The translations under genes were made by a program, and so were the position numbers. This document shows, piece by piece, positions 1-64,000 of a stretch of DNA of 64,000 bases; position 1 is the first letter of the stretch; each line of letters starts with the position of its first letter. The notes beneath the pieces are model-generated. The model had not been told where the DNA came from and made no database searches. It saw only the letters and a program-made list of their open reading frames with translations. The DNA lies in the NCBI GenBank assembly GCA_030824495.1, contig JAVBXP010000015.1, positions 161,372 through 225,371 of the forward strand. Direction: 5' to 3'. The stretch is from a bacterium. Lineage in GTDB: Bacteria; Pseudomonadota; Alphaproteobacteria; Caulobacterales; Caulobacteraceae.

Positions 1-183
1 TTTGTCATCGACCTCGGTGACGTACTGGCGTTCGACCGTGTCGAGCACGTCGCCGAACAGTTCCAGCATCTTGTAGGTCTTCGCCTTGGGCTGAGCGGAG
101 GCGTAGGCCTGCTGGCTCACATAGGCCATGGAACCAGCGCCGAGCACAAAGGCCGTCGCTCCGATCAGAAGATACTTTCGCAT
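1..183 (-). CDS. ctpA: S41-family carboxy-terminal processing protease, N-terminal fragment
   Basis: Only the first 61 codons are inside the window; the gene runs off the left edge. It starts at ATG (complement of 181-183) and encodes MRKYLLIGATAFVLGAGS, a signal-anchor or signal peptide, followed by a segment ending in LDTVERQYVTEVDD, typical of the N-terminus of periplasmic CtpA proteases just before the PDZ domain. These serine proteases trim periplasmic and envelope proteins. It lies directly downstream of an EnvC-like gene on the same strand, the usual alphaproteobacterial arrangement. The catalytic Ser/Lys region is not in the window, so the call rests on the N-terminus and context. Confidence 0.75.
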   Translation of the reverse strand, partial: MRKYLLIGATAFVLGAGSMAYVSQQAYASAQPKAKTYKMLELFGDVLDTVERQYVTEVDDK

Positions 184-276
184 ATCAGGCCCTTAAGCCT
201 CCCTTGCGGCGGAACTGCGCCGCACAGCGTTCGAAGTTCCACGTTCCACACCAATTCCGGCGGAATTGGTTCGCAT

Positions 277-1131
277 TTATTCCGTCTTGTTTCCCAACCA
301 CTTGGCCGGGTCGACAGGGACGCCGCGTTCGCGGACTTCCAGATAGAGTTCAGATGGGGATTGTCGTCCATCCGTCATCCACCCGACAGGCGATCCGGCC
401 GCGACTGATTGTCCGATACCAACGGTCGCTCGATCGAGGCCAGCCAGAACCAGATGGTAGCCACCGGGCAGACGCAAGATCAATATTACCCCCCAACCCT
501 TAACTGGCCCCACATATTGCACCAGACCCTCGCTCGGCGCGGTGACAGGCGCGCCCTTCTGGGCGTCGATGATGATGCCTGTGGACTCGCCGCCGCCGGT
601 CAACGCCTCGCCATAGCCGTGAGTGATCGGCCCCTTGGCGGGCGCCAGCAGCGCCACCGGCGGCGTGATCGGGCCAAATTCCAGCGGCGCCGCGCCGGGC
701 GGGGTGGCTTCAAGGCGTTCGCGGTGCTCGGCCAGTTGGGAGTCGTTGGTGAAGAGGGCTTCGCTGGCGACCGCGGCCAGGCGGCGCTGGCGAGCGATCT
801 CGGCGGCCTCGCCGGCATAGACCTTGGCGCGGCGCTGCAGCTCGGGGGTGATGGCCTTGACCAGGATCGCGGCGCGAACCGCCTGGGTGGCGTCCTGAGG
901 GCTGACCATCAGGGCGGGCGGGGGATCGCGCCGAAACTGCGCCAGGGCGGTCAGCAGCCGGGCCATTCGGTTAAGATTGCGGCCCTGTTCGGCGTTCAGC
1001 ACCGTCTCGCGGACGTTCAGGCGCTCAAGCTGCATGCGGTCATCGGCCGCGGCGTAGGCGATCGCCGCCACGCCCAGGCTGAGGGCGAGGGCGCAGGTCA
1101 CCGGAAGGGCCAGGCCGCGGCGGAGCATCAT
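277..1131 (-). CDS. EnvC-like murein hydrolase activator (degenerate LytM/M23 domain)
   Basis: 284 aa starting at MMLRRGLALPV, with a hydrophobic signal segment in the first 30 residues, a charged helical (probable coiled-coil) region to about residue 150, and a C-terminal LytM/M23 fold (THGYGEA... to PAKWLG). The zinc and catalytic residues of active M23 peptidases are not preserved: the usual final HxH is LYLEV here, and the segment YHLVLAGLD lacks the normal YAHL histidine. That is the pattern of non-catalytic EnvC/LdpF-type proteins, which activate amidases during septum splitting. A longer upstream reading frame exists but would overlap rlmH; the chosen start leaves 31 bases after rlmH. 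Confidence 0.82.
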   Translation of the reverse strand: MMLRRGLALPVTCALALSLGVAAIAYAAADDRMQLERLNVRETVLNAEQGRNLNRMARLLTALAQFRRDPPPALMVSPQDATQAVRAAILVKAITPELQRRAKVYAGEAAEIARQRRLAAVASEALFTNDSQLAEHRERLEATPPGAAPLEFGPITPPVALLAPAKGPITHGYGEALTGGGESTGIIIDAQKGAPVTAPSEGLVQYVGPVKGWGVILILRLPGGYHLVLAGLDRATVGIGQSVAAGSPVGWMTDGRQSPSELYLEVRERGVPVDPAKWLGNKTE

Positions 1132-1162
1132 CGTTCTGGGATAGACCTTGAGGCCATGGCCC

Positions 1163-1627
1163 TCAATCGCGGTGATAGGGACTGCCGGATAGAATAGTGA
1201 CGGCGCGATAGACCTGCTCGGCCAGCATGGCGCGGGCCATGGCGTGCGGCCAGGTCTGCGGGCCGAAGGCGAGCTTGCCCTTGGCCTGCTCCAGCACCGA
1301 CGGGTCCAGCCCATCGGCGCCGCCGATCACGAACACCATCTTGCGTACGCCGTCGTCGCGCAGGCGCGCGATCTCGGCGGCGAAGGCGCGGGACGCCCGG
1401 GCCGTACCATGTTCATCGCAGGCGATGACGTAGGCGCCTTCGAGGTGCGGACGCAGCACCTCGGCTTCCGGGGCCTTGCCCGGCTTCTTCGCCTCGACCT
1501 CAATGACCTCGACCGGGCCAAGACCCAGCGAGCGGCCAGCAGCGGTCGCGCGATCAACGTAGAGTTTGACGAGATCGACCTCGGGCGAGCGTGTCAGCCG
1601 CCCGACGGCCAGAATGGCTATCTTCAG
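1163..1627 (-). CDS. rlmH: 23S rRNA (pseudouridine1915-N3)-methyltransferase RlmH
   Basis: 154 aa SPOUT methyltransferase that modifies pseudouridine 1915 in helix 69 of 23S rRNA. Reading from CTG at 1627 gives the family N-terminus (M)KIAILAVGRL, and the C-terminal knot FVIGGADGLD...MRAMLAEQVYRA-like region ending SPYHRD is intact. No ATG, GTG or TTG lies near the conserved N-terminus; the nearest (GTG, 1459) would delete about 56 residues. The CTG overlaps the rsfS stop (C-TGA), suggesting translational coupling. Length matches the family (about 155 aa). The initiation codon is inferred from alignment to the usual N-terminus and from the overlap. Confidence 0.9.
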   Translation of the reverse strand: MKIAILAVGRLTRSPEVDLVKLYVDRATAAGRSLGLGPVEVIEVEAKKPGKAPEAEVLRPHLEGAYVIACDEHGTARASRAFAAEIARLRDDGVRKMVFVIGGADGLDPSVLEQAKGKLAFGPQTWPHAMARAMLAEQVYRAVTILSGSPYHRD

Positions 1628-2040
1628 GAGGCCTGCGTCCGGTGCGGGGCGTCGACCGACCAGATCTTCTCGATGTTGTAGAACTGGCGCACTTCGGGGC
1701 GGAACAGATGGATGATGATGTCACCCGTATCGATCAGCACCCAGTCACAGTGCGGCAGACCCTCAACGCGAGCCTTGCCGTAACCGGCTTCCTTGAGGGC
1801 GCGCAGCAGGTGATCCGCCAGAGCGCCGACGTGACGATGCGAGCGGCCCGACGCGACGATAAGTCCGTCAGCTACGGCGCTCTTGCCTTTCAGGTCGATG
1901 AAAACAACATCCTGCGCCTTGTCGTCGTCGAGACGCGCCAGGATGAGATCTCCGAGGGCGACGATCTTCGCCTCGGTTTCGGGAGAGGCCGCCTTAAACG
2001 GGGCTTCTTCATGCGCACTAGGCGCGGGGTCAGGGCTCAG
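1624..2040 (-). CDS. rsfS: ribosomal silencing factor RsfS
   Basis: 138 aa RsfS/Iojap protein, which binds L14 on the large subunit and blocks subunit joining in starvation. The core DLKGKSAVADGLIVASGRS, the segment GLPHCDWVLIDTGDI and VRQFYNIEKIW are all present. An in-frame TAG sits just upstream and no ATG, GTG or TTG occurs between it and the conserved domain. The only plausible start is CTG at 2040, preceded at eight bases by AAAGGAG. The gene precedes rlmH with overlapping stop and start, the common rsfS-rlmH pairing. An unusual start codon means automatic annotation may miss or truncate it. Confidence 0.9.
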   Translation of the reverse strand: MSPDPAPSAHEEAPFKAASPETEAKIVALGDLILARLDDDKAQDVVFIDLKGKSAVADGLIVASGRSHRHVGALADHLLRALKEAGYGKARVEGLPHCDWVLIDTGDIIIHLFRPEVRQFYNIEKIWSVDAPHRTQAS

Positions 2041-2130
2041 CGGGGTCGCTCCTTTGTTGCCTCGCTAGAGGAGACATAGCATAGGAAGACGCTTCGGTCA
2101 GCCCAACTCGCAAAGTCCTCAAATAGGCGG

Positions 2131-2790
2131 CTAAGCCCCACCTTGTCGCATACGCTCGCGCAATGCGCTAGAGGATTGAAAATTAAGCGGTCCGGTCAGG
2201 AAAACCCATCTCGGCGGGTCGGCGCCGGGGAGCAGCCTGGCCTGCTGTGACGGCGCCCGGGCATGGGCGAACCGGCGGGCGGCCGGCGAGAACCGGCTCT
2301 TCAGTGAGATCCACGGTCGCGACACGACGGCCACCGGAACCTCGGCCATGATCTGGGTCCAGCCCCGCCAGCGGTGGAATGTCGCAAGACTGTCGGCGCC
2401 CATGATCCAGACGAAGTGGACGCCGGGGAATCGCGCCTTGAGGGCGCGCAGGGTGTCGATGGTGTATTGCGAGCCGAAGCGGGTCTCGGCGTCGCTGACG
2501 ATCATGCTGCGGCCGCTGACCACGCGGCGGACGCCTTCCATCCGCTCGGCCAGGCTGGCGGTTTCGTGAGACGATTTCAGCGGGTTTTGCGGCGAGACCA
2601 GCCAGATCACCCGGTCCAGGCCCAGGCGACGGCGTGCGGTTTCCGCCACGTGCGCGTGCCCCTCATGGGCCGGGTTGAACGAGCCGCCATAGAGGCCGAC
2701 CCGCATGCCCGGCCGCAAATCGAAGCCGAGCTGCAGGGCCGCCGGACGGCCCGCCATGGGCCGGCGCCTAGCGGCGCCGGCGAACCACAC
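2131..2790 (-). CDS. nadD: nicotinate-nucleotide adenylyltransferase NadD
   Basis: Transfers AMP to nicotinate mononucleotide in NAD synthesis. The nucleotidyltransferase signature GLYGGSFNPAHEGH is near the N-terminus (about residues 32-45), the central FVWIMGADSLATFHRW motif is present, and the C-terminal ISSTxIR equivalent reads FQSSSALRERM. The start shown is GTG at 2790, which has GAGGA five bases upstream; ATG at 2757 (MAGRPAALQ) is an alternative with a poorer ribosome site. It follows proA by 15 bases, so the two are probably cotranscribed. Confidence 0.92.
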   Translation of the reverse strand: MWFAGAARRRPMAGRPAALQLGFDLRPGMRVGLYGGSFNPAHEGHAHVAETARRRLGLDRVIWLVSPQNPLKSSHETASLAERMEGVRRVVSGRSMIVSDAETRFGSQYTIDTLRALKARFPGVHFVWIMGADSLATFHRWRGWTQIMAEVPVAVVSRPWISLKSRFSPAARRFAHARAPSQQARLLPGADPPRWVFLTGPLNFQSSSALRERMRQGGA

Positions 2791-2805
2791 GGGGTCCTCG
2801 CAGGC

Positions 2806-4374
2806 TCAAAGCGGCTTTGCCGTGCCGGGATTGCGGTCGAGGTCGAGATCGGTCTGGCGCACCCTGGCGCGGACCGTGAACACGCCGTCGCCCGATAGGA
2901 CGCCGGCGCGGGCGAACAGCCGGCCATGCTCCCAGTTCGAGAGTCCCAGCTCGGGGCGGTTCAGGGCGAACTGGCCGTCCACCCAGCGCGTGAAGCCGTC
3001 GCCGACGAACGGCGCGTTGATCGCCGCGTAGAACGCCTCGTGCGCGGCGCGGTCTTCGGCGATCAGGCTGGCGGCGAACTGGGGGCTGTATCGGTTGAAC
3101 AGGGCCACGGCCTCCGCGGCGGTCTCGACGACCACCAGGGTGAGCTCGGGAGTCTCTTCCCACTCCCATTCGTGGCCAAGCTCGGCCAATGGCAGCAGTT
3201 CGACCTGCGGCTCTTCGACCGGGCCTTCAGCGCGGCCGACAGTGATCCGGGCTGACCGCCAGGCTTCGGGCAGGTAGGTTTCGGCGCCTTGGACAACATG
3301 CAGCTTTACGCCGCTGCGGCGCTGGCCGGCGGCGGTCAGGGCGTCCAGGAAGGCCGGCACGAGGTCGGCGGCGCGCTCGCGGACGATGGCGCAGACGTTC
3401 AGCGTGTTGCAGACCTTGCGATCCAGCGAGTGATAGACGGCCGCCTTGAAGCGTTCGGCCTCAGCGCTGGCGTCGGCCACCATCCAGGCGCCGCCCGTGC
3501 CGTGCAGGCTGACGGGCGCGCCGGCCTGGCGGGCGATGGCGCCCAGCTGGGCGACGGCCGGGCCGGACCCGCGGGCGACGGCCAGGGCCAGGCGCGGATC
3601 GGAGAACATGGCCCAGCCGGCGGCGTGTTCGGGGCTGTCGACCAGCGCGGCCGAACCCTCGGGCAGGCCAGCGGCCTTGAGGGCGGGATCTAGAGCGTGG
3701 TCGACGATGGCGCGGGCGGTGCCGAGCGCGTCGGAGCCGATGCGGAACACCACGGTATTACCGGTCCGCAGCACGCCGGTGGCGTCGGCGAAGACATTGG
3801 GGCGGCCTTCGAAGACGAAACCGACCACGCCCAGCGGGGCGGCGACCTGTTCGACGCTCCAGCCAGCGTGATCGACCCGTTCGATGACGCGGCCGCGCGC
3901 GGCGGGGGAGTCGCGCCACACCTGCAGGCCGGCGATCATGTCGGCGCGCATGGCGTCGCTGACGCTCAGGCGGGTGGTGGAGCGGCCGCGGGCCTGGGCG
4001 CGGGTCACGTCCTGCGCATTGGCCTGGGCGATCGCGCCCCAGATGGCGTCGTCGGCGAGATTGGCCGCGAAGGCTTCGAAGAATTGGGTGACGGCGGCGT
4101 CGGACGCATTGGCCAGGCCATCGAAGGCGGCGTGGGCGCGGCCGACAGCGCCCGCGGCGATCGCCTGGACGGAGGCTGGGATGTGCAGCAGATCGCCGGT
4201 TTCCTGCACGACGACCAGACGGTCGCCGGGTTGGAAGGCTGCAGCCAGGGCGTCAGGCACCAGGGCTACGCGGTCGCCGCCGAACGGAATGGGCATGCCG
4301 GCGACAAGCGTCTCCAGCCGCGCCGTCGTCTTGGCGCCCGCCTCAACCTTCGTTCTCGCCGTCGCGTCGTCCAT
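2806..4374 (-). CDS. proA: glutamate-5-semialdehyde dehydrogenase (gamma-glutamyl phosphate reductase), N-terminally extended
   Basis: 522 aa aldehyde dehydrogenase superfamily protein, second step of proline synthesis, converting gamma-glutamyl phosphate to the semialdehyde with NADPH. Family landmarks include PLGVVGFVFEGRPNVFADA, GNTVVFRIGSDA, the catalytic cysteine region DRKVCNTLNV, and the C-terminal FNRYSPQFAASLIAED. Typical ProA is about 420 aa; here roughly 75-100 extra N-terminal residues precede the recognisable domain (AFQPGDRLVVVQETGDLLH). They lie in the same frame without a convincing internal start. Next to proB, so the two proline enzymes are paired. Confidence 0.88.
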   Translation of the reverse strand: MDDATARTKVEAGAKTTARLETLVAGMPIPFGGDRVALVPDALAAAFQPGDRLVVVQETGDLLHIPASVQAIAAGAVGRAHAAFDGLANASDAAVTQFFEAFAANLADDAIWGAIAQANAQDVTRAQARGRSTTRLSVSDAMRADMIAGLQVWRDSPAARGRVIERVDHAGWSVEQVAAPLGVVGFVFEGRPNVFADATGVLRTGNTVVFRIGSDALGTARAIVDHALDPALKAAGLPEGSAALVDSPEHAAGWAMFSDPRLALAVARGSGPAVAQLGAIARQAGAPVSLHGTGGAWMVADASAEAERFKAAVYHSLDRKVCNTLNVCAIVRERAADLVPAFLDALTAAGQRRSGVKLHVVQGAETYLPEAWRSARITVGRAEGPVEEPQVELLPLAELGHEWEWEETPELTLVVVETAAEAVALFNRYSPQFAASLIAEDRAAHEAFYAAINAPFVGDGFTRWVDGQFALNRPELGLSNWEHGRLFARAGVLSGDGVFTVRARVRQTDLDLDRNPGTAKPL

Positions 4375-4436
4375 TGCGCCCTAATGCTCAGTTTGAGGTT
4401 TAGTAGGCCCCTTTGGGCTGCGTCGCAAATCGCCGA

Positions 4437-5563
4437 TCAGGCTGGCGCGACCACCGGGCTCAGGGCCAGGTCGTCGGCGTGGATCAGCGGTCCCGACGTG
4501 AAGCCCAGCACCGCCTCGATGGCGTCGGACTTCAGACCCCGGATGCGGTCGGCGTCGCCGGAGTCGTAGCGGGCGATGCCGCGGCCGATTTCCCGGCCGG
4601 TCTCGTCAGCGACCACTACGGCGTCGCCCTTGCCAAAGCGGCCCTCGACCGCGCGGACCCCTGCGGCCAGCAGGCTTTTTCCGGTGGCCAGAGCCCGAGC
4701 AGCCCCGGCGTCGACGACCAGGGCGCCGGACGGCGCGAGCGAGCCGGCGATCCAGGCCTTGTAGGCGGCAGCGACGGAAACCGAGGGGGCAATGACGGTG
4801 GCCAGTTCCCCCGCCTCGATGGCTGCCAGCGGCGCGGGGCGACGCCCCAGGGTGATGACGGTGGCGCAGCCGGCCGACTGGGCGATGCGGGCGGCGGCGA
4901 TCTTGGTGGCCATTCCCCCGGTGCCGACCCCGGCGGCGGCGTTCGCGCCCCCGGCCATGGCCTCGATCTGCGGCGTCAGTTGGCTGATGCGCGGCATGTG
5001 CTGGGCGGCGGGATCATGGCGAGGATCGGCGGTGTAGAGGCCGTCGATGTCCGACAGCAGCACCAGCACGTCGGCGCCGATCATCTGGGCGACGCGCGCG
5101 GCCAGGCGATCATTGTCGCCGTAGCGAATTTCTTCGGTGACGACGGTGTCGTTCTCGTTGACCACCGGCACCACGCCCAGGTCGAGCAGGGTGGAGAGCG
5201 TGGCGTGGGCGTTCAGCCAGCGACGGCGGATCTCGGTGTCGTCACGGGTCAGCAGCACCTGGGCGGCGGAAATTCCGTGCGGCTCGAGGGCTTCTTCCCA
5301 GGCGCGCATCAGGGCCGACTGGCCGGCGGCGGCGCAGGCCTGTTTCTCGGGCAGGGTCAGGGCGCGGCGGCCCATTTTCAGGCGGCGGCGGCCCAGCGCC
5401 ACAGCGCCGGACGACACCACCAGCACCTGCTGGCCCCTCGCTCGTAGACGCGCCAGGTCAGCCGCGAAGGCCGCCAGCCATGCCGTGTCGGGACCATCCT
5501 CGCCGGCGACCAGGGCCGAGCCGAGCTTGACGACGATCCGCTTGGCCTGCGTCAGCCCGCTCA

Positions 5564-5564
<1 letters not shown>
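4437..5564 (-). CDS. proB: glutamate 5-kinase
   Basis: 375 aa. Phosphorylates glutamate in the first, feedback-regulated step of proline synthesis. An amino-acid kinase domain occupies about residues 8-255 ([45 protein letters not shown]) and a C-terminal PUA domain follows from about 275 ([33 protein letters not shown]). The start overlaps the obgE stop by one base (TGATG), which implies coupling, and proA follows 62 bases after. Confidence 0.95.
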
Positions 5565-7277
<1,713 letters not shown>

Positions 7278-7320
7278 GGTCTGCCTCCCGGCCCTCTCCT
7301 GGGGCCCTTTCGAAAACAAC

Positions 7321-7351
7321 AAGGGGGAGTCCGGCGACCGGACTCCCCCTT
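7321..7351 (-). terminator. intrinsic terminator after rplU-rpmA
   Basis: Perfect 14-base arms AAGGGGGAGTCCGG/CCGGACTCCCCCTT around CGA. On the minus strand the hairpin is followed by TTGTTGTTTTC. It lies 54 bases past the rpmA stop and before the GNAT start. Confidence 0.85.
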
Positions 7352-7404
7352 GGAAGTTCTCTGCCCGGTTCGCCTAGCGGCGGGCCCGGGTGATGAGGCT
7401 CGCC

Positions 7405-7668
7405 TTAGTTCGCTTCAGCCACGACCACGTTCACGTAGGTGCGGTCGTTGCGCTTGGTGATGAATTTCACGGCGCCATCGGCGGTCGCGAAGAGGGTGTG
7501 GTCCTTGCCGATGCCGACATTGGCGCCCGGATAGAACTTGGTGCCGCGTTGGCGCACGATGATGTTGCCGCCAACGACGGACTCACCACCAAATTTCTTC
7601 ACGCCGAGACGGCGGCCAGCTGAGTCGCGACCGTTGCGCGAAGAGCCGCCAGATTTCTTGTGAGCCAT
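7405..7668 (-). CDS. rpmA: 50S ribosomal protein L27
   Basis: 87 aa, starting [18 protein letters not shown] and continuing [37 protein letters not shown]. The N-terminal tail reaches the peptidyl transferase centre. Length and sequence are typical of L27. It follows rplU by 31 bases on the same strand and is followed by a strong terminator. Confidence 0.98.
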
Positions 7669-7699
7669 AGCTCTCTCCTAACTCTCTAGAACGCTGCGC

Positions 7700-8239
7700 T
7701 TAGACGGCGGCGTCGTCGGACGACTTGGCGGCGGCCTTCTTAGGCGCAGCCTTCTTGGCCGGGGCTTCGTCGGTCGCAGCAGCGGCCTTCGGAGCTTTCG
7801 CCTTGGCCGGAGCGGCCGGGGCGGCGGCTTCCAGTTCGGCGACCACGTTCTTCAGGTTGCGGGCGCGAGCGTCCAGCAGGGCCTTCGGGGTGAGATCGAC
7901 GGTGCCGTCCCACTTGTCGGTCTTGCCGGCGCCGGCGACCGAGGTCACGCGCAGGACGCTCTCGTGCTGACGATGGCCCTTCGTGCGGCGATAGCCCTGG
8001 CGACGGATCTTCTTGAAGATCTTCACCTTCTCGCCCTTGCGGGTTTCGATGAGGGTGGCCGAGACTTGAGCGCCGTCCACGAGCGGAGCGCCCAGCGTGA
8101 TGGCCTCGCCATCACCGAGCATCAGGACGTCGCCGAAGGCGACCTCCGCACCGGGTTCACCGTCGAGCTTTTCGACAACCAGCAGGTCGCCGGCTTGGAC
8201 CCGGTACTGCTTTCCGCCGGTTTTGATCACCGCGTACAT
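7700..8239 (-). CDS. rplU: 50S ribosomal protein L21 with Ala/Lys/Pro-rich tail
   Basis: 179 aa. Residues 1-103 are ordinary L21 (MYAVIKTGGKQYRVQAGD, KIFKKIRRQGYRRTKGHRQHE). The rest is an alanine-, lysine- and proline-rich low-complexity tail (for example APAKAKAPKAAAATDEAPAK), about 75 residues longer than the E. coli protein. Such tails are common in Caulobacterales L21 and their role is unknown. First gene of the rplU-rpmA unit. Confidence 0.97.
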   Translation of the reverse strand: MYAVIKTGGKQYRVQAGDLLVVEKLDGEPGAEVAFGDVLMLGDGEAITLGAPLVDGAQVSATLIETRKGEKVKIFKKIRRQGYRRTKGHRQHESVLRVTSVAGAGKTDKWDGTVDLTPKALLDARARNLKNVVAELEAAAPAAPAKAKAPKAAAATDEAPAKKAAPKKAAAKSSDDAAV

Positions 8240-8332
8240 GGTTAGCGCCTTGAGACTGTAGCAAAATGGATTGCGCCCGCGAGATAACCCGCGGACGAGA
8301 GGCGCGGACTTATACAGAGCGACCCGTAGGAG

Positions 8333-9217
8333 TCAACGCGCCTGCCGTGTTTCTACTGTCACATGACTGAGGCCTGGTAATCCGGCCAGTCGGGCGCGGT
8401 AAATCTCGGCCGATTGGGGGGTGACGGACTCCACCACGACGATCGCGGCGTGGTGTCCAGGACCCAGGCGCCAGAGGTGCAGGTCAAGCAGGCGCTCGCC
8501 CTCGGACTGCAGGCGCGCACGGATTTCGGCGGTCAGCTCGGGCGAGGGGTTGATGTCCAGCAGCACCGCGCCGGTCCGGCTCATTAGTCGCCATGCGAAG
8601 TGGGCCAGGAGGACCGCGCCGGCCAGGCCGGCCAGACTGTCGGCCCAGACCCAGTCGAACAATAGTCCGAGACCGAGCCCGGCGATGGCCAGGGCCGAGA
8701 CGACGGCGTCGCCGGCCAGATGCAGGTGGGCGGCCGACAGGTTCAGGTCGCCGTCGCGGTCGTGCGCATGCTTGTGAATAGGCCGCAGCAGCCAGACGCA
8801 GATAAGATTGATGGCCAGGGCCGCGCCGGCCAGGGGCAGGGCGCCGTCATAGGCGACGGGCGCCGGCTCCAGCAGGCGGTGGCCGCTCTCTATGGCGATC
8901 ATGACGGCGCTGACCGCCAGGACGGCTGCATTGGCGAAGCCGGCCAGATAGCCGAGCTTGCCTGTGCCGAATGAAAAGCGCGGATCGTCGGCGAATTTGC
9001 GCGCCAGCCGATAGGCGCCGGCGGCGACCACCAGGGCCGCGACATGGGCCCCCATGTGGAGGCCGTTGGCGATCAGCGCCATGGAATTGAAGATGAAGCC
9101 GCCGACAAGCTGGGCCGCCAGGGTGAGCACGCAGATGCCCGCCACGATCCAGGTGCGCCGCTCATTATGCGCGTGATCGGCGCCCAGATAGACGCGATCG
9201 GCCCGGAAGCCGTCCAT
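8333..9217 (-). CDS. CDF-family cation efflux transporter (DmeF-like)
   Basis: 294 aa starting MDGFRADRVYLGADHAHNER, with AAGGACAG four bases upstream of the ATG; a GTG at 9250 is a possible longer start. The protein has about six membrane segments with CDF metal-site sequences: NSMALIANGLHMGAHVAAL (TM2) and HLAGDAVVSALAIAG (TM5), plus a His-bearing loop HKHAHDRDGD. CDF proteins export Zn, Co or Ni by proton antiport; DmeF members favour Co/Ni/Zn. It diverges from a CobW-type metallochaperone, and a Zur-like palindrome lies between them, so a role in zinc or cobalt homeostasis is likely. Confidence 0.85.
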   Translation of the reverse strand: MDGFRADRVYLGADHAHNERRTWIVAGICVLTLAAQLVGGFIFNSMALIANGLHMGAHVAALVVAAGAYRLARKFADDPRFSFGTGKLGYLAGFANAAVLAVSAVMIAIESGHRLLEPAPVAYDGALPLAGAALAINLICVWLLRPIHKHAHDRDGDLNLSAAHLHLAGDAVVSALAIAGLGLGLLFDWVWADSLAGLAGAVLLAHFAWRLMSRTGAVLLDINPSPELTAEIRARLQSEGERLLDLHLWRLGPGHHAAIVVVESVTPQSAEIYRARLAGLPGLSHVTVETRQAR

Positions 9218-9288
9218 CTGTCCTTGTCGTTCGGGCGCGGAGGCGGTCACAAGGTCTCTTTTATAGGGCGGCGGCAGCCGTGGTTCGG

Positions 9289-9303
9289 TGTTATTCGATA
9301 ACA
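9289..9303. promoter_or_regulatory. candidate Zur operator
   Basis: TGTTATTCGATAACA, a perfect 6+6 inverted repeat with a three-base centre. It matches the general alphaproteobacterial Zur box pattern (TGTTATA-type half-sites). It lies 72 bases from the CDF start and 63 bases from the CobW-family start, between two divergent metal-homeostasis genes. Confidence 0.6.
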
Positions 9304-9365
9304 GTATGCGGCGGTCAAGCGATCGAAGGCCGCAGCCTGTTGGCTTGTTCCCTTTCAATGACTAG

Positions 9366-10439
9366 ATGACGTCCATGACCGACAAGACACCCGTCACCGT
9401 CCTCACCGGCTATCTCGGCGCAGGCAAGACCACGCTTCTCAATCGCATCCTCACTGAGGACCACGGCAAGAAATACGCCGTGATCGTCAACGAGTTCGGC
9501 GAAGTGGGCATCGACAACGACCTGATCGTCGGCGCCGACGAAGAAGTGTTCGAGATGAACAACGGCTGCGTCTGCTGCACGGTGCGCGGCGACCTGATCC
9601 GGGTGCTCTCGGGCCTGATGAAGCGCAAGGGCAAGTTCGACGCCATCATCGTCGAGACCACCGGCTTGGCCGATCCCGGTCCGGTCGCCCAGACCTTCTT
9701 CGTCGATGACGACGTCAAGGCGCGGACCCAGCTCGACAGCGTCACCACCGTGGTCGACGCCAAGCACCTGCCGTTGCGACTGGCCGACTCCCGTGAGGCG
9801 GTCGAGCAGATCGCCTTCGCCGACCAGATCGTGCTGAACAAGACCGACCTGGTCACCGAGGCCGAGCTGAAAAGCGTCGAGGCGGCGATCCGCCGGCTGA
9901 ACCCGCTGGCTCCGATCCACCGCGCCCAGCGCTCGAACGTCCCGCTGGACGCCATCCTTGGCCGTGGGGGCTTTGATCTGGCCCGCATCGTCGAGGTGCA
10001 GCCTGAATTCCTGAATCCGGCTCATGGTGAGCCGGGTCACGTACACGATGAGGATTGCGACCATGATCACGACCATCATCATCACGGCGACCACGATCAC
10101 CACGGCCACGATCATCATGATCACGAAGACCATGCGGCTGCGGCGGGCATACGCGGCATCTCGCTCACGCTGAATAAGCCGATCCACGGCCAGCGAGTCA
10201 CCGCCTGGCTGAACAAGGTGCTGGAAGAGCAGGGCCCTGACATCCTGCGCGCCAAGGGGATCCTGGATGTCGCCGGCGAAAACCGCCGACTGGTGTTCCA
10301 GGCCGTGCACATGATTCTGGAAGGCGACTTCCAGGGCGACTGGAAGGAAGGCGACAACCGCTACAGCCGCCTGGTGTTCATCGGCCGCAATCTGGACGAA
10401 GCCAAACTGCGCGAGGGCTTTGAGGCCTGCGCCGCGTAA
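9366..10439 (+). CDS. CobW/COG0523 G3E-family GTPase, His-rich zinc metallochaperone
   Basis: 357 aa. P-loop [12 protein letters not shown] (about residues 15-26), the metal-binding [13 protein letters not shown] motif (about 65-77), NKTD for guanine recognition (about 158), and a long histidine/aspartate-rich loop (about residues 224-256, with runs such as [20 protein letters not shown]) before the CobW C-terminal domain. This is the layout of the COG0523 proteins ZigA/YeiR, which deliver zinc under limitation, rather than cobalamin-specific CobW. The upstream Zur-like box supports zinc regulation. No cobalamin genes are nearby. Confidence 0.88.
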
Positions 10440-10449
10440 GGCGCCAACC

Positions 10450-10572
10450 CGTTTCGTCATCCTCCGGGCTGGCGAAGCGAGATCCGGGGCACCCAAGCGG
10501 GCTCACCACATTCTGCGAAGTCACCTTGGGTCCCACGGATCAGTTTGCGGCTGACCGGAGGATGACGAAGCG
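10450..10572. repeat. intergenic inverted-repeat element (copy 1)
   Basis: About 123 bases whose ends form near-complementary arms (CGTTTCGTCATCCTCCGG and CCGGAGGATGACGAAGCG, one mismatch). Internally there is a second imperfect pairing around GATCCGGGGCACCCAAG and CTTGGGTCCCACGGATC. Same architecture as the copies at 14898 and 17010. Confidence 0.75.
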
Positions 10573-10594
10573 GTTTTGCGAACGTCCACGAAAA

Positions 10595-10624
10595 AGGCCC
10601 GCCCGGGTTTCCCTGGGCGGGCCT
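10595..10624 (-). terminator. intrinsic terminator after exbD
   Basis: AGGCCCGCCCGGG/CCTGGGCGGGCCT hairpin. On the minus strand it is followed by TTTTTCG. It sits 23 bases beyond the exbD stop. Confidence 0.8.
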
Positions 10625-10647
10625 CTCTATTTCGATCGAAGGGCGGT

Positions 10648-11079
10648 TTAGAGCTCTTCGTTGATCAGGGCGACTTGGAAGAAGCCGTTGCCCTGCAGGA
10701 TGTTCATCACAGCCATGAAGTCGCCGTAACGCACGGTCCGGTCGGCGCGGATATAGACGCGCTCTTCGGTCGGCTCGGGCTTGTTCAGGATGCGCGACAG
10801 GTCGGCCGGGAGCGTGCCCAGGCTCGTCGGGGTTTCACCGATGAAGACCTTGCCACCCTGCTGAATGTTGATGAGCGTGGGCTCTTCAATCTTAGCGCCG
10901 GGGGGCGGCGGAATCGCCGGGGGCAGGTCGAGCTTAATCGACACCGTCGCCGCGGGGATCGACACCATGAAGATGATAAGGAGCACCAGCATCACGTCCA
11001 CGAATGGCGTGACGTTGATGTCGCTGTTCTGGCCGAGGTCGAATTTGCCGCCGCCTCCGCCGCCCAGCTTCGCACCCAT
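10648..11079 (-). CDS. exbD: ExbD/TolR-family biopolymer transport protein
   Basis: 143 aa from MGAKLGGGGGGKFDLGQ, with GGAAGG upstream of the ATG; an upstream frame to 11256 is non-coding. One membrane helix (about residues 25-45, VDVMLVLLIIFMVSIPAA) is preceded by the conserved INVTPFVDVMLVLLI motif, including the essential membrane aspartate. A periplasmic domain follows, ending VMNILQGNGFFQVALI. ExbD works with ExbB and TonB to energise outer-membrane receptors. No exbB or tonB is adjacent; the gene stands alone, as duplicated exbD genes sometimes do. Confidence 0.9.
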   Translation of the reverse strand: MGAKLGGGGGGKFDLGQNSDINVTPFVDVMLVLLIIFMVSIPAATVSIKLDLPPAIPPPPGAKIEEPTLINIQQGGKVFIGETPTSLGTLPADLSRILNKPEPTEERVYIRADRTVRYGDFMAVMNILQGNGFFQVALINEEL

Positions 11080-11285
11080 ATGAATTTCCTTCCCTGAGGG
11101 CCCCTTGATCGGGGCCGCCGCACAGTCTCCGTCACCCATCGCTAATGAAAATGCGATTGTAAAGCCCGAACCTTCAAAGCGACGTTCGCTGAACGCATCG
11201 GTTTGGCCGGCGCCCGCGAGATGGGCGCTTTTCGACGCGATTCCGGCTCTCGCCAAGACCGGCGTTAGGCAGGTAAGACCCGCGC

Positions 11286-12251
11286 ATGACTTTCCAATAC
11301 GACGCCTATGTCACCGCAGCCCTTTTCGGAAAGGCTGGAACCGCCGTTTTCGCCCTGGGCGACGGGACTGTTCGCTTTGAGAGCGGCGAGACGATCGAAG
11401 CCCATGACGGGGCGATTCTCAGCGCCTGCGCCCATCCGAGCGGCGAGGGCGTGATCACCGGCGGGGATGACGGCCGCGTCGTCTGGTCGCGGGTCTCGGG
11501 CTCAGAGGAGATCGCCAAGGTCCCCGGGCGCTGGATCGATGCGGTGGCCGCATCGGCCGAATCCAAGCTGATCGCCTTTGCGGCGGGGCGCGAGTTGCAT
11601 GTTCGCGACGCCTCCGACCCGAAATTCTCGCGCGTCTTCACCCACGAAAAGTCGGTGGCCGACGTCGCCTTCGATCCCAAGGGCCGGCGAATCGCGGCGG
11701 CGACCTACAACGGCGCCTGGCTCTGGTACGCCAAGATCGCCGAGCAGAAGCCTTACATCCTGAAATGGGCCGGCAGCCATGTCGCCCTGGCCTGGAGCGC
11801 TGACGGCAAGTTCCTGATGTCGGCGATGCAGGAAAACCAGCTTCACGGCTGGCGAGTGGCCGATGACAAGAACCTGAAGATGGGCGGCTATCCGGCCAAG
11901 GTGAAGAGCCTGGCCTTCCTGGCCAAGGGCCAGCTGCTGGCGACGTCGGGCGCCAACGGCGTGGTGGTGTGGCCGTTCGCCGGTGCGACTGGGCCGATGG
12001 GCAAGCAGGCGGCCGAGATCGGCTTTGACGAAAGCGCCATGGTGGTCCGCGTCGCTGGCATGCCGGGCGGCCAGATGGTCGCCGCCGGCCTCGACGACGG
12101 CCGGGTGTGGGTCTGCAATCTGGCGGCCCAGGGAATCACGCCGCTGAAGGCCGAGAAGGGCGCGGCGATCACCGCCCTGACGATGACAGCCGATGGCAAG
12201 CGCGTCGCCTGGGGAGACGAGGACGGCGGCGCAGGCGTCGCTGACGTCTAA
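11286..12251 (+). CDS. WD40 repeat protein
   Basis: 321 aa with no signal peptide. Several beta-propeller blades can be seen: HDGAILSACAHPSGEGVITGG-DDGRVVW, EKSVADVAFDPKGRRIAAATYNGAWLW, SHVALAWSADGKFLMSAM, VKSLAFLAKGQLLATSGANGVVVWPF and AAITALTMTADGKRVAWGDEDG. Proteins of this type act as scaffolds; no enzymatic motif is visible and no partner can be named. The gene is divergent from exbD and convergent with the nitroreductase, ending two bases from that gene's stop. Confidence 0.85.
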   Translation: MTFQYDAYVTAALFGKAGTAVFALGDGTVRFESGETIEAHDGAILSACAHPSGEGVITGGDDGRVVWSRVSGSEEIAKVPGRWIDAVAASAESKLIAFAAGRELHVRDASDPKFSRVFTHEKSVADVAFDPKGRRIAAATYNGAWLWYAKIAEQKPYILKWAGSHVALAWSADGKFLMSAMQENQLHGWRVADDKNLKMGGYPAKVKSLAFLAKGQLLATSGANGVVVWPFAGATGPMGKQAAEIGFDESAMVVRVAGMPGGQMVAAGLDDGRVWVCNLAAQGITPLKAEKGAAITALTMTADGKRVAWGDEDGGAGVADV

Positions 12252-12253
12252 AG

Positions 12254-12916
12254 CTACTCGAACCCGCGCAGCTCGGCCCAGGTCTCGAAGGGATCGCGGC
12301 TGGAGCGCAGCGTGTTGATCGGCGCGGCCTCGTCGCGCCAGCCAAGCGCCATGCCGGAAAAGACCATGTGGTCTTCCGGCAGGTTCAGCAGTTGGGCCAG
12401 GGTCTGCGGATAACGGGCCCAGTACTCTTGAGCGCAGGTGTCGAGCCCGCGCTCAGTGGCCAGCAGCATCACCGTCTGCATGTACATGCCCAGGTCCGAC
12501 CATTGCGGTGGCCCCAGCTTGCGGTCGAGGCAGAAGAACAGCCCGACCGGCGCTCCGAACAGCTCGCCGTTCTTGGCCAGTTGGCGCAGACGCGCCGGCT
12601 TGTCCTCGCGCGGGATCTGGATGGTCCGGTAGAGGTCCTCGCCATTCTGGAACCGCCGCGTGCGGAACGGGTCCCAGAGATTAGGCGGATAGACGTCGTA
12701 TTCGGGGGTCTCGCCGAACGGGTTGGCGGCCACCTTCGCCTTCAGTTCGCCCAGCGGCGCCCCGGCCAGGGCGTAGACGCGCCAGGGCTGGAGATTGCCG
12801 CCGGAAGGCGCCCTGGCGGCGGCCTGCAGGATTTCGCGGATGGTCTCGGCCGGCGGAGTTTCGGGCTTGAAGGCTCGGATGGAGACGCGGCGTGCAACGG
12901 CTTCGGTGACGTTCAA
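12254..12916 (-). CDS. nitroreductase-family FMN oxidoreductase
   Basis: 220 aa. With TTG at 12916 the protein begins (M)NVTEAVARRVSIRAFKP, the family's usual N-terminus, and AAGGA lies eight bases upstream. Upstream in-frame ATG codons (12946, 12994) would add residues absent from the family. FMN-binding motifs AARAPSGGNLQPWRV and MQTVMLLATERGLDTCAQE are present. These enzymes reduce nitroaromatics or quinones using NAD(P)H; the physiological substrate is unknown. It is divergent from mtgA. Confidence 0.87.
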   Translation of the reverse strand: MNVTEAVARRVSIRAFKPETPPAETIREILQAAARAPSGGNLQPWRVYALAGAPLGELKAKVAANPFGETPEYDVYPPNLWDPFRTRRFQNGEDLYRTIQIPREDKPARLRQLAKNGELFGAPVGLFFCLDRKLGPPQWSDLGMYMQTVMLLATERGLDTCAQEYWARYPQTLAQLLNLPEDHMVFSGMALGWRDEAAPINTLRSSRDPFETWAELRGFE

Positions 12917-12999
12917 GATATTGCGTCCTTGCGGCGGCTTGACCATGACCCTGGCCCGACGCATCGCTAACATCTCGCCGTGGGGTAAGGGCAAGCGAC

Positions 13000-13710
13000 T
13001 TGGGCAAGGCGTCTTCCAAAAAGGGTCTGTTCGGCCGGCTGGTCCGAGGCGTCCTGATGCTCGTGCTGGTGTTTGGCCTGATCGGTCCGGTGCTGGTGAC
13101 TGCGATCTACCGGTTCGTGCCGCCGCCGATCACCTGGCTGATGGTCCAGCGGGTCTTCGAGGGCAAGGGCTTCGACCGGCGCTGGCGCTCGATCGACAAC
13201 ATCTCCCCGCGTCTGGTCCGCGCCGTGATCGCCGCTGAGGACGCCAAGTTCTGCGAGCACAACGGCTTTGACCTGGATGCGATGGAAAAGGCCTTCGCCA
13301 GCAACGCCAAGGGCAAGAAGCTGCGCGGCGGTTCGACGATCAGCCAGCAGACGGCGAAGAACATTTTCCTGTGGCCGGGCCGCTCCTACGTCCGCAAGGG
13401 CCTGGAGGCCTATTTCACGGTCTTGATCGAGGTGATCTGGGGCAAGCCGCGGATCATGGAAGTCTATCTGAACTCCGTCGAATGGGGCCCGGGCATCTAT
13501 GGCGCCGAGGCCGCCGCACAGAAGAACTTCCGGGTCGGCGCAGACCAGCTTTCCCCAGCCCAGGCCGCGCGGTTGGCGGCGATCCTGCCCAGCCCGCTGA
13601 AATGGCAAGCCGCGCAGCCGGGACCCTATGTGAAGCGGCGTTCCGGCAAGATCACCCGCGCGGCTGGAACCATCAATCGCCAGGGCATGGCTTCCTGCGT
13701 TTTGGGTTGA
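13000..13710 (+). CDS. mtgA: monofunctional biosynthetic peptidoglycan transglycosylase
   Basis: 236 aa, GT51 family. The start is TTG ([14 protein letters not shown]), followed by a single membrane anchor (about residues 15-38). Catalytic motifs are present: [17 protein letters not shown] with the glutamate donor, [29 protein letters not shown] and [12 protein letters not shown]. It polymerises lipid II into glycan strands and has no transpeptidase domain. Length fits MtgA (about 230-240 aa). Confidence 0.93.
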
Positions 13711-13774
13711 CGGAACATTGTTGCGCCCCAATGTGCCGTGAAGCTTGAGGTAATCTTCCTCGGAGGCGGCCCAT

Positions 13775-14893
13775 ATGAAAGTTGGCGTACCCAGCGAAAT
13801 CAAGCCGAACGAGCATAGGGTCGGGCTGACGCCGACGGCGGTGCGCGAGTACGTCACCCATGGCCATGAGGTCCTGATCCAGGCCGGGGCCGGCGGCGGC
13901 GCCGGCTATGCCGACGAAGCCTATGCCCGGGCCGGAGCCGTCGTTGTCCCAGACGCCGAGGCGGTGTTCAGCGGCGCTGAGCTGATCGTGAAGGTCAAGG
14001 AGCCGCAGGCCGCCGAATGGGCGCGGCTCGACGACCGCCACATCCTCTTCACCTACCTGCACCTAGCCCCCGATCCGGATCAGGCCAACGGCCTGCTGGC
14101 GTCCGGCTGCGCGGCCATCGCCTATGAGACGGTGACCGACGCCGCGGGCGGCCTGCCGTTGCTGGCCCCGATGTCGGAGGTCGCAGGCCGGATCGCGGTG
14201 TTCTCGGCGGGCGAGACCTTGCTGAAGCACAATGGCGGGATGGGGCTGCTTATCTCTGGCGTGCCCGGGGTGCCGCCGGCGCGCGTCTGCGTCCTGGGCG
14301 GCGGCGTCGTCGGGATGAACGCTGCGCGGATGGCTGCTGGCCTGGGCGCCGAGGTGGTGGTGGTCGAACGCTCGATCCCCCGCATGCGCCAACTCGACGA
14401 CATGTTCCTGGGCCGGATCCTGACCCGGTACTCGACGCTGGACGCGGTCGAGGAGGAGGTGCTGAAGGCCGACGTGGTGATCGGCGCGGTGCTGACGCCC
14501 GGCGCCTCCGCCCCCAAGCTGGTCCGCCGCGAGCACCTGAAGCAAATGAAGCCGGGCTCGGTGCTGGTCGACGTCTCCATTGACCAGGGCGGCTGTTTCG
14601 AGACCTCGCACCCCACCACTCACGCTGATCCGACCTATGTGGTGGACGGGGTGGTCCACTACTGCGTGGCCAACATGCCGGGGGCGGCGCCGCGCACCTC
14701 GTCCGAGGCCCTGGTCCACGCCACCCTGCCGTTCGGCCTCGCCATCGCTGACAAGGGCCTGGACGCCCTGAAGGGCAATCCGCACCTGGCCAAGGGCCTG
14801 AATGTGCTGAAGGGCGAAGTCACCCACCCCGCCGTGGCCGAGGCGCTCGGTAAGCCGTTCGCCGATCCCTACGGGGTGTGGGGCGCCCGGTAA
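13775..14893 (+). CDS. ald: alanine dehydrogenase
   Basis: 372 aa NAD-dependent enzyme interconverting alanine with pyruvate and ammonia. MKVGVPSEIKPNEHRVGLTP starts the substrate domain; IVKVKEPQ contains the conserved lysine; the Rossmann motif is VCVLGGGVVGMNAARMAAGLGAEVVV; HTGxxxx-equivalent and the C-terminal NMPGAAPRTSSEAL motif are present. GGAGG precedes the ATG. It is followed by an inverted-repeat element rather than an obvious terminator. Confidence 0.96.
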   Translation: MKVGVPSEIKPNEHRVGLTPTAVREYVTHGHEVLIQAGAGGGAGYADEAYARAGAVVVPDAEAVFSGAELIVKVKEPQAAEWARLDDRHILFTYLHLAPDPDQANGLLASGCAAIAYETVTDAAGGLPLLAPMSEVAGRIAVFSAGETLLKHNGGMGLLISGVPGVPPARVCVLGGGVVGMNAARMAAGLGAEVVVVERSIPRMRQLDDMFLGRILTRYSTLDAVEEEVLKADVVIGAVLTPGASAPKLVRREHLKQMKPGSVLVDVSIDQGGCFETSHPTTHADPTYVVDGVVHYCVANMPGAAPRTSSEALVHATLPFGLAIADKGLDALKGNPHLAKGLNVLKGEVTHPAVAEALGKPFADPYGVWGAR

Positions 14894-14897
14894 CAAC

Positions 14898-15019
14898 AAA
14901 ACTCGTCATCCTCCGGGCGTCTGAAAGACGATCCGGGGGACCCAAGCTGAGTTGCAGGATCGGGTAGGCCGTTTGGGTCCCCCGGATCTCGCTGCGCAAG
15001 CCCGGAGGATGACGAGTTT
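14898..15019. repeat. intergenic inverted-repeat element (copy 2)
   Basis: 122 bases with perfect 20-base terminal inverted repeats (AAACTCGTCATCCTCCGGGC at the left end). Inner parts ATCCGGGGGACCCAAG and TTTGGGTCCCCCGGAT also pair, so the whole element can fold into one long hairpin. It lies between the convergent 3' ends of ald and the aldo/keto reductase gene. Confidence 0.85.
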
Positions 15020-15048
15020 AGATATCAGGCCGCTCAGCGGGGCCTAGC

Positions 15049-15924
15049 TCAAGCCGCCGCCCAGGCGCGGGGGTCTAGCGCCACCGGATCGTCGATGGCC
15101 ATTTCGTCCCAGTCAAGATCGGGCGGGGGGCTGGAGGCCGCGGCGATCACGGCCGAAAGCTCGGCGGGCGAGGTGACGCCGACCAGGACGGTCGCGGCCT
15201 CGACGCGGGAAAGAGCAAAGCCCAGAGCGGCTTGCAACGGATCGGACCGGCCCTCTGCGATCAGCCGGCGCGCCCGCGAAATGCGGCTGGCGGCGGCTTT
15301 CAGGTGATGCGGCGCGCGATCAGGCGGCAGGAACAGCAGGCCGTTGAGGAAGATCGAGCGCAGATGGACCTCGATGCCCAGGCCCGCCAGGGCGGCCAGG
15401 GTGCCGTTGATCAGCAGGCGCTGGTCGAGCAGAGAGGCCGGCGCCTGGACGATGTCGGGGCGGAACCGGCGGGCGACGCCCAGCGGATCGTCGGAGGCGA
15501 AGACCGAAACCCCGATCTTGCGGGTCAGGCCCTGGTCCTTGAGCGCCTTGAGGCGGTCCCATAGCGCCAGCCCGTGCGGGCCAAACAGGTCGGCGGCGGC
15601 CGGCACCAGGATGGCGTCGGCCTGTTCGACGCCCAGGCGGCGCAGGGTCGCCCGCGCCTCAGCCTCGACGTGGTCGGGACCGCGATCGGGACGGACCGTT
15701 GAAATGGAGACCCGGAACGGATTCGGGCGCGGCATGATTTCGCCCAACGTAGCTTCGGCGACGCCCGAATGGCCGTCGACGTCGAGCACCGGCAGGCACG
15801 AGCGCGCCGCGATGTCGAGGATCTCCCGAGCTTCGGCCACAGGCGATCGACCACGGACCAAGGTGGTCGAGTCGAGGCCGAACTGGGCGGAGCCGAGGCC
15901 AAGCTTGGAAAGCGGTGAAATCAT
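15049..15924 (-). CDS. aldo/keto reductase family protein
   Basis: 291 aa from MISPLSKLGLGSAQFGLD; an upstream ATG at 15969 is less likely because the barrel begins at SKLGLG. It looks like an AKR TIM barrel (GLGSAQFG, LDVDGHSGVAEATLGE, ADAILVPAAADLFGP, KIGVSVFASDDP, AATVLVGVTSPAELSAV). It resembles the AKR subgroup found in polysaccharide and sugar clusters, with a divergent catalytic region, and no clear Tyr/Lys/His tetrad can be assigned by eye. Substrate unknown. Confidence 0.75.
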   Translation of the reverse strand: MISPLSKLGLGSAQFGLDSTTLVRGRSPVAEAREILDIAARSCLPVLDVDGHSGVAEATLGEIMPRPNPFRVSISTVRPDRGPDHVEAEARATLRRLGVEQADAILVPAAADLFGPHGLALWDRLKALKDQGLTRKIGVSVFASDDPLGVARRFRPDIVQAPASLLDQRLLINGTLAALAGLGIEVHLRSIFLNGLLFLPPDRAPHHLKAAASRISRARRLIAEGRSDPLQAALGFALSRVEAATVLVGVTSPAELSAVIAAASSPPPDLDWDEMAIDDPVALDPRAWAAA

Positions 15925-16024
15925 GAAGCCGGTGAGCTGGATGGAAACGCCAAGAGGGGGCATCTTCACGCAAAGGCCTAAAGAACCGGTGTCTAGGACC
16001 TTTCCAGGGGGTTAAAACCGCCAG

Positions 16025-17005
16025 ATGCGAGAACCTCTCCCCGAGTGGCCTATTTTCGGCATGGCCGACGACGTTCGATCGGCGCTACGCCAAGCCCAGC
16101 AACGAAAAACGCCCGTCGCCCTGGCGACCCTGACCTCGGTCGAAGGGGGTGGGCCGCGGCCGCCGGGAACCCAGATGGTTTTCGGCGACGGCATCCTCGC
16201 CGGTTATTTTTCCGGCGGCTGCGTGGAGAGCGACGTGGCCGATCACGCCTTCGCCTGCCTCGAAGATGGGGCTCCACGCCGGCTGGTCTATGGCGAAGGA
16301 AGCCCCTGGCCCGACATCCAACTGCTGTGCGGCGCGCGGATCGAGATTTTCATCGAGCGCGTGGGCCATGACGACCCGGCGCTGACCGAATTACTGGCGG
16401 CCGAGCAGGAGCGCCGCCCGGCCGTTTGGGTGAGCGACGGAGTGAAGCGTTTGTGCGGCGCGAGCGTCGAAGCCTGGGATGGCGCGATCGTCCAGGCCTA
16501 TGACCCGGTCCCGCGGCTGGTGGTGTTTGGCGCCGATCCGACCGCCCTGGCGATCGCCTCGCTCGGGGCGCAGTCGGGGTTTGAGACCACCCTGGTTCGG
16601 CCCAAGGGCCCGGAGACGCCGCCCCCCCTGGCGGGCGTCGCCTATCGCCGCGATGAGCCCTCGGCCGCTTTGGCCGCCATCGGGACAGACAGGTGGACCG
16701 CGATCGCCATCGCGACGCACAACCTGGACCTCGACCGTGAAGCCCTGGCCGCGGCTCTGCCCTCTGCGGCGGGCTATGTCGGCCTGCTCGGCGCCCGCAA
16801 GCGGCTGGCCGAGCGGCTCGCGCCGCTGCGCGCGGAGGGTTTCCCTGAGGCCCGACTGCAACAGCTCCACGCCCCTATCGGCCTCGACATCGGCGGCAAG
16901 GCGCCGTGGGAGGTGGCGCTATCGGTGATCGGCGAGATCGTCGCGTTGCGCCACGCGCGGACGTCCGAACCGCGGGTCGCGACGCCGAAGCGGGAAACGG
17001 CTTAG
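16025..17005 (+). CDS. XdhC-family molybdoenzyme maturation protein
   Basis: 326 aa. The N-terminal XdhC/CoxI domain contains TPVALATLTSVEGGGPRPPGTQMVF and GYFSGGCVESDVADHA, and a C-terminal Rossmann domain is seen (PRLVVFGADPTALAIASLGAQSG ... GYVGLLGARKRLAERL ... HAPIGLDIGGKAPWEVALSVIGEIVA). XdhC proteins hold and sulfurate molybdenum cofactor for xanthine-dehydrogenase-type enzymes. The likely client here is the IorAB-type enzyme encoded at 21.7-24.4 kb. It is divergent from the aldo/keto reductase gene. Confidence 0.87.
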   Translation: MREPLPEWPIFGMADDVRSALRQAQQRKTPVALATLTSVEGGGPRPPGTQMVFGDGILAGYFSGGCVESDVADHAFACLEDGAPRRLVYGEGSPWPDIQLLCGARIEIFIERVGHDDPALTELLAAEQERRPAVWVSDGVKRLCGASVEAWDGAIVQAYDPVPRLVVFGADPTALAIASLGAQSGFETTLVRPKGPETPPPLAGVAYRRDEPSAALAAIGTDRWTAIAIATHNLDLDREALAAALPSAAGYVGLLGARKRLAERLAPLRAEGFPEARLQQLHAPIGLDIGGKAPWEVALSVIGEIVALRHARTSEPRVATPKRETA

Positions 17006-17009
17006 TCCT

Positions 17010-17133
17010 AAACTCGTCATCCTCCGGTCAGCCGAAGGCTGATCCGGGGGGACCCAAGCTGACTGCGCAGAATGTGGAGGGCCCGCTTGGGTCCCCCGGA
17101 TCGTCTTGCAGACGACCGGAGGATGACGAGTTT
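17010..17133. repeat. intergenic inverted-repeat element (copy 3)
   Basis: 124 bases with 20-base terminal inverted repeats (AAACTCGTCATCCTCCGGTC at left, its complement at right) and inner arms ATCCGGGGGGACCCAAGC/GCTTGGGTCCCCCGGAT. Located between the convergent XdhC and moeA genes. Ends are nearly identical to copy 2. Confidence 0.85.
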
Positions 17134-17141
17134 GGCGGTCG

Positions 17142-18341
17142 TTAAGCTCGTGCCAGCGGCAGGATATCGACCAGGTCGCCAGCGGTCTGGGCCGGGGCTC
17201 CGCCGGGGCGCCGAACCAGGGCGTCGGCGGCGGCGAAGACGCTGACCAGGGAGCTGTCCTGGTCGCGATAGGGTTCGACCAGGATCGCGCCGTCTTCATA
17301 GGTCAATTTGGCGCGCATCCAGTGTTCGCGCGGGCCGTTGGCGGGCAGCGGCTTGATCAGGCGCGCGCTGGCGAGACTGAACGCGCTGGTCGCGCCTTGG
17401 AACTTGGCGAGCAGGGGCTTCAGGAACAGCTCGGCGCAGACGAAGGCCGAGGCCGGATTGCCGGGCAGGCCCAGCAACCTGCGGCCATCGCCCATCACCC
17501 CAAAGAAGGTCGGCTTCCCGGGGCGGACGCTCACGCTGCCGACCTTGAGCGAGAGGCCCAGGGCCTCAGCGGCCGCGCGTACTAGATCGTGGTCACCCAC
17601 CGAGGCGCCGCCGACCGTGACGATCAGATCGGCCTCGGCGTTTCGCAACGCCTCGATCACCGCGTCCAGTTCATCGCGAACCGGCTTGTGCTTGGCCACG
17701 ACGCCGCTCCAGGCCTCGACCATGGCCGCTAGCGCCGGCGCGCCGGAATCGTAGATTTGGTAGGGACCCGGCGCGGCCGGCGCCTCGACGATCTCTTCGC
17801 CGGTGGACACGATGGCCACCCGCGGCCGGGCGTGGACCGAGATCTCGGATCGCCCGGCGGAGGCCGCCAAGGACAACCGCCAGGGGTCGATGCGTGTTCC
17901 CTGCGCGAGCAAGGGTTGTCCGGCGCGGAAATCACCGCCGGCCGGCCGGATATAGGCGCCTGCCGCAGAGGCTGGGACCGTGACGTGGTCACCCTGGCGG
18001 TCGGCGTCTTCTTGGATGACGATGCTGTCGGCTCCGGCCGGCAGGGCCGCGCCCGTGAAGATGCGCACCGCCTGGCCCGCCTCAAGCACGCCCTCATAGC
18101 CGTGGCCGGCCGCGCTCTCGCCGACGATCACCAGCGCGCCGGGCGCATCGGCGCTGCGAAGCGCCCAGCCGTCCATGGCCGAGGCCGTAAAAGGCGGTTG
18201 GTCGCGGATCGCGGCGACGTCCTCGGCGAGGACCCGGCCAATGGCGGTGCTCAACAACACCGTCTCGGCCGGCAGGGCGGACACCTCGGCCAGCATCCGG
18301 GCGCGGGCGTCCTCGACGGACAAGAGCTTGAGATCGGTCAT
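17142..18341 (-). CDS. moeA: molybdopterin molybdotransferase MoeA
   Basis: 399 aa. Inserts molybdate into adenylylated molybdopterin. Conserved segments: [55 protein letters not shown] and [26 protein letters not shown]. Last gene of the operon; its ATG overlaps the moaC stop by four bases (ATGA). Confidence 0.96.
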
Positions 18342-18808
18342 GGTCGCGCCCAGTCGCCGGACTTTCCGCCGGTCTTGGTCAGCAACCGCACGTTCTCGAT
18401 GGTCATCGCCTTATCGGCGGCCTTCAGCATGTCATAGACGGTGAGGCAGGCGACCGAGACGGCGGTCAGGGCCTCCATCTCGACCCCGGTCTGTCCGGTG
18501 CTGCGGACCCGCGCGGTGACCGAGAGGCCGCCGTCGCCGGGTTCGACCCGGACCTCGACCTTCGACAGGGCCAATGGGTGGCACAGCGGGATCAGGTCGG
18601 AGGTCTTCTTGGCGGCCATGATGCCGGCGATCTCGGCGGTGGCGCGGACGTCGCCTTTCTTGGCGTCACCGGAGAGGGCGAGCGCCAGGGTGGCGGCGTC
18701 CATCCTGACAAAGCCCTCGGCGAGCGCTTCGCGGGCGGTGACCGCCTTGTCCGAGACATCGACCATGTTGGCGCGGCCGGTCTCGTCGATGTGGGTCAGC
18801 TTGCTCAC
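18338..18808 (-). CDS. moaC: cyclic pyranopterin monophosphate synthase MoaC
   Basis: 156 aa. Acts with MoaA to convert GTP to cyclic pyranopterin monophosphate. Signature sequences are [33 protein letters not shown] and the active-site helix [23 protein letters not shown], ending [10 protein letters not shown]. It overlaps moaB upstream and moeA downstream by four bases each, implying coupled translation. Confidence 0.97.
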
Positions 18809-19353
18809 TGCTCAAGCAGTCTGGGCATCAGCTCGACCATGTTGCAGGGGCCATGGCGGCTGTCGAGCTGGGCCGAGATCACCTTGTCCCACCCATCTTT
18901 CACGGCTCCGTTCGAACCCGGCAGGCAGAAGACGAACACGCCGCCGACGATGCCGGCGGTGGCGCGGCTCTGCAGGGTGGAAAGTCCGACCGACTGGTAG
19001 CTGACCAGGTGGAAGATCACCGAAAAGCCGTCGATCTTCTTGTCGAACAGGGGCTCAACCGCCTCGGGCGTGACGTCCCGGCCCGTGATGCCGGTGCCGC
19101 CGGTGGTGATGATGGCGTCCACCGAGCCTGAGGCGACCCAGGCTTTGATCTGCTCGCGAATCTGGGCGACGTCGTCGCGGACGATGGTCTTGTCGGCCAG
19201 TTCATGGCCCGCGCCGGTGATGCGCTCGGCCAGGACGTGGCCGGAGGTGTCGCTCTCCTCGTCGCGCGTGTCGGAGACGGTCAGGACGGCGATCCGGACC
19301 GGCTTGATGGCTTGGCTTTCATCGACGCGGCCACCAGGGCTGAGGGCGTTCAT
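18805..19353 (-). CDS. moaB: molybdopterin adenylyltransferase MoaB
   Basis: 182 aa, MoaB/MogA fold: [38 protein letters not shown] and [15 protein letters not shown]. Adenylylates molybdopterin before MoeA. The start is ATG at 19353, which overlaps the moaE stop as ATGA; an earlier in-frame codon at 19371 would lie inside moaE. With MoeA encoded two genes later, the late steps are covered in one operon. Confidence 0.94.
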
Positions 19354-19802
19354 GGCTTCGGGGTCTCCCAACGGGCGATATCGGCGTGGTCCTGGGCGCG
19401 CGGCTCGATCCAGCGCGCGCCGGCGGGGCCGGTCTCCTTCTTCCAGAAGGGGGCTCGGCTCTTCAAGTAGTCCATCAGGAAATCGCAGGCCTCGAAGGCC
19501 GCGCGGCGATGGGAGGCGGCCGTGGCCACGAAGACGATGGCCTCGCCCGGGACAATCTTCCCGACCCGGTGGACGACATGGAAATCGTGCAGATCGAACC
19601 GCCTCAGGGCCTCATCGGCGATCTTGCCGATCGCCGCCTCGGTGAAGCCGGGATAGGCCTCGAGCTCCAGGGTCGTGGTGTCGCCCTGCTCGGCGCGGGC
19701 CAGACCCGTGAAGGTCGCGATCGCGCCGGTCTCAGTGCGGTCCTGGCAGAATTCGCTCAGCAGGGCGCCGGGGTCGAAGGCCTGGCCGGTGAGGATGATC
19801 AT
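19350..19802 (-). CDS. moaE: molybdopterin synthase catalytic subunit MoaE
   Basis: 150 aa. The large subunit of molybdopterin synthase, which transfers sulfur from MoaD-thiocarboxylate to cyclic pyranopterin. Landmarks: GAIATFTGLAR, LELEAYPGF, HRVGKIVPGEAIVFVATAASHRRAAF and the lysine-bearing APFWKKETGP. Overlaps moaD and moaB by four bases each. Confidence 0.96.
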   Translation of the reverse strand: MIILTGQAFDPGALLSEFCQDRTETGAIATFTGLARAEQGDTTTLELEAYPGFTEAAIGKIADEALRRFDLHDFHVVHRVGKIVPGEAIVFVATAASHRRAAFEACDFLMDYLKSRAPFWKKETGPAGARWIEPRAQDHADIARWETPKP

Positions 19803-20038
19803 CCGCCGCTCATCGGCGGCAGGAAGGCGACCTCGGAGCGCGCCGAAAGTGTTGCGTCGCCGCGCACAATGGCCTGGTCCAGAGCGATCTGGACGCCGGG
19901 CGCAGCCAGCGCCTGGGCCAGGCCCTCGTCTTCGCCGGCCAGCAGGTCGCGCAGGGCGCCGAGCGAGGCGCTGTCGATGTCGCGCTCGCGCCAGCCGGCG
20001 ATGTCGCTCAGGCGACCAAACAGGAGAACCCGCGCCAC
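19799..20038 (-). CDS. moaD: molybdopterin synthase sulfur carrier subunit MoaD
   Basis: 79 aa ubiquitin-fold protein beginning MARVLLFGRLSDIAG and ending in the required diglycine (PPMSGG), whose C-terminus is activated and thiolated. Length matches MoaD. It lies between moaA (four bases away) and moaE (overlapping). Confidence 0.95.
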   Translation of the reverse strand: MARVLLFGRLSDIAGWRERDIDSASLGALRDLLAGEDEGLAQALAAPGVQIALDQAIVRGDATLSARSEVAFLPPMSGG

Positions 20039-20042
20039 GGCG

Positions 20043-21083
20043 TCAGCCTCCGGTGGTAGACATGTGCCGAGCCACGGCGGGGGCGGCGTGACGCACGATG
20101 TGGAAGTCGTGGCCTTGCGGCTTGGCGTCGACCGCCAGCCGGATGGCGTCGACCAGGCCGGCGTCGTCGGCGCCGCCGCGGATCACCGCGCGCAGGTCGC
20201 TGGCGTCCTCGCGGCCGAGGCAGGTGTGGAGGGTGCCGGTGCAGGTCAGCCGCACGCGATTGCAGGTCTCGCAGAAATTGTGGCTGAGCGGGGTGATGAA
20301 CCCCAGCCGGCCGCCGGTTTCGGCGACGCGGACATAGCGCGCCGGGCCGCCGGTCGCATGGTCGATGTCGCTGAGCGTCCAGAAGCTCTCAAGATCGCGG
20401 CGAACGTCCTTCAGCGACAGGAACTGGTCGGTGCGGTCGATCTCGATCTCGCCGAGCGGCATGGCCTCGATCAGGGTGGCGTCACAGCCGCGCGCGTGGG
20501 CCCAGGCGATCAGGTCCGGCAGTTCGGCGGCGTTGTCGTCTTTCAGCGCCACGGCGTTGATCTTCACCGCGATGCCGGCGGCCAGGGCCGCGTCGATCCC
20601 GGCGATCACCTTCGAGAGATCGCCGCCTCGGGTCAGCTTGCGGAACTGGGCGGGCTTCAGCGTGTCCATCGAGACATTGATCCGCCGCACGCCGAACCGC
20701 GCGAGGTCGTCGGCGAATTCCGACAGTCGGGTGCCGTTGGTGGTCAGGGTCAGCTCGTCCAGCGCGCCGGAACGCAGATGCCGCGAGAGGCTTTCGATCA
20801 GGCCCATCACGCCCTTGCGCACCAGCGGCTCCCCGCCAGTGATCCGCAGCTTGCGCGTGCCCAGCGCCACGAAGGTGGAGGCCAGGCGGTCGAGTTCTTC
20901 CAGCGTGAGCACCTCCGCCTTGGGCAGGAAGGTCATGTGCTCGGCCATGCAATAGACGCAGCGCAGGTCGCATCGGTCCGTGACCGAGACCCGCAGATAG
21001 CTCACCGTACGGCCAAAGCCGTCGATCAAAGGCGCGCCGCGCGGCGGAGCCTCTTGCGGCGAGGGGGCGTCATAGGGCGTCAT
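20043..21083 (-). CDS. moaA: GTP 3',8-cyclase MoaA
   Basis: 346 aa radical SAM enzyme, first step of molybdenum cofactor synthesis. The N-terminal cluster motif is [11 protein letters not shown], and the C-terminal cluster cysteines lie in [33 protein letters not shown] and NVSMDTL are also present, and the protein ends in the conserved GG. First gene of the moaA-moaD-moaE-moaB-moaC-moeA operon, divergent from the MocA-like gene with a 29-base gap. Confidence 0.97.
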
Positions 21084-21112
21084 GCTGGCGATAACATAGA
21101 GAGGAACAGCGG

Positions 21113-21721
21113 TTGGCGACAGGGGCGGGCGAGTTCGAGGCCATCGTTTTGGCGGCTGGGGCCGGGAGTCGCTTCGGCGGCGGCAAGCTCCTGGCGCCTT
21201 GGATGGGCGGGGTGCTGCTCGACGGCGCCTTGGCCGCCGCCTTCGCTGCGCCCGTCGGCAGGGTGATCGTGGTGACCGGCGCCGATGGCGAGGCGGTCGC
21301 GGCGGCGGCGCGCGCCTTCGCCCAGCGAACCGGAGAGACCGAGCGTCTGCATGTCGTTCACGCCGAGGACCACGCGCAGGGCATGGGAGCCTCGCTGCGA
21401 CGCGGCGCGGCCGAGCTCTCGGCTGACTGCGCGGGCGTCTTCGTGCTGCTGGGCGACATGCCGCGCGTGCCCCATTCTGTTCTTGCGCCGCTGGCCGAGG
21501 CGGTGCGGGCTGGAGCCCCCGCCGCCGCGCCGTTGTTCGGGGGCCAGCGAGGACATCCGGCCCTGATCGGCGCGGAGCTTCTGCCCGGTTTGCTCGCCCT
21601 GACCGGCGACGCGGGCGCGCGGAACATCCTCAAGGACCTGGGCGAGCGGCTCGCCCGCGTCGCCGCGCCCGATGACGGCGTGCTGTTCGACGTCGACGAG
21701 CGCGGGGACCTGCAGGGCTAG
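21113..21721 (+). CDS. mocA: MocA/MobA-type nucleotidyltransferase
   Basis: 202 aa from TTG. Nucleotidyltransferase motif [22 protein letters not shown] near the N-terminus, metal site [12 protein letters not shown] and [14 protein letters not shown], as in MocA. MocA adds CMP to Mo-molybdopterin to give the dinucleotide cofactor used by xanthine-oxidase-family enzymes, fitting the neighbouring IorAB-type genes and XdhC. The stop overlaps the convergent iorB-like stop (CTAG). Confidence 0.87.
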
Positions 21722-23901
21722 GCCTTCACGAAGGGCAGGCTGGATGTCGGCGTGCCCGTCATGGCGAAGATGGCGTTGGCGACCGCGGGCGCGATGACCG
21801 GCGTGCCGGGTTCGCCAACCCCGCTCGGCGCATTGCCAGAGGGGACGATGTGGGTTTCCACGGTCGGCGCCTCGGTGTTGCGCAACACCCGGTAGGTGTC
21901 GAAGTTGGTCTGCTCGACCGTTCCGTCCTTCAGGGTGACCTGACCGAACAGCGCGCCGGACAGGCCATAGCAGGTGCCGCCCTCCATCTGGGCGGCGATC
22001 TGGTCGGGCGAGATGGCGGTGCCGCAGTCTATGGCGGTCACGACCTTCCCGAGTTTCGGAACCCCATCAACGAGCTTCACCTCGGCGATCTGGGCCACGA
22101 CCGAGCCGAAGCTCTCGTGAACCGCGACGCCGCGGGTCCAGCCGTCGGCCGAGGTGTTGGGCCAACCGGCCTTTTCCGCCGCCAGGTTCAGCACCGCCAA
22201 GTGCCGGTTAGCGCCGGCCTTGGTGTAGAGCGCGCGGCGATACTCGACCGGATCCTTGCCGGCTTTCTTGGCCAGCTGGTCGATGGTGTGTTCCATCGCA
22301 AACGCCGTATGGGTCGCGCCGACCGACCGCCACCAGAGCACCGGCACGCCGATGTCGGGCTGAATGAGCTGGCCATCGACGATGGGCGTGGCCTTCAGAT
22401 AGGGCGAGCCCTTGGCCCCCTCGACGGCGGTTTCGTCCAGCTCGGGCACGCCCATCGGCGAGCCCTTCATGATCGATTGGGTGACGATGCGATGGCGCCA
22501 GGAGGCGGGGTAGCCGTCCTTGTCCAGGGTGACCTTGACGGTGTGGTGGACGAGGGGCCGGAAGTAGCCGGCGGCCATGTCGTCCTCGCGGGTCCAGACC
22601 AGCTTCACCGGCCGATCCTTGCCGACCTTTTTGGCGATCTCGACGCACTCGACGACGTAGTCGGACTGGAAGGTGGCGCGGCGTCCGAACGAGCCGCCCG
22701 CGAACAGGGTCTCGATCTCCACCGCCCCGGGCAGCATGGCCACCACCTTGGCGGTGTTGAGCTGGTCCAGGGTTGGGATCTGGGAGCCGAAGGTCAACTT
22801 CGCCTTGCCCATGCTGACCTGCGCCACGCAGTTCATCGGCTCCATGGTGGCGTGGGCGAGATAGGGGAAATCGTAGGTCGCCTCGAACGCCTCGCCCGTG
22901 GCCTTGGCGATGTCGCCCTTGGCCTCGAAGGCCTGCCATTTCAGCTTGTCGGTGGCGGGCGTCTTGCCGGAGGCGAGGTCCTTGTAAGAGGCCAGGATGG
23001 CGTCGGAGGAGCGCTTCTCGGCGGCGTCCTCGTTCCACTTCACGCTCAGGGCGTCGCGGCCCTGCTTGGCGGCCCAGGTGGTCTCGGCCACCACGGCGAC
23101 GCCGCTGGGGATCTCGTAGACCTCGACCACGCCGGGGACTTTCTTGGCCTCCGCGGCGTCGAACGACGCGACCTTGGCCCCGAAGCGCGGGGGATGGGCG
23201 ACCATCGCCACCAGCATGTTCGGCAGCTGGACGTCCTGGGTGAAGCGCGCCGTGCCGTCGGACTTGGCCTGGCTGTCCTTGCGGCGCACCCGGTCGGTGC
23301 CGATCAGGGTGAAGGTCTTGGGATCCTTCAGCGTCGGGGTGGTGGGCGGCGTCACCTTGGCGGCGTCCGGCAGCAGCTCGGCGAAGGTCGCCGACTTGCT
23401 CGAGCCCGCGTGGCTGACCACGCTGTCCTTGACGGTGAGCTCCCCGGCTGGGGCGTTCCACTTGTTGGCGGCGGCCTCGACGAACATCGCCTTGGCTGAG
23501 GCGCCGGCCTTGCGGAGCTGGTCCCAGCTGTTGGAAATCGCCGAAGACCCGCCAGTGCCTTGAACCCCCATGCCGGTGTTGGCGTAGACCTTGGCGATGG
23601 CCGGAGCTTGTTCGACGCGGACCTTTGACCAGTCGGCGTCCAGTTCCTCGGCGACGATGGCCGCCAGACCGGCGTGGTTGCCCTGGCCAAATTCAATGTG
23701 CTTGGAGACGACGGTCACGACCCCGTCCGGGTCGATGCGGAGGAACGGGCCAAAGGCGCCGAACTCCGACTTTGCGCCGACGCTGAGCAGATCGCCGGGC
23801 GAGCAGCCGACCAGCAGGGCGCCGCTGGCCAGGGTGGCGGCGACCACGACCTCGCGGCGGGTGGCGCCGGCGACGTCGGAAGGTTTCACGGGAGCGTTCA
23901 T
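21718..23901 (-). CDS. iorB: molybdopterin-dependent oxidoreductase large subunit (isoquinoline 1-oxidoreductase beta-like)
   Basis: 727 aa from [20 protein letters not shown]. The N-terminus has a twin-arginine-like [20 protein letters not shown], which also contains a possible lipobox, so export by Tat is likely. Xanthine-oxidase-family motifs include [67 protein letters not shown] and [17 protein letters not shown] near the end. IorB/AldH-type enzymes oxidise aldehydes or N-heterocycles; the substrate here is not known. Downstream of the small [2Fe-2S] subunit by four bases. Confidence 0.88.
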
Positions 23902-23905
23902 GGCG

Positions 23906-24394
23906 TCAGACCTTGGCCGGAGCGACGGGCAGGACAGGCACAGGCGGCGCCAGCCCGGCCGCATCCTTGATGGCGGCCCGGACCCGTTGATAGGTGCCGC
24001 AACGGCAGATGTTGCCGTCCATGGCGCCGTCGATGTCGGCGTCGCTGGGCTTGGGCGTCTGGGTCAGCAAGGCCACCGCCGACATGATCTGGCCCGACTG
24101 GCAGTAGCCGCATTGCGGCACGTCGTGCTTGACCCAGGCGGCCTGCACCGGATGGGCGCCGCCGAGGCTTTCGATGGTGCTGATCTTCGCGGCGGCCAGG
24201 CCCTCGATGGGGGTGACGCACGACCGCGTCGGCTGGCCGTCGATGAGCACCGTGCAGGCGCCGCATTGAGCCACGCCGCAGCCATATTTCGTGCCGGTGA
24301 GCTTCAGTTCGTCCCGCAACACCCACAGCAGGGGCGTATCGGGAGCCGCCTTCACGCTCAGGGGTTTGCCGTTGACGTCCAGGGTCATGGCCAT
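23906..24394 (-). CDS. iorA: [2Fe-2S] small subunit of molybdenum hydroxylase (isoquinoline 1-oxidoreductase alpha-like)
   Basis: 162 aa. The plant-type ferredoxin cluster cysteines are in [18 protein letters not shown]...TRSC, and the second cluster's in [12 protein letters not shown] and [15 protein letters not shown]. This is the standard two-cluster small subunit of xanthine-oxidase-family enzymes. It has no signal peptide and would be exported as a complex with the Tat-bearing large subunit. First gene of the pair. Confidence 0.93.
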
Positions 24395-24522
24395 GGTCTA
24401 TCCCTCCCGATACGAGAAAACGTCGCGATCTTAACAGTGCTTAACTCGCGCGGTAAAGCGGGTCTGCGTGGTGCGCTAATCAGGGATGGGATAGAACCGG
24501 CGCCAGGCGTCTGGAGAGCGAG

Positions 24523-24843
24523 ATGATCCGGGGGATTTTAGCGACGATGTTGGTGCTGGCCCTTGCGGCGTGCGCCTCCGCGCCGCTTCCGCTGGCCGCC
24601 GACGCCACGGACGCGGCCCAGACCTATGCCTGCGCGGGCGGCAAGAGCTTCACGGCCGCCTATGACCTGAAGGGCGACCGCGCGAGCGTCAGCGCCGGCG
24701 GGCGCACCTACAGCCTGCGCCATGTCCCCTCGGGATCGGGTGTGAAATACGCCAAGGACGGCGTCGAACTCCACGCCAAGGGAACGGGCGCCATGCTCGA
24801 CGGCGCGGCCGGCGCGCCCTATCGCGACTGCCAGGTCGGCTAG
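24523..24843 (+). CDS. MliC-family lysozyme inhibitor lipoprotein
   Basis: 106 aa. Lipoprotein signal MIRGILATMLVLALAACAS with the lipobox LAAC, then a MliC/PliC-like domain: YACAGGKSFTAAYDL, VKYAKDGVELHAKGTGAMLDGA and a final cysteine in YRDCQVG that could pair with YACA. Such proteins bind and block C-type lysozyme in the periplasm. It is followed six bases later by the CysG-like gene, but a functional link is not obvious. Confidence 0.8.
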   Translation: MIRGILATMLVLALAACASAPLPLAADATDAAQTYACAGGKSFTAAYDLKGDRASVSAGGRTYSLRHVPSGSGVKYAKDGVELHAKGTGAMLDGAAGAPYRDCQVG

Positions 24844-24848
24844 ATCCG

Positions 24849-25745
24849 TTGGACGCTTTCCCCGCCTTCTTTCCCCTGGCCGGCGCAACGGTGGTCATCG
24901 CCGGATCAGGCGAGGCGGCCAACGCCAAGGCGCGCCTGTTCGAAGGCTCGCCGGCCAAGGTTGTGCGGCTGGAGGGACCCCAGGCGTTCGTCGCTGGCTC
25001 CTATCTAGGCGCGACCCTGGCCTTTGTCGCCAGCAGCAACGATCTCTTCGCCCAGGCCGCCGCCCGCGCCGCGCGGGACGCCCACGTGCCGGTCAATGTC
25101 GTCGACCGGCTGCCGCTCTGCGACTTCACCACCCCGGCGGTGATCGACCGCGGCGAGGTTGTGGCCGCCATCGGCACAGGCGGCGCGTCGCCGATGCTGG
25201 CGACCATGTTGCGCAACGATATCGAGCAACGGGTGCCGGAGGGCGCGGGCCGAGTGGCCGCCCTGTTCCGCCAGCTCCAGGACGAGATCCGCCAGGCGCT
25301 GCCGGAGCTTCACGAACGCCGCGCCTTCCTGCGCGAGGCGCTATCGGGCCCGGCCGCTTCGGCGGCGATGAGCGGCGACATGACCGCCGCCGCCAGCCTG
25401 TTGCGCGCGGCCTTGGCCAACGGAACAGAAGCGCTTGGCAAGGTGCAGTTCATCGACGCCTCCGGGCCGCCCGACCTGCTGAGCCTGCGCGCCAGCCGCG
25501 CCTTGGCCGCCGCCGATGTACTGGCCCCAGACGCCGGCGCCGATCCCGTGATCCTGTCGATGGCCCGACGCGACGCTGAGCGTCTTGCGCCTGGCGCGGC
25601 GGGTGTGGGGGTGCTGGCCGATCTTGCGCGAAACGGGCGCCGGGTCGTGCGGCTGCTTGAGCGGCCGGCGACCCCGGCCGATGTCCAGGCCTTGGTCGAG
25701 GCGGGCGTGGTGGTCGAGATCCTGTTGGCGGCGCCGGCTTCGTGA
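24849..25745 (+). CDS. cysG: CysG-like precorrin-2 dehydrogenase/ferrochelatase with remnant SUMT domain
   Basis: 298 aa from TTG. Residues 1-150 match the NAD-binding CysG-B domain (FFPLAGATVVIAGSGEAANAKARLF, VPVNVVDRLPLCDFTTPAVIDRG, GTGGASPMLATMLRNDIE), which oxidises precorrin-2 and inserts iron to form sirohaem. From about residue 198 (GKVQFIDASGPPDLLSLRASRAL) the sequence resembles the start of the uroporphyrinogen methyltransferase domain, but the GAGPGDP motif is degraded (DASGPPD) and the domain stops after about 100 residues instead of about 240. The methyltransferase activity is therefore probably absent. The stop overlaps modB (GTGA). Confidence 0.8.
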   Translation: MDAFPAFFPLAGATVVIAGSGEAANAKARLFEGSPAKVVRLEGPQAFVAGSYLGATLAFVASSNDLFAQAAARAARDAHVPVNVVDRLPLCDFTTPAVIDRGEVVAAIGTGGASPMLATMLRNDIEQRVPEGAGRVAALFRQLQDEIRQALPELHERRAFLREALSGPAASAAMSGDMTAAASLLRAALANGTEALGKVQFIDASGPPDLLSLRASRALAAADVLAPDAGADPVILSMARRDAERLAPGAAGVGVLADLARNGRRVVRLLERPATPADVQALVEAGVVVEILLAAPAS

Positions 25746-26437
25746 GCGAACTCGCGCCGGAAGACTTCGCCGCCGTCCTGCTGTCCCTGCAGGTGGCTTT
25801 GGTCGCGACCCTGTTCGGCATGCCGGTGGCCTTGGCCACCGCCTTCGCCCAGACCCGCAGCCGGTTCGCCGTTCGGGTTGTGCTCGACACCCTGGTCACC
25901 CTGCCGCTGGTGCTGCCGCCGGTTGCGACGGGCTATTTCCTGCTGCTGATGTTCGGCCGTCGCGGCGTGGTGGGCGCCTGGCTGGAAAAGGTCGGCATCG
26001 TCTTCGCCTTCGACTGGACCGGCGCGGCCCTGGCGGCGGGAGTCATGGCCTTTCCATTGATGGTGCGGCCGATGCGGATCGCCATCGAGGCCATCGACCG
26101 TGAAGTCGACGAGGTGGCGCGGACCCTGGGGGCCAGCGGCTTCACCCGTTTCTTCCGCATCACCCTGCCGCTTGCCGCGCCCGGCGTGGCCGCCGGCGCG
26201 ATCCTCGGTTTCGCCAAGGCGTTGGGCGAGTTCGGCGCGACGATCACCTTCGTGGCCGCCATTCCGGGCGAGACCCTGACCTTGCCAGCCGCGATCTATG
26301 CAGCGACCCAGACGCCGGGGGGCGAAGCCCGCGCCCTGGCTCTGTGCCTTGTGGCGGCGGTGATCGCGGTTGCTGCGGTGCTGGTCTCCGACGCGGTGGG
26401 CCGCTGGGCGGGGAGGGCGGCGCGCGGATTGCGCTAA
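25742..26437 (+). CDS. modB: molybdate ABC transporter permease
   Basis: 231 aa from GTG, which overlaps the upstream stop. About five membrane segments and the ABC-permease EAA loop: REVDEVARTLGASGFTRFF, then LPLAAPGVAAGAILGFAKALGEFGATITF, the ModB-specific signature. ModB forms the membrane channel for molybdate import. Neither the binding protein ModA nor the ATPase ModC is encoded in the surrounding region, so this permease must work with partners encoded elsewhere. Its position near the Moco operon is consistent with molybdenum supply. Confidence 0.9.
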   Translation: MSELAPEDFAAVLLSLQVALVATLFGMPVALATAFAQTRSRFAVRVVLDTLVTLPLVLPPVATGYFLLLMFGRRGVVGAWLEKVGIVFAFDWTGAALAAGVMAFPLMVRPMRIAIEAIDREVDEVARTLGASGFTRFFRITLPLAAPGVAAGAILGFAKALGEFGATITFVAAIPGETLTLPAAIYAATQTPGGEARALALCLVAAVIAVAAVLVSDAVGRWAGRAARGLR

Positions 26438-26480
26438 TATAACCCGGGTAATATTGACGGTGAATAATATCCGGGTAAAA
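26436..26480. promoter_or_regulatory. palindromic operator-like sequence upstream of the phosphotransferase gene
   Basis: AATATAACCCGGGTAATATT (26436-26455) is a 20-base palindrome with one mismatched pair. Eight bases on, TAATATCCGGGTAA repeats the same half-sites with a shorter centre. The AT-rich arms contrast with the surrounding GC-rich sequence. It lies between the modB stop and the ATG at 26503, so it most likely belongs to the control region of that gene. No regulator is assigned. Confidence 0.45.
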
Positions 26481-26502
26481 CGGCGCTCCCCAGGAGCCGC
26501 CG

Positions 26503-27510
26503 ATGTCACACGCCATTCCCCCGTCCAACCGCGCGGCCGTCGATCGGGCGCTCCTCGCCGCCTTCGGCACGACGGAGCTCGACGCCGTGGTCCCGCTGAG
26601 CGGAGGGTTGTCCGGTGCGCTGATCTTTCGGATTCGCGTGGGCGGCATCGCCTATCTGTTGCGTATCGAGGGAACGCGCGACGTCTTCCGCGACCCGGCG
26701 CGGTGGTATGGCTGCATGGAGATCGCCGCCGGGGCCTTGCTGGCGCCGCGCGTACGCTATGCCGACGCTGTGGACGGCGTGGCGATCATGGAGTTCATCC
26801 AGGAACGCTCGCTGTCGCTGGACTACGCGGGAACTCGAACGGATCTGCTGGTCGAGATGGGCCAGACCTTGCGGGCGCTGCATGCCGCGCCGGCCTTTCC
26901 TCCGTTGGTCGACTATCTGGATGGGATCGACGCCCTGGTCGCGCGCTTTCAGGGCTTTGGCCTGCTGGCTCCGGAGGCGAGCGCCGAACTGTTTGGCCTG
27001 CAGGCGCAGCTGCGGGCCGGCTATCGCACCGCGCCGCAGGACATGGTCTCCAGCCATAACGACCTGAACCCGCGCAACATCCTCTATGACGGGGCGCGGC
27101 TGTGGCTGGTGGATTGGGAATCGTCCTTCCTGGCCGACCGCTACGTGGACCTGGCCACCCTGGCCAATGTCTTTGCGTCTGACGACGAGGAGGAGGACGT
27201 GCTGCTGCGCACCTATCTAGGCGCGGCGCCGGATGCGGCCCAATGCGCGCGGATCTATCTGATGCGCCAGGTCAACCATCTGTTCTACGCGATGATCTTC
27301 CTGAACGGCGTCGGCGAGGAGCGGCCCTCCGAGCATCTGGACGGCAGACAGGCGCGAAGCCTCGCCCAAATTCACCAGGCCTTGGGCGCCGGGGACTTCG
27401 CGCTGGAGAGCCTGGACGGCCGCATAGAGTACGGCCTCAGCCGCTTCGACGCGGCGCTGCAAGGCATGCGTGCGCCACGGTTCGCGCGGGCCTTGGCCTT
27501 GATCGAATAG
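26503..27510 (+). CDS. APH/choline-kinase-type phosphotransferase
   Basis: 335 aa. The kinase-like fold shows the catalytic loop SSHNDLNPRNILYDG (about residue 184), followed by LWLVDWESSFLADRYVDLATL containing the metal-binding aspartate. The N-terminal lobe has PLSGGLSGALIFRIRVGGIAYLLRIEG. It is closest in pattern to choline/ethanolamine kinases and aminoglycoside phosphotransferases; the substrate cannot be told. A strong palindrome precedes it, implying dedicated regulation. Confidence 0.8.
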   Translation: MSHAIPPSNRAAVDRALLAAFGTTELDAVVPLSGGLSGALIFRIRVGGIAYLLRIEGTRDVFRDPARWYGCMEIAAGALLAPRVRYADAVDGVAIMEFIQERSLSLDYAGTRTDLLVEMGQTLRALHAAPAFPPLVDYLDGIDALVARFQGFGLLAPEASAELFGLQAQLRAGYRTAPQDMVSSHNDLNPRNILYDGARLWLVDWESSFLADRYVDLATLANVFASDDEEEDVLLRTYLGAAPDAAQCARIYLMRQVNHLFYAMIFLNGVGEERPSEHLDGRQARSLAQIHQALGAGDFALESLDGRIEYGLSRFDAALQGMRAPRFARALALIE

Positions 27511-27576
27511 CTACGGGTCCAGCGGCCGAACAGAGCCAGTGGCGGACGCGGCCATGACCGTGCGCAGCGAGGGCGG

Positions 27577-30264
<2,688 letters not shown>

Positions 30265-30374
30265 CGCCCCGTCCCCTTGGTTCACACGAAATGTAACGTG
30301 GGTCGGTAAACGTAAAGTTCGGGGCGCGACTTTTCTGCCGTTTTGGTTGTGGTCCCTATACCTGCGCGCGCAGC

Positions 30375-31565
30375 CTAGAAGGCGTTTTCGCCGGTGATGG
30401 CGCGCCCGAGGATCAGGGCGTGGACGTCGTGAGCGCCTTCATAGGTGTTGACGGTTTCCAGGTTCGCGGCGTGGCGCATCACGTGATACTCGCCGGAAAT
30501 GCCGTTGCCGCCGTGGATGTCGCGGGCCTCACGGGCGATGGCCAGGGCCTTGCCGCAGTTGTTGCGCTTCATCAGGCTGATCGCCTCGGGCACCCAGGCG
30601 CCCTGGTCGAGCAGGCGTCCCAGCGCCAGGGCGCCTTCGAAGCCCAGGGCGATCTCGGTCTGCATGTCGGCCAGCTTCTTCTGCACCAACTGGCGCGCGG
30701 CCAGCGGCTTGCCGAACACCTTGCGGGTCAGGGTGTATTCGCGGCTGGCGTGCAGGCAGAACTCGGCCGCGCCCATCGCGCCCCAGGAAATGCCGTAGCG
30801 GGCCTTGTTGAGGCAGGAGAACGGACCGCGCAGGCCGGTGACGCCAGGCAGCATCTGGTCTTCGGCCACGAACACGTCGGCCAGGGCGATCTCACCGGTG
30901 ACGGAGGCGCGCAGGGAGAGCTTGTTCTGGATCTTCGGGGTGGTCAGGCCTTCAGAGCCGCGATCGACCAGGAAGCCGCGGATCACCCCGTCCAGCTTGG
31001 CCCAGACCAGGCAGACGTCGGCGATCGGGCTGTTGGTGATCCACATCTTGGCGCCGTTCAGGACGTAGCCGCCCTCAACCTTTTTCGCGACCGTACGCAT
31101 CGAGGCCGGGTCGGAACCGCCGTCGGCCTCGGTCAGGCCAAAGCAGCCGACGATCTCGCCGCGCGCCATGCCCGGCAGGTACTTCATCTTCTGCTCTTCG
31201 GAGCCGAAAGCGTAGATCGGGTACATGACCAGCGAGGACTGCACGCTCATCGCCGAGCGATAGCCAGAGTCGATCGCCTCGATCTCGCGGGCGATCAGGC
31301 CGTAGGCGACATGGCTGACGCCGGCGCCGCCGTACTGCTCGGGCAAGGTCGCGCCGAGGAAGCCCAAGGCCCCCATTTCGCTCATGATTTCGCGGTCGAA
31401 CCGCTCGTCGGCATAGGCCGAGACCACCCGCGGCAGCAGCTTCTCGCGGGCGTAGGCTCTGGCCGACTCCCAGACCATCCGCTCTTCTTCGGTCAGGCGC
31501 GAGGCTAGGTCGAGCGGGTCTTCCCAGTTGAAGGTCTTGGGTTGATCACCGGTGTCGAGGGCCAT
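30375..31565 (-). CDS. gcdH: glutaryl-CoA dehydrogenase
   Basis: 396 aa acyl-CoA dehydrogenase. [62 protein letters not shown] and the C-terminal [20 protein letters not shown] (with the catalytic glutamate) are typical of GcdH, which converts glutaryl-CoA to crotonyl-CoA in lysine and tryptophan degradation. The downstream crotonase-type step could be supplied by the adjacent enoyl-CoA hydratase gene, 41 bases upstream on the same strand. Confidence 0.9.
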
Positions 31566-31606
31566 GGCGCGTCTCCTGAGGGATGTTTGGGCCTTATGAC
31601 CCCAAA

Positions 31607-32404
31607 TTACGTGCCCGTGTAGACGCCTTTGCGCTTCTCACGGAACGAGGCGGCCGATTCCTTGACGTCGTTCACCGCGCGGCGGGCGTGAGTCAGGCCG
31701 ACGGATTCGTACTTCACGGCGGTCTGGAGATCGGTCTCCATGCCGGCCTGCAACACCTTCTTGGCCATGCGGATGGCCAGCGGCGGCCATTGGGCCATCT
31801 GTTCGCCATAGGCGACCGCGTCGTCCAGCAGGGTCTCGTGAGCGGTCAGGCGGTTGAGCAGGCCAAGCTTCAGCGCCTCGTCGGCCAGCACCATGCGGCT
31901 GGTGAAGACCAGATCAGCGGCGCTGGCGTAGCCCACGATCCGCGGCAACAGGAAGGACAGACCGGAGTCGGGCGAAATCGCGCGCTCGGCGAAGGTGGTC
32001 TTGAAGCGCGCGTGCTCGGAACCGATGCGAACATCACACGCGAGCGCCCAGCTCATGCCGGCCCCGGCGCAAACGCCGTTGATGGCGCCGATCAGCGGCT
32101 TGTCGAAGTCGTGCAGCAGACGCGCCCAGCGGCCCATCCAGGCTTCTTCGTCCAGGCGCTCGTTCTGCGAGGGCGGGCCGTCGCGTTCCGGGGCTGGGCC
32201 GGTCAGGTCGGCTCCCGAACAGAAGCCGCGCCCGGCCCCGGTCAGCACCAGCGCCCGAACGCCGTCGTCGGCCTGGGCGGCGATCAGTCCCGCCTCCAGA
32301 TCGCGTCGCAGTCCGGCGGAAATGGCGTTCAGCTTGTCGGGGCGATTGAGGGTGAGGATCCCGATCTGGCCGCGCGTCTCGTAGGTGATCGTTTCATAGG
32401 CCAT
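31607..32404 (-). CDS. enoyl-CoA hydratase/isomerase family protein
   Basis: 265 aa from [12 protein letters not shown], with GGAGGACG upstream of the ATG. Crotonase fold: [25 protein letters not shown] (oxyanion hole) and [23 protein letters not shown]. The first catalytic glutamate position and the second ([16 protein letters not shown], aspartate) match 1,2-epoxyphenylacetyl-CoA isomerase/PaaG-like members as well as hydratases. Probably cotranscribed with gcdH. Confidence 0.86.
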
Positions 32405-32461
32405 TGGGGCGTCCTCCATTTGCGGCGCACCTTCTCGGCGCGCCAAGGCAAAGGCAAGCCC

Positions 32462-33145
32462 TCAGACTTCGGCCCACATCCGCAGCAGGTTGTGATAGGT
32501 CCCGGTCAGGGAGACGAGTTCCGGCGCGCCGGCCCCGACCTTGCCGGCCAGTTGCTGGATGGCGATGTCCATCTGGAACAGCAGGGCGCGGCGGGCGTCC
32601 TCGCGCACCATGCTCTGGATCCAGAAGAAGCTCGCGGTGCGAACGCCCCGCGTGACGGGCGTCACCTGATGCAGGCTGGAGGCCGGATAGAGGATGAGGT
32701 CGCCCGCCGCGAGCTTGACCTCGTGAACGCCGTAGGTGTCTTCGACCAGTAGCTCACCGCCGTCATAGTCCTCGGGCTCGCTCAGGAAGAGGGTGGCCGA
32801 GAGGTCGCTGCGGATGCGCAGGTCTCCGGTCCGGGTCTGGCGTACCGCATTGTCGATATGGGTCCCGAAGGCCTGGCCGCCGCCATAGCGATTGAACAGC
32901 GGCGGGAACACCGTCTGCGGCAGGGCGGCGGTGACGAAGAGCGGGCTTCTGGCCAGGGCGTCCAGCACGCGCTCGCCGGCGACCTGGGCCGCCTGCGAGC
33001 CTTCCGGAAGCTGCTCGTTGCGCTTGGCCAGCGCTGATTGGGAGCCGGAGGTGGCGTTGCCGTCGATCCAGTCGGCGGCGTCGATCAGGGCGCGCAGCTC
33101 GGCGACGGCCGGCTTGGAGAGCACCTGGGGGATGTGAAGCATCAT
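32462..33145 (-). CDS. PKHD-type Fe(II)/2-oxoglutarate hydroxylase (PiuC-like)
   Basis: 227 aa from [18 protein letters not shown]. The 2-OG oxygenase core includes [18 protein letters not shown] with the first His and Asp, and [23 protein letters not shown] with the distal His and the 2-OG-binding Arg. A long C-terminal helix region follows ([12 protein letters not shown]). PiuC/YbiX genes are usually linked to Fiu/PiuA-type iron receptors and are iron-repressed; here the next gene upstream is a TonB-dependent siderophore receptor. Family length about 226 aa fits. Confidence 0.92.
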
Positions 33146-33180
33146 GGCGATGACCTTAGGCGCGGGCGCTCCCAAAGGAA

Positions 33181-33210
33181 AAGGCCTCGCCCTGGGGGGA
33201 GCGAGGCCTT
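33181..33210 (-). terminator. intrinsic terminator after the TonB receptor gene
   Basis: AAGGCCTCGC/GCGAGGCCTT hairpin with a G-rich loop, followed on the minus strand by TTCCTTT. It lies 24 bases beyond the receptor stop and before the PiuC-like start, so the two genes may be only partly coupled. Confidence 0.7.
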
Positions 33211-33233
33211 GCGTCCGTTCCTCTGGGGGGAGG

Positions 33234-35531
33234 TTAGAAGCGGACGTTGAGGGTGAGGATCGCCTGACGGCCGGGGCCGTAATCAGCGTGGTGAACGCCG
33301 TTGGTGCGGGCGATATAGTCCTCGTCTGTGACGTTCTTCACATTGAGCTGAAGGTTCAGCGTGTCGGTGAAGCGGTAAGACGCGTAGGCGTCGAAGCGCC
33401 AGTAGGCCGGGGCGAACACCGCATTGGCCCCGCCGCCCGCGCCGCCCTGGTTGCCGCCGTAGCTGTCGGAAACGTAGTAGGCGCCGCCGCCGAAGCTGAA
33501 GGCGTCGGTCAGGTCGTAGGTGGTGAACAGGCTGAAGGAGTGCTCCGGCGTATTGGCCAGGCGATCACCTTCGTTGACGCCGTTGAACGCGCCGCGGACC
33601 AGTTCGCTATCCATGTAGGTATAGCCGCCGAACACCATCCAGGCGGGGGTGACCCGGCCGGTGACGCCGATTTCGAGGCCTTGAACCATGGTTTCGCCGA
33701 CCTGGGCGTAGATGCCGGTGTCGACCAGGACCTGCGCGTTTTCGCGGGTCATGTGGAACAGCGCCGCCGAGGTGGAGAGGCGCTCATGGAAGAAGGCCCA
33801 CTTCACGCCGATCTCGGCCGAGGTGACTTCTTCCGGGTCCAGCAGCACGTTGATCAGGTTGCCGCTGCCGTTGCCGGAGCTGCCGTTCTGGTCGCCGCCG
33901 CTGATGGTCGGCGGGGTCGAGGAGGTGCCGTAGGAGGCGTAGACGCTGCCGTTCGCGGTCGGCTTGTAAACCAGGCCGACCTGATAGTTCGTGAAGCTCC
34001 AGTCGCCCTTGCGCGGGGTCAGGGTCGTACCGGTCTGCACGCCCAGGGCGCTGGTCACCGCGACGTCGAGGCCTTTGACCGAGTATTCGTCATGGCGGAT
34101 GCCGAGGTTCAGCAGCCACTTGTCGCCGAACGAGATGGTGTCGAAGGCGTAGACGCCGACCGTCTGGGTATAGTTCACCGAGGCGTCAGGACGATTGACC
34201 ACGCCCTGCCACGGATCGCTGGGGTTCGGCGCGAAGACGCGGGTGCAATCGCCCACGCCGGCGGCGGTGACGTTGTTCGTGAAGCCCGTCGGGCAGGCCG
34301 AGCCCGCCGTGGTGTAGATCAGGTAGGAAGCGTTGCGGTTGGTCTCGCGCGACAGCTCCAGGCCCACATCGTAGCTGTGCTCGATGCCGCCGGTGGTGAA
34401 CTTGCCGTAGAAGTCGGTGACGTTGGCGACCGTCGTGGTCGGGTTCCAGCGCGACTTGGTTCCGCGCTTCATCCACCATTCGCCGGCGACGAACTGGGCC
34501 GCGCCGCCGTCGCCGGGGTTGGTGACCAGGTAGTCGTTCAGGGTCTTGGAATAGCGGAACACGTTCCGGAACGTGATCGCGTCGTTGATGTCGTGCTCGG
34601 TGATCAGGGTGGCGATGTCAGCTTCCGACTTTTGGAAGTCGCGCGCCGTGAGGCCGTAGAACGAGTCGCGCGGCACATTCAGAACGCCGCTGGCGTTGGC
34701 GCGCGGGGCGCCGGGGGTCTTGGTGTACAGCGGCACGCCGTAGTCGGGCATGTTGTTGGCGGTCAGGTGGTAGTAGCTGAACGTCACGCGCGTATCGGTG
34801 CCGATGCCGATGCCGGCGGCGATGGCCGCGCCCCAACGGTCGAAATCGACGGCGTCGCGGCCGGGGATGTCGCCCTGCGATCCCATCAAGTTGATGCGGA
34901 TGGCGCTGGTTTCGCCGATCGGCAGGTTGGCGTCGATGGTCCCGCGCAGATAGCTGTCGGTGCCGACCTGGGCCGAGACGTCGATCTGCTCTTCCAGCTT
35001 CGGACGCTTGGTCGTCAGGTTGATGCTGCCGCCGCCCGAGCCGCGGCCGTTATAGGCCGAGTCCGGACCCTTGATGACTTCGACCTGTTCAAGGTTGAAG
35101 ACCTCGCGGACCTGACCGCCGGAGTCGCGGACGCCGTCGACGAAGATGTTGTTGCCCGAGGCCTGGCCGCGGATGAACGGACGGTCGGCGAGCGGTTGGC
35201 CGCCTTCGCCTGCGCCGAAGGTGATGCCCGGCGAAGTTTGCAGAATGTCCTGCAGCGAGGTCGCCGCCGTCTGCTCGATGATCACGCGCGGAACCACGGT
35301 CACGCTGCGCGGGGTGTCGATCATTTGCGAGGTGTACTTCGGCGACGAGGGCTGCAGCGTGGCCTTGCCCTCGACCTGGACGCCGGAGACTTCCGTCGCG
35401 GCGTCAGCCGCTGCGTCGTCGGCCAGAGCCAGTTGCGGCGCGAAGGCCAGCCCCGCGACGCCCGCTACTGCGGCCGGGGTAAGCGCTTTGCGAGCGTAGG
35501 CGCGCACGCCGCTCGTCCGTCGATTGTCCAC
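33234..35531 (-). CDS. TonB-dependent catecholate-type siderophore receptor (Fiu-like)
   Basis: 765 aa. Signal peptide of about 37 residues (ending [10 protein letters not shown]), plug domain with [32 protein letters not shown]-containing [30 protein letters not shown] and [14 protein letters not shown], then a 22-strand barrel ending in the outer-membrane C-terminal phenylalanine (ILTLNVRF). The pairing with a PiuC-like hydroxylase matches Fiu/PiuA receptors, which import catecholate siderophore-iron. Tight regulation by iron is expected. Confidence 0.9.
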
Positions 35532-35599
35532 GAGAATACCCCGCCTCGATGAGAATGAAACTGAGAGGCGCTATTAGTTACATGGTGCGGAGCTGGCAA

Positions 35600-35614
35600 T
35601 GCGAATTAGTCGCA
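35600..35614. promoter_or_regulatory. candidate Fur-type operator upstream of the receptor gene
   Basis: TGCGAATTAGTCGCA: perfect five-base arms around ATTAG, 69 bases upstream of the receptor start, in an AT-richer stretch. Related half-sites (GGTCGCAATTTGG) follow. It resembles a Fur/Mur-type palindrome, but the assignment rests mostly on the gene's expected regulation. Confidence 0.35.
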
Positions 35615-35760
35615 AGTGTGGCGACTGTGGCTATTTGGTCGCAATTTGGCGCTGAACCGCCTTAGTCGACAAAACCGCGAACTTTGTCGCTTGGAGCTCG
35701 CAACTCCCGGCGGCTTGCGCTGTTCCCCATAAGTCCTTCCGGCCAGTTCCAGGAAAGTCC

Positions 35761-35952
35761 ATGGCTCAGTTCAGCGTGTTCGACATCGTCCGCCCGTTCA
35801 TGTGGATCGGGGCGTTCGCTTTTGTCCTCGGGTTCGCCGGCTATCTGTTCATCGGCTCTGGCGAGCAGCCTCTTTACGCGCAAGATGCGCCGGCGACGGT
35901 GCAGGCTTCTGCGCCTGCCGCTCCGCCGCCTTTGGATCTGCGAGCGGTCTAG
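35761..35952 (+). CDS. small single-pass membrane protein
   Basis: 63 aa, not recognised. One membrane helix (about residues 13-33, FMWIGAFAFVLGFAGYLFIGS) followed by a short Ala/Pro-rich tail (APATVQASAPAAPPPLDL). AGGAAAG lies a few bases upstream of the ATG, supporting real translation. It overlaps the convergent cysQ stop by four bases and stands alone. Function unknown. Confidence 0.6.
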   Translation: MAQFSVFDIVRPFMWIGAFAFVLGFAGYLFIGSGEQPLYAQDAPATVQASAPAAPPPLDLRAV

Positions 35953-36710
35953 CCGCCGCGCGCCACGAACCATCCGTTGCGGAAGCCCGCGTCGGCCTTG
36001 CCGTAGACGAAATCCTCGCCCTCAGGCGTCTTCAGTTGGCCGCCCGCTGCCTGAAGCACCGCGTGCCCCGCGGCGATGTCCCACTCCATGGTGGGTCCAT
36101 GGCGCGGATAGATGTCGGCCGCGCCTTCGGCGAGGCGGCAGAACTTGATCGATGAATCCATCGGTTCGCGCAGGTCGAAGCCGTATTGGTCCGCCAGCTT
36201 CTTGGCGGTTTCTTCGGACATGGTGTGACTGACCAGCGCGACCGCCGCCCCCTTGGGCCAGGGACGCACGGTGACAGGTTCGGCCGCGCCGCCGATCTGG
36301 CGTTTCATCGCCTTGCCGCCTTGGGTGAACCAGGTCTCGTCCGAGGCCGGCGCGGTCACGGCGCCCGCGACAGGGCGGCCGTTTTCGATCAGGCCGATAT
36401 TGACGGTGAAGTTGGGGTCGCCGCGCACGAAGGCCTTGGTGCCATCGACGGGATCGACCAGGAAAAAGCGCGGGCCAATGGCGTCGGGCGTGCCGAACTC
36501 GCTGGCGTCTTCTTCAGACACGATCGGAATGTCGGGGAACATCGCGGTCAGGCGTTCGACGATGAGGATTTCGCCCCGGCGGTCAGCTTCGGTCACCGGA
36601 CTTTCGTCGGCCTTGGAGAAGACCGTCAGGCCTGTGCGCCACAGGGGCAGGATCAGGGCGCTGGCTTCTTCGCATATGTCGGCCAGGGCCGCGCCGATGT
36701 CGCGGCTCAT
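35949..36710 (-). CDS. cysQ: 3'(2'),5'-bisphosphate nucleotidase CysQ
   Basis: 253 aa, inositol monophosphatase superfamily. Metal sites: VSEED (about residue 64), FLVDPVDGTKAFVRGDPNFTVNIGLIENGRPVAGAV and the final TMEWDIAAGHAVLQAAGG. The segment SSIKFCRLAEGAADIYPRHGPT is CysQ-specific. It removes the phosphate from PAP formed in sulfate assimilation. The start overlaps the DUF3553 stop by four bases, so the two are cotranscribed. Confidence 0.9.
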   Translation of the reverse strand: MSRDIGAALADICEEASALILPLWRTGLTVFSKADESPVTEADRRGEILIVERLTAMFPDIPIVSEEDASEFGTPDAIGPRFFLVDPVDGTKAFVRGDPNFTVNIGLIENGRPVAGAVTAPASDETWFTQGGKAMKRQIGGAAEPVTVRPWPKGAAVALVSHTMSEETAKKLADQYGFDLREPMDSSIKFCRLAEGAADIYPRHGPTMEWDIAAGHAVLQAAGGQLKTPEGEDFVYGKADAGFRNGWFVARGG

Positions 36711-36904
36711 CGGGCGCCTCGGGGATCTTCGCCGATGAAAGTCAGGCGTACGACATTGGCGTCGATCACCTGTTTGCCCGCGTTTTCGAAGTTCACCGTC
36801 ACCTTGTGTCCCGCCACCGTCTGCACCTGACCCAATCCCCAGTCGTCCTGGCTCGGGTGCTTGACCAGCACGCCGGGCTCGAGGAAGGGGTCGGGACCGT
36901 TCAT
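36707..36904 (-). CDS. DUF3553 protein
   Basis: 65 aa from MNGPDPFLEPGVLVKHPSQ. The DUF3553 core is WGLGQVQTVAGHKVTVNFENAGKQVID, a small beta-barrel-like sequence resembling the RNA-polymerase-binding CarD/UvrD-tail type folds. Its function has not been established. An earlier in-frame ATG at 36940 is less likely. It lies upstream of and overlapping cysQ, and divergent from chpT. Confidence 0.78.
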   Translation of the reverse strand: MNGPDPFLEPGVLVKHPSQDDWGLGQVQTVAGHKVTVNFENAGKQVIDANVVRLTFIGEDPRGAR

Positions 36905-36968
36905 GCTCGGTTCCTTAGAGTGCTGGGGCGCGTTTGCCAAAGCGCCAAATCAGGCCAAGTTGCAGGCG

Positions 36969-37637
36969 ATGATGGACGGCGACACACCAGAGACGACCCC
37001 GGCGGCCCTGCCGCGCACCGCAGAGGTGGCGGCCTTCTTGGCCGCGCGCATGTGTCACGACTTCATCAGTCCGGCCAGCGCCATCGTCTCAGGCCTGGAC
37101 CTGCTGGACGATCCCAGCGCCCAGGACATGAAGGAAGACGCGATGAACCTGATCGCGGGTTCGGCGCGCAAGCTGACCGATCTGCTGTCGTTCACGCGGG
37201 TGGCTTTCGGGGCCTCGGCCTCGGCCGAGACTTTCGATCCGCGCGAGCTGCACAAGCTGGCCCAAGGCGTCTTCAACCATATGCGCGCCCAGCTCGACTG
37301 GCAGGTCGATGCGACCGCGGTGAACAAGCCGGCCGCGCGGCTGCTCATGAACCTGGCTCAGATGGGCGGCGCGGCGCTGCCGACCGGCGGCACGGCCACC
37401 ATCCGCGCCGTCGCCGAAGGCGCGTCGATCGCCATCGCCGTGGAGGCCGTCGGCCCGCGCGCGCGGCTACGCCCCGAAGTCCTGCGCGGCCTGGCTGGTG
37501 AAGGCCTCGGCGATGGCCTGCACGGTCATTGGGTGCAGGCCTACTATGTCCACCTGTTCACCACGGACGCCGGCGGGCGGATCTTCGCCGACGTCGGTGA
37601 CGAGCGGGTGACCTTCGCGGCGACGGTCCCGGCCTAG
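36969..37637 (+). CDS. chpT: histidine phosphotransferase ChpT
   Basis: 222 aa. The four-helix-bundle phosphotransfer histidine is in ARMCHDFISPASAIVSGLDLLDDPSAQDMKEDAMNLIAGSARKL, followed by LLSFTRVAFGASASAETFDPRELHKLA and a degenerate ATPase-like C-terminal domain (RARLRPEVLRGLAGEGL...HGHWVQAYYVHL). ChpT relays phosphate from CckA to CtrA and CpdR in the Caulobacter cell cycle. The start is one of two adjacent ATGs (36969/36972); a longer frame to 36861 would run into the divergent gene. The strongest taxonomic marker in the window. Confidence 0.95.
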   Translation: MMDGDTPETTPAALPRTAEVAAFLAARMCHDFISPASAIVSGLDLLDDPSAQDMKEDAMNLIAGSARKLTDLLSFTRVAFGASASAETFDPRELHKLAQGVFNHMRAQLDWQVDATAVNKPAARLLMNLAQMGGAALPTGGTATIRAVAEGASIAIAVEAVGPRARLRPEVLRGLAGEGLGDGLHGHWVQAYYVHLFTTDAGGRIFADVGDERVTFAATVPA

Positions 37638-38053
37638 GGAGACGAACGCCCCTTGGGGTCCGGTCCGAAGCGGTTCGGGCCTGGCGTGCCGTCCAGCAGA
37701 TAGAAGATAAACAGCACTAGCTGCCCGATCAGCGGGATGAAGCCCAGCAGGATCCACCAACCCTTGCGGTTGGTGTCGTGCAGCCGGCGGAAGGTGACGG
37801 CCAGGCTGGGCACCAGCAGCGCCAGCATTACAGCGAAATGAAGCAGGGCCACCGCCATGAGCGGCCCGCTCATCGGCACATTGGCCGAGGCGGGGTAGCC
37901 CATGAGCAGGTCTTGGCCGCCTACGGCGCTGATCAGCGCCATGAAGACGATCTCTATCAGGAAGATGAGCAGCGCGAAGAGCCAGAACTCCTTGCGGCGC
38001 GCTCGTCCCGAGAAGTCCGCATATTTGCGGATCGGTTGGAACATCAGCTCCAT
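37634..38053 (-). CDS. DUF805 membrane protein
   Basis: 139 aa. Typical DUF805 layout: MFQPIRKYADFSGRARRKEFWLF at the N-terminus, three or four membrane helices (about residues 25-46, 64-88 and 99-118), the FRRLHDTNRKGWWILLGFIPLIG motif, and the end DGTPGPNRFGPDPKG. The function of the family is unknown. Its stop overlaps the convergent chpT stop (CTAG). Confidence 0.88.
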   Translation of the reverse strand: MELMFQPIRKYADFSGRARRKEFWLFALLIFLIEIVFMALISAVGGQDLLMGYPASANVPMSGPLMAVALLHFAVMLALLVPSLAVTFRRLHDTNRKGWWILLGFIPLIGQLVLFIFYLLDGTPGPNRFGPDPKGRSSP

Positions 38054-38125
38054 CTAGCCCTCCCAAGCTAGGTTTTATTGAAACCTAGCCTAGTTGGGCG
38101 CGATGGCAACTTTTACGCGTATTTC

Positions 38126-39490
38126 TTACGGGTTGACGTTGGGCGGGAAGGCTTGGCGCTGGCCGTCCTGCTTGGCGACGACGCCGCGATGCATGACGAA
38201 GGTCGGATGTTCCAGCTGAGTGACGTCGCTCAGCGGGCTCTTGGCGACGGCGACGATATCGGCGTCCTTGCCCGGCTCCAGGGTGCCCAGGGTCGAGGAA
38301 CGGCCGAGCAGGTCGGCGGCGTTGACCGTGGCAGTCTTGATGGCGTCGGCCGGGCTCATGCCCGCATCGACCATCAACTTGAATTCCTGGGCGTTGTCAC
38401 CGTGCGCCGAGACGCCGGTGTCGGTGCCGAAGGCGATCTTCACGCCGGACTTGTACTGGATGACGTGGTTGGCGAACGCGACCTTGTTGGCTTCCTCGGC
38501 CTTGGCCAGCGAGTTAGCCGAGCGCGAGCCGGCGCGACCTTGGTTCACCGCCGCTTGAGGCGCGAGCATTGTCGGCACCAGATAGGCGCCGGTCTTCTTG
38601 AACAGGGCCAGGGTGGCGTCGTCGGTATAGGTCGCGTGTTCGATGGAATCGACGCCGGCGCGCAGGGCGGCGTCGATGCCTTCCTTGCCATGGGCGTGGG
38701 CGGCGACCTTGCGGCCAAACATGTGGGCGGTGTCGACGATGGCCTTCATTTCGTCGTCGAAGAGCTGTTGGCCGAGGCCGCCCGCGACGTTGGACAGCAC
38801 CCCGCCGGTCGCGCCGAACTTGATCACCTCGGCGCCCTGCGAGATTTGCGAGCGCACGGCGCGTCGGCAGTCGTCAGCGCCGCTGCAGAGGTTTTCCGAG
38901 TTCTCGTGAGCGATGTGGGCCAGTTCGCGGTTCAGGTTGTTCGAGCCGTCGCCATGGCCGCCGTTGATCGAGATCATCCGTCCAGCCGGAACGATGGTCG
39001 GGCCGGTCAACAGGCCGGAATTGATGCCGTCGCGCAGGGCGGTGACGGCATGGATGTCGCTACCCAGGTCGCGGATGGTGGTGAAACCGGCTTCCAGCGT
39101 ACGGCGAGCATTATCGATGCCGATGACCATGTTGTCTTCGTAGTCGCGGGTCGGGGCCTCCATGCGCCCGCGAACCTTGTCGTCGTCGCTGAAGATGTGG
39201 ACGTGCATGTCGATCAGGCCCGGCAGCACGAACTGGTCGCGCAGATCGAGCACGGCAGCGCCGGCGACGCCGGCGGCTTCCGGGGTCACGAAGCCGTCGC
39301 GCACGGACTCGATCTTGCCGTTGCGAACGACGATGGTCGAGGCGCCGCGCGGCGCCTGGCCTGGCTTGTCCAGCAAAGCGCCGGCATGAATGACTGAAAT
39401 CTTGGCCGGCGCAGCGGTCTGGGCCAGCACCGGGCTGACCGCGGCCATGCTGAGGACGGCGGCGGCGATTGAAGCCGGAACAATACGCAT
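38126..39490 (-). CDS. secreted amidohydrolase (cog1228-type, prolidase-like)
   Basis: 454 aa. Signal peptide of about 23 residues (ending SPVLAQ). Metal-binding residues: FVLPGLIDMHVHIF (HxH), GAEVIKFGATGGV (carboxylated Lys), VAAHAHGKEGIDAALRAGVDSIEHATY (two His) and IAFGTDTG (Asp). It resembles the Caulobacter cog1228 proteins reported to hydrolyse X-Arg/Lys or X-Pro dipeptides, so it is probably a periplasmic peptidase, though substrate cannot be fixed by eye. Standing alone. Confidence 0.85.
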   Translation of the reverse strand: MRIVPASIAAAVLSMAAVSPVLAQTAAPAKISVIHAGALLDKPGQAPRGASTIVVRNGKIESVRDGFVTPEAAGVAGAAVLDLRDQFVLPGLIDMHVHIFSDDDKVRGRMEAPTRDYEDNMVIGIDNARRTLEAGFTTIRDLGSDIHAVTALRDGINSGLLTGPTIVPAGRMISINGGHGDGSNNLNRELAHIAHENSENLCSGADDCRRAVRSQISQGAEVIKFGATGGVLSNVAGGLGQQLFDDEMKAIVDTAHMFGRKVAAHAHGKEGIDAALRAGVDSIEHATYTDDATLALFKKTGAYLVPTMLAPQAAVNQGRAGSRSANSLAKAEEANKVAFANHVIQYKSGVKIAFGTDTGVSAHGDNAQEFKLMVDAGMSPADAIKTATVNAADLLGRSSTLGTLEPGKDADIVAVAKSPLSDVTQLEHPTFVMHRGVVAKQDGQRQAFPPNVNP

Positions 39491-39562
39491 TGAGAACTCC
39501 CCCTAATATGCGGCGCACTCTACCTTGAGCAGCCGCCTCGTCCAGACCACAACGGTGATCGA

Positions 39563-39949
39563 ATGAACCAGAGTCTCGCTCTCAGCACCCTTGTCGTGCG
39601 CGACTATGACGAGGCGATCGCCTTTTATGTCGGCAAGCTTGGCTTCATCCTCACCGGTGACGACGACATGGGAGGCGGTAAACGCTGGGTGGTGGTGACG
39701 CCGCCTGGATCCCAGGGTGGGCTTTTGCTGGCCAAGGCGGCCGGCGACGTTCAGGCCGCGCGGATCGGCGACCAGACGGGAGGCCGGGTCGGCTTCTTCC
39801 TGCACACCGACGATTTCGACGGCGACCATGCGCGGATGAGCGCGGCGGGGGTGAATTTTCTCGAGGCGCCGCGCCGCGAGGCCTATGCGACGGTGGCGGT
39901 GTTCGAGGATCTCTACGGAAACCGGTGGGATTTGCTGCAACCGAAATGA
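39563..39949 (+). CDS. VOC/glyoxalase-fold protein
   Basis: 128 aa. One vicinal-oxygen-chelate unit with two beta-alpha-beta-beta-beta modules: LSTLVVRDYDEAIAFYVGKLGF at the start, RWVVVTPPGSQGGLLLAKA, GGRVGFFLHTDDFDGDHARM and the final FEDLYGNRWDLLQ with the metal-ligand glutamate region. It may be a glyoxalase, resistance protein or extradiol-type enzyme; substrate unknown. Confidence 0.85.
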   Translation: MNQSLALSTLVVRDYDEAIAFYVGKLGFILTGDDDMGGGKRWVVVTPPGSQGGLLLAKAAGDVQAARIGDQTGGRVGFFLHTDDFDGDHARMSAAGVNFLEAPRREAYATVAVFEDLYGNRWDLLQPK

Positions 39950-40015
39950 GAGCTTCTGACTCGCCCTTTGCGCCGATGCGATGTTTGATCATGGCCAGCC
40001 AAGGGAGATGAGACG

Positions 40016-40897
40016 ATGTCCGCTCTGAAGATCCGCAAGGTGGCCGGCGCCCTCGGCGCCGAGATTTCCGGAGTCGATCTCGGCGCGAACCTGCCGGACG
40101 AGGTCATCGCCCAAATCCGCCAGGCCTTTGTCGAGCATCAGGTGGTGTTCTTCCGCGACCAGCACTTGTCGCCGGAACAGCAACTGGCCTTTGGCCGGCG
40201 CTTCGGACCGCTGAACATCCATCCGTATGTCGCCGGCATGGACGGCCATCCGGAGGTGATGGAGATCGTCAAGGAGCCCGAGGACCGGGTCAATTTCGGC
40301 GGCGGCTGGCACTCCGATATGAGCTTCCTCGAAAGCCCGTCGATCGGGTCGATCCTCTATGCGGTCGAGATCCCGGAGTGGGGCGGCGACACGCTGTTCG
40401 CCAGCCAGGCGGCGGCCTATGACGCGCTGTCGCCGGGCCTGAAGGCGACGCTGGAGACCCTCAACGGCGTCCATTCGGCGGGGCGGGAATATTCGTCCCA
40501 AGGCCACTCGGCTCAGGAGCGCAAGACCATGAAGGTGGTCGAGGCCGAGGGCGCGGTGGGGGAGTTCATTCACCCCGTCGTCAAGGTGCACCCCGAGACG
40601 GGCCGCAAGGCGCTCTATGTGAATCCGGCTTTCACGATGCGGATCGAGGGCTGGAGCAAGCGCGAGAGCAAGGCGCTGCTCGACTTCCTGTTCGAGCATT
40701 CCCGGTATGAGGCCTTCACCTGCAGGTTCGCCTGGACCGCCGGTGCAGTCGCCTTCTGGGACAACCGCTCGGTTTGGCATTTTGCGCTCAACGACTATCC
40801 CGGCCAGCGTCGCCATATGCGGCGTGTGACCGTGGACGCTTGGCCCGCAGGGGCGAGCGCCGGCTCGGTTTCCAGACTGAGGGAGCCCGCCGAATAG
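40016..40897 (+). CDS. TauD/TfdA-family Fe(II)/2-oxoglutarate dioxygenase
   Basis: 293 aa. The HxD motif is in GGGWHSDMSFLESPS (about residue 99), the distal His and 2-OG Arg in VAFWDNRSVWHFALNDYPGQRRHMRRVTV, with GDTLFASQAAAYDALSPGLK between. The family includes taurine and alkylsulfonate dioxygenases. No sulfonate transporter is adjacent, so the substrate is unknown. AGGGAGATG-like ribosome site upstream (GGGAGATGAGACG). Confidence 0.88.
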   Translation: MSALKIRKVAGALGAEISGVDLGANLPDEVIAQIRQAFVEHQVVFFRDQHLSPEQQLAFGRRFGPLNIHPYVAGMDGHPEVMEIVKEPEDRVNFGGGWHSDMSFLESPSIGSILYAVEIPEWGGDTLFASQAAAYDALSPGLKATLETLNGVHSAGREYSSQGHSAQERKTMKVVEAEGAVGEFIHPVVKVHPETGRKALYVNPAFTMRIEGWSKRESKALLDFLFEHSRYEAFTCRFAWTAGAVAFWDNRSVWHFALNDYPGQRRHMRRVTVDAWPAGASAGSVSRLREPAE

Positions 40898-40953
40898 GGG
40901 CCCGGCGGCCCATTCCAATTAAAAAACAAAGACTTTCATTAGGGAGATTTTAG

Positions 40954-41772
40954 ATGAGCGAAGCCCGCATAAATGCCGATGGGCCGTTGAAGGGCCGTGT
41001 CGCCCTGGTTACCGGCGCCAGCCGAGGCATCGGCGAATCCATCGCTGCACGCCTGGCGATGGAGGGCGCCAAGGTGGTGGTGTCCGCCAGAACCGCCGAA
41101 AGCGGCGAGAGCCGACTGCCCGGCACGCTTCACGACACCGTCGAGCGGATCCGGAAAGCCGGCGGCCACGCCGCCTTCATCAAGGCTGATCTGGCCCAAG
41201 CAAGCGAGCGCGAGCGCCTGGTTGAGGAGGCCGAGGCCACGTTCGGCCCCATCGACATCCTGATCAACAACGCCGCCATCACCTATTTCATCCCGGTCGA
41301 GGAGTTTCCCGAGAAACGCTTCAAGCTGATGATGGAGGTGCAGGTCTATGCGCCCTTCCACCTGTCGCAGCTGGTGCTGCCGGGCATGCGCGCGCGCAAG
41401 CAGGGCTGGATCGTCAACATATCCTCCCCGGCCGGCATCCACCCGCAAAAGCCCTATCGCGGCGGCCGGGGCGGCACGGTCTACGGCATGTGCAAGGCCG
41501 CCTTGGAGCGGTTCAGCACCGGCCTGGCCTCCGAGGTCTATGACGACGGGATCGCGGTCAACGTCGTCTCACCTGGGCTGGTCGATACGCCCGGCGTCGC
41601 GGTGCATGGCTTGATCAATGAGGCGACCAAGGACCGGGTGCAGCCGATCGAGTTCATTTCGGAGGCCGTTTACCAACTGGCCTCGGGCGATCCCAAGACC
41701 CTGACCGGCCGCGTCGACTATGCCGAGCCCCTGCTGAAGGAACTCGGGATCAAGCCGGCCGAACTGGTGTAG
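40954..41772 (+). CDS. short-chain dehydrogenase/reductase
   Basis: 272 aa. TGxxxGIG cofactor motif VTGASRGIGESIAARLA, NNAAIT, the catalytic Ser in VNISSPAG and the YxxxK in VYGMCKAALERF. A seven-base insertion-type loop (HPQKPYRGGRGGT) between Ser and Tyr is slightly unusual. NAD(P)-dependent alcohol or ketone interconversion of unknown substrate; follows the TauD gene by 56 bases. Confidence 0.87.
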   Translation: MSEARINADGPLKGRVALVTGASRGIGESIAARLAMEGAKVVVSARTAESGESRLPGTLHDTVERIRKAGGHAAFIKADLAQASERERLVEEAEATFGPIDILINNAAITYFIPVEEFPEKRFKLMMEVQVYAPFHLSQLVLPGMRARKQGWIVNISSPAGIHPQKPYRGGRGGTVYGMCKAALERFSTGLASEVYDDGIAVNVVSPGLVDTPGVAVHGLINEATKDRVQPIEFISEAVYQLASGDPKTLTGRVDYAEPLLKELGIKPAELV

Positions 41773-41785
41773 CCGAACCTTCAAG

Positions 41786-41924
41786 TGTCATCCCGGAAGC
41801 CGCGTAGCGGCTGTCCGGGATCCATGAACACCTAATCGGGCAAGTCCGGGCAAGGCCTCGCCATCTTCTGCGAGCCCGGCGCAAATGGGTCCCGGACAAG
41901 CGCTTTGCGCTTTCCGGGATGACA
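41786..41924. repeat. intergenic inverted-repeat element (related to copies 1-3)
   Basis: TGTCATCCCGGAA and TTCCGGGATGACA arms (13 of 13 complementary) close a 139-base element that contains further inverted segments (AAGCCGCGTAGCGGCTGTCC, AAGCGCTTTGCGCTT). It lies between the SDR and GST 3' ends. The GTCATCC ends link it to the 10-17 kb elements, but the interior differs. Confidence 0.7.
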
Positions 41925-41946
41925 TTTGGGCGGGGGCGCTCGCGTC

Positions 41947-42672
41947 CTACCCGACCGGAGCCGGGCGGGCGCGCTGATTGTAGAGCAGCTTGCGGCGGCG
42001 CGCCTGTTCCTCGGGGCTGACGGTCGCTGGGTCTTCCGGCGGGCCGGCGACTACAGCCATGCCGCGCTGGACGCCTGGCCGCGCCGACATCTCGTCCCAC
42101 CAGCGCTTGAAGTACTTGAACTCTCCCATGTCGATGCCTTGCAGTTCCCAGCTGGCGGTCCAGGGATAGGAGATCATGTCGGCGATCGAATAGTCGTCAC
42201 CGGCGATATAGCGGCGATCATAGAGCCGGTTGTTCAGTACGCCGTAGAGGCGGTGAACCTCGTCGTTGAAGCGGCGCTGCGCATAGGATTGGTCGCCCTG
42301 ATCGGCGGGAACGCGGCTGAAATGCCCCCGCTCGCCGAATTTCGGACCCTGGTTGGCCATCTGCCAGATCACCCATTGGGTGACCTCGTACTTGCCGCGA
42401 ATGTCCGTCGGCAGGAAGCGGCCGGCCTTTTCGGCGAGGTACAGCATGATGGCGCCGGATTCGAAGACGCTGATCGGCGGGCCGCCGTCAGCCGGGTCGT
42501 TGTCGACCATCGCCGGCATTCGGTTGTTGGGGCCGATCTGCAGGAACCCGTCGGTGAACTGGTCGCCCTTGCCGATGTTCACCGGCACGATCTGGTAGGG
42601 GAGACCGAGCTCCTCCAGCAGGATGGTGACCTTCTTTCCGTTCGGCGTGGGCCAGTAGTGGAGGTCGATCAT
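41947..42672 (-). CDS. glutathione S-transferase (YfcG/Nu-class-like)
   Basis: 241 aa. Thioredoxin-like N-terminal domain IDLHYWPTPNGKKVTILLEELGLPYQIVPVNIGKGDQF, the glutathione loop NNRMPAMVDND and SVFESGAIMLYLAEKAGRFLP, then an all-helical domain with YIAGDDYSIADMISYPW. It matches disulfide-reductase YfcG-type GSTs. Role: glutathione-dependent detoxification or disulfide reduction in the cytoplasm. Confidence 0.9.
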   Translation of the reverse strand: MIDLHYWPTPNGKKVTILLEELGLPYQIVPVNIGKGDQFTDGFLQIGPNNRMPAMVDNDPADGGPPISVFESGAIMLYLAEKAGRFLPTDIRGKYEVTQWVIWQMANQGPKFGERGHFSRVPADQGDQSYAQRRFNDEVHRLYGVLNNRLYDRRYIAGDDYSIADMISYPWTASWELQGIDMGEFKYFKRWWDEMSARPGVQRGMAVVAGPPEDPATVSPEEQARRRKLLYNQRARPAPVG

Positions 42673-42844
42673 GGAGAGCCTCTCTTCGAAAACGAGGGGC
42701 TGACCGTAGGCGCGCGGGGTGGCGCCTCAATCGACAAATTCTGACAGGGTCGCCAGCAGCCGTACGGCCGCCAAGAATTTTCGCTGCGTCAAACCGCTCC
42801 TTAACCAACCCTGCGCGAGAAGCGCACGGAGGAGACCCAGCCTT

Positions 42845-43210
42845 TTGAAGACCTGCCTCGTCGTCGATGACAGCCGCGTGATCCGTAAGGTCGCGCGCCG
42901 CGTCCTGGAGGATATCGGCTTCTACATCGCCGAGGCTTCCGACGGGCTGGAGGCGCTTGCCTGGTGCCGCACCGAAATGCCCGACGCCGTGCTGCTGGAT
43001 TGGAACATGCCGGTCATGACCGGGCTCGAATTTCTCAAGCAACTTCGCGAGGAGCCCGGCGGCGATGCGCCCAGGGTGGTGTTCTGCACGGTGGAGAATG
43101 ATGTGGAGCGGATCCGCGAAGCGCTCGCCAGCGGCGCGGACGAGTACATCATGAAACCGTTCGACGGCGACATCCTGGTGGCCAAGTTCGCCGAGGTCGG
43201 CTTGGTATGA
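42845..43210 (+). CDS. CheY-like single-domain response regulator
   Basis: 121 aa from TTG, with GGAGGAG at 42830-42836. A lone receiver: KTCLVVDDSRVIRKVARRVLEDIGF, phosphoacceptor in AVLLDWNMPVMTGLEFL and switch Lys in EYIMKPFDGD. Overlaps cheR by four bases (ATGA). Stand-alone CheY/Cle proteins in Caulobacter act on flagellar motor or adhesion; this pair is outside a full chemotaxis operon in this window. Confidence 0.88.
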   Translation: MKTCLVVDDSRVIRKVARRVLEDIGFYIAEASDGLEALAWCRTEMPDAVLLDWNMPVMTGLEFLKQLREEPGGDAPRVVFCTVENDVERIREALASGADEYIMKPFDGDILVAKFAEVGLV

Positions 43211-44034
43211 AATCCGAGGATCGCGAACTGGTGGCCCAGCTCTGCGCTGCGCGTGCGGGCATTCGGGTGGATGTCGAGAAGGTCTATCTGCTGGAAAGCC
43301 GACTTGGGCCGGTGGCCCGCCGGGAAGGCTTCGGGTCGATCGACGACCTGCTGCAGACCCTGCGTGCCCATCGCGAGGATAGATTGGCCTGGACCATCGT
43401 CGAGGCCATGGCCCATGCGGAAACCTCGTTCTTCCGTGACCGCGAGCCGTTCGCCCTGTTCCGCGAAGAGGTTCTGCCGACGCTCGCAAAACGGCGCGAC
43501 GGCCAGCCGGTTCGGCTCTGGTCGGCGGCGTGCGCTTCCGGTCAGGAGGTCTATTCCCTGGCCATGATCATCGAGGACGAACGCGCCCGTCTGCCGGGGC
43601 TGAAGGTCGAGCTGTTCGGCTCCGACCTTAGCGAGCGGCAACTCGAAAAGGCGCAGAGCGGCCTCTATACGCAGTTCGAGGTTCAGCGCGGCCTGCCGAT
43701 CCGCCATCTGGTGAGGCATTTCGAGCAGGCCGATGAGATGTGGGGAATTTCGCCTCGCCTGCGCCAAATGGTGCGCTGGCGGCGGATCAACCTGGTCGCC
43801 GACCTATCGACCGCCGGTCGCTTCGACGTGATTTTTTGCCGCTATGTGCTGTCGGCCCTGATCGAGCCGATGAGGACGCGCCTGCTGGAAAATCTGGCGC
43901 GGGCGCTAAGCCCTGAGGGCTATCTGTTCCTGGGCTCCAATGAGAGCGCCGCCAGTTTGGGCGATGCGTTCCAACCGTTGGAGGGGCGCCCCGGCATCTA
44001 TGCACGCAACCCAGATTTCAGGGTCGCGGCGTAG
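43207..44034 (+). CDS. cheR: CheR-type protein-glutamate methyltransferase
   Basis: 275 aa. N-terminal helical CheR-N domain (DRLAWTIVEAMAHAETSFFRDREPFALF) and the SAM-binding domain (VRLWSAACASGQEVYSLAMII ... LFGSDLSERQLEKAQ ... FDVIFCRYVLSALIE). Methylates chemoreceptors for adaptation. The start overlaps the CheY-like stop. No cheA, cheW or receptors are present in the surrounding window. Confidence 0.92.
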   Translation: MKSEDRELVAQLCAARAGIRVDVEKVYLLESRLGPVARREGFGSIDDLLQTLRAHREDRLAWTIVEAMAHAETSFFRDREPFALFREEVLPTLAKRRDGQPVRLWSAACASGQEVYSLAMIIEDERARLPGLKVELFGSDLSERQLEKAQSGLYTQFEVQRGLPIRHLVRHFEQADEMWGISPRLRQMVRWRRINLVADLSTAGRFDVIFCRYVLSALIEPMRTRLLENLARALSPEGYLFLGSNESAASLGDAFQPLEGRPGIYARNPDFRVAA

Positions 44035-44045
44035 TTCAAAAAGTA

Positions 44046-44067
44046 GAGCCCCGCCGAAGCGGGGCTC
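44046..44067 (-). terminator. intrinsic terminator after the entericidin gene
   Basis: GAGCCCCGC/GCGGGGCTC hairpin with a CGAA-type loop, followed on the minus strand by TACTTTTTG. It is 16 bases past the entericidin stop and also 12 bases past the convergent cheR stop, so it can serve either gene. Confidence 0.8.
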
Positions 44068-44082
44068 ACCAATCTAAAATGT

Positions 44083-44220
44083 TTAGCGCTTGGCGTCTTC
44101 GGCGGTGTCGGTAACCGCGGTGCCTGCGGCCTTCACGTCCTTACCTGCGCCGGAAACGGTGTTGCAGGCGGTGACCGAAAGGCTTGCGGCCAGGACGGCT
44201 AGAATAACGAGCTTGCGCAT
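44083..44220 (-). CDS. entericidin-family small lipoprotein
   Basis: 45 aa, below the size of most gene-calling cut-offs. MRKLVILAVLAASLSVTACNTV is a lipoprotein signal with lipobox SVTAC, followed by GAGKDVKAAGTAVTDTAEDAKR, the amphipathic core typical of EcnA/EcnB. Entericidins are stress-induced toxin/antidote-type lipoproteins. An AGAGAGA site precedes the ATG. A perfect EcfG promoter lies 44-68 bases upstream, and a strong terminator follows, so this is a self-contained stress transcription unit. Confidence 0.85.
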   Translation of the reverse strand: MRKLVILAVLAASLSVTACNTVSGAGKDVKAAGTAVTDTAEDAKR

Positions 44221-44263
44221 GAGCATTCTCTCTTTGGAGGGATAGTGAAACTTGCTGCACCGT

Positions 44264-44288
44264 AACGACTATGCTGCGGCCTGGTTCC
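44264..44288 (-). promoter_or_regulatory. EcfG promoter of the entericidin gene
   Basis: On the minus strand GGAAC (44288-44284), sixteen bases, then CGTT (44267-44264). The expected transcription start is about 44257, about 37 bases before the entericidin ATG. The element lies across the 3' end of the phyK coding region. Confidence 0.8.
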
Positions 44289-45993
44289 CCACAGCGGCCG
44301 CTCGTTTCACGGCCATTTCAGCGGTCGGCGTCGGGAAGACAAGGCGAGCGGTGATGCCGCCCTTTTCGTTCCGCACGACCTCGGCCCGGCCACGGAGCTG
44401 ACGCCCGAAGGCGGTCATCAGGGTGCGGCCGACGCCGGACGTGCTCAGGGCGTCTTCGGGGGCGTTTCCATCGTCGCTGATCTCCAGCGTCGCCTCATCG
44501 CCATGCACCTTGAAGTTCACGCTCAGCGTGCCCCCCTTGCCGGCGAAGGCGTGCTTCTGGGCGTTGGTGACCGCCTCCACCGCGAACAGGGCCAGCGGCG
44601 CCAGCCGGTCGGGGTCGATCACTAGGTCGTCGACATGGATCTCGGTGCGGACGTGCGCGCCCTGGACCGCCTCGGCGGAGATCAGCTGCGCGGTCAGTTC
44701 TTCCAGGAAGGCGCGCAGATCCACGCGCTTCAGGTCGGGTCCCTGATAAAGGGCGCGGTAGATGAGGGCGAGCGCGGTGATCCGCTGGCGCGTATCTGAC
44801 ATCGCCGCGCGCGCGGCCGGATCGGACAGCGCCCTCTGCTGCATGCTGAGCAGGGATGAGATGACCTGAAGGTTGTTTTTCACCCGGTGGTGGATTTCAC
44901 GCATCAGGTCGTCCTTCTGCGCCAGGGAGTCGCGCAGCGAGGCGTCGCGCCCGACAATGGCGTCGGCCATGTCTTCCAACGTCTCGGCCAGATCGCGGAT
45001 CTCGGGCGGTGCGCGGTCGGCGTGGACCGGCCGCACGCTGAGGCGGCCGCGGGCGTAGAGCGCAGCGATCCGCTGCAGATAGGCGATCCAGCGGATCACC
45101 ACGCGCTCAGTGACGACCGACACCGCCACCAGCGCCAGGATGAAGGTCAGGATCGGGAAGACGATACTGGTCAGCGGGTTGAGCGTAGCCCACGAGAACA
45201 GGCCGCCCGACTGCGCTGACAGCACGACATAAAGCTGGTCGCCGACCAAGGGTGCGGCCGAGAACACTCGCTGCTTGCCGCGCAGGTCGCGGTCGTACCA
45301 GACCAGCGAACCCTGCTTTTGCGCCTTTTCACGCCAATCAGCGGGCAGATCGGGGAAAGCCTCCTTGTCGGTGGCGTTGATGTAGCCGCCTGCGCCATCG
45401 ACGAGCGCCACCTCGGCCCCCTTCGGCAACGAGCGGTCGGCCGTGCGAGGGGCGAGACTTTCGAGCGAAATCACCGCCACCAGTGCGCCGTCGAAACCGA
45501 CGCGAGCGTCGGTGGCCGGCACGGCCGCCAGCAAGGCCGGAACGTTGGCGTAGGACGCGCCGGGATCGCGGGTGATCACTAGGCTGTCGCCGGCGGCCAG
45601 GCTCTGGAACCATGGGCGGGTGGCCCGGATCGGGTCGGCCGGCACATTGCCCGCTGCGCAGGCGACGCGCCCGCGCCGATCGAAGCGGATCAGGTTCGAA
45701 TAGCCGGGAATCCGCGCCGTCACCTCGGCGAGCCGCTGGGCGCAATTGAAACCCACGGAACCGGGAGCAAGGGTTTCGAGCAGGATGTCGGCTGCTTCCA
45801 TCCGCGCGCGGGCGGTGGCGGCGCTGCGCTCAGAGGCGGCGGCGAGTCCTTCGCGTAGTTGGACGCTTTCGCGCCGGAAGGCGATCCCCGACTGTAGAAC
45901 GCCGAGCACCAGAACGGGCAAGAGGGCGGCGGCCAGCGCCGCCGTTAACCGGACCCGGATGGTAGATAGGGAACCCCAAGGCGAGACATGCAT
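44269..45993 (-). CDS. phyK: PhyK-like general stress sensor histidine kinase
   Basis: 574 aa HisKA_2/HWE-related kinase. N-terminal membrane helix (about residues 17-37), a large periplasmic sensor region, a second helix (about 270-295), a HAMP-like linker, then the His-box LMREIHHRVKNNLQVISSLLSMQQRA and an ATPase domain (FAVEAVTNAQKHAF, GVGRTLMTAFGRQLRG). PhyK-type kinases phosphorylate PhyR on stress. It lies nine bases after ecfG and so belongs to the nepR-ecfG-phyK unit. Topology and neighbours support the call. Confidence 0.88.
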   Translation of the reverse strand: MHVSPWGSLSTIRVRLTAALAAALLPVLVLGVLQSGIAFRRESVQLREGLAAASERSAATARARMEAADILLETLAPGSVGFNCAQRLAEVTARIPGYSNLIRFDRRGRVACAAGNVPADPIRATRPWFQSLAAGDSLVITRDPGASYANVPALLAAVPATDARVGFDGALVAVISLESLAPRTADRSLPKGAEVALVDGAGGYINATDKEAFPDLPADWREKAQKQGSLVWYDRDLRGKQRVFSAAPLVGDQLYVVLSAQSGGLFSWATLNPLTSIVFPILTFILALVAVSVVTERVVIRWIAYLQRIAALYARGRLSVRPVHADRAPPEIRDLAETLEDMADAIVGRDASLRDSLAQKDDLMREIHHRVKNNLQVISSLLSMQQRALSDPAARAAMSDTRQRITALALIYRALYQGPDLKRVDLRAFLEELTAQLISAEAVQGAHVRTEIHVDDLVIDPDRLAPLALFAVEAVTNAQKHAFAGKGGTLSVNFKVHGDEATLEISDDGNAPEDALSTSGVGRTLMTAFGRQLRGRAEVVRNEKGGITARLVFPTPTAEMAVKRAAAVGNQAAA

Positions 45994-46002
45994 CCTCTCA
46001 GC

Positions 46003-46608
46003 CTAACGAACAGTACTCAGCCGCTCCGCGTCGGCGAGAATCGAGCTCATGGCGTCTCCAGCCGCGCTCCCGTCCCGCTCGTATGAGCCGTCTTCCAAAA
46101 TAGCATGGAGCGCGCGGCGCGCCCGGCTCACGCGGCTTTTCACTGTGCCGACAGCGCAGCCGCAAATGTCTGCGGCTTCTTCGTAGGCGAAGCCGCCAGC
46201 ACCGACGAGGATCAGGGCTTCGCGTTGTTCCGGCGGTAGTTGAGCCAGACTTAGGCGAAGTTCGTCCAGCGCCACCGGAGCTTCCGGATCATCCACCGCG
46301 ACCAGGGTGCGTTCGGCGGCTTCCTGGTCAAGCTGGGTCTGGCGCCAGGATCGACGCTTTTCGGAATAGAACTGGTTGCGCAGGATCATGAAGGTCCAGG
46401 CCTTCATGTTGGTGCCCATCTGGAAGCTGGCGCGAGCGTCCCAGGCCTTCATCATGGCGTCCTGGGCCAGATCGTCCGCCCCGGCCGGCTCGCCGGCCAG
46501 AGTCCTGGCGAAGGCGCGAAGATGCGGGATAAGCTTGACCAGCTCGCGCTTGAAAGCTTCGTCAACCGCGGGATCGGTGGGCGGCCGGGCCTTGCTGTCG
46601 CCCGCCAT
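46003..46608 (-). CDS. ecfG: general stress sigma factor EcfG (SigT)
   Basis: 201 aa ECF sigma factor. Region 2: FARTLAGEPAGADDLAQDAMMKAWDARASFQMGTNMKAWTFMILRNQFYSEKRR. Region 4: LSLAQLPPEQREALILVGAGGFAYEEAADICGCAVGTVKSRVSRARRAL. It is the EcfG group by sequence and by neighbours (nepR immediately upstream with a one-base overlap, phyR divergent, phyK downstream). It recognises GGAAC-N16/17-CGTT promoters, many of which occur nearby. Confidence 0.95.
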   Translation of the reverse strand: MAGDSKARPPTDPAVDEAFKRELVKLIPHLRAFARTLAGEPAGADDLAQDAMMKAWDARASFQMGTNMKAWTFMILRNQFYSEKRRSWRQTQLDQEAAERTLVAVDDPEAPVALDELRLSLAQLPPEQREALILVGAGGFAYEEAADICGCAVGTVKSRVSRARRALHAILEDGSYERDGSAAGDAMSSILADAERLSTVR

Positions 46609-46796
46609 CAGCCATTCTCCGCGGTCTTCTTGTCGGCTTGACGAAGGATGGCGAGGAACTCGTCCGGGACGGGTTCGCTGACGACCTCATCGAACATTTG
46701 ACGCAATCGCACGCCAATCGCCTGCTGACGCAGCCGGGCTTCGTCCAGCGCCGCCGGCGCGTGGCGCCGATCTTCAGTGGCTCGTTGTTCTATCAT
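46608..46796 (-). CDS. nepR: anti-sigma factor NepR
   Basis: 62 aa from ATG at 46796: MIEQRATEDRRH, then the conserved helix pair DEARLRQQAIGVRLRQMFDEVVSEPVPDEFLAIL. NepR sequesters EcfG until phosphorylated PhyR takes it away. The stop overlaps the ecfG start (TGATG). The start is uncertain: no clear ribosome site precedes 46796, and a longer frame begins at ATG 46898, which coincides with the predicted EcfG transcription start. The shorter form matches the family length. Confidence 0.88.
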   Translation of the reverse strand: MIEQRATEDRRHAPAALDEARLRQQAIGVRLRQMFDEVVSEPVPDEFLAILRQADKKTAENG

Positions 46797-46904
46797 GGCA
46801 TCGGCGCCCGGCTTTCGCGGAGCCCGCCCCCTCGGTTCGTTATCGTGGCCCGTCAACGCCTCACCCCACCCAGGGTTCCATGATCCCGCATATAGCATGG
46901 GGAA

Positions 46905-46930
46905 AACCAGTTTCTGAGGGAACCGGTTCC
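46905..46930 (-). promoter_or_regulatory. EcfG promoter of nepR-ecfG-phyK
   Basis: Minus strand GGAAC (46930-46926), seventeen bases, GGTT (46908-46905). It shares the GGGAACCGGTTCCC palindrome (46918-46931) with the divergent phyR promoter. Autoregulation of the sigma factor is expected. Confidence 0.7.
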
Positions 46931-46943
46931 CAAAGGCGACGTT
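46919..46943 (+). promoter_or_regulatory. EcfG promoter of phyR
   Basis: Plus strand GGAAC (46919-46923), sixteen bases, CGTT (46940-46943). It drives phyR, whose TTG start is 80 bases downstream. Its -35 overlaps that of the nepR promoter within one perfect 14-base palindrome. Confidence 0.85.
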
Positions 46944-47022
46944 TGGAGCACATGATGCGCCCCCGTTGGGGAAGGTTCCCCCGTGGGCGTAAAATTTTCA
47001 TCTCCTAGGGAGGGGTTTTACC

Positions 47023-47820
47023 TTGAGTCTTCTTGCCCGATTGGCGCCGCATCTGCCCTATGTGCGCCGCTATGCGCGCGCGCTAACGGGCGACCAGACG
47101 ACCGGCGACCATTATGTTCGCGTCGCATTGGAAGCTGTCGCCGCCGGTGACCGGGTGCTTGAGGACAGCCTCACCCCGCGGGTCGCGCTCTATCACGTCT
47201 TCCACGCGATCTGGCTTTCGACCGGTGCGCAACTTGAAGCGCCCGGCGATGACGAGGGCGGTGTCGATGACGCCAGCCGTCGCCTGATGCGCATCGCGCC
47301 GCGCTCGCGCCAGGCCTTCTTGCTCACGGCGCTCGAGGGCTTCACGCCGTCGGAGGCTGCTCAGATCCTGGGCGTGGACTTCCCCGAGGTCGAACGTCTG
47401 ATCGCCGAAGCCCAGTCCGAGATCGACGCCGAGCTCGCCACTGACGTCCTGATCATCGAGGATGAACCGGTCATCGCCGCCGATATCGAGGCGCTGGTCA
47501 CCGAGCTTGGCCATACCGTGGTCGACATCGCCGCGACGCGCACAGAAGCGGTCGATGCGGTCGCCCGTAAGACTCCGGGTCTGGTCCTGGCGGACATCCA
47601 ACTCGCCGACGGTTCGTCCGGGATCGACGCGGTCAAGGATATCCTGGCGCGCTTCGATGTGCCGGTGATCTTCATCACTGCCTTCCCCGAGCGCCTGCTG
47701 ACCGGTGAACGGCCCGAGCCGACCTTCCTGATCACCAAGCCGTTCCAGCCGGAAACGGTGAAGGCGGCGATCGGCCAGGCGCTGTTCTTCCACCCGCGCA
47801 ACACCCGCAAGGCTGCCTAG
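47023..47820 (+). CDS. phyR: PhyR response regulator / anti-anti-sigma factor
   Basis: 265 aa from TTG, with AGGGAGGGG upstream. N-terminal sigma-like domain (residues 1-135) with an EcfG-like region 4 mimic (SRQAFLLTALEGFTPSEAAQILGVDFPEVERLI), then a receiver (140-260): VLIIEDEPVIAADIEALV, phosphoacceptor Asp about 191 in LVLADIQLADGSSG, Thr-containing FITAFPERLLTG and Lys about 239 in TKPF, the FAT GUY type. Phosphorylated PhyR binds NepR and frees EcfG. Divergent from nepR-ecfG-phyK. Confidence 0.96.
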   Translation: MSLLARLAPHLPYVRRYARALTGDQTTGDHYVRVALEAVAAGDRVLEDSLTPRVALYHVFHAIWLSTGAQLEAPGDDEGGVDDASRRLMRIAPRSRQAFLLTALEGFTPSEAAQILGVDFPEVERLIAEAQSEIDAELATDVLIIEDEPVIAADIEALVTELGHTVVDIAATRTEAVDAVARKTPGLVLADIQLADGSSGIDAVKDILARFDVPVIFITAFPERLLTGERPEPTFLITKPFQPETVKAAIGQALFFHPRNTRKAA

Positions 47821-47822
47821 CC

Positions 47823-47847
47823 GGAACGGCGGCGATCACCTCGCGTT
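47823..47847 (+). promoter_or_regulatory. EcfG promoter upstream of the first DUF1328 gene
   Basis: GGAAC (47823-47827), sixteen bases, CGTT (47844-47847), just after the phyR stop. Predicted start about 47854, that is, within the 5' arm of the phyR terminator. Confidence 0.7.
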
Positions 47848-47851
47848 CTTG

Positions 47852-47883
47852 AAACGCCGCGTCGATCTCGGCGCGGCGTTTTT
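47852..47883 (+). terminator. intrinsic terminator after phyR
   Basis: AAACGCCGCG/CGCGGCGTTT arms with a ten-base loop, followed by TT; the T-tract continues to 47883. It lies downstream of the EcfG promoter at 47823 and before the DUF1328 ATG. Confidence 0.75.
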
Positions 47884-47901
47884 CATTTGCGGGAGAATTC
47901 G

Positions 47902-48075
47902 ATGCTGGGTTGGGCTCTGTTGTTCGCCGTCCTCGCCGTGTTGGCCGGCTTTCTGGGCTTTGTGGGCCTGGCCGGCTTCGCCGCGACCGTGGCCAAGGTG
48001 CTCTTTGTGATCTTCCTGGTCCTGCTGGTGGTCAGCTTCGTGGTCCGGGCGGTCAAAGGGCAGTCGGTGCTCTAG
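47902..48075 (+). CDS. DUF1328 small membrane protein (copy 1)
   Basis: 57 aa from MLGWALLFAVLAVLAGFLGF, two membrane helices (about residues 3-25 and 32-49), the DUF1328 pattern ending VVRAVKGQSVL. GGGAG precedes the ATG. An EcfG promoter lies upstream, although the phyR terminator stands between. A paralogue is at 52173. Proteins of this family are common in alphaproteobacterial stress regulons; function unknown. Confidence 0.82.
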   Translation: MLGWALLFAVLAVLAGFLGFVGLAGFAATVAKVLFVIFLVLLVVSFVVRAVKGQSVL

Positions 48076-48097
48076 CCGCATCGTTCGACGACCACGA

Positions 48098-48129
48098 AAA
48101 AGCGGCCGCCTGATGGGGCGGCCGCTTTT
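48098..48129. terminator. bidirectional intrinsic terminator
   Basis: AAAAGCGGCCGCC/GGCGGCCGCTTTT hairpin with a six-base loop; flanked by A and T tracts, so it can end both the DUF1328 gene and the minus-strand gene at 48150. Confidence 0.85.
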
Positions 48130-48149
48130 GTATATCCGACCAGGCTGGT

Positions 48150-48419
48150 CTAGTTGGGCGGAGTGTTCGGCGATGAAGTGGTCTGTTGGGCCGCCGGGTC
48201 GCCCATATTGAAGGCGGCGGCGTCAGCCGGCTGACGCGCGTTGTTGGGAGCGGTGGAGGCCAGGTCGTCGGCCCGCCACGACCAAGCTGCAAACAGAGCG
48301 AGGGCGGCCAGGGCAGTCGACACCACCAGTACCCAGAACATGTGAACGCCGAAGCGCCCTTGCCGGGCGCTCGTGGCGTTGAGCGTGGAACGGGAAGAGT
48401 GGCGCGAGAGAATGGCCAT
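48150..48419 (-). CDS. small single-pass membrane protein of the stress cluster
   Basis: 89 aa, not recognised. A basic N-terminus (MAILSRHSSRSTLNATSARQ) precedes one membrane helix (about residues 25-46, HMFWVLVVSTALAALALFAAW), then a polar Ala/Asn/Pro-rich tail. AGGAGGCG precedes the ATG. It is 18 bases downstream of another small membrane-protein gene on the same strand, apparently in one unit driven by the EcfG promoter at 48677-48701. Function unknown. Confidence 0.65.
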   Translation of the reverse strand: MAILSRHSSRSTLNATSARQGRFGVHMFWVLVVSTALAALALFAAWSWRADDLASTAPNNARQPADAAAFNMGDPAAQQTTSSPNTPPN

Positions 48420-48437
48420 GGATGTCGCCTCCTGAAA

Positions 48438-48632
48438 TTAGTGGGGGAGCTGGCTGAAGGGGCCGGGCGGCGTCGGTCGAGATGCGTCATTGCGGACCAC
48501 CGACATCTGGCCCAGCAGCGCGCCAGCCAACGCGACCGACAGAATGACGGCCAACGCAATCCAGCGTCGGCGCACCGGTCGGCTACCGGATGAAATGATC
48601 AGGCTGTGTGGGTCGTCATGAGTGCCGATCAC
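48438..48632 (-). CDS. small membrane protein of the stress cluster
   Basis: 64 aa, not recognised. Start taken at GTG 48632 (AGGGGCGA upstream); a TTG at 48659 would add nine residues. A basic segment (SGSRPVRRRW) is followed by one membrane helix (about residues 26-47, IALAVILSVALAGALLGQ) and a short polar tail. The EcfG promoter at 48677-48701 lies 37 bases upstream of the longer start. First gene of a two-gene unit. Function unknown. Confidence 0.55.
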   Translation of the reverse strand: MIGTHDDPHSLIISSGSRPVRRRWIALAVILSVALAGALLGQMSVVRNDASRPTPPGPFSQLPH

Positions 48633-48676
48633 GGTCTTCGCCCCTGACAAGACGGGCAACGGACCCGCATCTGGCT

Positions 48677-48701
48677 AACGTGCCGGCGGTGCGGGTGTTC
48701 C
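48677..48701 (-). promoter_or_regulatory. EcfG promoter of the small membrane protein operon
   Basis: Minus strand GGAAC (48701-48697), sixteen bases, CGTT (48680-48677). Predicted start about 48669, just ahead of the 48632 start codon. Confidence 0.8.
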
Positions 48702-48772
48702 AATTCACGGGCCAGGAACACATCTGCATGCCTGGGCTTCGGTTGAGGGGGCCGATCCCCTATCTTAGGGGC

Positions 48773-49144
48773 ATGACTCGTTCGATGATCGCTCTCTTCA
48801 CTGCCGCCCTGCTCGCCTCAGCCGCTGGTCTGCCGGCCCACGCCCAGGCTCCTTCGGCGTCCGCCCACGGGGTCGACACCGCGCAGGGCGGCACGACCGC
48901 CGCGCAACTGGTCGGCCGTACCGTTCGGGGCCGCGATGGCGTCGTTCTCGGTGAGGTGGAGCGCGTCACTTTGCGCCGCGACGGATCCCCGGCCCAGGTG
49001 TTGGTGCGACCGAAAGGGCCGCGCCCAGGTGGGCCGCGCAGCCTCTCCTATGGCTCGCTGCGGATCGAGAGCGACGGGCTTTCGACCCCCCTGACTCTCG
49101 CCGAGTTCAACGCCATGCCGGTGATTGACGTAGAGTCGAAATAG
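48773..49144 (+). CDS. secreted PRC-barrel-like protein
   Basis: 123 aa from MTRSMIALFTAALLASAAG, signal peptide cleaved near AHAQ. The mature part contains TAAQLVGRTVRGRDGVVLGEVERVTLRRDGSPAQVLVRP, a PRC-barrel-type beta pattern. Earlier in-frame codons upstream are non-coding. No EcfG promoter was found for it. Predicted periplasmic; function unknown. Confidence 0.72.
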   Translation: MTRSMIALFTAALLASAAGLPAHAQAPSASAHGVDTAQGGTTAAQLVGRTVRGRDGVVLGEVERVTLRRDGSPAQVLVRPKGPRPGGPRSLSYGSLRIESDGLSTPLTLAEFNAMPVIDVESK

Positions 49145-49169
49145 GCCCGAAAAAATTTCGCGCGTCGCG

Positions 49170-49194
49170 GGAACGATTGGCATGGGGGCGGGTT
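49170..49194 (+). promoter_or_regulatory. EcfG-type promoter of the candidate sRNA
   Basis: GGAAC (49170-49174), sixteen bases, GGTT (49191-49194). Transcription would start about 49201. The -10 is GGTT rather than CGTT, as in the nepR promoter. Confidence 0.7.
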
Positions 49195-49200
49195 TATGGA

Positions 49201-49326
49201 TTGCGGAGGCGGCGACGCCCCCCCCGACTTGAGGCCGGCCTCCAGGCCGGTCTGCTGCCTCCGCACCCCCTTTTCTCGATGATGCAGCCTCAAACAGGCG
49301 GACCCGCTGGGCCCGCCTTTTCTTTT
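49201..49326 (+). ncRNA. gsrN: candidate general-stress small RNA (GsrN-like)
   Basis: A roughly 124-base transcript inferred from an EcfG promoter just upstream and a terminator at its end. Its 5' half forms an 11-pair stem (GCGGAGGCGGC at 49203-49213 with GCTGCCTCCGC at 49254-49264, one G-U pair) enclosing a run of eight C (49218-49225) and an inner GGCCGGCCT-type hairpin. The 3' end is the hairpin GGCGGACCCGCTGGGCCCGCC (49297-49317) followed by TTTTCTTTT. There is no reading frame with a ribosome site. Caulobacter GsrN is an EcfG/SigT-controlled sRNA with an exposed C-rich loop that pairs with mRNAs; the architecture here agrees, but sequence homology has not been tested. Confidence 0.65.
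49297..49326 (+). terminator. intrinsic terminator of the candidate sRNA
   Basis: GGCGG(A)CC/GG(C)CCGCC hairpin at 49297-49317 followed by TTTTCTTTT. It lies 14 bases before the convergent OmpA-family stop. Confidence 0.85.
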
Positions 49327-49340
49327 GGTGGCCCTACCGC

Positions 49341-49790
49341 CTAGGGGTTGCTGAGCTCGATCGTGACGTCGGCCCGGCGACGCATGAGGCGCGCATCGCC
49401 TTCGGCGGTGATGGCGCCGGTCTGACCCGCCGCGGCAAGGTCGAACTCGGGCGTGGGCAGACCGGTCGAATTCAGCGAGCGGGTCACGGCCGCGGCGCGC
49501 TTCTTTGAAATCTCGAGATTCGCCGCCGGGGCGCCGACAGCGTCAGCCAGGCCCATGACGCGAACGCGCTCGATCTTGCACGACTTGGCTTGAGCAGAGG
49601 CCTGGTTCAGCACGGCCTGACCCTCGCTGGTCACCTCAGAGCTGTCGGGCTCGAAGTAAATCTGCACGGTCACGTCTTCGCAGGCGGCGGGCGCCTTGAC
49701 GATCTGGTCGCGGGTATTGCTGAGCGTCGCGCAGCCGGAGACGGCCAGGCCGGCGCCAATCGCGACTGCGATGATCGTCGAAGTCCTCAT
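49341..49790 (-). CDS. OmpA-family lipoprotein
   Basis: 149 aa from MRTSTIIAVAIGAGLAVSGCATL, lipobox AVSGC. The OmpA C-like domain reads VTVQIYFEPDSSEVTSEGQAVLNQASAQAKSCKIERVRVMGLADAVGAPAANLEISKKRAAAVTRSL: the usual peptidoglycan-binding loop (NxxLSxxRAxxV) is partly kept (NLEISKKRAAAV) while the first Asp-containing GHTD motif is GLAD. Anchored to the outer membrane, probably tethering peptidoglycan. Not preceded by an EcfG promoter. Confidence 0.82.
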   Translation of the reverse strand: MRTSTIIAVAIGAGLAVSGCATLSNTRDQIVKAPAACEDVTVQIYFEPDSSEVTSEGQAVLNQASAQAKSCKIERVRVMGLADAVGAPAANLEISKKRAAAVTRSLNSTGLPTPEFDLAAAGQTGAITAEGDARLMRRRADVTIELSNP

Positions 49791-49882
49791 TCCAAGCCCC
49801 ATAGTCTTCAAGCCCCAAGCGATAACGGAAAGGGCGGTCAGCATAACCGACCGCCCAAGCTAAGCTAGTCTAGACGGAGCCC

Positions 49883-50242
49883 TTACCGCGGGCTGCCGTC
49901 TTCCCAGAAATACCGTCCCGAACCGGAGTCGTAGTAGTAATACCGACCGGCTCTTTCATCGTAGTATTGGCGATGGTTGGCGCTGGGCTGAGCCCCGCAA
50001 CCGCCGTCCTGGCGGCAGCCGCGGACCGCGCCGGCGCCGCCGCCGAGCGCCGCGCCGATAGCGGCCCCGGTTCCCGCGTCGCCGCCGCCAACGTTATTGC
50101 CGATCACAGCGCCGGCCAGCGCGCCGAGCGCGGCCCCGCCTGCGGCGTTGCGTTCCACGTTCCCCGTGGTGGTGCAGGCGGCCGTCAACAGACCAGCGCC
50201 GGCTATGGCGATCAACGGCTTAAGCGAAAGGGCCTTGAGCAT
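49883..50242 (-). CDS. glycine-zipper lipoprotein of the stress cluster
   Basis: 119 aa from MLKALSLKPLIAIAGAGLLTAAC, lipobox LTAAC, AAGGAGAG before the ATG. A glycine-zipper region (AAGGAALGALAGAVIGNNVGG and AAIGAALGGGAG) is followed by a Tyr-rich tail (ERAGRYYYYDSGSGRYFWEDG). It resembles YMGG-type glycine-zipper outer-membrane lipoproteins. A perfect EcfG promoter precedes it by 34 bases, divergent from that of the diacylglycerol kinase gene. Confidence 0.8.
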   Translation of the reverse strand: MLKALSLKPLIAIAGAGLLTAACTTTGNVERNAAGGAALGALAGAVIGNNVGGGDAGTGAAIGAALGGGAGAVRGCRQDGGCGAQPSANHRQYYDERAGRYYYYDSGSGRYFWEDGSPR

Positions 50243-50275
50243 ATGGGCTCTCCTTGAACATATCCCGCCGGAGCC

Positions 50276-50300
50276 AACGCGCTGCTTGAGGGCGAGTTCC
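50276..50300 (-). promoter_or_regulatory. EcfG promoter of the glycine-zipper lipoprotein gene
   Basis: Minus strand GGAAC (50300-50296), sixteen bases, CGTT (50279-50276). Its -35 forms half of the palindrome GTTCCGATCGGAAC at 50296-50309. Confidence 0.85.
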
Positions 50301-50304
50301 GATC

Positions 50305-50329
50305 GGAACCCCATTCAGGCTTCACCGTT
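50305..50329 (+). promoter_or_regulatory. EcfG promoter of the diacylglycerol kinase operon
   Basis: GGAAC (50305-50309), sixteen bases, CGTT (50326-50329). Back to back with the promoter at 50276; the two -35 boxes are four bases apart. Confidence 0.85.
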
Positions 50330-50359
50330 AGGCAGGACAAGTAAACCGGAGTACCCACC

Positions 50360-50452
50360 ATGCCCCAACGTCGCCATCTGGGCTCAGCCCTGCGCGATCA
50401 ACTCGGGGCCGAAGGCTGCGCGTGGCGGTCGGCCCGACGAACGGCGGGCTGA
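50360..50452 (+). CDS. short leader ORF before the diacylglycerol kinase gene
   Basis: A 30-codon frame beginning ATG with ACCGGAG eight bases upstream and ending TGA five bases before the next gene. The product (MPQRRHLGSALRDQLGAEGC...) has no recognisable domain. It sits about 24 bases after the predicted EcfG transcription start. It may be a leader or coupling peptide, or chance; weak evidence. Confidence 0.3.
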   Translation: MPQRRHLGSALRDQLGAEGCAWRSARRTAG

Positions 50453-50457
50453 CGATC

Positions 50458-51339
50458 ATGGATGTGAAGCCCAAAATTTCCCGCGTCGAAGTGGTGGTGA
50501 ACACCGCCTCGGGCAGCGTATCGGCCCAGGCCCCTGACGAAATGCGGGCTCTGCTGTCCGAGCTCGGTCTGAAATCGAACGTCTGCGCTCCGGAGAGCGG
50601 CGATCTGACCCGCTGCCTGCGCGACGCCGTGGACGCCGACCCCGATCTGCTGATCATCCTGGCCGGCGATGGGACCGCCCGCACGGCCGCAGAGATGGCG
50701 GGGCCGGACGGTCCGGTGATCGCGCCCTTGCCGGGCGGTACGATGAATATGCTGCCTTATGCGGTCTATGGCGTGACGCCCTGGCAGGATGCGCTGCGTG
50801 GCGCACTGGAGACGGGCCGCGAACGCCCCATCGGGGGAGGGCGGATCGATGGCCGCAATTTCCTGGTCGCGGCGATCCTCGGCTCCCCTGCACTCTGGGC
50901 GCCGGCGCGTGAAGCGGTGCGTGAGCGGCGGCTGACCCTGGCTTGGCGGCGCTCACAGCGAGCCTGGGCCCGGGCCTTCTCCGGGCGCCTGCGCTACGCC
51001 CTGGACGGCGGGCCGCGGGGCAAGGCCGAAGCCTTGGCGTTCCTATGCCCGCTGGCCTCAAAAATCATGTCCGATACCGATCAGGCGCTTGAGGCTGCGG
51101 TGATCGATCCCAAGAGTGTGATCGACGCCGCCCGCATCGGTCTGAACGCCTTGGTGTCGGATTGGCGCGTCGATCCCTCCGTCGAGACGCACCCCTGCCA
51201 GACGGCGGGCGTCTGGTCGGCGGGAAGGATCCCTGCGGTTCTGGATGGCGAACCCGTGCGGCTGGGTTCGACGGCAAAGGTCGAATGGCGTCCAAAGGTC
51301 GCCCGGATTTTGGCCCCGCCACCGGAGCCGGCGGCGTGA
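50458..51339 (+). CDS. diacylglycerol kinase catalytic-domain protein
   Basis: 293 aa from MDVKPKISRVEVVVNTASGSV. The lipid-kinase core is LLIILAGDGTARTAAEMAGPDGPVIAPLPGGTMNMLPYAVYG, with the GGDGT-like (AGDGT) and PGGTxN motifs, as in DgkB/YegS and sphingosine-type kinases. Upstream GTG at 50422 is possible. Under an EcfG promoter and overlapping a metallophosphoesterase gene by four bases (GTGA), so the two are coupled. Likely phosphorylates a membrane lipid or related alcohol; substrate unknown. Confidence 0.88.
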   Translation: MDVKPKISRVEVVVNTASGSVSAQAPDEMRALLSELGLKSNVCAPESGDLTRCLRDAVDADPDLLIILAGDGTARTAAEMAGPDGPVIAPLPGGTMNMLPYAVYGVTPWQDALRGALETGRERPIGGGRIDGRNFLVAAILGSPALWAPAREAVRERRLTLAWRRSQRAWARAFSGRLRYALDGGPRGKAEALAFLCPLASKIMSDTDQALEAAVIDPKSVIDAARIGLNALVSDWRVDPSVETHPCQTAGVWSAGRIPAVLDGEPVRLGSTAKVEWRPKVARILAPPPEPAA

Positions 51340-52118
51340 TCAGGATCGCCCATCTGTCCGATATCCACTTCGGAGGCGAGAATGTCGCCGCCGTCGCCGC
51401 CGCTGCTGAGATGATCGGGTCGGGTGGCTTTGACCTCACCATCGTTTCCGGCGACCTGACCCAGTTCGGGGCGGTGGGGGAGTTCGAGACAGCCGCTGCG
51501 TGGCTGAAGACCGTGCCGGGCCCGATGTTGGTCTGCCCCGGCAATCACGATGCACCGTACCTGGCATGGTGGGAGCGGTTCTTCACGCCGTTCGCCCGCT
51601 TCAGCAGAATGATCGGACCGGCGGAGGCCCAGACCCACGTCGCCGATGATTTCCTGGTGCGCGGGCTGAACACCGCCCGCGGCGTCCAGCCTCGGGCGAA
51701 CTGGTCAAAGGGGCAGATATCGCGTCGGCAAACTCGCGACGCCACCGATTGGCTGTGCGGCGCAGCCGATGGAAAGCTGAAGATCCTGGTCTGCCATCAC
51801 CCGCTGACCGAGATGATCGGCGGTCCAATGACCGCAAAAGTGTGGGGCGGGAGCGCCGCAGCACAGGCCTTGGCCGAGTGCCGTGTCGATCTTGTACTTT
51901 CCGGGCATATCCATGCGCCCTTCGCGTGGCCCTATCCGTTTGGCGACGGCAAGACCTATGCAGTCGGGGCTGGGACCTTGTCGGTGCGCGAGCGGGGCGT
52001 GCCGGCAGGATTTAATATCATCGAAGCCGACGACGCGGAGATCCGGGTCATCGCCCAGGCGTGGGAACGCTCGCACTACACGCCCTATCGGACCTGGTCC
52101 CTGGACCGCAGACGCTAA
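51336..52118 (+). CDS. calcineurin-like metallophosphoesterase
   Basis: 260 aa from GTG, overlapping the kinase stop. Metal-binding motifs: IRIAHLSDIHFGG (DxH), LTIVSGDLTQFG (GDxxx), LVCPGNHDAPY (GNH[DE]), LVCHHPLTEM (His) and LVLSGHIHAPF (GHxH). Likely a phosphohydrolase acting on a nucleotide or phospholipid; the coupling with the lipid kinase suggests a counter-reaction, but that is inference. Confidence 0.9.
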   Translation: MIRIAHLSDIHFGGENVAAVAAAAEMIGSGGFDLTIVSGDLTQFGAVGEFETAAAWLKTVPGPMLVCPGNHDAPYLAWWERFFTPFARFSRMIGPAEAQTHVADDFLVRGLNTARGVQPRANWSKGQISRRQTRDATDWLCGAADGKLKILVCHHPLTEMIGGPMTAKVWGGSAAAQALAECRVDLVLSGHIHAPFAWPYPFGDGKTYAVGAGTLSVRERGVPAGFNIIEADDAEIRVIAQAWERSHYTPYRTWSLDRRR

Positions 52119-52147
52119 AACGCCCGCCCCGGTGAAGGGCGGGCGTT
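52119..52147. terminator. bidirectional intrinsic terminator
   Basis: AACGCCCGCCC/GGGCGGGCGTT hairpin directly after the phosphoesterase stop. The T-run on the minus strand (TTTTAGCG) suits the second DUF1328 gene, whose stop is 26 bases away. Confidence 0.7.
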
Positions 52148-52172
52148 GCAGTCTCACGTCTTGGACGTCGCG

Positions 52173-52346
52173 CTATAAGGCTCCGCGCCCTCGAACCATG
52201 TGCATGACGAGGGAAACCACGAACAGCACCAGGAAGACGAAGAATAGAATCTTGGCTACGCCCATCGCGGCGCCCGCAATGGACGTAAAACCAAGTACAC
52301 CGGCGATCAGGGCGACCACCAGGAAAGTCAAGGCCCAGCCGAGCAT
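52173..52346 (-). CDS. DUF1328 small membrane protein (copy 2)
   Basis: 57 aa, below usual gene-calling size. [20 protein letters not shown] is followed by [37 protein letters not shown]: two membrane helices and the DUF1328 pattern. GGAGGAACGAC precedes the ATG. A perfect EcfG promoter lies 33-57 bases upstream. Paralogue of the gene at 47902. Confidence 0.88.
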
Positions 52347-52378
52347 GTCGTTCCTCCGAATTTGTATCCGGTATTAAG

Positions 52379-52403
52379 AACGTCTTGCCGGCTAAGCAGT
52401 TCC
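52379..52403 (-). promoter_or_regulatory. EcfG promoter of the second DUF1328 gene
   Basis: Minus strand GGAAC (52403-52399), sixteen bases, CGTT (52382-52379), just downstream of the sodB stop. Confidence 0.85.
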
Positions 52404-52409
52404 GCAGGT

Positions 52410-53045
52410 CTAGGCCGGGAGCGGGTAGCGCCAGGCTTCGCCCGTGCCCTGAGCGGCCGCATACTGGTCGGCGGCGAAGGACCAGTTGGCCAGGGCGTCA
52501 AACCAGGCCTTCAGGAACGCCTCGCGGTCGTTCTTGTGGTCGAGATAGTAGGCGTGCTCCCACAGGTCGCAGACGATCAGCGGCGTCTGGCCCTTGTTCG
52601 GCAGCAGGTCTTCGCCGTCATGGGTGTCGATGATCTTCAGCGCGCCGCCCTCGGCCGCCAGCCAGACCCAGCCCGAACCGAAGTGGGCGACGCCGGCCTT
52701 CACGAACTCTTCCTTCAGCTTGTCGAGGCCGCCGAAATCGCGGTCGATAGCCTTGGCCAGGTCGCCGTCGGGGGTCTGCTTCGTCGGGGTCATGCAGGCC
52801 CAGAAGAAGGCGTGGTTCCAGGATTGGGCGGCGTTGTTGAACAGCTTCTTGGCGTCGGCCTTGCCGGCGGTCTCGCGAACCACGTCTTCGAGGCTGGCGG
52901 GCTTCTGGCCCTTTTCCTCGAGGATCTGGTTGGTGACGTCGACATAGCGCTTGTGATGCTTGTCGTGATGCAGGTGCATCGTCGCCTTGGAGATCACTGG
53001 CTCCAGAGCGGCGTGGTCATAGGCGAGATCGGGCAATTCAAACAT
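52410..53045 (-). CDS. sodB: iron superoxide dismutase
   Basis: 211 aa cytoplasmic SOD. Metal ligands are in MHLHHDKHHKRYVD, SWNHAFFWACMTP and IVCDLWEHAYYLDHKN; AHFGSGWVWLAA contains the Fe-type signature. Converts superoxide to hydrogen peroxide and oxygen. It stands in the stress cluster, but no EcfG promoter is seen immediately upstream of it. Confidence 0.96.
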   Translation of the reverse strand: MFELPDLAYDHAALEPVISKATMHLHHDKHHKRYVDVTNQILEEKGQKPASLEDVVRETAGKADAKKLFNNAAQSWNHAFFWACMTPTKQTPDGDLAKAIDRDFGGLDKLKEEFVKAGVAHFGSGWVWLAAEGGALKIIDTHDGEDLLPNKGQTPLIVCDLWEHAYYLDHKNDREAFLKAWFDALANWSFAADQYAAAQGTGEAWRYPLPA

Positions 53046-53120
53046 AGGACGTTCCTGGGGGATAGGAGTGGGGCCGGAGCCCGCAGTCCCATTGAAACCC
53101 CGAGCATCCGGTTTAGTTCT

Positions 53121-53522
53121 CTATTTCTTGGCGACGCGGCTGGCGATCAAGGTCGTTATCACCGCGCTGGTGATTTTTGGGTTCTTCATCGCCACGGCCG
53201 CCGCCGCGCCGAGCGCCCCGAGGGCGCCAAGCGCGACCCACGGTTTGTCCCGCGCGAGTTCAAAAACCCGCATGGTCAGGTCAGGCTCGTTGGGTTGTTG
53301 CCCCGGCGGATGGGGCGGGATGATCTTCCCAAGCAGAACCGCCGACAGGATCACCGTCACCGTGAGGGCGGCGGCAGCCACGGCCGCGGCCGACCACGCT
53401 GGTCCAATGTTCGGGACGAGCGCGGCGTAGAGCGCGAGCGCCAGGAACACGACACAAACAGTCGCCGCCGCGGCGAGCGCGGCGACGGCGACGGCGTAAT
53501 AGATCGTCTTCTTCAGGATCAA
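53121..53522 (-). CDS. holin-like / YqjE-type membrane protein
   Basis: 133 aa with two membrane helices (about residues 7-35 and 46-68) and a third weak segment near the C-terminus. It matches the Actinobacteriophage-holin/YqjE-like family linked to stress, not a phage lysis gene: no phage genes are nearby. The start overlaps the stop of the YqjD-like gene by four bases, so it is the second gene of an EcfG-driven operon. Confidence 0.75.
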   Translation of the reverse strand: MILKKTIYYAVAVAALAAAATVCVVFLALALYAALVPNIGPAWSAAAVAAAALTVTVILSAVLLGKIIPPHPPGQQPNEPDLTMRVFELARDKPWVALGALGALGAAAAVAMKNPKITSAVITTLIASRVAKK

Positions 53523-53839
53523 CGGTTACGGCCGCTGGCCAGCAAGATACCGACCAAGAGACCAACGCCGAGCGCGGCGCCGGCAGCCACCAAGGGCTTT
53601 TCCTTCACGCGTTCGACCACATAGCGTTGAGCGTCATCGAGGTGTTCGCCGGCGTTGTCGGCATAGGTGCGCGACTGGGCGCGAATTTGGTCCAGACCCT
53701 CGCTGACGACTTTTTCGAAACGCTTGGCGGCGTCGTTGAAGCTGCGTTGCGCTTCGCTCGACAGCTTATGCGCGGATTCGGCGACCGAATTGGCGGCGGC
53801 CTTGGCTTCGTCTTTGTAATCGGCGGCGTTGGTGGCCAT
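53519..53839 (-). CDS. YqjD/ElaB-like (DUF883-type) membrane-anchored protein
   Basis: 106 aa from MATNAADYKDEAKAAANS. A long amphipathic helix region with many Ala/Glu/Lys/Asp residues (about 8-75) is followed by a C-terminal membrane anchor (KPLVAAGAALGVGLLVGILLAS) ending RNR. In E. coli, YqjD is a ribosome-associated, stationary-phase protein. The frame extends to 53899 but the chosen ATG is at the family start. Driven by the EcfG promoter at 53906-53930. Confidence 0.82.
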   Translation of the reverse strand: MATNAADYKDEAKAAANSVAESAHKLSSEAQRSFNDAAKRFEKVVSEGLDQIRAQSRTYADNAGEHLDDAQRYVVERVKEKPLVAAGAALGVGLLVGILLASGRNR

Positions 53840-53903
53840 TTCAGTCTCTCCAGTACTGCGGGCGGGCTCAAGGGGTCCTTGAGTGTGGCATGTGAGCATT
53901 GCC

Positions 53904-53928
53904 GGAACGTCAAAGACAATAGGCGGTT
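53904..53928 (+). promoter_or_regulatory. EcfG-type promoter of the HWE kinase gene
   Basis: Plus strand GGAAC (53904-53908), sixteen bases, GGTT (53925-53928). It overlaps the divergent YqjD-like promoter almost completely. Confidence 0.55.
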
Positions 53929-53930
53929 CC
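53906..53930 (-). promoter_or_regulatory. EcfG promoter of the YqjD-like operon
   Basis: Minus strand GGAAC (53930-53926), sixteen bases, CGTT (53909-53906). Predicted start about 53899. Confidence 0.8.
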
Positions 53931-53999
53931 AGGGGATGCGGAAAGCCGTTTGGGATGCGTCAATCAAAAGAAGGCATACAACTTGTGGTTCCTGTCGCT

Positions 54000-55445
54000 A
54001 TGACTCGAACCCGGCTTTATGGTCACGCCATGGCGACGCCCGCCGCTGAACCGAACCTGGACCGTGAGCGCCTGCAGTTAGCGCTGCAATCAGCACGCCT
54101 GGGTGAGTACGATTGGGACATGGTCGCCGACGTCCTGCATGTCAGCGAGCGAATGGCCCAAATCACCGGCTTGCCCGCCGGCGAGATCGCCGCCGAGCGG
54201 GGCGATGTCCTTTATCGCGGCGTCCATCCTGAGGACCGTGACAAGACCCGCAAATTGATGGAAGCGGCCATACGCGCCGAGGGCCGTTTCGAGGTCGAGT
54301 ACCGCCGCGTCCGCGAGAGCGACGAACGGGTCGTCTGGGTCAGGTCGTCGGGCATTCTGGTCAGCGACGAGAACGGCCGCCCGCTGCGCATCTGCGGCGT
54401 GACCCAGGACATCAGTGATCGCCGCGCCGACGAGGACCGCCGCCGCGCCCTGATGCTCGAGCTGGATCACCGGGTCAAAAACGTCCTGGCGGCGGTGCAG
54501 GCGCTGGCCCAGCAAACCGCCAAGCGGACCACGTCGCTCGACAGTTTCCTGAAGACCTTCGCTGGCCGCCTGAAATCCATGGCCTCGGCCAACGAACTGC
54601 TGACGGCCGCGCGCTGGCGTGGCGCGGCGGTGGCGCACTTGGCGGCGGCGGAGTTGGGCGGGATCGCGCCCGGCCAGACCCGTTGGGAAGGGCCAGAGCT
54701 CTTCCTGACGCCCCGGGCGGCCAACGCCCTGTCGCTGGCGCTGCATGAACTGGCGACGAACGCCGTGAAATACGGGGCGCTCGCGGTCGAGAACGGCCGG
54801 GTCGATGTGCGCTGGACGCGGATCGCCGATGGCGGCTTCGAACTTTTCTGGACCGAAAGCGGCGGGCCGCCGGTTTCCCTGCCGGTGCATCGCGGGTTTG
54901 GCGCGACCTTGCTCAGCCAGGTCACAGGCCGAGAACTGCACGGCGAGGCGGAGATCGAGTACCGGCGATCTGGCGTCTGCGTGCGGCTGCGGGCCGGGCC
55001 AGCGGCGGTCGTCGACAGCCCCGAACTGATGCCTGAGGCGCCGACGCCGGAGCCATTGCCGCCCACGCCGGTGATCAGCGGTTCAACCGACCTGCGCGGC
55101 GCGCGGGTGCTGATTGTCGAGGATGCGGTCCTGCTGGCGCTGGAGCTGGAGACCGGGCTTGCGGAGGCCGGGGCCGAAATCGTCGGACCCGCCTATGAGC
55201 TGGCGGAGGCCATGAGTCTGCTCGATGGGCCGATCGACGCCGCTGTTCTGGACGCCAATCTCAACGGCCTATCGGTGACGCCGGTGGCCGAGGCCCTGGC
55301 CGCGCGCGGCGTGCCCTTTGTGTTCGCCACCGGCTACGGCGAGGCGGGCGGCGCTCCGCTGGGCTTTGACGCGCCGGTGATCCGCAAGCCCTATGACGTC
55401 ACCCAGGTCGCCGCCGCCGTCGCAGGCATCCTGGCGAAAACCTAG
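54000..55445 (+). CDS. PAS-HWE histidine kinase with C-terminal receiver
   Basis: 481 aa. One PAS/PAC domain (about residues 20-135, ARLGEYDWDMVADVLHVSERMAQITG), the HWE His-box ALMLELDHRVKNVLAAVQALAQQT, an ATPase region (ALHELATNAVKYGAL ... GGPPVSLPVHRGFGATLL) and a C-terminal receiver (ARVLIVEDAVLLALELETGLAEAGAEIVGPAY, PIDAAVLDANLNG, VIRKPYD). Cytoplasmic. Start is uncertain: ATG 54000, ATG 54030 and GTG 53985 are all possible. An EcfG-type promoter overlaps that of the divergent operon, so the kinase may feed back on the stress response. Confidence 0.9.
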   Translation: MTRTRLYGHAMATPAAEPNLDRERLQLALQSARLGEYDWDMVADVLHVSERMAQITGLPAGEIAAERGDVLYRGVHPEDRDKTRKLMEAAIRAEGRFEVEYRRVRESDERVVWVRSSGILVSDENGRPLRICGVTQDISDRRADEDRRRALMLELDHRVKNVLAAVQALAQQTAKRTTSLDSFLKTFAGRLKSMASANELLTAARWRGAAVAHLAAAELGGIAPGQTRWEGPELFLTPRAANALSLALHELATNAVKYGALAVENGRVDVRWTRIADGGFELFWTESGGPPVSLPVHRGFGATLLSQVTGRELHGEAEIEYRRSGVCVRLRAGPAAVVDSPELMPEAPTPEPLPPTPVISGSTDLRGARVLIVEDAVLLALELETGLAEAGAEIVGPAYELAEAMSLLDGPIDAAVLDANLNGLSVTPVAEALAARGVPFVFATGYGEAGGAPLGFDAPVIRKPYDVTQVAAAVAGILAKT

Positions 55446-56239
55446 CGGTTCAGAAACTCGATCATCGCCGGGACCGCGGCGCGATCCTGCAGCATGAACA
55501 TGTGGCCGCCCTCGAAGAAGCGCAGCTCGGCGCCGGGGATGCGGCCGGCCATGAGTTCCAGGCTCTCGGGTTTGGCGATTCCGTCATAGCGGCCGCCGAC
55601 GACCAGAGTGGGCGCAGTGATTTGCGGCAAGCGTTCCCAGGTGTCGTGATCGGCACGGGCCTCCAACTGGCGTTCGGCGCCTTCGCGGCGGCCGGGTTCA
55701 CCGGCGAACGGGTCGGCCGCGGTCATCGCGATCAGCTTGGCGTAGGCCTCGGGATTGGCGACAGCCCACGCTTCATCGCGGCGCGTGTCGGAGATCGGCG
55801 TCAGGTATTTGGCCCGAGCCTCGCCGGCCAGGCGCCCGATTTCGTGGAAGGCGAACGACGAGCCGCCCGCGCCGCCCGGCGAGGTGCAGGCCAGCACGAG
55901 GCGACGAATCTTGGCCGGATGCCGCAGGGCGAGCTCCTGGGCGACCATGCCGCCAAACGAGACCCCGACCACATGAGCCTGATCCCAGCCCTGGCTGTCC
56001 ATCAGGGCGGCGGCGTCGTCGGCATAGTCGGCCATGGTGTAGCGGCGGTCAGGCTTGTCGGAACGCCCAAGGCCGCGCTGGTCATAGGAGATCATGTCGA
56101 ACGCCTTGCCCAGCGGACCATCGAACTGGTTGGGCTTGTTGCGCAGATCCCCGCCTGTGCCGGAGATGAACAGCAGCGGCTCACCCGATCCGGCCCGTTC
56201 GAAATAGAGCGAAAGACCGTTCACGGCGGCGATGGGCAT
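55442..56239 (-). CDS. alpha/beta hydrolase
   Basis: 265 aa from MPIAAVNGLSLYFERAGSG, with AGGAGGAACC upstream. Catalytic elbow AHVVGVSFGGMVAQELALRHP (nucleophile Ser) and C-terminal FFEGGHMFMLQD with the catalytic His; acid loop APTLVVGGRYDGIA. Substrate unknown (esterase, lipase or lactonase type). A much longer frame upstream to 57442 is antisense to the nitrilase-family gene and not real. The stop overlaps the convergent kinase stop. Confidence 0.87.
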   Translation of the reverse strand: MPIAAVNGLSLYFERAGSGEPLLFISGTGGDLRNKPNQFDGPLGKAFDMISYDQRGLGRSDKPDRRYTMADYADDAAALMDSQGWDQAHVVGVSFGGMVAQELALRHPAKIRRLVLACTSPGGAGGSSFAFHEIGRLAGEARAKYLTPISDTRRDEAWAVANPEAYAKLIAMTAADPFAGEPGRREGAERQLEARADHDTWERLPQITAPTLVVGGRYDGIAKPESLELMAGRIPGAELRFFEGGHMFMLQDRAAVPAMIEFLNR

Positions 56240-56353
56240 GGGGCGGTTCCTCCTAGTTTTCCCCATGGGCGGCGCCGGGGCCTTGGCGGTCAACCGGCCT
56301 TCGCATTGACAGCCCGCGATCCACCCAGAAACCTCGCCAGGGTTGGGAGGGGC

Positions 56354-57202
56354 ATGAACCAGATTCTGCGTATCGCCGTCGGCCAGAGCCAGGTCGGCCT
56401 TGATCACCACGCCAATGGTCGCGAGGTTCGCCGCTTGATGCGCCAGGCGGCCGATATGGGCGCCCACCTCGTGCAATTCCCGGAGGGCGCGGTCTCGGGC
56501 TATCCCTCTGGCGAGGGCAAGCTGAGATTGGCCGGCTGGGCTGTCGACTGGGAGGGCCTGAAGGCCGAGCTTGAAGAGACAGCGGCGCTGGCCGGCGAAC
56601 TTTCGATCTGGGTGGTGGCCGGGGCCAATCATCGGCTCGGCGCGCCCAACCGGCCCCACAACAGCCTCTATGTGATCGATGACCAGGGTGCTCTTGCGAC
56701 CAGGTATGACAAGCGGCGGCTGTCCAATACCGAGGTCACCGGCTGGTACGCACCGGGGGTTGACCCCGTCATCTTCCCATTGGGCGGGTTCTCGTTTGGC
56801 CTGTCGCTTTGCATCGAGATCAATTTCCCGGAGCTGTTTCTCGACTACGCCGCGCGCGGGGCCGACGTCGTGCTGTTCTCCAGTTTTTCCGAAGATCCCA
56901 TGTTCGGCGTCATGGCCCAGGCCTATGCCGCAGCCACCAACTGCTGGTTCGGGGTCAGCGTCCCGGCGCAATGCAGCCGCGCCATGGCCTCCGGCGTCAT
57001 CGGCCCGCATGGACGCTGGTTGGCGCGGTGTCCGGACGACGGAACTTCGGACGTGGTGGTCGCCGAGCTCGACCGGGCCGCGCCGAGCCTGGATGTGGCG
57101 CTCAACAAGGCCAAACCCTGGCGCGAGATCGCCCGGCGTGGCGAAATCTACGCCGCGACGCGCGTGAACGATCCGCGTAGCGTCGAACGCCAAGAGTTCT
57201 GA
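56354..57202 (+). CDS. carbon-nitrogen hydrolase (nitrilase superfamily)
   Basis: 282 aa. The Glu-Lys-Cys triad is in HLVQFPEGAVSGY (Glu), TRYDKRRLSN (Lys) and FGLSLCIEINFPELF (Cys). GGGAGG precedes the ATG. It begins MNQILRIAVGQSQVGL. Amidase or nitrilase of unknown substrate; 10 bases ahead of the VIT-family gene, so probably cotranscribed with it. The frame open upstream to 55502 is not coding. Confidence 0.88.
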   Translation: MNQILRIAVGQSQVGLDHHANGREVRRLMRQAADMGAHLVQFPEGAVSGYPSGEGKLRLAGWAVDWEGLKAELEETAALAGELSIWVVAGANHRLGAPNRPHNSLYVIDDQGALATRYDKRRLSNTEVTGWYAPGVDPVIFPLGGFSFGLSLCIEINFPELFLDYAARGADVVLFSSFSEDPMFGVMAQAYAAATNCWFGVSVPAQCSRAMASGVIGPHGRWLARCPDDGTSDVVVAELDRAAPSLDVALNKAKPWREIARRGEIYAATRVNDPRSVERQEF

Positions 57203-57212
57203 AGGGGCCGGA

Positions 57213-57908
57213 ATGAGCACCGAACACCAGGAAAACCATCCGATCGAGCGTATCGGATGGCTGCGTGCCGCGGTGCTGGGCGCCAATGACGGCATCGTCT
57301 CGACCGCCAGCCTGATTGTCGGGGTGGCGGCGGCGGCGCAAGGGCGGACGGACATCCTGATCGCTGGCGGCGCGGCCCTGGTGGCGGGCGCGATGTCGAT
57401 GGCCGCCGGAGAGTATGTTTCTGTCAGTTCCCAACTCGACACTGAGCGAGCGGCGCTAGCTCAGGAGAAGCGGGAGCTTCGATCGAGTCCTGAGGCCGAG
57501 CTTCAGGAACTGGCGCAACTCTATGTCGCCCGGGGCGTGGCGCCTGATCTGGCCAGGCAGGTGGCGGTGCAACTCACCGCCAAAGACGCGCTGGCCGCCC
57601 ACGCCCGCGACGAACTGGGTATTTCGGCGACCACCGCCGCGCGCCCGATCCAGGCGGCGATCACCTCGGCGCTGACCTTTTCGGCGGGGGCGGCCTTGCC
57701 GCTGGCGGCGGCGATGGTCGCGCCGCTGTCGGTCGTGGTTCCGGCGGTGTCGATCGCCTCGATCCTCTACCTCGCCCTGCTGGGCGCCATCGGGGCGCGG
57801 GCCGGCCGCGCACCGATCGGCAAGGCTATCGTCCGGGTGACCTTCTGGGGCGCGGTCGCCATGGCGATCACCGCCGGCGTCGGCGCGGCGTTCGGCGTCG
57901 CCGCCTGA
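57213..57908 (+). CDS. VIT1/CCC1-family metal transporter
   Basis: 231 aa with about five membrane helices: LRAAVLGANDGIVSTASLIVGVAAAA, GGAALVAGAMSMAAGEYVSVSSQLDTERAAL and three C-terminal helices from ALTFSAGAALPLAAAMVAPLS. The conserved first-helix pattern and GEYVSVSSQ are those of the vacuolar iron transporter family. Exports or stores Fe/Mn. Start ATG 57213, 10 bases after the nitrilase-family gene. Confidence 0.9.
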   Translation: MSTEHQENHPIERIGWLRAAVLGANDGIVSTASLIVGVAAAAQGRTDILIAGGAALVAGAMSMAAGEYVSVSSQLDTERAALAQEKRELRSSPEAELQELAQLYVARGVAPDLARQVAVQLTAKDALAAHARDELGISATTAARPIQAAITSALTFSAGAALPLAAAMVAPLSVVVPAVSIASILYLALLGAIGARAGRAPIGKAIVRVTFWGAVAMAITAGVGAAFGVAA

Positions 57909-57911
57909 CCC

Positions 57912-59135
57912 CTAGACGACCCCTTTGGCGCGCAGCTCGGCGATCGCCTCGGATGTGAGGCCGGCGCCTGCCAGCACCTCGTCAGTGTGTTGACCCAGGG
58001 CCGGGCCGGGCCAACGGACCGCGCCGGGGGTCTCCGACATCTTCGGGAAGGCGTTCTGCATCTTGATCTTGCCGAACACTGGATGATCGGTCTCGACGAT
58101 CGACTCGCGAGCCTTGAACTGCTCGTGCTCCAACATGTCGGGCGCGCGGAAGATGCGGCCGGCCGGGATACCCTTGGCTTCCAGCAGCTCCAGCAGGGCG
58201 TCCAGAGATTGGGTGCTGGTCCAGGCGCTGATGATCTGGTCGAGTTCGGCCTGGTTGGCGCCGCGGGCGGCGTGATCGACGAACTTGCGATCGCGCGCCA
58301 GCTCAGGCCGGCCCATGGTCTCGCACAGCCGCGCATAGACCGTGTCGCCATTGCCGCCGATCAGGATCATCTCGTCGTTGGCGCAGGGATAGACATTTGA
58401 CGGCGCGATGCCGGGCAGGACGGAGCCGGAGCGCTCGCGGACATAGCCGGTCAGGTCGTACTCGGTGACCAGGTTCTCCATCACCGCCAGAACGCTCTCA
58501 TAGAGGGCGGCGTCGACGACCTGACCGCGGCCGGTGCGCTCGCGGGCATGCATGGCCATCGTGATCCCCATGACAGCATGCATGGCGGTCAGGCTGTCGC
58601 CGATGGAGATGCCGGCGCGAGCCGGGGGGCGGTCGGGCTCGCCGGTGACGTGCCGCAGCCCGCCCATCGCCTCGCCGATCAGGCCATAGCCCGCGCGGCT
58701 GGCATAGGGACCGGTCTGACCAAAGCCGGAGACGCGGGCCATGATCAGGCGCGGGTTGCGGGCGGCCAGGGCCTCATAGCTCATGCCCCACTTTTCCATG
58801 GTGCCGGGCCGGAAGTTTTCGATCAGCACGTCGGCCCCGTCGATCAGGGTCTCGGCGATGGCGCGGCCCTCGGGCGTGCGCAGGTTCAGGCCGACCGACT
58901 TCTTGTTGCGGCCGATCACCGGCCACCAGGGCGACAGGCCCTTGGGCAGGCTTCGGCCCCACTGGCGCATCGGATCACCCACCTTGGGGTCTTCGATCTT
59001 GATCACGTCCGCGCCGAAATCGCCGAGGATCTGGCCGCAGAACGGACCGGCTATCAGGGTGCCCATCTCGATAACGCGCAGGCCCTTCAGGGGGCCGTCA
59101 TTGGCTGTCGCGGCGGCGCTGCTGGCTTCGGTCAC
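57912..59135 (-). CDS. CaiB/BaiF-type CoA transferase
   Basis: 407 aa from GTG at 59135, where GGGGAGGG lies seven bases upstream; an ATG at 59159 is the alternative. Family III CoA transferase: GLRVIEMGTLIAGPFCGQILGDFGADVIKIEDPKVGDPMRQWG (nucleotide-like fold and catalytic Asp region), SVGLNLRTPEGRAIAETLI, FRPGTMEKWGM. It moves CoA between carboxylic acids; substrate unknown. It lies convergent with the VIT-family gene. Confidence 0.88.
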   Translation of the reverse strand: MTEASSAAATANDGPLKGLRVIEMGTLIAGPFCGQILGDFGADVIKIEDPKVGDPMRQWGRSLPKGLSPWWPVIGRNKKSVGLNLRTPEGRAIAETLIDGADVLIENFRPGTMEKWGMSYEALAARNPRLIMARVSGFGQTGPYASRAGYGLIGEAMGGLRHVTGEPDRPPARAGISIGDSLTAMHAVMGITMAMHARERTGRGQVVDAALYESVLAVMENLVTEYDLTGYVRERSGSVLPGIAPSNVYPCANDEMILIGGNGDTVYARLCETMGRPELARDRKFVDHAARGANQAELDQIISAWTSTQSLDALLELLEAKGIPAGRIFRAPDMLEHEQFKARESIVETDHPVFGKIKMQNAFPKMSETPGAVRWPGPALGQHTDEVLAGAGLTSEAIAELRAKGVV

Positions 59136-59239
59136 GTTTTCACCCTCCCCGGAACTCATCACGCATCCGTGAGTTTGGAGACGTGCGCAGCTTGTTTGGA
59201 GCCGCGTGAACCTTCGTATGTCAATGCCAGGAGTAACCC

Positions 59240-59830
59240 ATGACTCGTCCCCTGTTGATCGCGGGCGCGGCCATCGCCGCCCTTTCGCTCGCCGCCTGCG
59301 GCCAGAAGACTGAGACTCAGGGCGCCGCAACGCCCGCGGAACAGGCAGCGACACCTGACGCCAATCCCGCCGCGACGATCGCCACACCGGCTGACGAAGC
59401 CTCCGCCCCGGTCTTCGTCGAGAAGGCGTCGGCCAGCGACCTGTTCGAGGTCGAAGCCGCCAAGCTGGCGCAGGCGACGTCCAAGAACGCCGAGGTGAAG
59501 AAGTTCGCCGCCGACATGGTTGCGGCCCATACCAAGTCGACCGCCGAGCTCAAGAAGGCGATCGCCGACGCCAATCAGACGACCCTGGTGCTCGTGACCG
59601 TCTTGCCGGCTGACCTTCAAGCCAAGCTCGACGATCTCAAGAAGGCGGCCAATTTCGACAAGGCCTATCTTGAGAACCAGGTCGATGCTCACCAGAGCGC
59701 GCTGAACCTGATGCAGCGCTACGCCCAGGACGGCGACGTCCCGGCGATCAAGGCCTTCGCGGCTTCCACCGCGCCGGTGGTTCAGCAGCATTTCGACCAC
59801 GCGAAGACCCTGCGCGACGCCACGAAGTAG
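59240..59830 (+). CDS. DUF4142 lipoprotein
   Basis: 196 aa. Lipoprotein signal MTRPLLIAGAAIAALSLAACGQ with lipobox SLAAC. DUF4142 region: FVEKASASDLFEVEAAKLAQATSKNAEVKKFAADMVAAHTKSTAELKKAIAD and the C-terminal AYLENQVDAHQSALNLMQRYAQDGDVPAIKAFAASTAPVVQQHFDHAKTL. A helical periplasmic protein of the stress-associated family; function not defined. A weak GGAAC-N16-AGTT lies upstream. Confidence 0.88.
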   Translation: MTRPLLIAGAAIAALSLAACGQKTETQGAATPAEQAATPDANPAATIATPADEASAPVFVEKASASDLFEVEAAKLAQATSKNAEVKKFAADMVAAHTKSTAELKKAIADANQTTLVLVTVLPADLQAKLDDLKKAANFDKAYLENQVDAHQSALNLMQRYAQDGDVPAIKAFAASTAPVVQQHFDHAKTLRDATK

Positions 59831-59884
59831 GCGCTAGGCCCTAAGGGGCGGCGGCGGGGGTTCACAGGATGAGCCTCCGGGCGT

Positions 59885-60580
59885 ATGGCGGCAGCTATGA
59901 CCGCCTACGTCCTGCCGCCGCCCGCGCCCACAACCGCGCCCGTCGAGGGGGAGGCCGCTGTTTTCCCCATTCGGCGAATCCTCTGTGTGGGCCGCAACTA
60001 CGCCGCTCACCGCAAGGAAATGGGCGGCGATGACCGCGACCCGCCATTCTTCTTCGCCAAGCCCGCCGATGCGATCGTTCAGCCCGGCCAGCCGGCGCCC
60101 TATCCGTCGCGGACCAGCAACCTGCATCACGAGATCGAACTGGTCGTGGCGCTGAAGGGCGGCGGGCGCGACATCGCTGTCGATCAGGCGCTCGGCCTCG
60201 TCTACGGCTATGCGGTCGGCGTGGACTTGACCCGCCGCGACCTGCAGAACGCCGCCAAGGACAAGGGCCATCCCTGGGACGCCGCCAAGGGCTTCGACGC
60301 CTCGGCGCCCATCTCGGCGATCCGCAAGTGGGACGGTCCGCCGCCGCAGGGCCGCATCGCCATCTCCGTGAACGGCGAACTCCGCCAGCAGGGCGAGGTC
60401 TCCGACATGATCTGGAACGTGGCCGAAATTATCGCCGAGGCTTCCAAGCTCTGGACCCTTGCGCCGGGCGACCTGATCTTCACCGGCACGCCCGAAGGCG
60501 TTGGTCCGCTCGTGCCGGGCGACGTCGTCACCGGCGAGATCGAAGGCGTGGGACAGCTGATCTTCACGGTGAGCGCATGA
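59885..60580 (+). CDS. fumarylacetoacetate hydrolase family protein
   Basis: 231 aa. FAH fold: ILCVGRNYAAHRKEMG, PFFFAKPADAIVQPG, the metal-binding HHEIELVVALKGGGRDI, VGVDLTRRDLQNAAKDKGHPWDAAKGFD and DLIFTGTPEGVGPLVPGD. Overlaps the isomerase gene by four bases. Together they match the last two steps of gentisate-type degradation (maleylpyruvate isomerase, fumarylpyruvate hydrolase), or homogentisate degradation. Confidence 0.9.
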   Translation: MAAAMTAYVLPPPAPTTAPVEGEAAVFPIRRILCVGRNYAAHRKEMGGDDRDPPFFFAKPADAIVQPGQPAPYPSRTSNLHHEIELVVALKGGGRDIAVDQALGLVYGYAVGVDLTRRDLQNAAKDKGHPWDAAKGFDASAPISAIRKWDGPPPQGRIAISVNGELRQQGEVSDMIWNVAEIIAEASKLWTLAPGDLIFTGTPEGVGPLVPGDVVTGEIEGVGQLIFTVSA

Positions 60581-61221
60581 CACTCACGCTGCACTCATAC
60601 TGGCGCGCAACCGCGCCCTATCGCGTTCGGATCGGGCTGCGGCTGAAGGGGCTCGACTACAGCTATGTCGGGGTGAACCTGTTGAAGGGCGAGCAACACG
60701 CCGCCGACTATGTCGCGGCCAGGAACGCCCAACATCTGACGCCGGCGCTCGAAGCCGATGGCCGGGTCCTGACCCAGAGCCTGGCCATCCTGGAGTGGCT
60801 GGAGGAGGTCCATCCCGAGCCGGCCTTGCTGCCGAAAGACGTCTTTGACCGCGCGACCGTGCGGGCCATGGCCGCGATCATCGCCTGCGACATCCATCCG
60901 CTGAATAATATGCGCATCCAGAAGGCGCTGACCGACCTGGGCGTCGATGCGCCCGGCCGCGAGGCGTGGAGCCAGCGGTGGATCGTCGATGGCTTCACAG
61001 CGCTGGAACCGATGGTCGCAAGGCATGGCCAGGGCTTCGCCTTCGGCGATCAACCCACCATCGCCGACTGTTGCCTGATCCCGCAGGTCTATTCGGCTGG
61101 GCGCTACAATGTGGATCTGACGCCGTTCCCCGCGATCCGCGCGGTCGCCGATCACGCCGCCCAGCATCCCGCCTTCATCGCCGCCCAACCCGACAACCAA
61201 CCGGACGCCGTCCATGCTTGA
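60577..61221 (+). CDS. maiA: maleylacetoacetate/maleylpyruvate isomerase (zeta-class GST)
   Basis: 214 aa from MTLTLHSYWRATAPYRVRIGLRLKGLDYSYVGVNLLKGEQHAADY: the SxxS-equivalent active-site segment reads SYWRATAP, the glutathione-binding QSLAILEWLEEVHPEPALLP and ADCCLIPQVYSAGRYN. A glutathione-dependent cis-trans isomerase of ring-cleavage products. Coupled to the FAH gene upstream (ATGA) and overlapping the carbonic anhydrase start by eight bases. Confidence 0.9.
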   Translation: MTLTLHSYWRATAPYRVRIGLRLKGLDYSYVGVNLLKGEQHAADYVAARNAQHLTPALEADGRVLTQSLAILEWLEEVHPEPALLPKDVFDRATVRAMAAIIACDIHPLNNMRIQKALTDLGVDAPGREAWSQRWIVDGFTALEPMVARHGQGFAFGDQPTIADCCLIPQVYSAGRYNVDLTPFPAIRAVADHAAQHPAFIAAQPDNQPDAVHA

Positions 61222-61834
61222 AGACCTGAAAGAGAACAATCGCATCTGGGCGGCTGGAAAGCTCTCCGTCGATCCGGGGTTCTTCAAGCGACTGGTCGCT
61301 CAACAGAGCCCGGAATATCTCTGGATCGGCTGTTCCGACAGCCGCGTCCCGGCCAACGAGATCGTCAACCTCGATCCTGGCGAGCTGTTTGTTCACCGGA
61401 ATGTCGCCAACCTCGCCCCGCCGCAGGACGCCAACTACCTGTCGGTGCTGCAGTTCGCGGTCGACGTGCTGAAGGTGAAGCACATCATGGTGGTGGGCCA
61501 CTATGGCTGCGGCGGCGTCGCCGCCGCGGTGGACGGCAAGCGCCGGGGGCTGGTCGATCACTGGCTGCACCCGATCCGCGAGGTCTATGCCGAGAACCGC
61601 GTCGAGCTTGAAGCGCTGCACGACCACGAGCGTCTCGACCGGCTGATCGAGCTGAACGTCATGCGCCAGGTGCGCAACGTCGCCTCGGACGTGTTCGTGC
61701 AGGACGCCTGGGCGCGTGGCCAGGACCTCTGCGTCCACGGCTGGGTCTATTCGATCGCCAACGGACTGGTGACGGACATGAACTGCGCGATCTCGGGGCC
61801 CAAGGCGTTGGAAAAGATCATCGACGAGAGCTGA
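61214..61834 (+). CDS. can: beta-class carbonic anhydrase
   Basis: 206 aa. Zinc ligands in LWIGCSDSRVPANEIVN and MVVGHYGCGGVAAAVDGK (Cys-Asp-Arg dyad and His-x2-Cys), ending VYSIANGLVTDMN. Hydrates CO2 to bicarbonate. Its ATG lies inside the maiA 3' end (overlap 8 bases), so the three genes form an operon, although the functions are not obviously linked. Confidence 0.95.
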   Translation: MLEDLKENNRIWAAGKLSVDPGFFKRLVAQQSPEYLWIGCSDSRVPANEIVNLDPGELFVHRNVANLAPPQDANYLSVLQFAVDVLKVKHIMVVGHYGCGGVAAAVDGKRRGLVDHWLHPIREVYAENRVELEALHDHERLDRLIELNVMRQVRNVASDVFVQDAWARGQDLCVHGWVYSIANGLVTDMNCAISGPKALEKIIDES

Positions 61835-61860
61835 GGCGGCTAAGCGTCGCTGCGCGCCGC

Positions 61861-61935
61861 CCCCTCACCTAACCTCTCCCGAGGGAGAGGAATGTTTCTT
61901 CTCCTCTCCCCGTTGGGGAGAGGCCGGGTGAGGGG
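61861..61935. repeat. short intergenic palindrome, CCCCTCACC type
   Basis: CCCCTCACCT...CTCTCCC on the left pairs with GGGGAGAGG...GGGTGAGGGG on the right, a 75-base element with long hairpin potential. Similar CCCTCACCC-type palindromes are dispersed in many GC-rich proteobacterial genomes. It may double as the transcription end for can and pbpC, which converge here. Confidence 0.6.
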
Positions 61936-61945
61936 TCTTTCTTCC

Positions 61946-64000
61946 CTACCCCTTGATCCGCACCCGCGCCGTCGCCTTGCGGCCTTCGCCATCGACGACG
62001 GTGATCCGGTAGAAGCCCGGCCCCTTGGGGCGCCAGATCACCCGGCCGCTGACTGGATCGGCGGCGAGCGGCTCCCCGGCCACGTACCACGACAGGTTCT
62101 CGCCGCCAGCCGCCAACGCCAGCCCCCGCGAGGTTGGACCGAAAGCCTCGACCTGCACGCTCGAACCGTTTGGCGGGAAGATCAGCCGCGGTCCCTCGAC
62201 GCGCTGCTCCAGCTTCGCGAGCGCTTCGGGCGCGGCGCGCGGGGCGATCGGGCGCGGAGCCGAGGGCGGGGCGTCGATCAGGTCGGCGGTGTCGAACAGA
62301 AGCGGTAGGGCGGCGTCGCGACCGGTCAGCCCGCCACGTGCGCCGCCGTCGGCCCGGCCGGTCCACACTACGATCACATAAGGCCCGACCACCCCGGCGG
62401 CGACGGCGTCGCGGAAGCCGTAGGAGGTGCCGGTTTTGAAGGCCATGACCGGCCGTCCCTTGGTCAGGGCGGCGGGAGTCGAGCCCGCCGGTGGCGGCGT
62501 CTCGCGCAGGATGTCCAGCACCTGGGTCGCGGCTTCAGGCCGCATCAGCCGGCGTCCGCCCTGGCGACGGCGGTGCTCGGCCTGATCTTCCGTCCAGGCC
62601 AGCGGCTTGGCGACCCCGCCATCGCCGAGCGCGGCGTAGAGCACCGCCAGGTCGCGCATGGTGATCCCGACGCCACCGAGGGCGAGCGCCAGGCCCGCTG
62701 AGCGGGTCTGGGCCTTAGGGCGAACCAGATTGACGCCCACCGCGTCGACGCGCGCTTCGAAGGCGCCAGGGCCGACCTTGTCCAGCAGTTCCACGGCTGG
62801 GACGTTCAGGGAGTTGGTCAGGGCCTCGCGGGCGGTGACCTTGCCGCGAAACACGCGGTCGAAGTTCTCCGGCTGATAGTCGCCGAACCGGCGGGCGGCG
62901 TCCTCGATCTGGGTGTCGGGCGCAGCGATGCCGTCGTCGAAGGCGAAGGCGTAGATGAAGGGCTTTAGGGCCGAGCCGGGGGAGCGCACGGCGCGTGTCA
63001 TGTCGATCCAACCGCCCGGTCGTTGCAGGCCGCCGGAGCCGACGGCGGCGCGGATGGCGCGGCTCTCGATCTCCACCACCAGGATCGCGGCGGTGGCCTC
63101 CGGCCCCTGGGCGCGGGCGACCTGGGCGGCGAGCGGCTCCAGTCGCGTTTGCAGGCCGGCGTCGATGGTCGAGACGACCGAGGCCTCGTGGTCGGGCGCG
63201 GCGCGCGCCAGTTCGCCGGCGACGTGCCAGGCGAGGGCCGGGAAGGGCGCGCGGCCGGGCAGCGGTTCCTCCTGCGCTTCGGCGGCGTCGACCTCGGTCA
63301 GGGCGCCCATGCGGACCAGCTTGTCGAGCACCTGCTGACGCGCGGCGCGGGCGGCCTCGGGGCGGCGGTCTGGCCGGCGAGCCTCCGGCGACTGCGGCAA
63401 GGCGATCAGCAGGGCCTGTTCGCCGGCCGTCAGGGTCTCCGGCTCATGGCCGAAATACGAAAGGCTGGCGGCGCGCACCCCCTCCAGATTACCGCCATAG
63501 GGGGCGAGCGTCAGATAGAGCGCCAGGATCTCGCGCTTGGAGAGGCGGGCCTCAAGCTGCACCGCGCGGACCATTTCGATCGCCTTGGCGGCCAGGGTTC
63601 GGGGGCGAGGTTCCAGGAGGCGGGCGGTCTGCATGGTCAGGGTCGAGGCGCCTGAACTCACCCGGCCGGAAGCCACGGCCGACCCGGCGGCCCGGACGAC
63701 AGCCAAGGGATCGACGCCGGGGTGCAGCCAGAAGCGGCCATCCTCGATCTTGATCAGGCGCTTGGTGAAGGTGGCGTCGGTGCGGTCCAGGTCGGGACGG
63801 ATTCGCCAGCGGCCGTCCTCCACCGGTAAAGCGCGCAGCCAGGCGCCCCGCCGATCGAGGGTCACGGGTGATGAGCGTTCGGCCCGTGTCATGTCGGGCG
63901 GAAACAGCGCCTCCAGCGCGAACACCGCCACCTGCGCGGAGAGCAGGCCGATCAGGCCGAGGGTGATCCCGCGAGTTTTTCCTCCCCCATTTATGGGGGA
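61946..64000 (-). CDS. pbpC: penicillin-binding protein 1C, partial at 5' end
   Basis: Bifunctional transglycosylase/transpeptidase, continuing past the right edge. After a membrane segment (GLIGLLSAQVAVFALEALF) come the GT51 domain (IKIEDGRFWLHPGVDPLAVVRA, SGASTLTMQTARLLEP, EILALYLTLAPYGGN) and the transpeptidase with SxxK (SPGSALKPFIY), SxN (LTNSLNVPAVEL) and KTG (FKTGTSYGF). The C-terminal PBP1C domain ends ARVRIKG. The frame is open to the window edge; an in-frame GTG at 63931 has no ribosome site, so the true start is probably beyond 64000. Confidence 0.93.
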   Translation of the reverse strand, partial: SPINGGGKTRGITLGLIGLLSAQVAVFALEALFPPDMTRAERSSPVTLDRRGAWLRALPVEDGRWRIRPDLDRTDATFTKRLIKIEDGRFWLHPGVDPLAVVRAAGSAVASGRVSSGASTLTMQTARLLEPRPRTLAAKAIEMVRAVQLEARLSKREILALYLTLAPYGGNLEGVRAASLSYFGHEPETLTAGEQALLIALPQSPEARRPDRRPEAARAARQQVLDKLVRMGALTEVDAAEAQEEPLPGRAPFPALAWHVAGELARAAPDHEASVVSTIDAGLQTRLEPLAAQVARAQGPEATAAILVVEIESRAIRAAVGSGGLQRPGGWIDMTRAVRSPGSALKPFIYAFAFDDGIAAPDTQIEDAARRFGDYQPENFDRVFRGKVTAREALTNSLNVPAVELLDKVGPGAFEARVDAVGVNLVRPKAQTRSAGLALALGGVGITMRDLAVLYAALGDGGVAKPLAWTEDQAEHRRRQGGRRLMRPEAATQVLDILRETPPPAGSTPAALTKGRPVMAFKTGTSYGFRDAVAAGVVGPYVIVVWTGRADGGARGGLTGRDAALPLLFDTADLIDAPPSAPRPIAPRAAPEALAKLEQRVEGPRLIFPPNGSSVQVEAFGPTSRGLALAAGGENLSWYVAGEPLAADPVSGRVIWRPKGPGFYRITVVDGEGRKATARVRIKG

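Follow-up and report, generated by a model that had tools for sequence, protein, structure and literature searches.

A GsrN small RNA beside the phyR-nepR-ecfG locus of a genome very likely from Phenylobacterium

Upon stress, PhyR captures NepR and thereby frees the general stress sigma factor EcfG. The closest described relative of the RNA analysed here is GsrN of Caulobacter crescentus, for which we draw on the covered sections of Tien et al. 2018 (PMC5869019). There, GsrN is ccna_R0081, with a deletion numbered 59-106; its loop contains six C, its internal ends are C53, T54 and T64, and it is cut into a stable 5' isoform of 51-54 nt. Seven loop bases, including four of the six C, pair with the first seven bases of the katG mRNA, the target on which the action of the C loop was proven, and the first 58 nt of the RNA rescue peroxide survival (PMC5869019). 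Full-length GsrN disappears when hfq is lost (Tien et al. 2018, PMC5869019), and a 2024 paper (PMC11005374) states, in the part considered here, that a function of Hfq in GsrN activity was not observed. Homologs are reported in Caulobacter, Brevundimonas and Phenylobacterium, typically near ecfG, nepR and phyR, C. crescentus being an exception with a distal gsrN, and the EcfG promoter elements used are GGAAC and CGTT (Tien et al. 2018, PMC5869019). The family, its occurrence in Phenylobacterium and its usual location are hence already in print. Our literature search on small RNAs and the general stress response in Phenylobacterium, outside whose scope most subscription papers lay, returned only Tien et al. 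2018.

Membership in the GsrN family

The window, that is, the whole stretch of 64,000 nucleotides analysed here, comes from a genome whose genus group (g1) is very likely Phenylobacterium. Positions 49205-49318 (+) score 73.3 bits with the Rfam covariance model RF01529 ('CC3552'), whose cut-off is 50 (E = 8.8e-10), and the alignment covers the full model (positions 1-106 of 106). RF01529 is the sole Rfam family found in the 64-kb window at Rfam's own cut-offs, and this copy is the only one found in the genome. The name 'CC3552' reportedly goes back to Landt et al. 2008. The original prediction had proposed a GsrN-like RNA under EcfG control at this place, a reading that the match above the cut-off supports, together with the conservation of promoter, loop and position. 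Since homologs in Phenylobacterium are already published, the window RNA is a further GsrN member, an ordinary and well-supported representative of a known small RNA family. Compared with the homologs of Phenylobacterium and Brevundimonas (Tien et al. 2018, Figure 9, in the sections covered), which belong to the same family and usually lie beside the stress locus, it shows no difference of kind.

Of 199 Caulobacteraceae genomes, 125 have an RF01529 match, which exceeds the cut-off in 119; the 125 members are the 129 rows obtained (128 matches plus the window) minus four rows from genus group g3, which by sequence likeness is probably Brevundimonas. These four rows, each a candidate second copy of gsrN scoring 35-37 bits, were rejected, as they have no promoter, no C run and, by eye, a protein-coding look. 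R1, a model that we built from 63 GsrN sequences, matches 127 of the 199 genomes; outside Caulobacteraceae it matched nothing in a sample of 200 genomes of the order searched with strict filters, all 36 matches falling within the family. Within this sample of the order, the model yielded no link to the GsrN-like RNAs proposed for Rhizobiaceae, Brucella and Bradyrhizobium, which resemble the window RNA in having an EcfG promoter and a place near the stress locus and, for the Rhizobiaceae, an exposed C-rich loop (PMC5869019, sections covered).

The identity of RF01529 with GsrN can be read from two genomes of the Caulobacter group, G130 and G077. With the RF01529 start moved two bases upstream in all members, a length of 106 nt is found in 10 of the 125, the combination of C53, T54 and T64 in 3, and a run of six C in 21, and only these two genomes show all of them. 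Both also carry GTCGGGG, the complement of the loop part CCCCGAC, at -39 to -33 of katG, and neither has phyR within 7 kb; in G130, gsrN lies about 83 kb from phyR. Because length, C53/T54/T64, six C, katG site and distal phyR agree in these genomes, RF01529 is the RNA published as GsrN. On these matches G130 and G077 may fittingly be called C. crescentus-like. The control genome, C. vibrioides, likewise matches RF01529.

Seen through G130 and G077, the window RNA resembles C. crescentus GsrN in its EcfG promoter at the same distance, its 11-pair stem and inner hairpin, its C-rich 5' loop ending in CCCCCGACUUGAG, its linker and its terminator, and in having the predicted cut within the stem's 3' strand. 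It differs in having eight C instead of six and about 122 nt instead of 106, in lying beside phyR-nepR-ecfG instead of about 83 kb away, in its linker (UUCUCGAUGAUGC instead of UUUGUUGAUGC), and in that no katG leader site was found in the window genome.

Promoter, fold and stress locus

The EcfG-type promoter predicted upstream of the RNA is present, with the -35 element GGAAC (49170-49174, +) separated by 16 bases from the -10 element GGTT (49191-49194, +), a single mismatch from the consensus GGAAC/CGTT. Taken alone, this promoter would be weak evidence. The window contains 13 GGAAC-N16/17-[CG]GTT sites against 0.95 expected per shuffled window, and nine strict GGAAC-N16/17-CGTT sites against 0.5 expected, all within 44288-53930; as read from its sequence, the window is itself a stress hub. 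Across the family, 124 of 125 members have GGAAC at a distance of 35-37 nt before model position 1; the remaining one is truncated by a contig end. The -10 variants found behind an N16 spacer among these 124 members include CGTT (57), GGTT (16), TGTT (15) and AGTT (14). The nine strict sites (44288-53930) lie near phyR, nepR-ecfG and small stress-type genes, among them an entericidin-like lipoprotein ORF (44083-44226, recognised by eye), a DUF1328 protein with a similar ORF (52173-52346), a glycine-zipper protein, a DAGK-like kinase and others.

The transcript is predicted at 49203-49326 (+). Its start was set at a conserved GC two bases upstream of the match, by analogy with the 106-nt C. crescentus RNA, so that from a start near 49203 it would measure about 122-124 nt. 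The stem, C run and terminator that had been proposed from the sequence were all recovered. The outer stem pairs 49203-49213 with 49254-49264 (+) through 11 pairs, one of them G-U, and the equivalent of the published C53/T54 cut falls at 49259/49260 in its 3' strand. Enclosed by this stem, the run of eight C (49218-49225, +) forms the 5' side of an internal loop between the outer stem and an inner hairpin (49232-49253, +; nine pairs in the isolated 5' domain), and is predicted to be about 90% unpaired in the isolated 62-nt 5' domain. The 3' side of this recognition loop is GACUUG (49226-49231, +), with CCGACTTGA found there in 100 of 125 members; CCCCGAC is the part of the loop that matches the katG leader in G130 and G077. 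The intrinsic terminator, a GC-rich hairpin (GGCGGACCCGCTGGGCCCGCC) followed by TTTTCTTTT, occupies about 49297-49326 (+). A simple terminator scanner listed nothing at these positions, probably because of an internal A/C mismatch. An 81-aa minus-strand ORF spans the RNA and was taken as spurious.

Comparison of 63 sequences shows that the stems covary. Over 21 pairs, 97.1% of cells pair, and both-side changes are found in 14 pairs against 6.9 in shuffles, none of 500 shuffles reaching as high; sliding the pairing partners lowers pairing to 30-53%. The outer stem (helix 1) is paired in 99.7% of cells with both sides changed in 5 of 11 pairs, the inner hairpin shows both-side changes in 6 of the 7 pairs counted, and all three pairs counted in the terminator (helix 3) covary. 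The loop is the most conserved part of the RNA, the C run holding 1.93 of a possible 2 bits per column over the 7 columns counted in 63 sequences. Together with the Rfam E-value of 8.8e-10, the covariation (0 of 500 shuffles) confirms that the RNA signal is more than chance. Because it was the GsrN family model that found the 63 sequences, this comparison confirms the structure but does not discover it. Taken singly, the window sequence has an unremarkable folding energy (z = -1.40, matched by 24 of 200 shuffles). In the minimum-energy fold of the whole transcript (-50.1 kcal/mol) the 5' end pairs with some of the C run, and the family-like centroid fold is about equally stable (-49.6 kcal/mol). 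The length of the C run varies by genus, seven or eight being commonest; in one genome of the same genus as the window (G108, L254 near 7000, -) the loop contains 14 C instead of the usual eight.

The position beside the core stress locus, also part of the original prediction, is real and conserved. In the window, phyR (47023-47820, +; anti-anti-sigma factor; Pfam PhyR_sigma2, PhyR_sigma-like and Response_reg) lies 1.4 kb upstream of the RNA in the same direction, and nepR (46608-46898, -; anti-sigma factor; Pfam NepR, 56.9 bits) and the sigma factor gene (46003-46608, -; Pfam Sigma70_r2 and r4_2) precede it, the latter being named ecfG because it adjoins nepR and phyR. For 109 of 125 members, a flank of up to 7 kb (shorter where a contig ends) encodes PhyR or NepR; of the 109 with a flanking PhyR, 106 have it upstream of the RNA and in the same orientation. 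A whole-genome search of the remaining 16 found PhyR at another place in 14, and the two without it are drafts of genus g5.

Furthermore, the occurrence of PhyR tracks that of gsrN, which is new here: PhyR occurs in 123 of 125 gsrN-positive genomes but in 26 of the 47 gsrN-negative genomes tested (p = 4.6e-12 in Fisher's test, with no correction for kinship). The gsrN-negative genomes are the 72 without an R1 match, of which these 47 were tested in two batches. The first gave 7 of 19, counting matches of at least 300 bits (best match of the other 12 at most 40 bits), and the second 19 of 28 at E <= 1e-20, with G174 left out because R1 detects it and with G054 partial. This provides a clear evolutionary frame for GsrN, in which the RNA goes with the PhyR system and katG does not go with the RNA.

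With family membership, promoter sequence, structure, position and PhyR co-occurrence directly observed, we hold it very probable that the window RNA is GsrN, predicted to be transcribed by EcfG and likely to pair its C-rich loop with G-rich mRNA sites. Expression, cutting and pairing in the window species are modelled on C. crescentus. Stress would lead PhyR to capture NepR, the EcfG thus freed would read the promoter at 49170, and an RNA of about 122 nt would be made. A predicted cut near 49259 (49259/49260) would yield a stable 5' fragment, about 57 nt long, with the C8 loop, and the exposed loop would pair with G-rich sites in mRNAs.

The linker and diverged RNAs

Between the 5' domain and the terminator lies a linker, UUCUCGAUGAUGC (49273-49285, +). 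An exact copy of its core, TCGATGATGC, is found in 69 of 125 members (29 of 33 in g3, 20 of 30 in the window genus and 5 of 38 in Caulobacter); this core holds 1.24 bits, against 0.34 for the bases after it and 1.35 for the spacer before it. Among the 26 PhyR-positive genomes without an R1 match, four, all of g3 (G107, G127, G180 and G198), carry the exact 13-mer UUCUCGAUGAUGC behind an EcfG promoter, with a differing 5' domain, and with the terminator, just downstream of phyR. The survival of the linker in four genomes with a differing 5' domain is new here; the covered sections of Tien et al. 2018 hold no discussion of the linker or of a loss of the katG site.

These four genomes give no R1 match at E <= 0.001, although G107 reaches 24.4 bits (E = 0.008) with filters off. 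In G127 and G198 the fold is still a stem enclosing a region that contains four or five C; G107 and G180 are without such a run. The promoters of the diverged RNAs are at L369:7974 (-) in G107 and L409:2765 in G198, and at L413:2307 in G180 and L424:2698 in G127, both counted on the reverse strand. In the other 22 of the 26 genomes the linker was not found behind an EcfG-type promoter in the stretch read, which for 19 of the 26 was about 1.5 kb either side of phyR, less at contig ends. One of the 22, G181, belongs to the genus of the window and has an EcfG promoter (L367:7979, -) and a terminator downstream of phyR (20.9 bits, E = 0.035), with neither C loop nor linker; in the stretch read for the other 21, no EcfG-type promoter is followed by the linker or by a C loop.

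The linker may thus be a second working part of the RNA, and the four genomes, few and related as they are, suggest a reusable 3' half with an exchangeable targeting domain. In its full form, which we regard as improbable but worth stating, GsrN would have two parts: a fixed chassis, formed by the EcfG promoter, the linker UUCUCGAUGAUGC, the terminator and the place after phyR, and an exchangeable 5' domain. The linker of Phenylobacterium would then be a second active site and the C loop would serve targets other than katG; a linker site would have gone unseen in C. crescentus because that lineage lost the linker. G107, G127, G180 and G198 could be natural experiments on a stress RNA changing its targets.

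A stronger version, in which the RNA of Phenylobacterium works mainly through UUCUCGAUGAUGC, a further site for pairing or for binding a protein, and the C loop plays a lesser part, seems to us more doubtful still. It draws on the exact linker in these four genomes despite their differing 5' domain, with promoter, terminator and phyR place kept, and on a core that is better conserved (1.24 bits) than the bases that follow (0.34 bits) and is kept exactly by 20 of 30 members of the genus. However, in ordinary members conservation is much higher in the C run (1.93 bits), the spacer preceding the linker matches the linker core in conservation (1.35 bits), and the core is kept by only 5 of 38 Caulobacter members. 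The four cases, all in g3, may reflect one or two events, and in the stretch read no linker turned up in the 22 further genomes that have PhyR and lack a GsrN match. Moreover, the first 58 nt of C. crescentus GsrN, without the linker region, rescue peroxide survival (PMC5869019, sections covered). We retain as likely the reading in which GsrN acts through its C loop.

One pairing of the linker was considered and not adopted. Small RNAs are known to target glmS in enteric bacteria, and positions 49273-49285 are complementary, over all 13 bases, to the glmS codons for GIIEN in the window genome (L432 near 1501) and in many of the 30 loci read (glmS recognised by eye). Genomes of g14 and g21 in which no GsrN was matched carry the same site, the glmS complement is missing from the C. 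crescentus-type linker, and by a rough estimate common codons in a conserved motif could explain it. The complement is probably a coincidence arising from common codons.

Messages paired by the loop, and the upstream ORF

That GsrN controls katG in the window species as it does in C. crescentus is very unlikely, even though the loop is the same and katG is present in the genome. The best contiguous run in the 90-nt katG leader is four pairs (p = 0.935), and the same method recovers the published site in G130 and G077; that no katG site was found in the window genome is new here. Start codons were assigned by rule, the contiguous-pair test is weak for G-rich leaders, and in one genome with two katG only one was used. 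At p <= 0.05, leaders were found in 2 of 9 Caulobacter (G130 and G077), 1 of 12 Phenylobacterium (not the window) and 1 of 9 g3 genomes. GTCGGG occurs at -49 to -33 in 5 of 9 Caulobacter leaders (p 0.02 to 0.14), so that outside G130 and G077 the support for katG pairing is modest even in Caulobacter. The single katG leader of the window genome (L172) has no G tract except GGGAGG at the ribosome-binding position, where pairing with the C run would be expected to repress and not to activate.

Furthermore, katG is missing from 10 of the 40 gsrN-positive genomes tested, so it cannot preserve the loop everywhere. Since the loop is near-invariant and no katG site is recognisable here, other messages probably hold it constant in the window species. 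Which messages keep a C loop almost unchanged across a bacterial family is a testable question. Perfect genome-wide complements of ten bases (AAGTCGGGGG) showed no excess, with 5 matches against 9 for the reversed control; one of the 5 is the RNA's own complement, and two of the four others, which were read, are not clearly leaders.

The weakest alternative, to which we give almost no credence, is that the hairpins merely end transcription from the gene upstream (48773-49144), or are a relic, and do not form a separate regulatory RNA: the ORF does stop 58 bases before the RNA in the same direction, but it was detected near only 11 of 125 members including the window (9 of 30 in the same genus), the RNA's own promoter element is kept in all 124 checkable members, and covariation and a near-invariant loop speak for the RNA itself.

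A scan with the loop motif returned at least 120 genome stretches, and among the matches listed 18 have an EcfG-type promoter. Among the 80 titled matches listed, those with an EcfG-type promoter are exactly the 11 named Caulobacter, Brevundimonas or Phenylobacterium.
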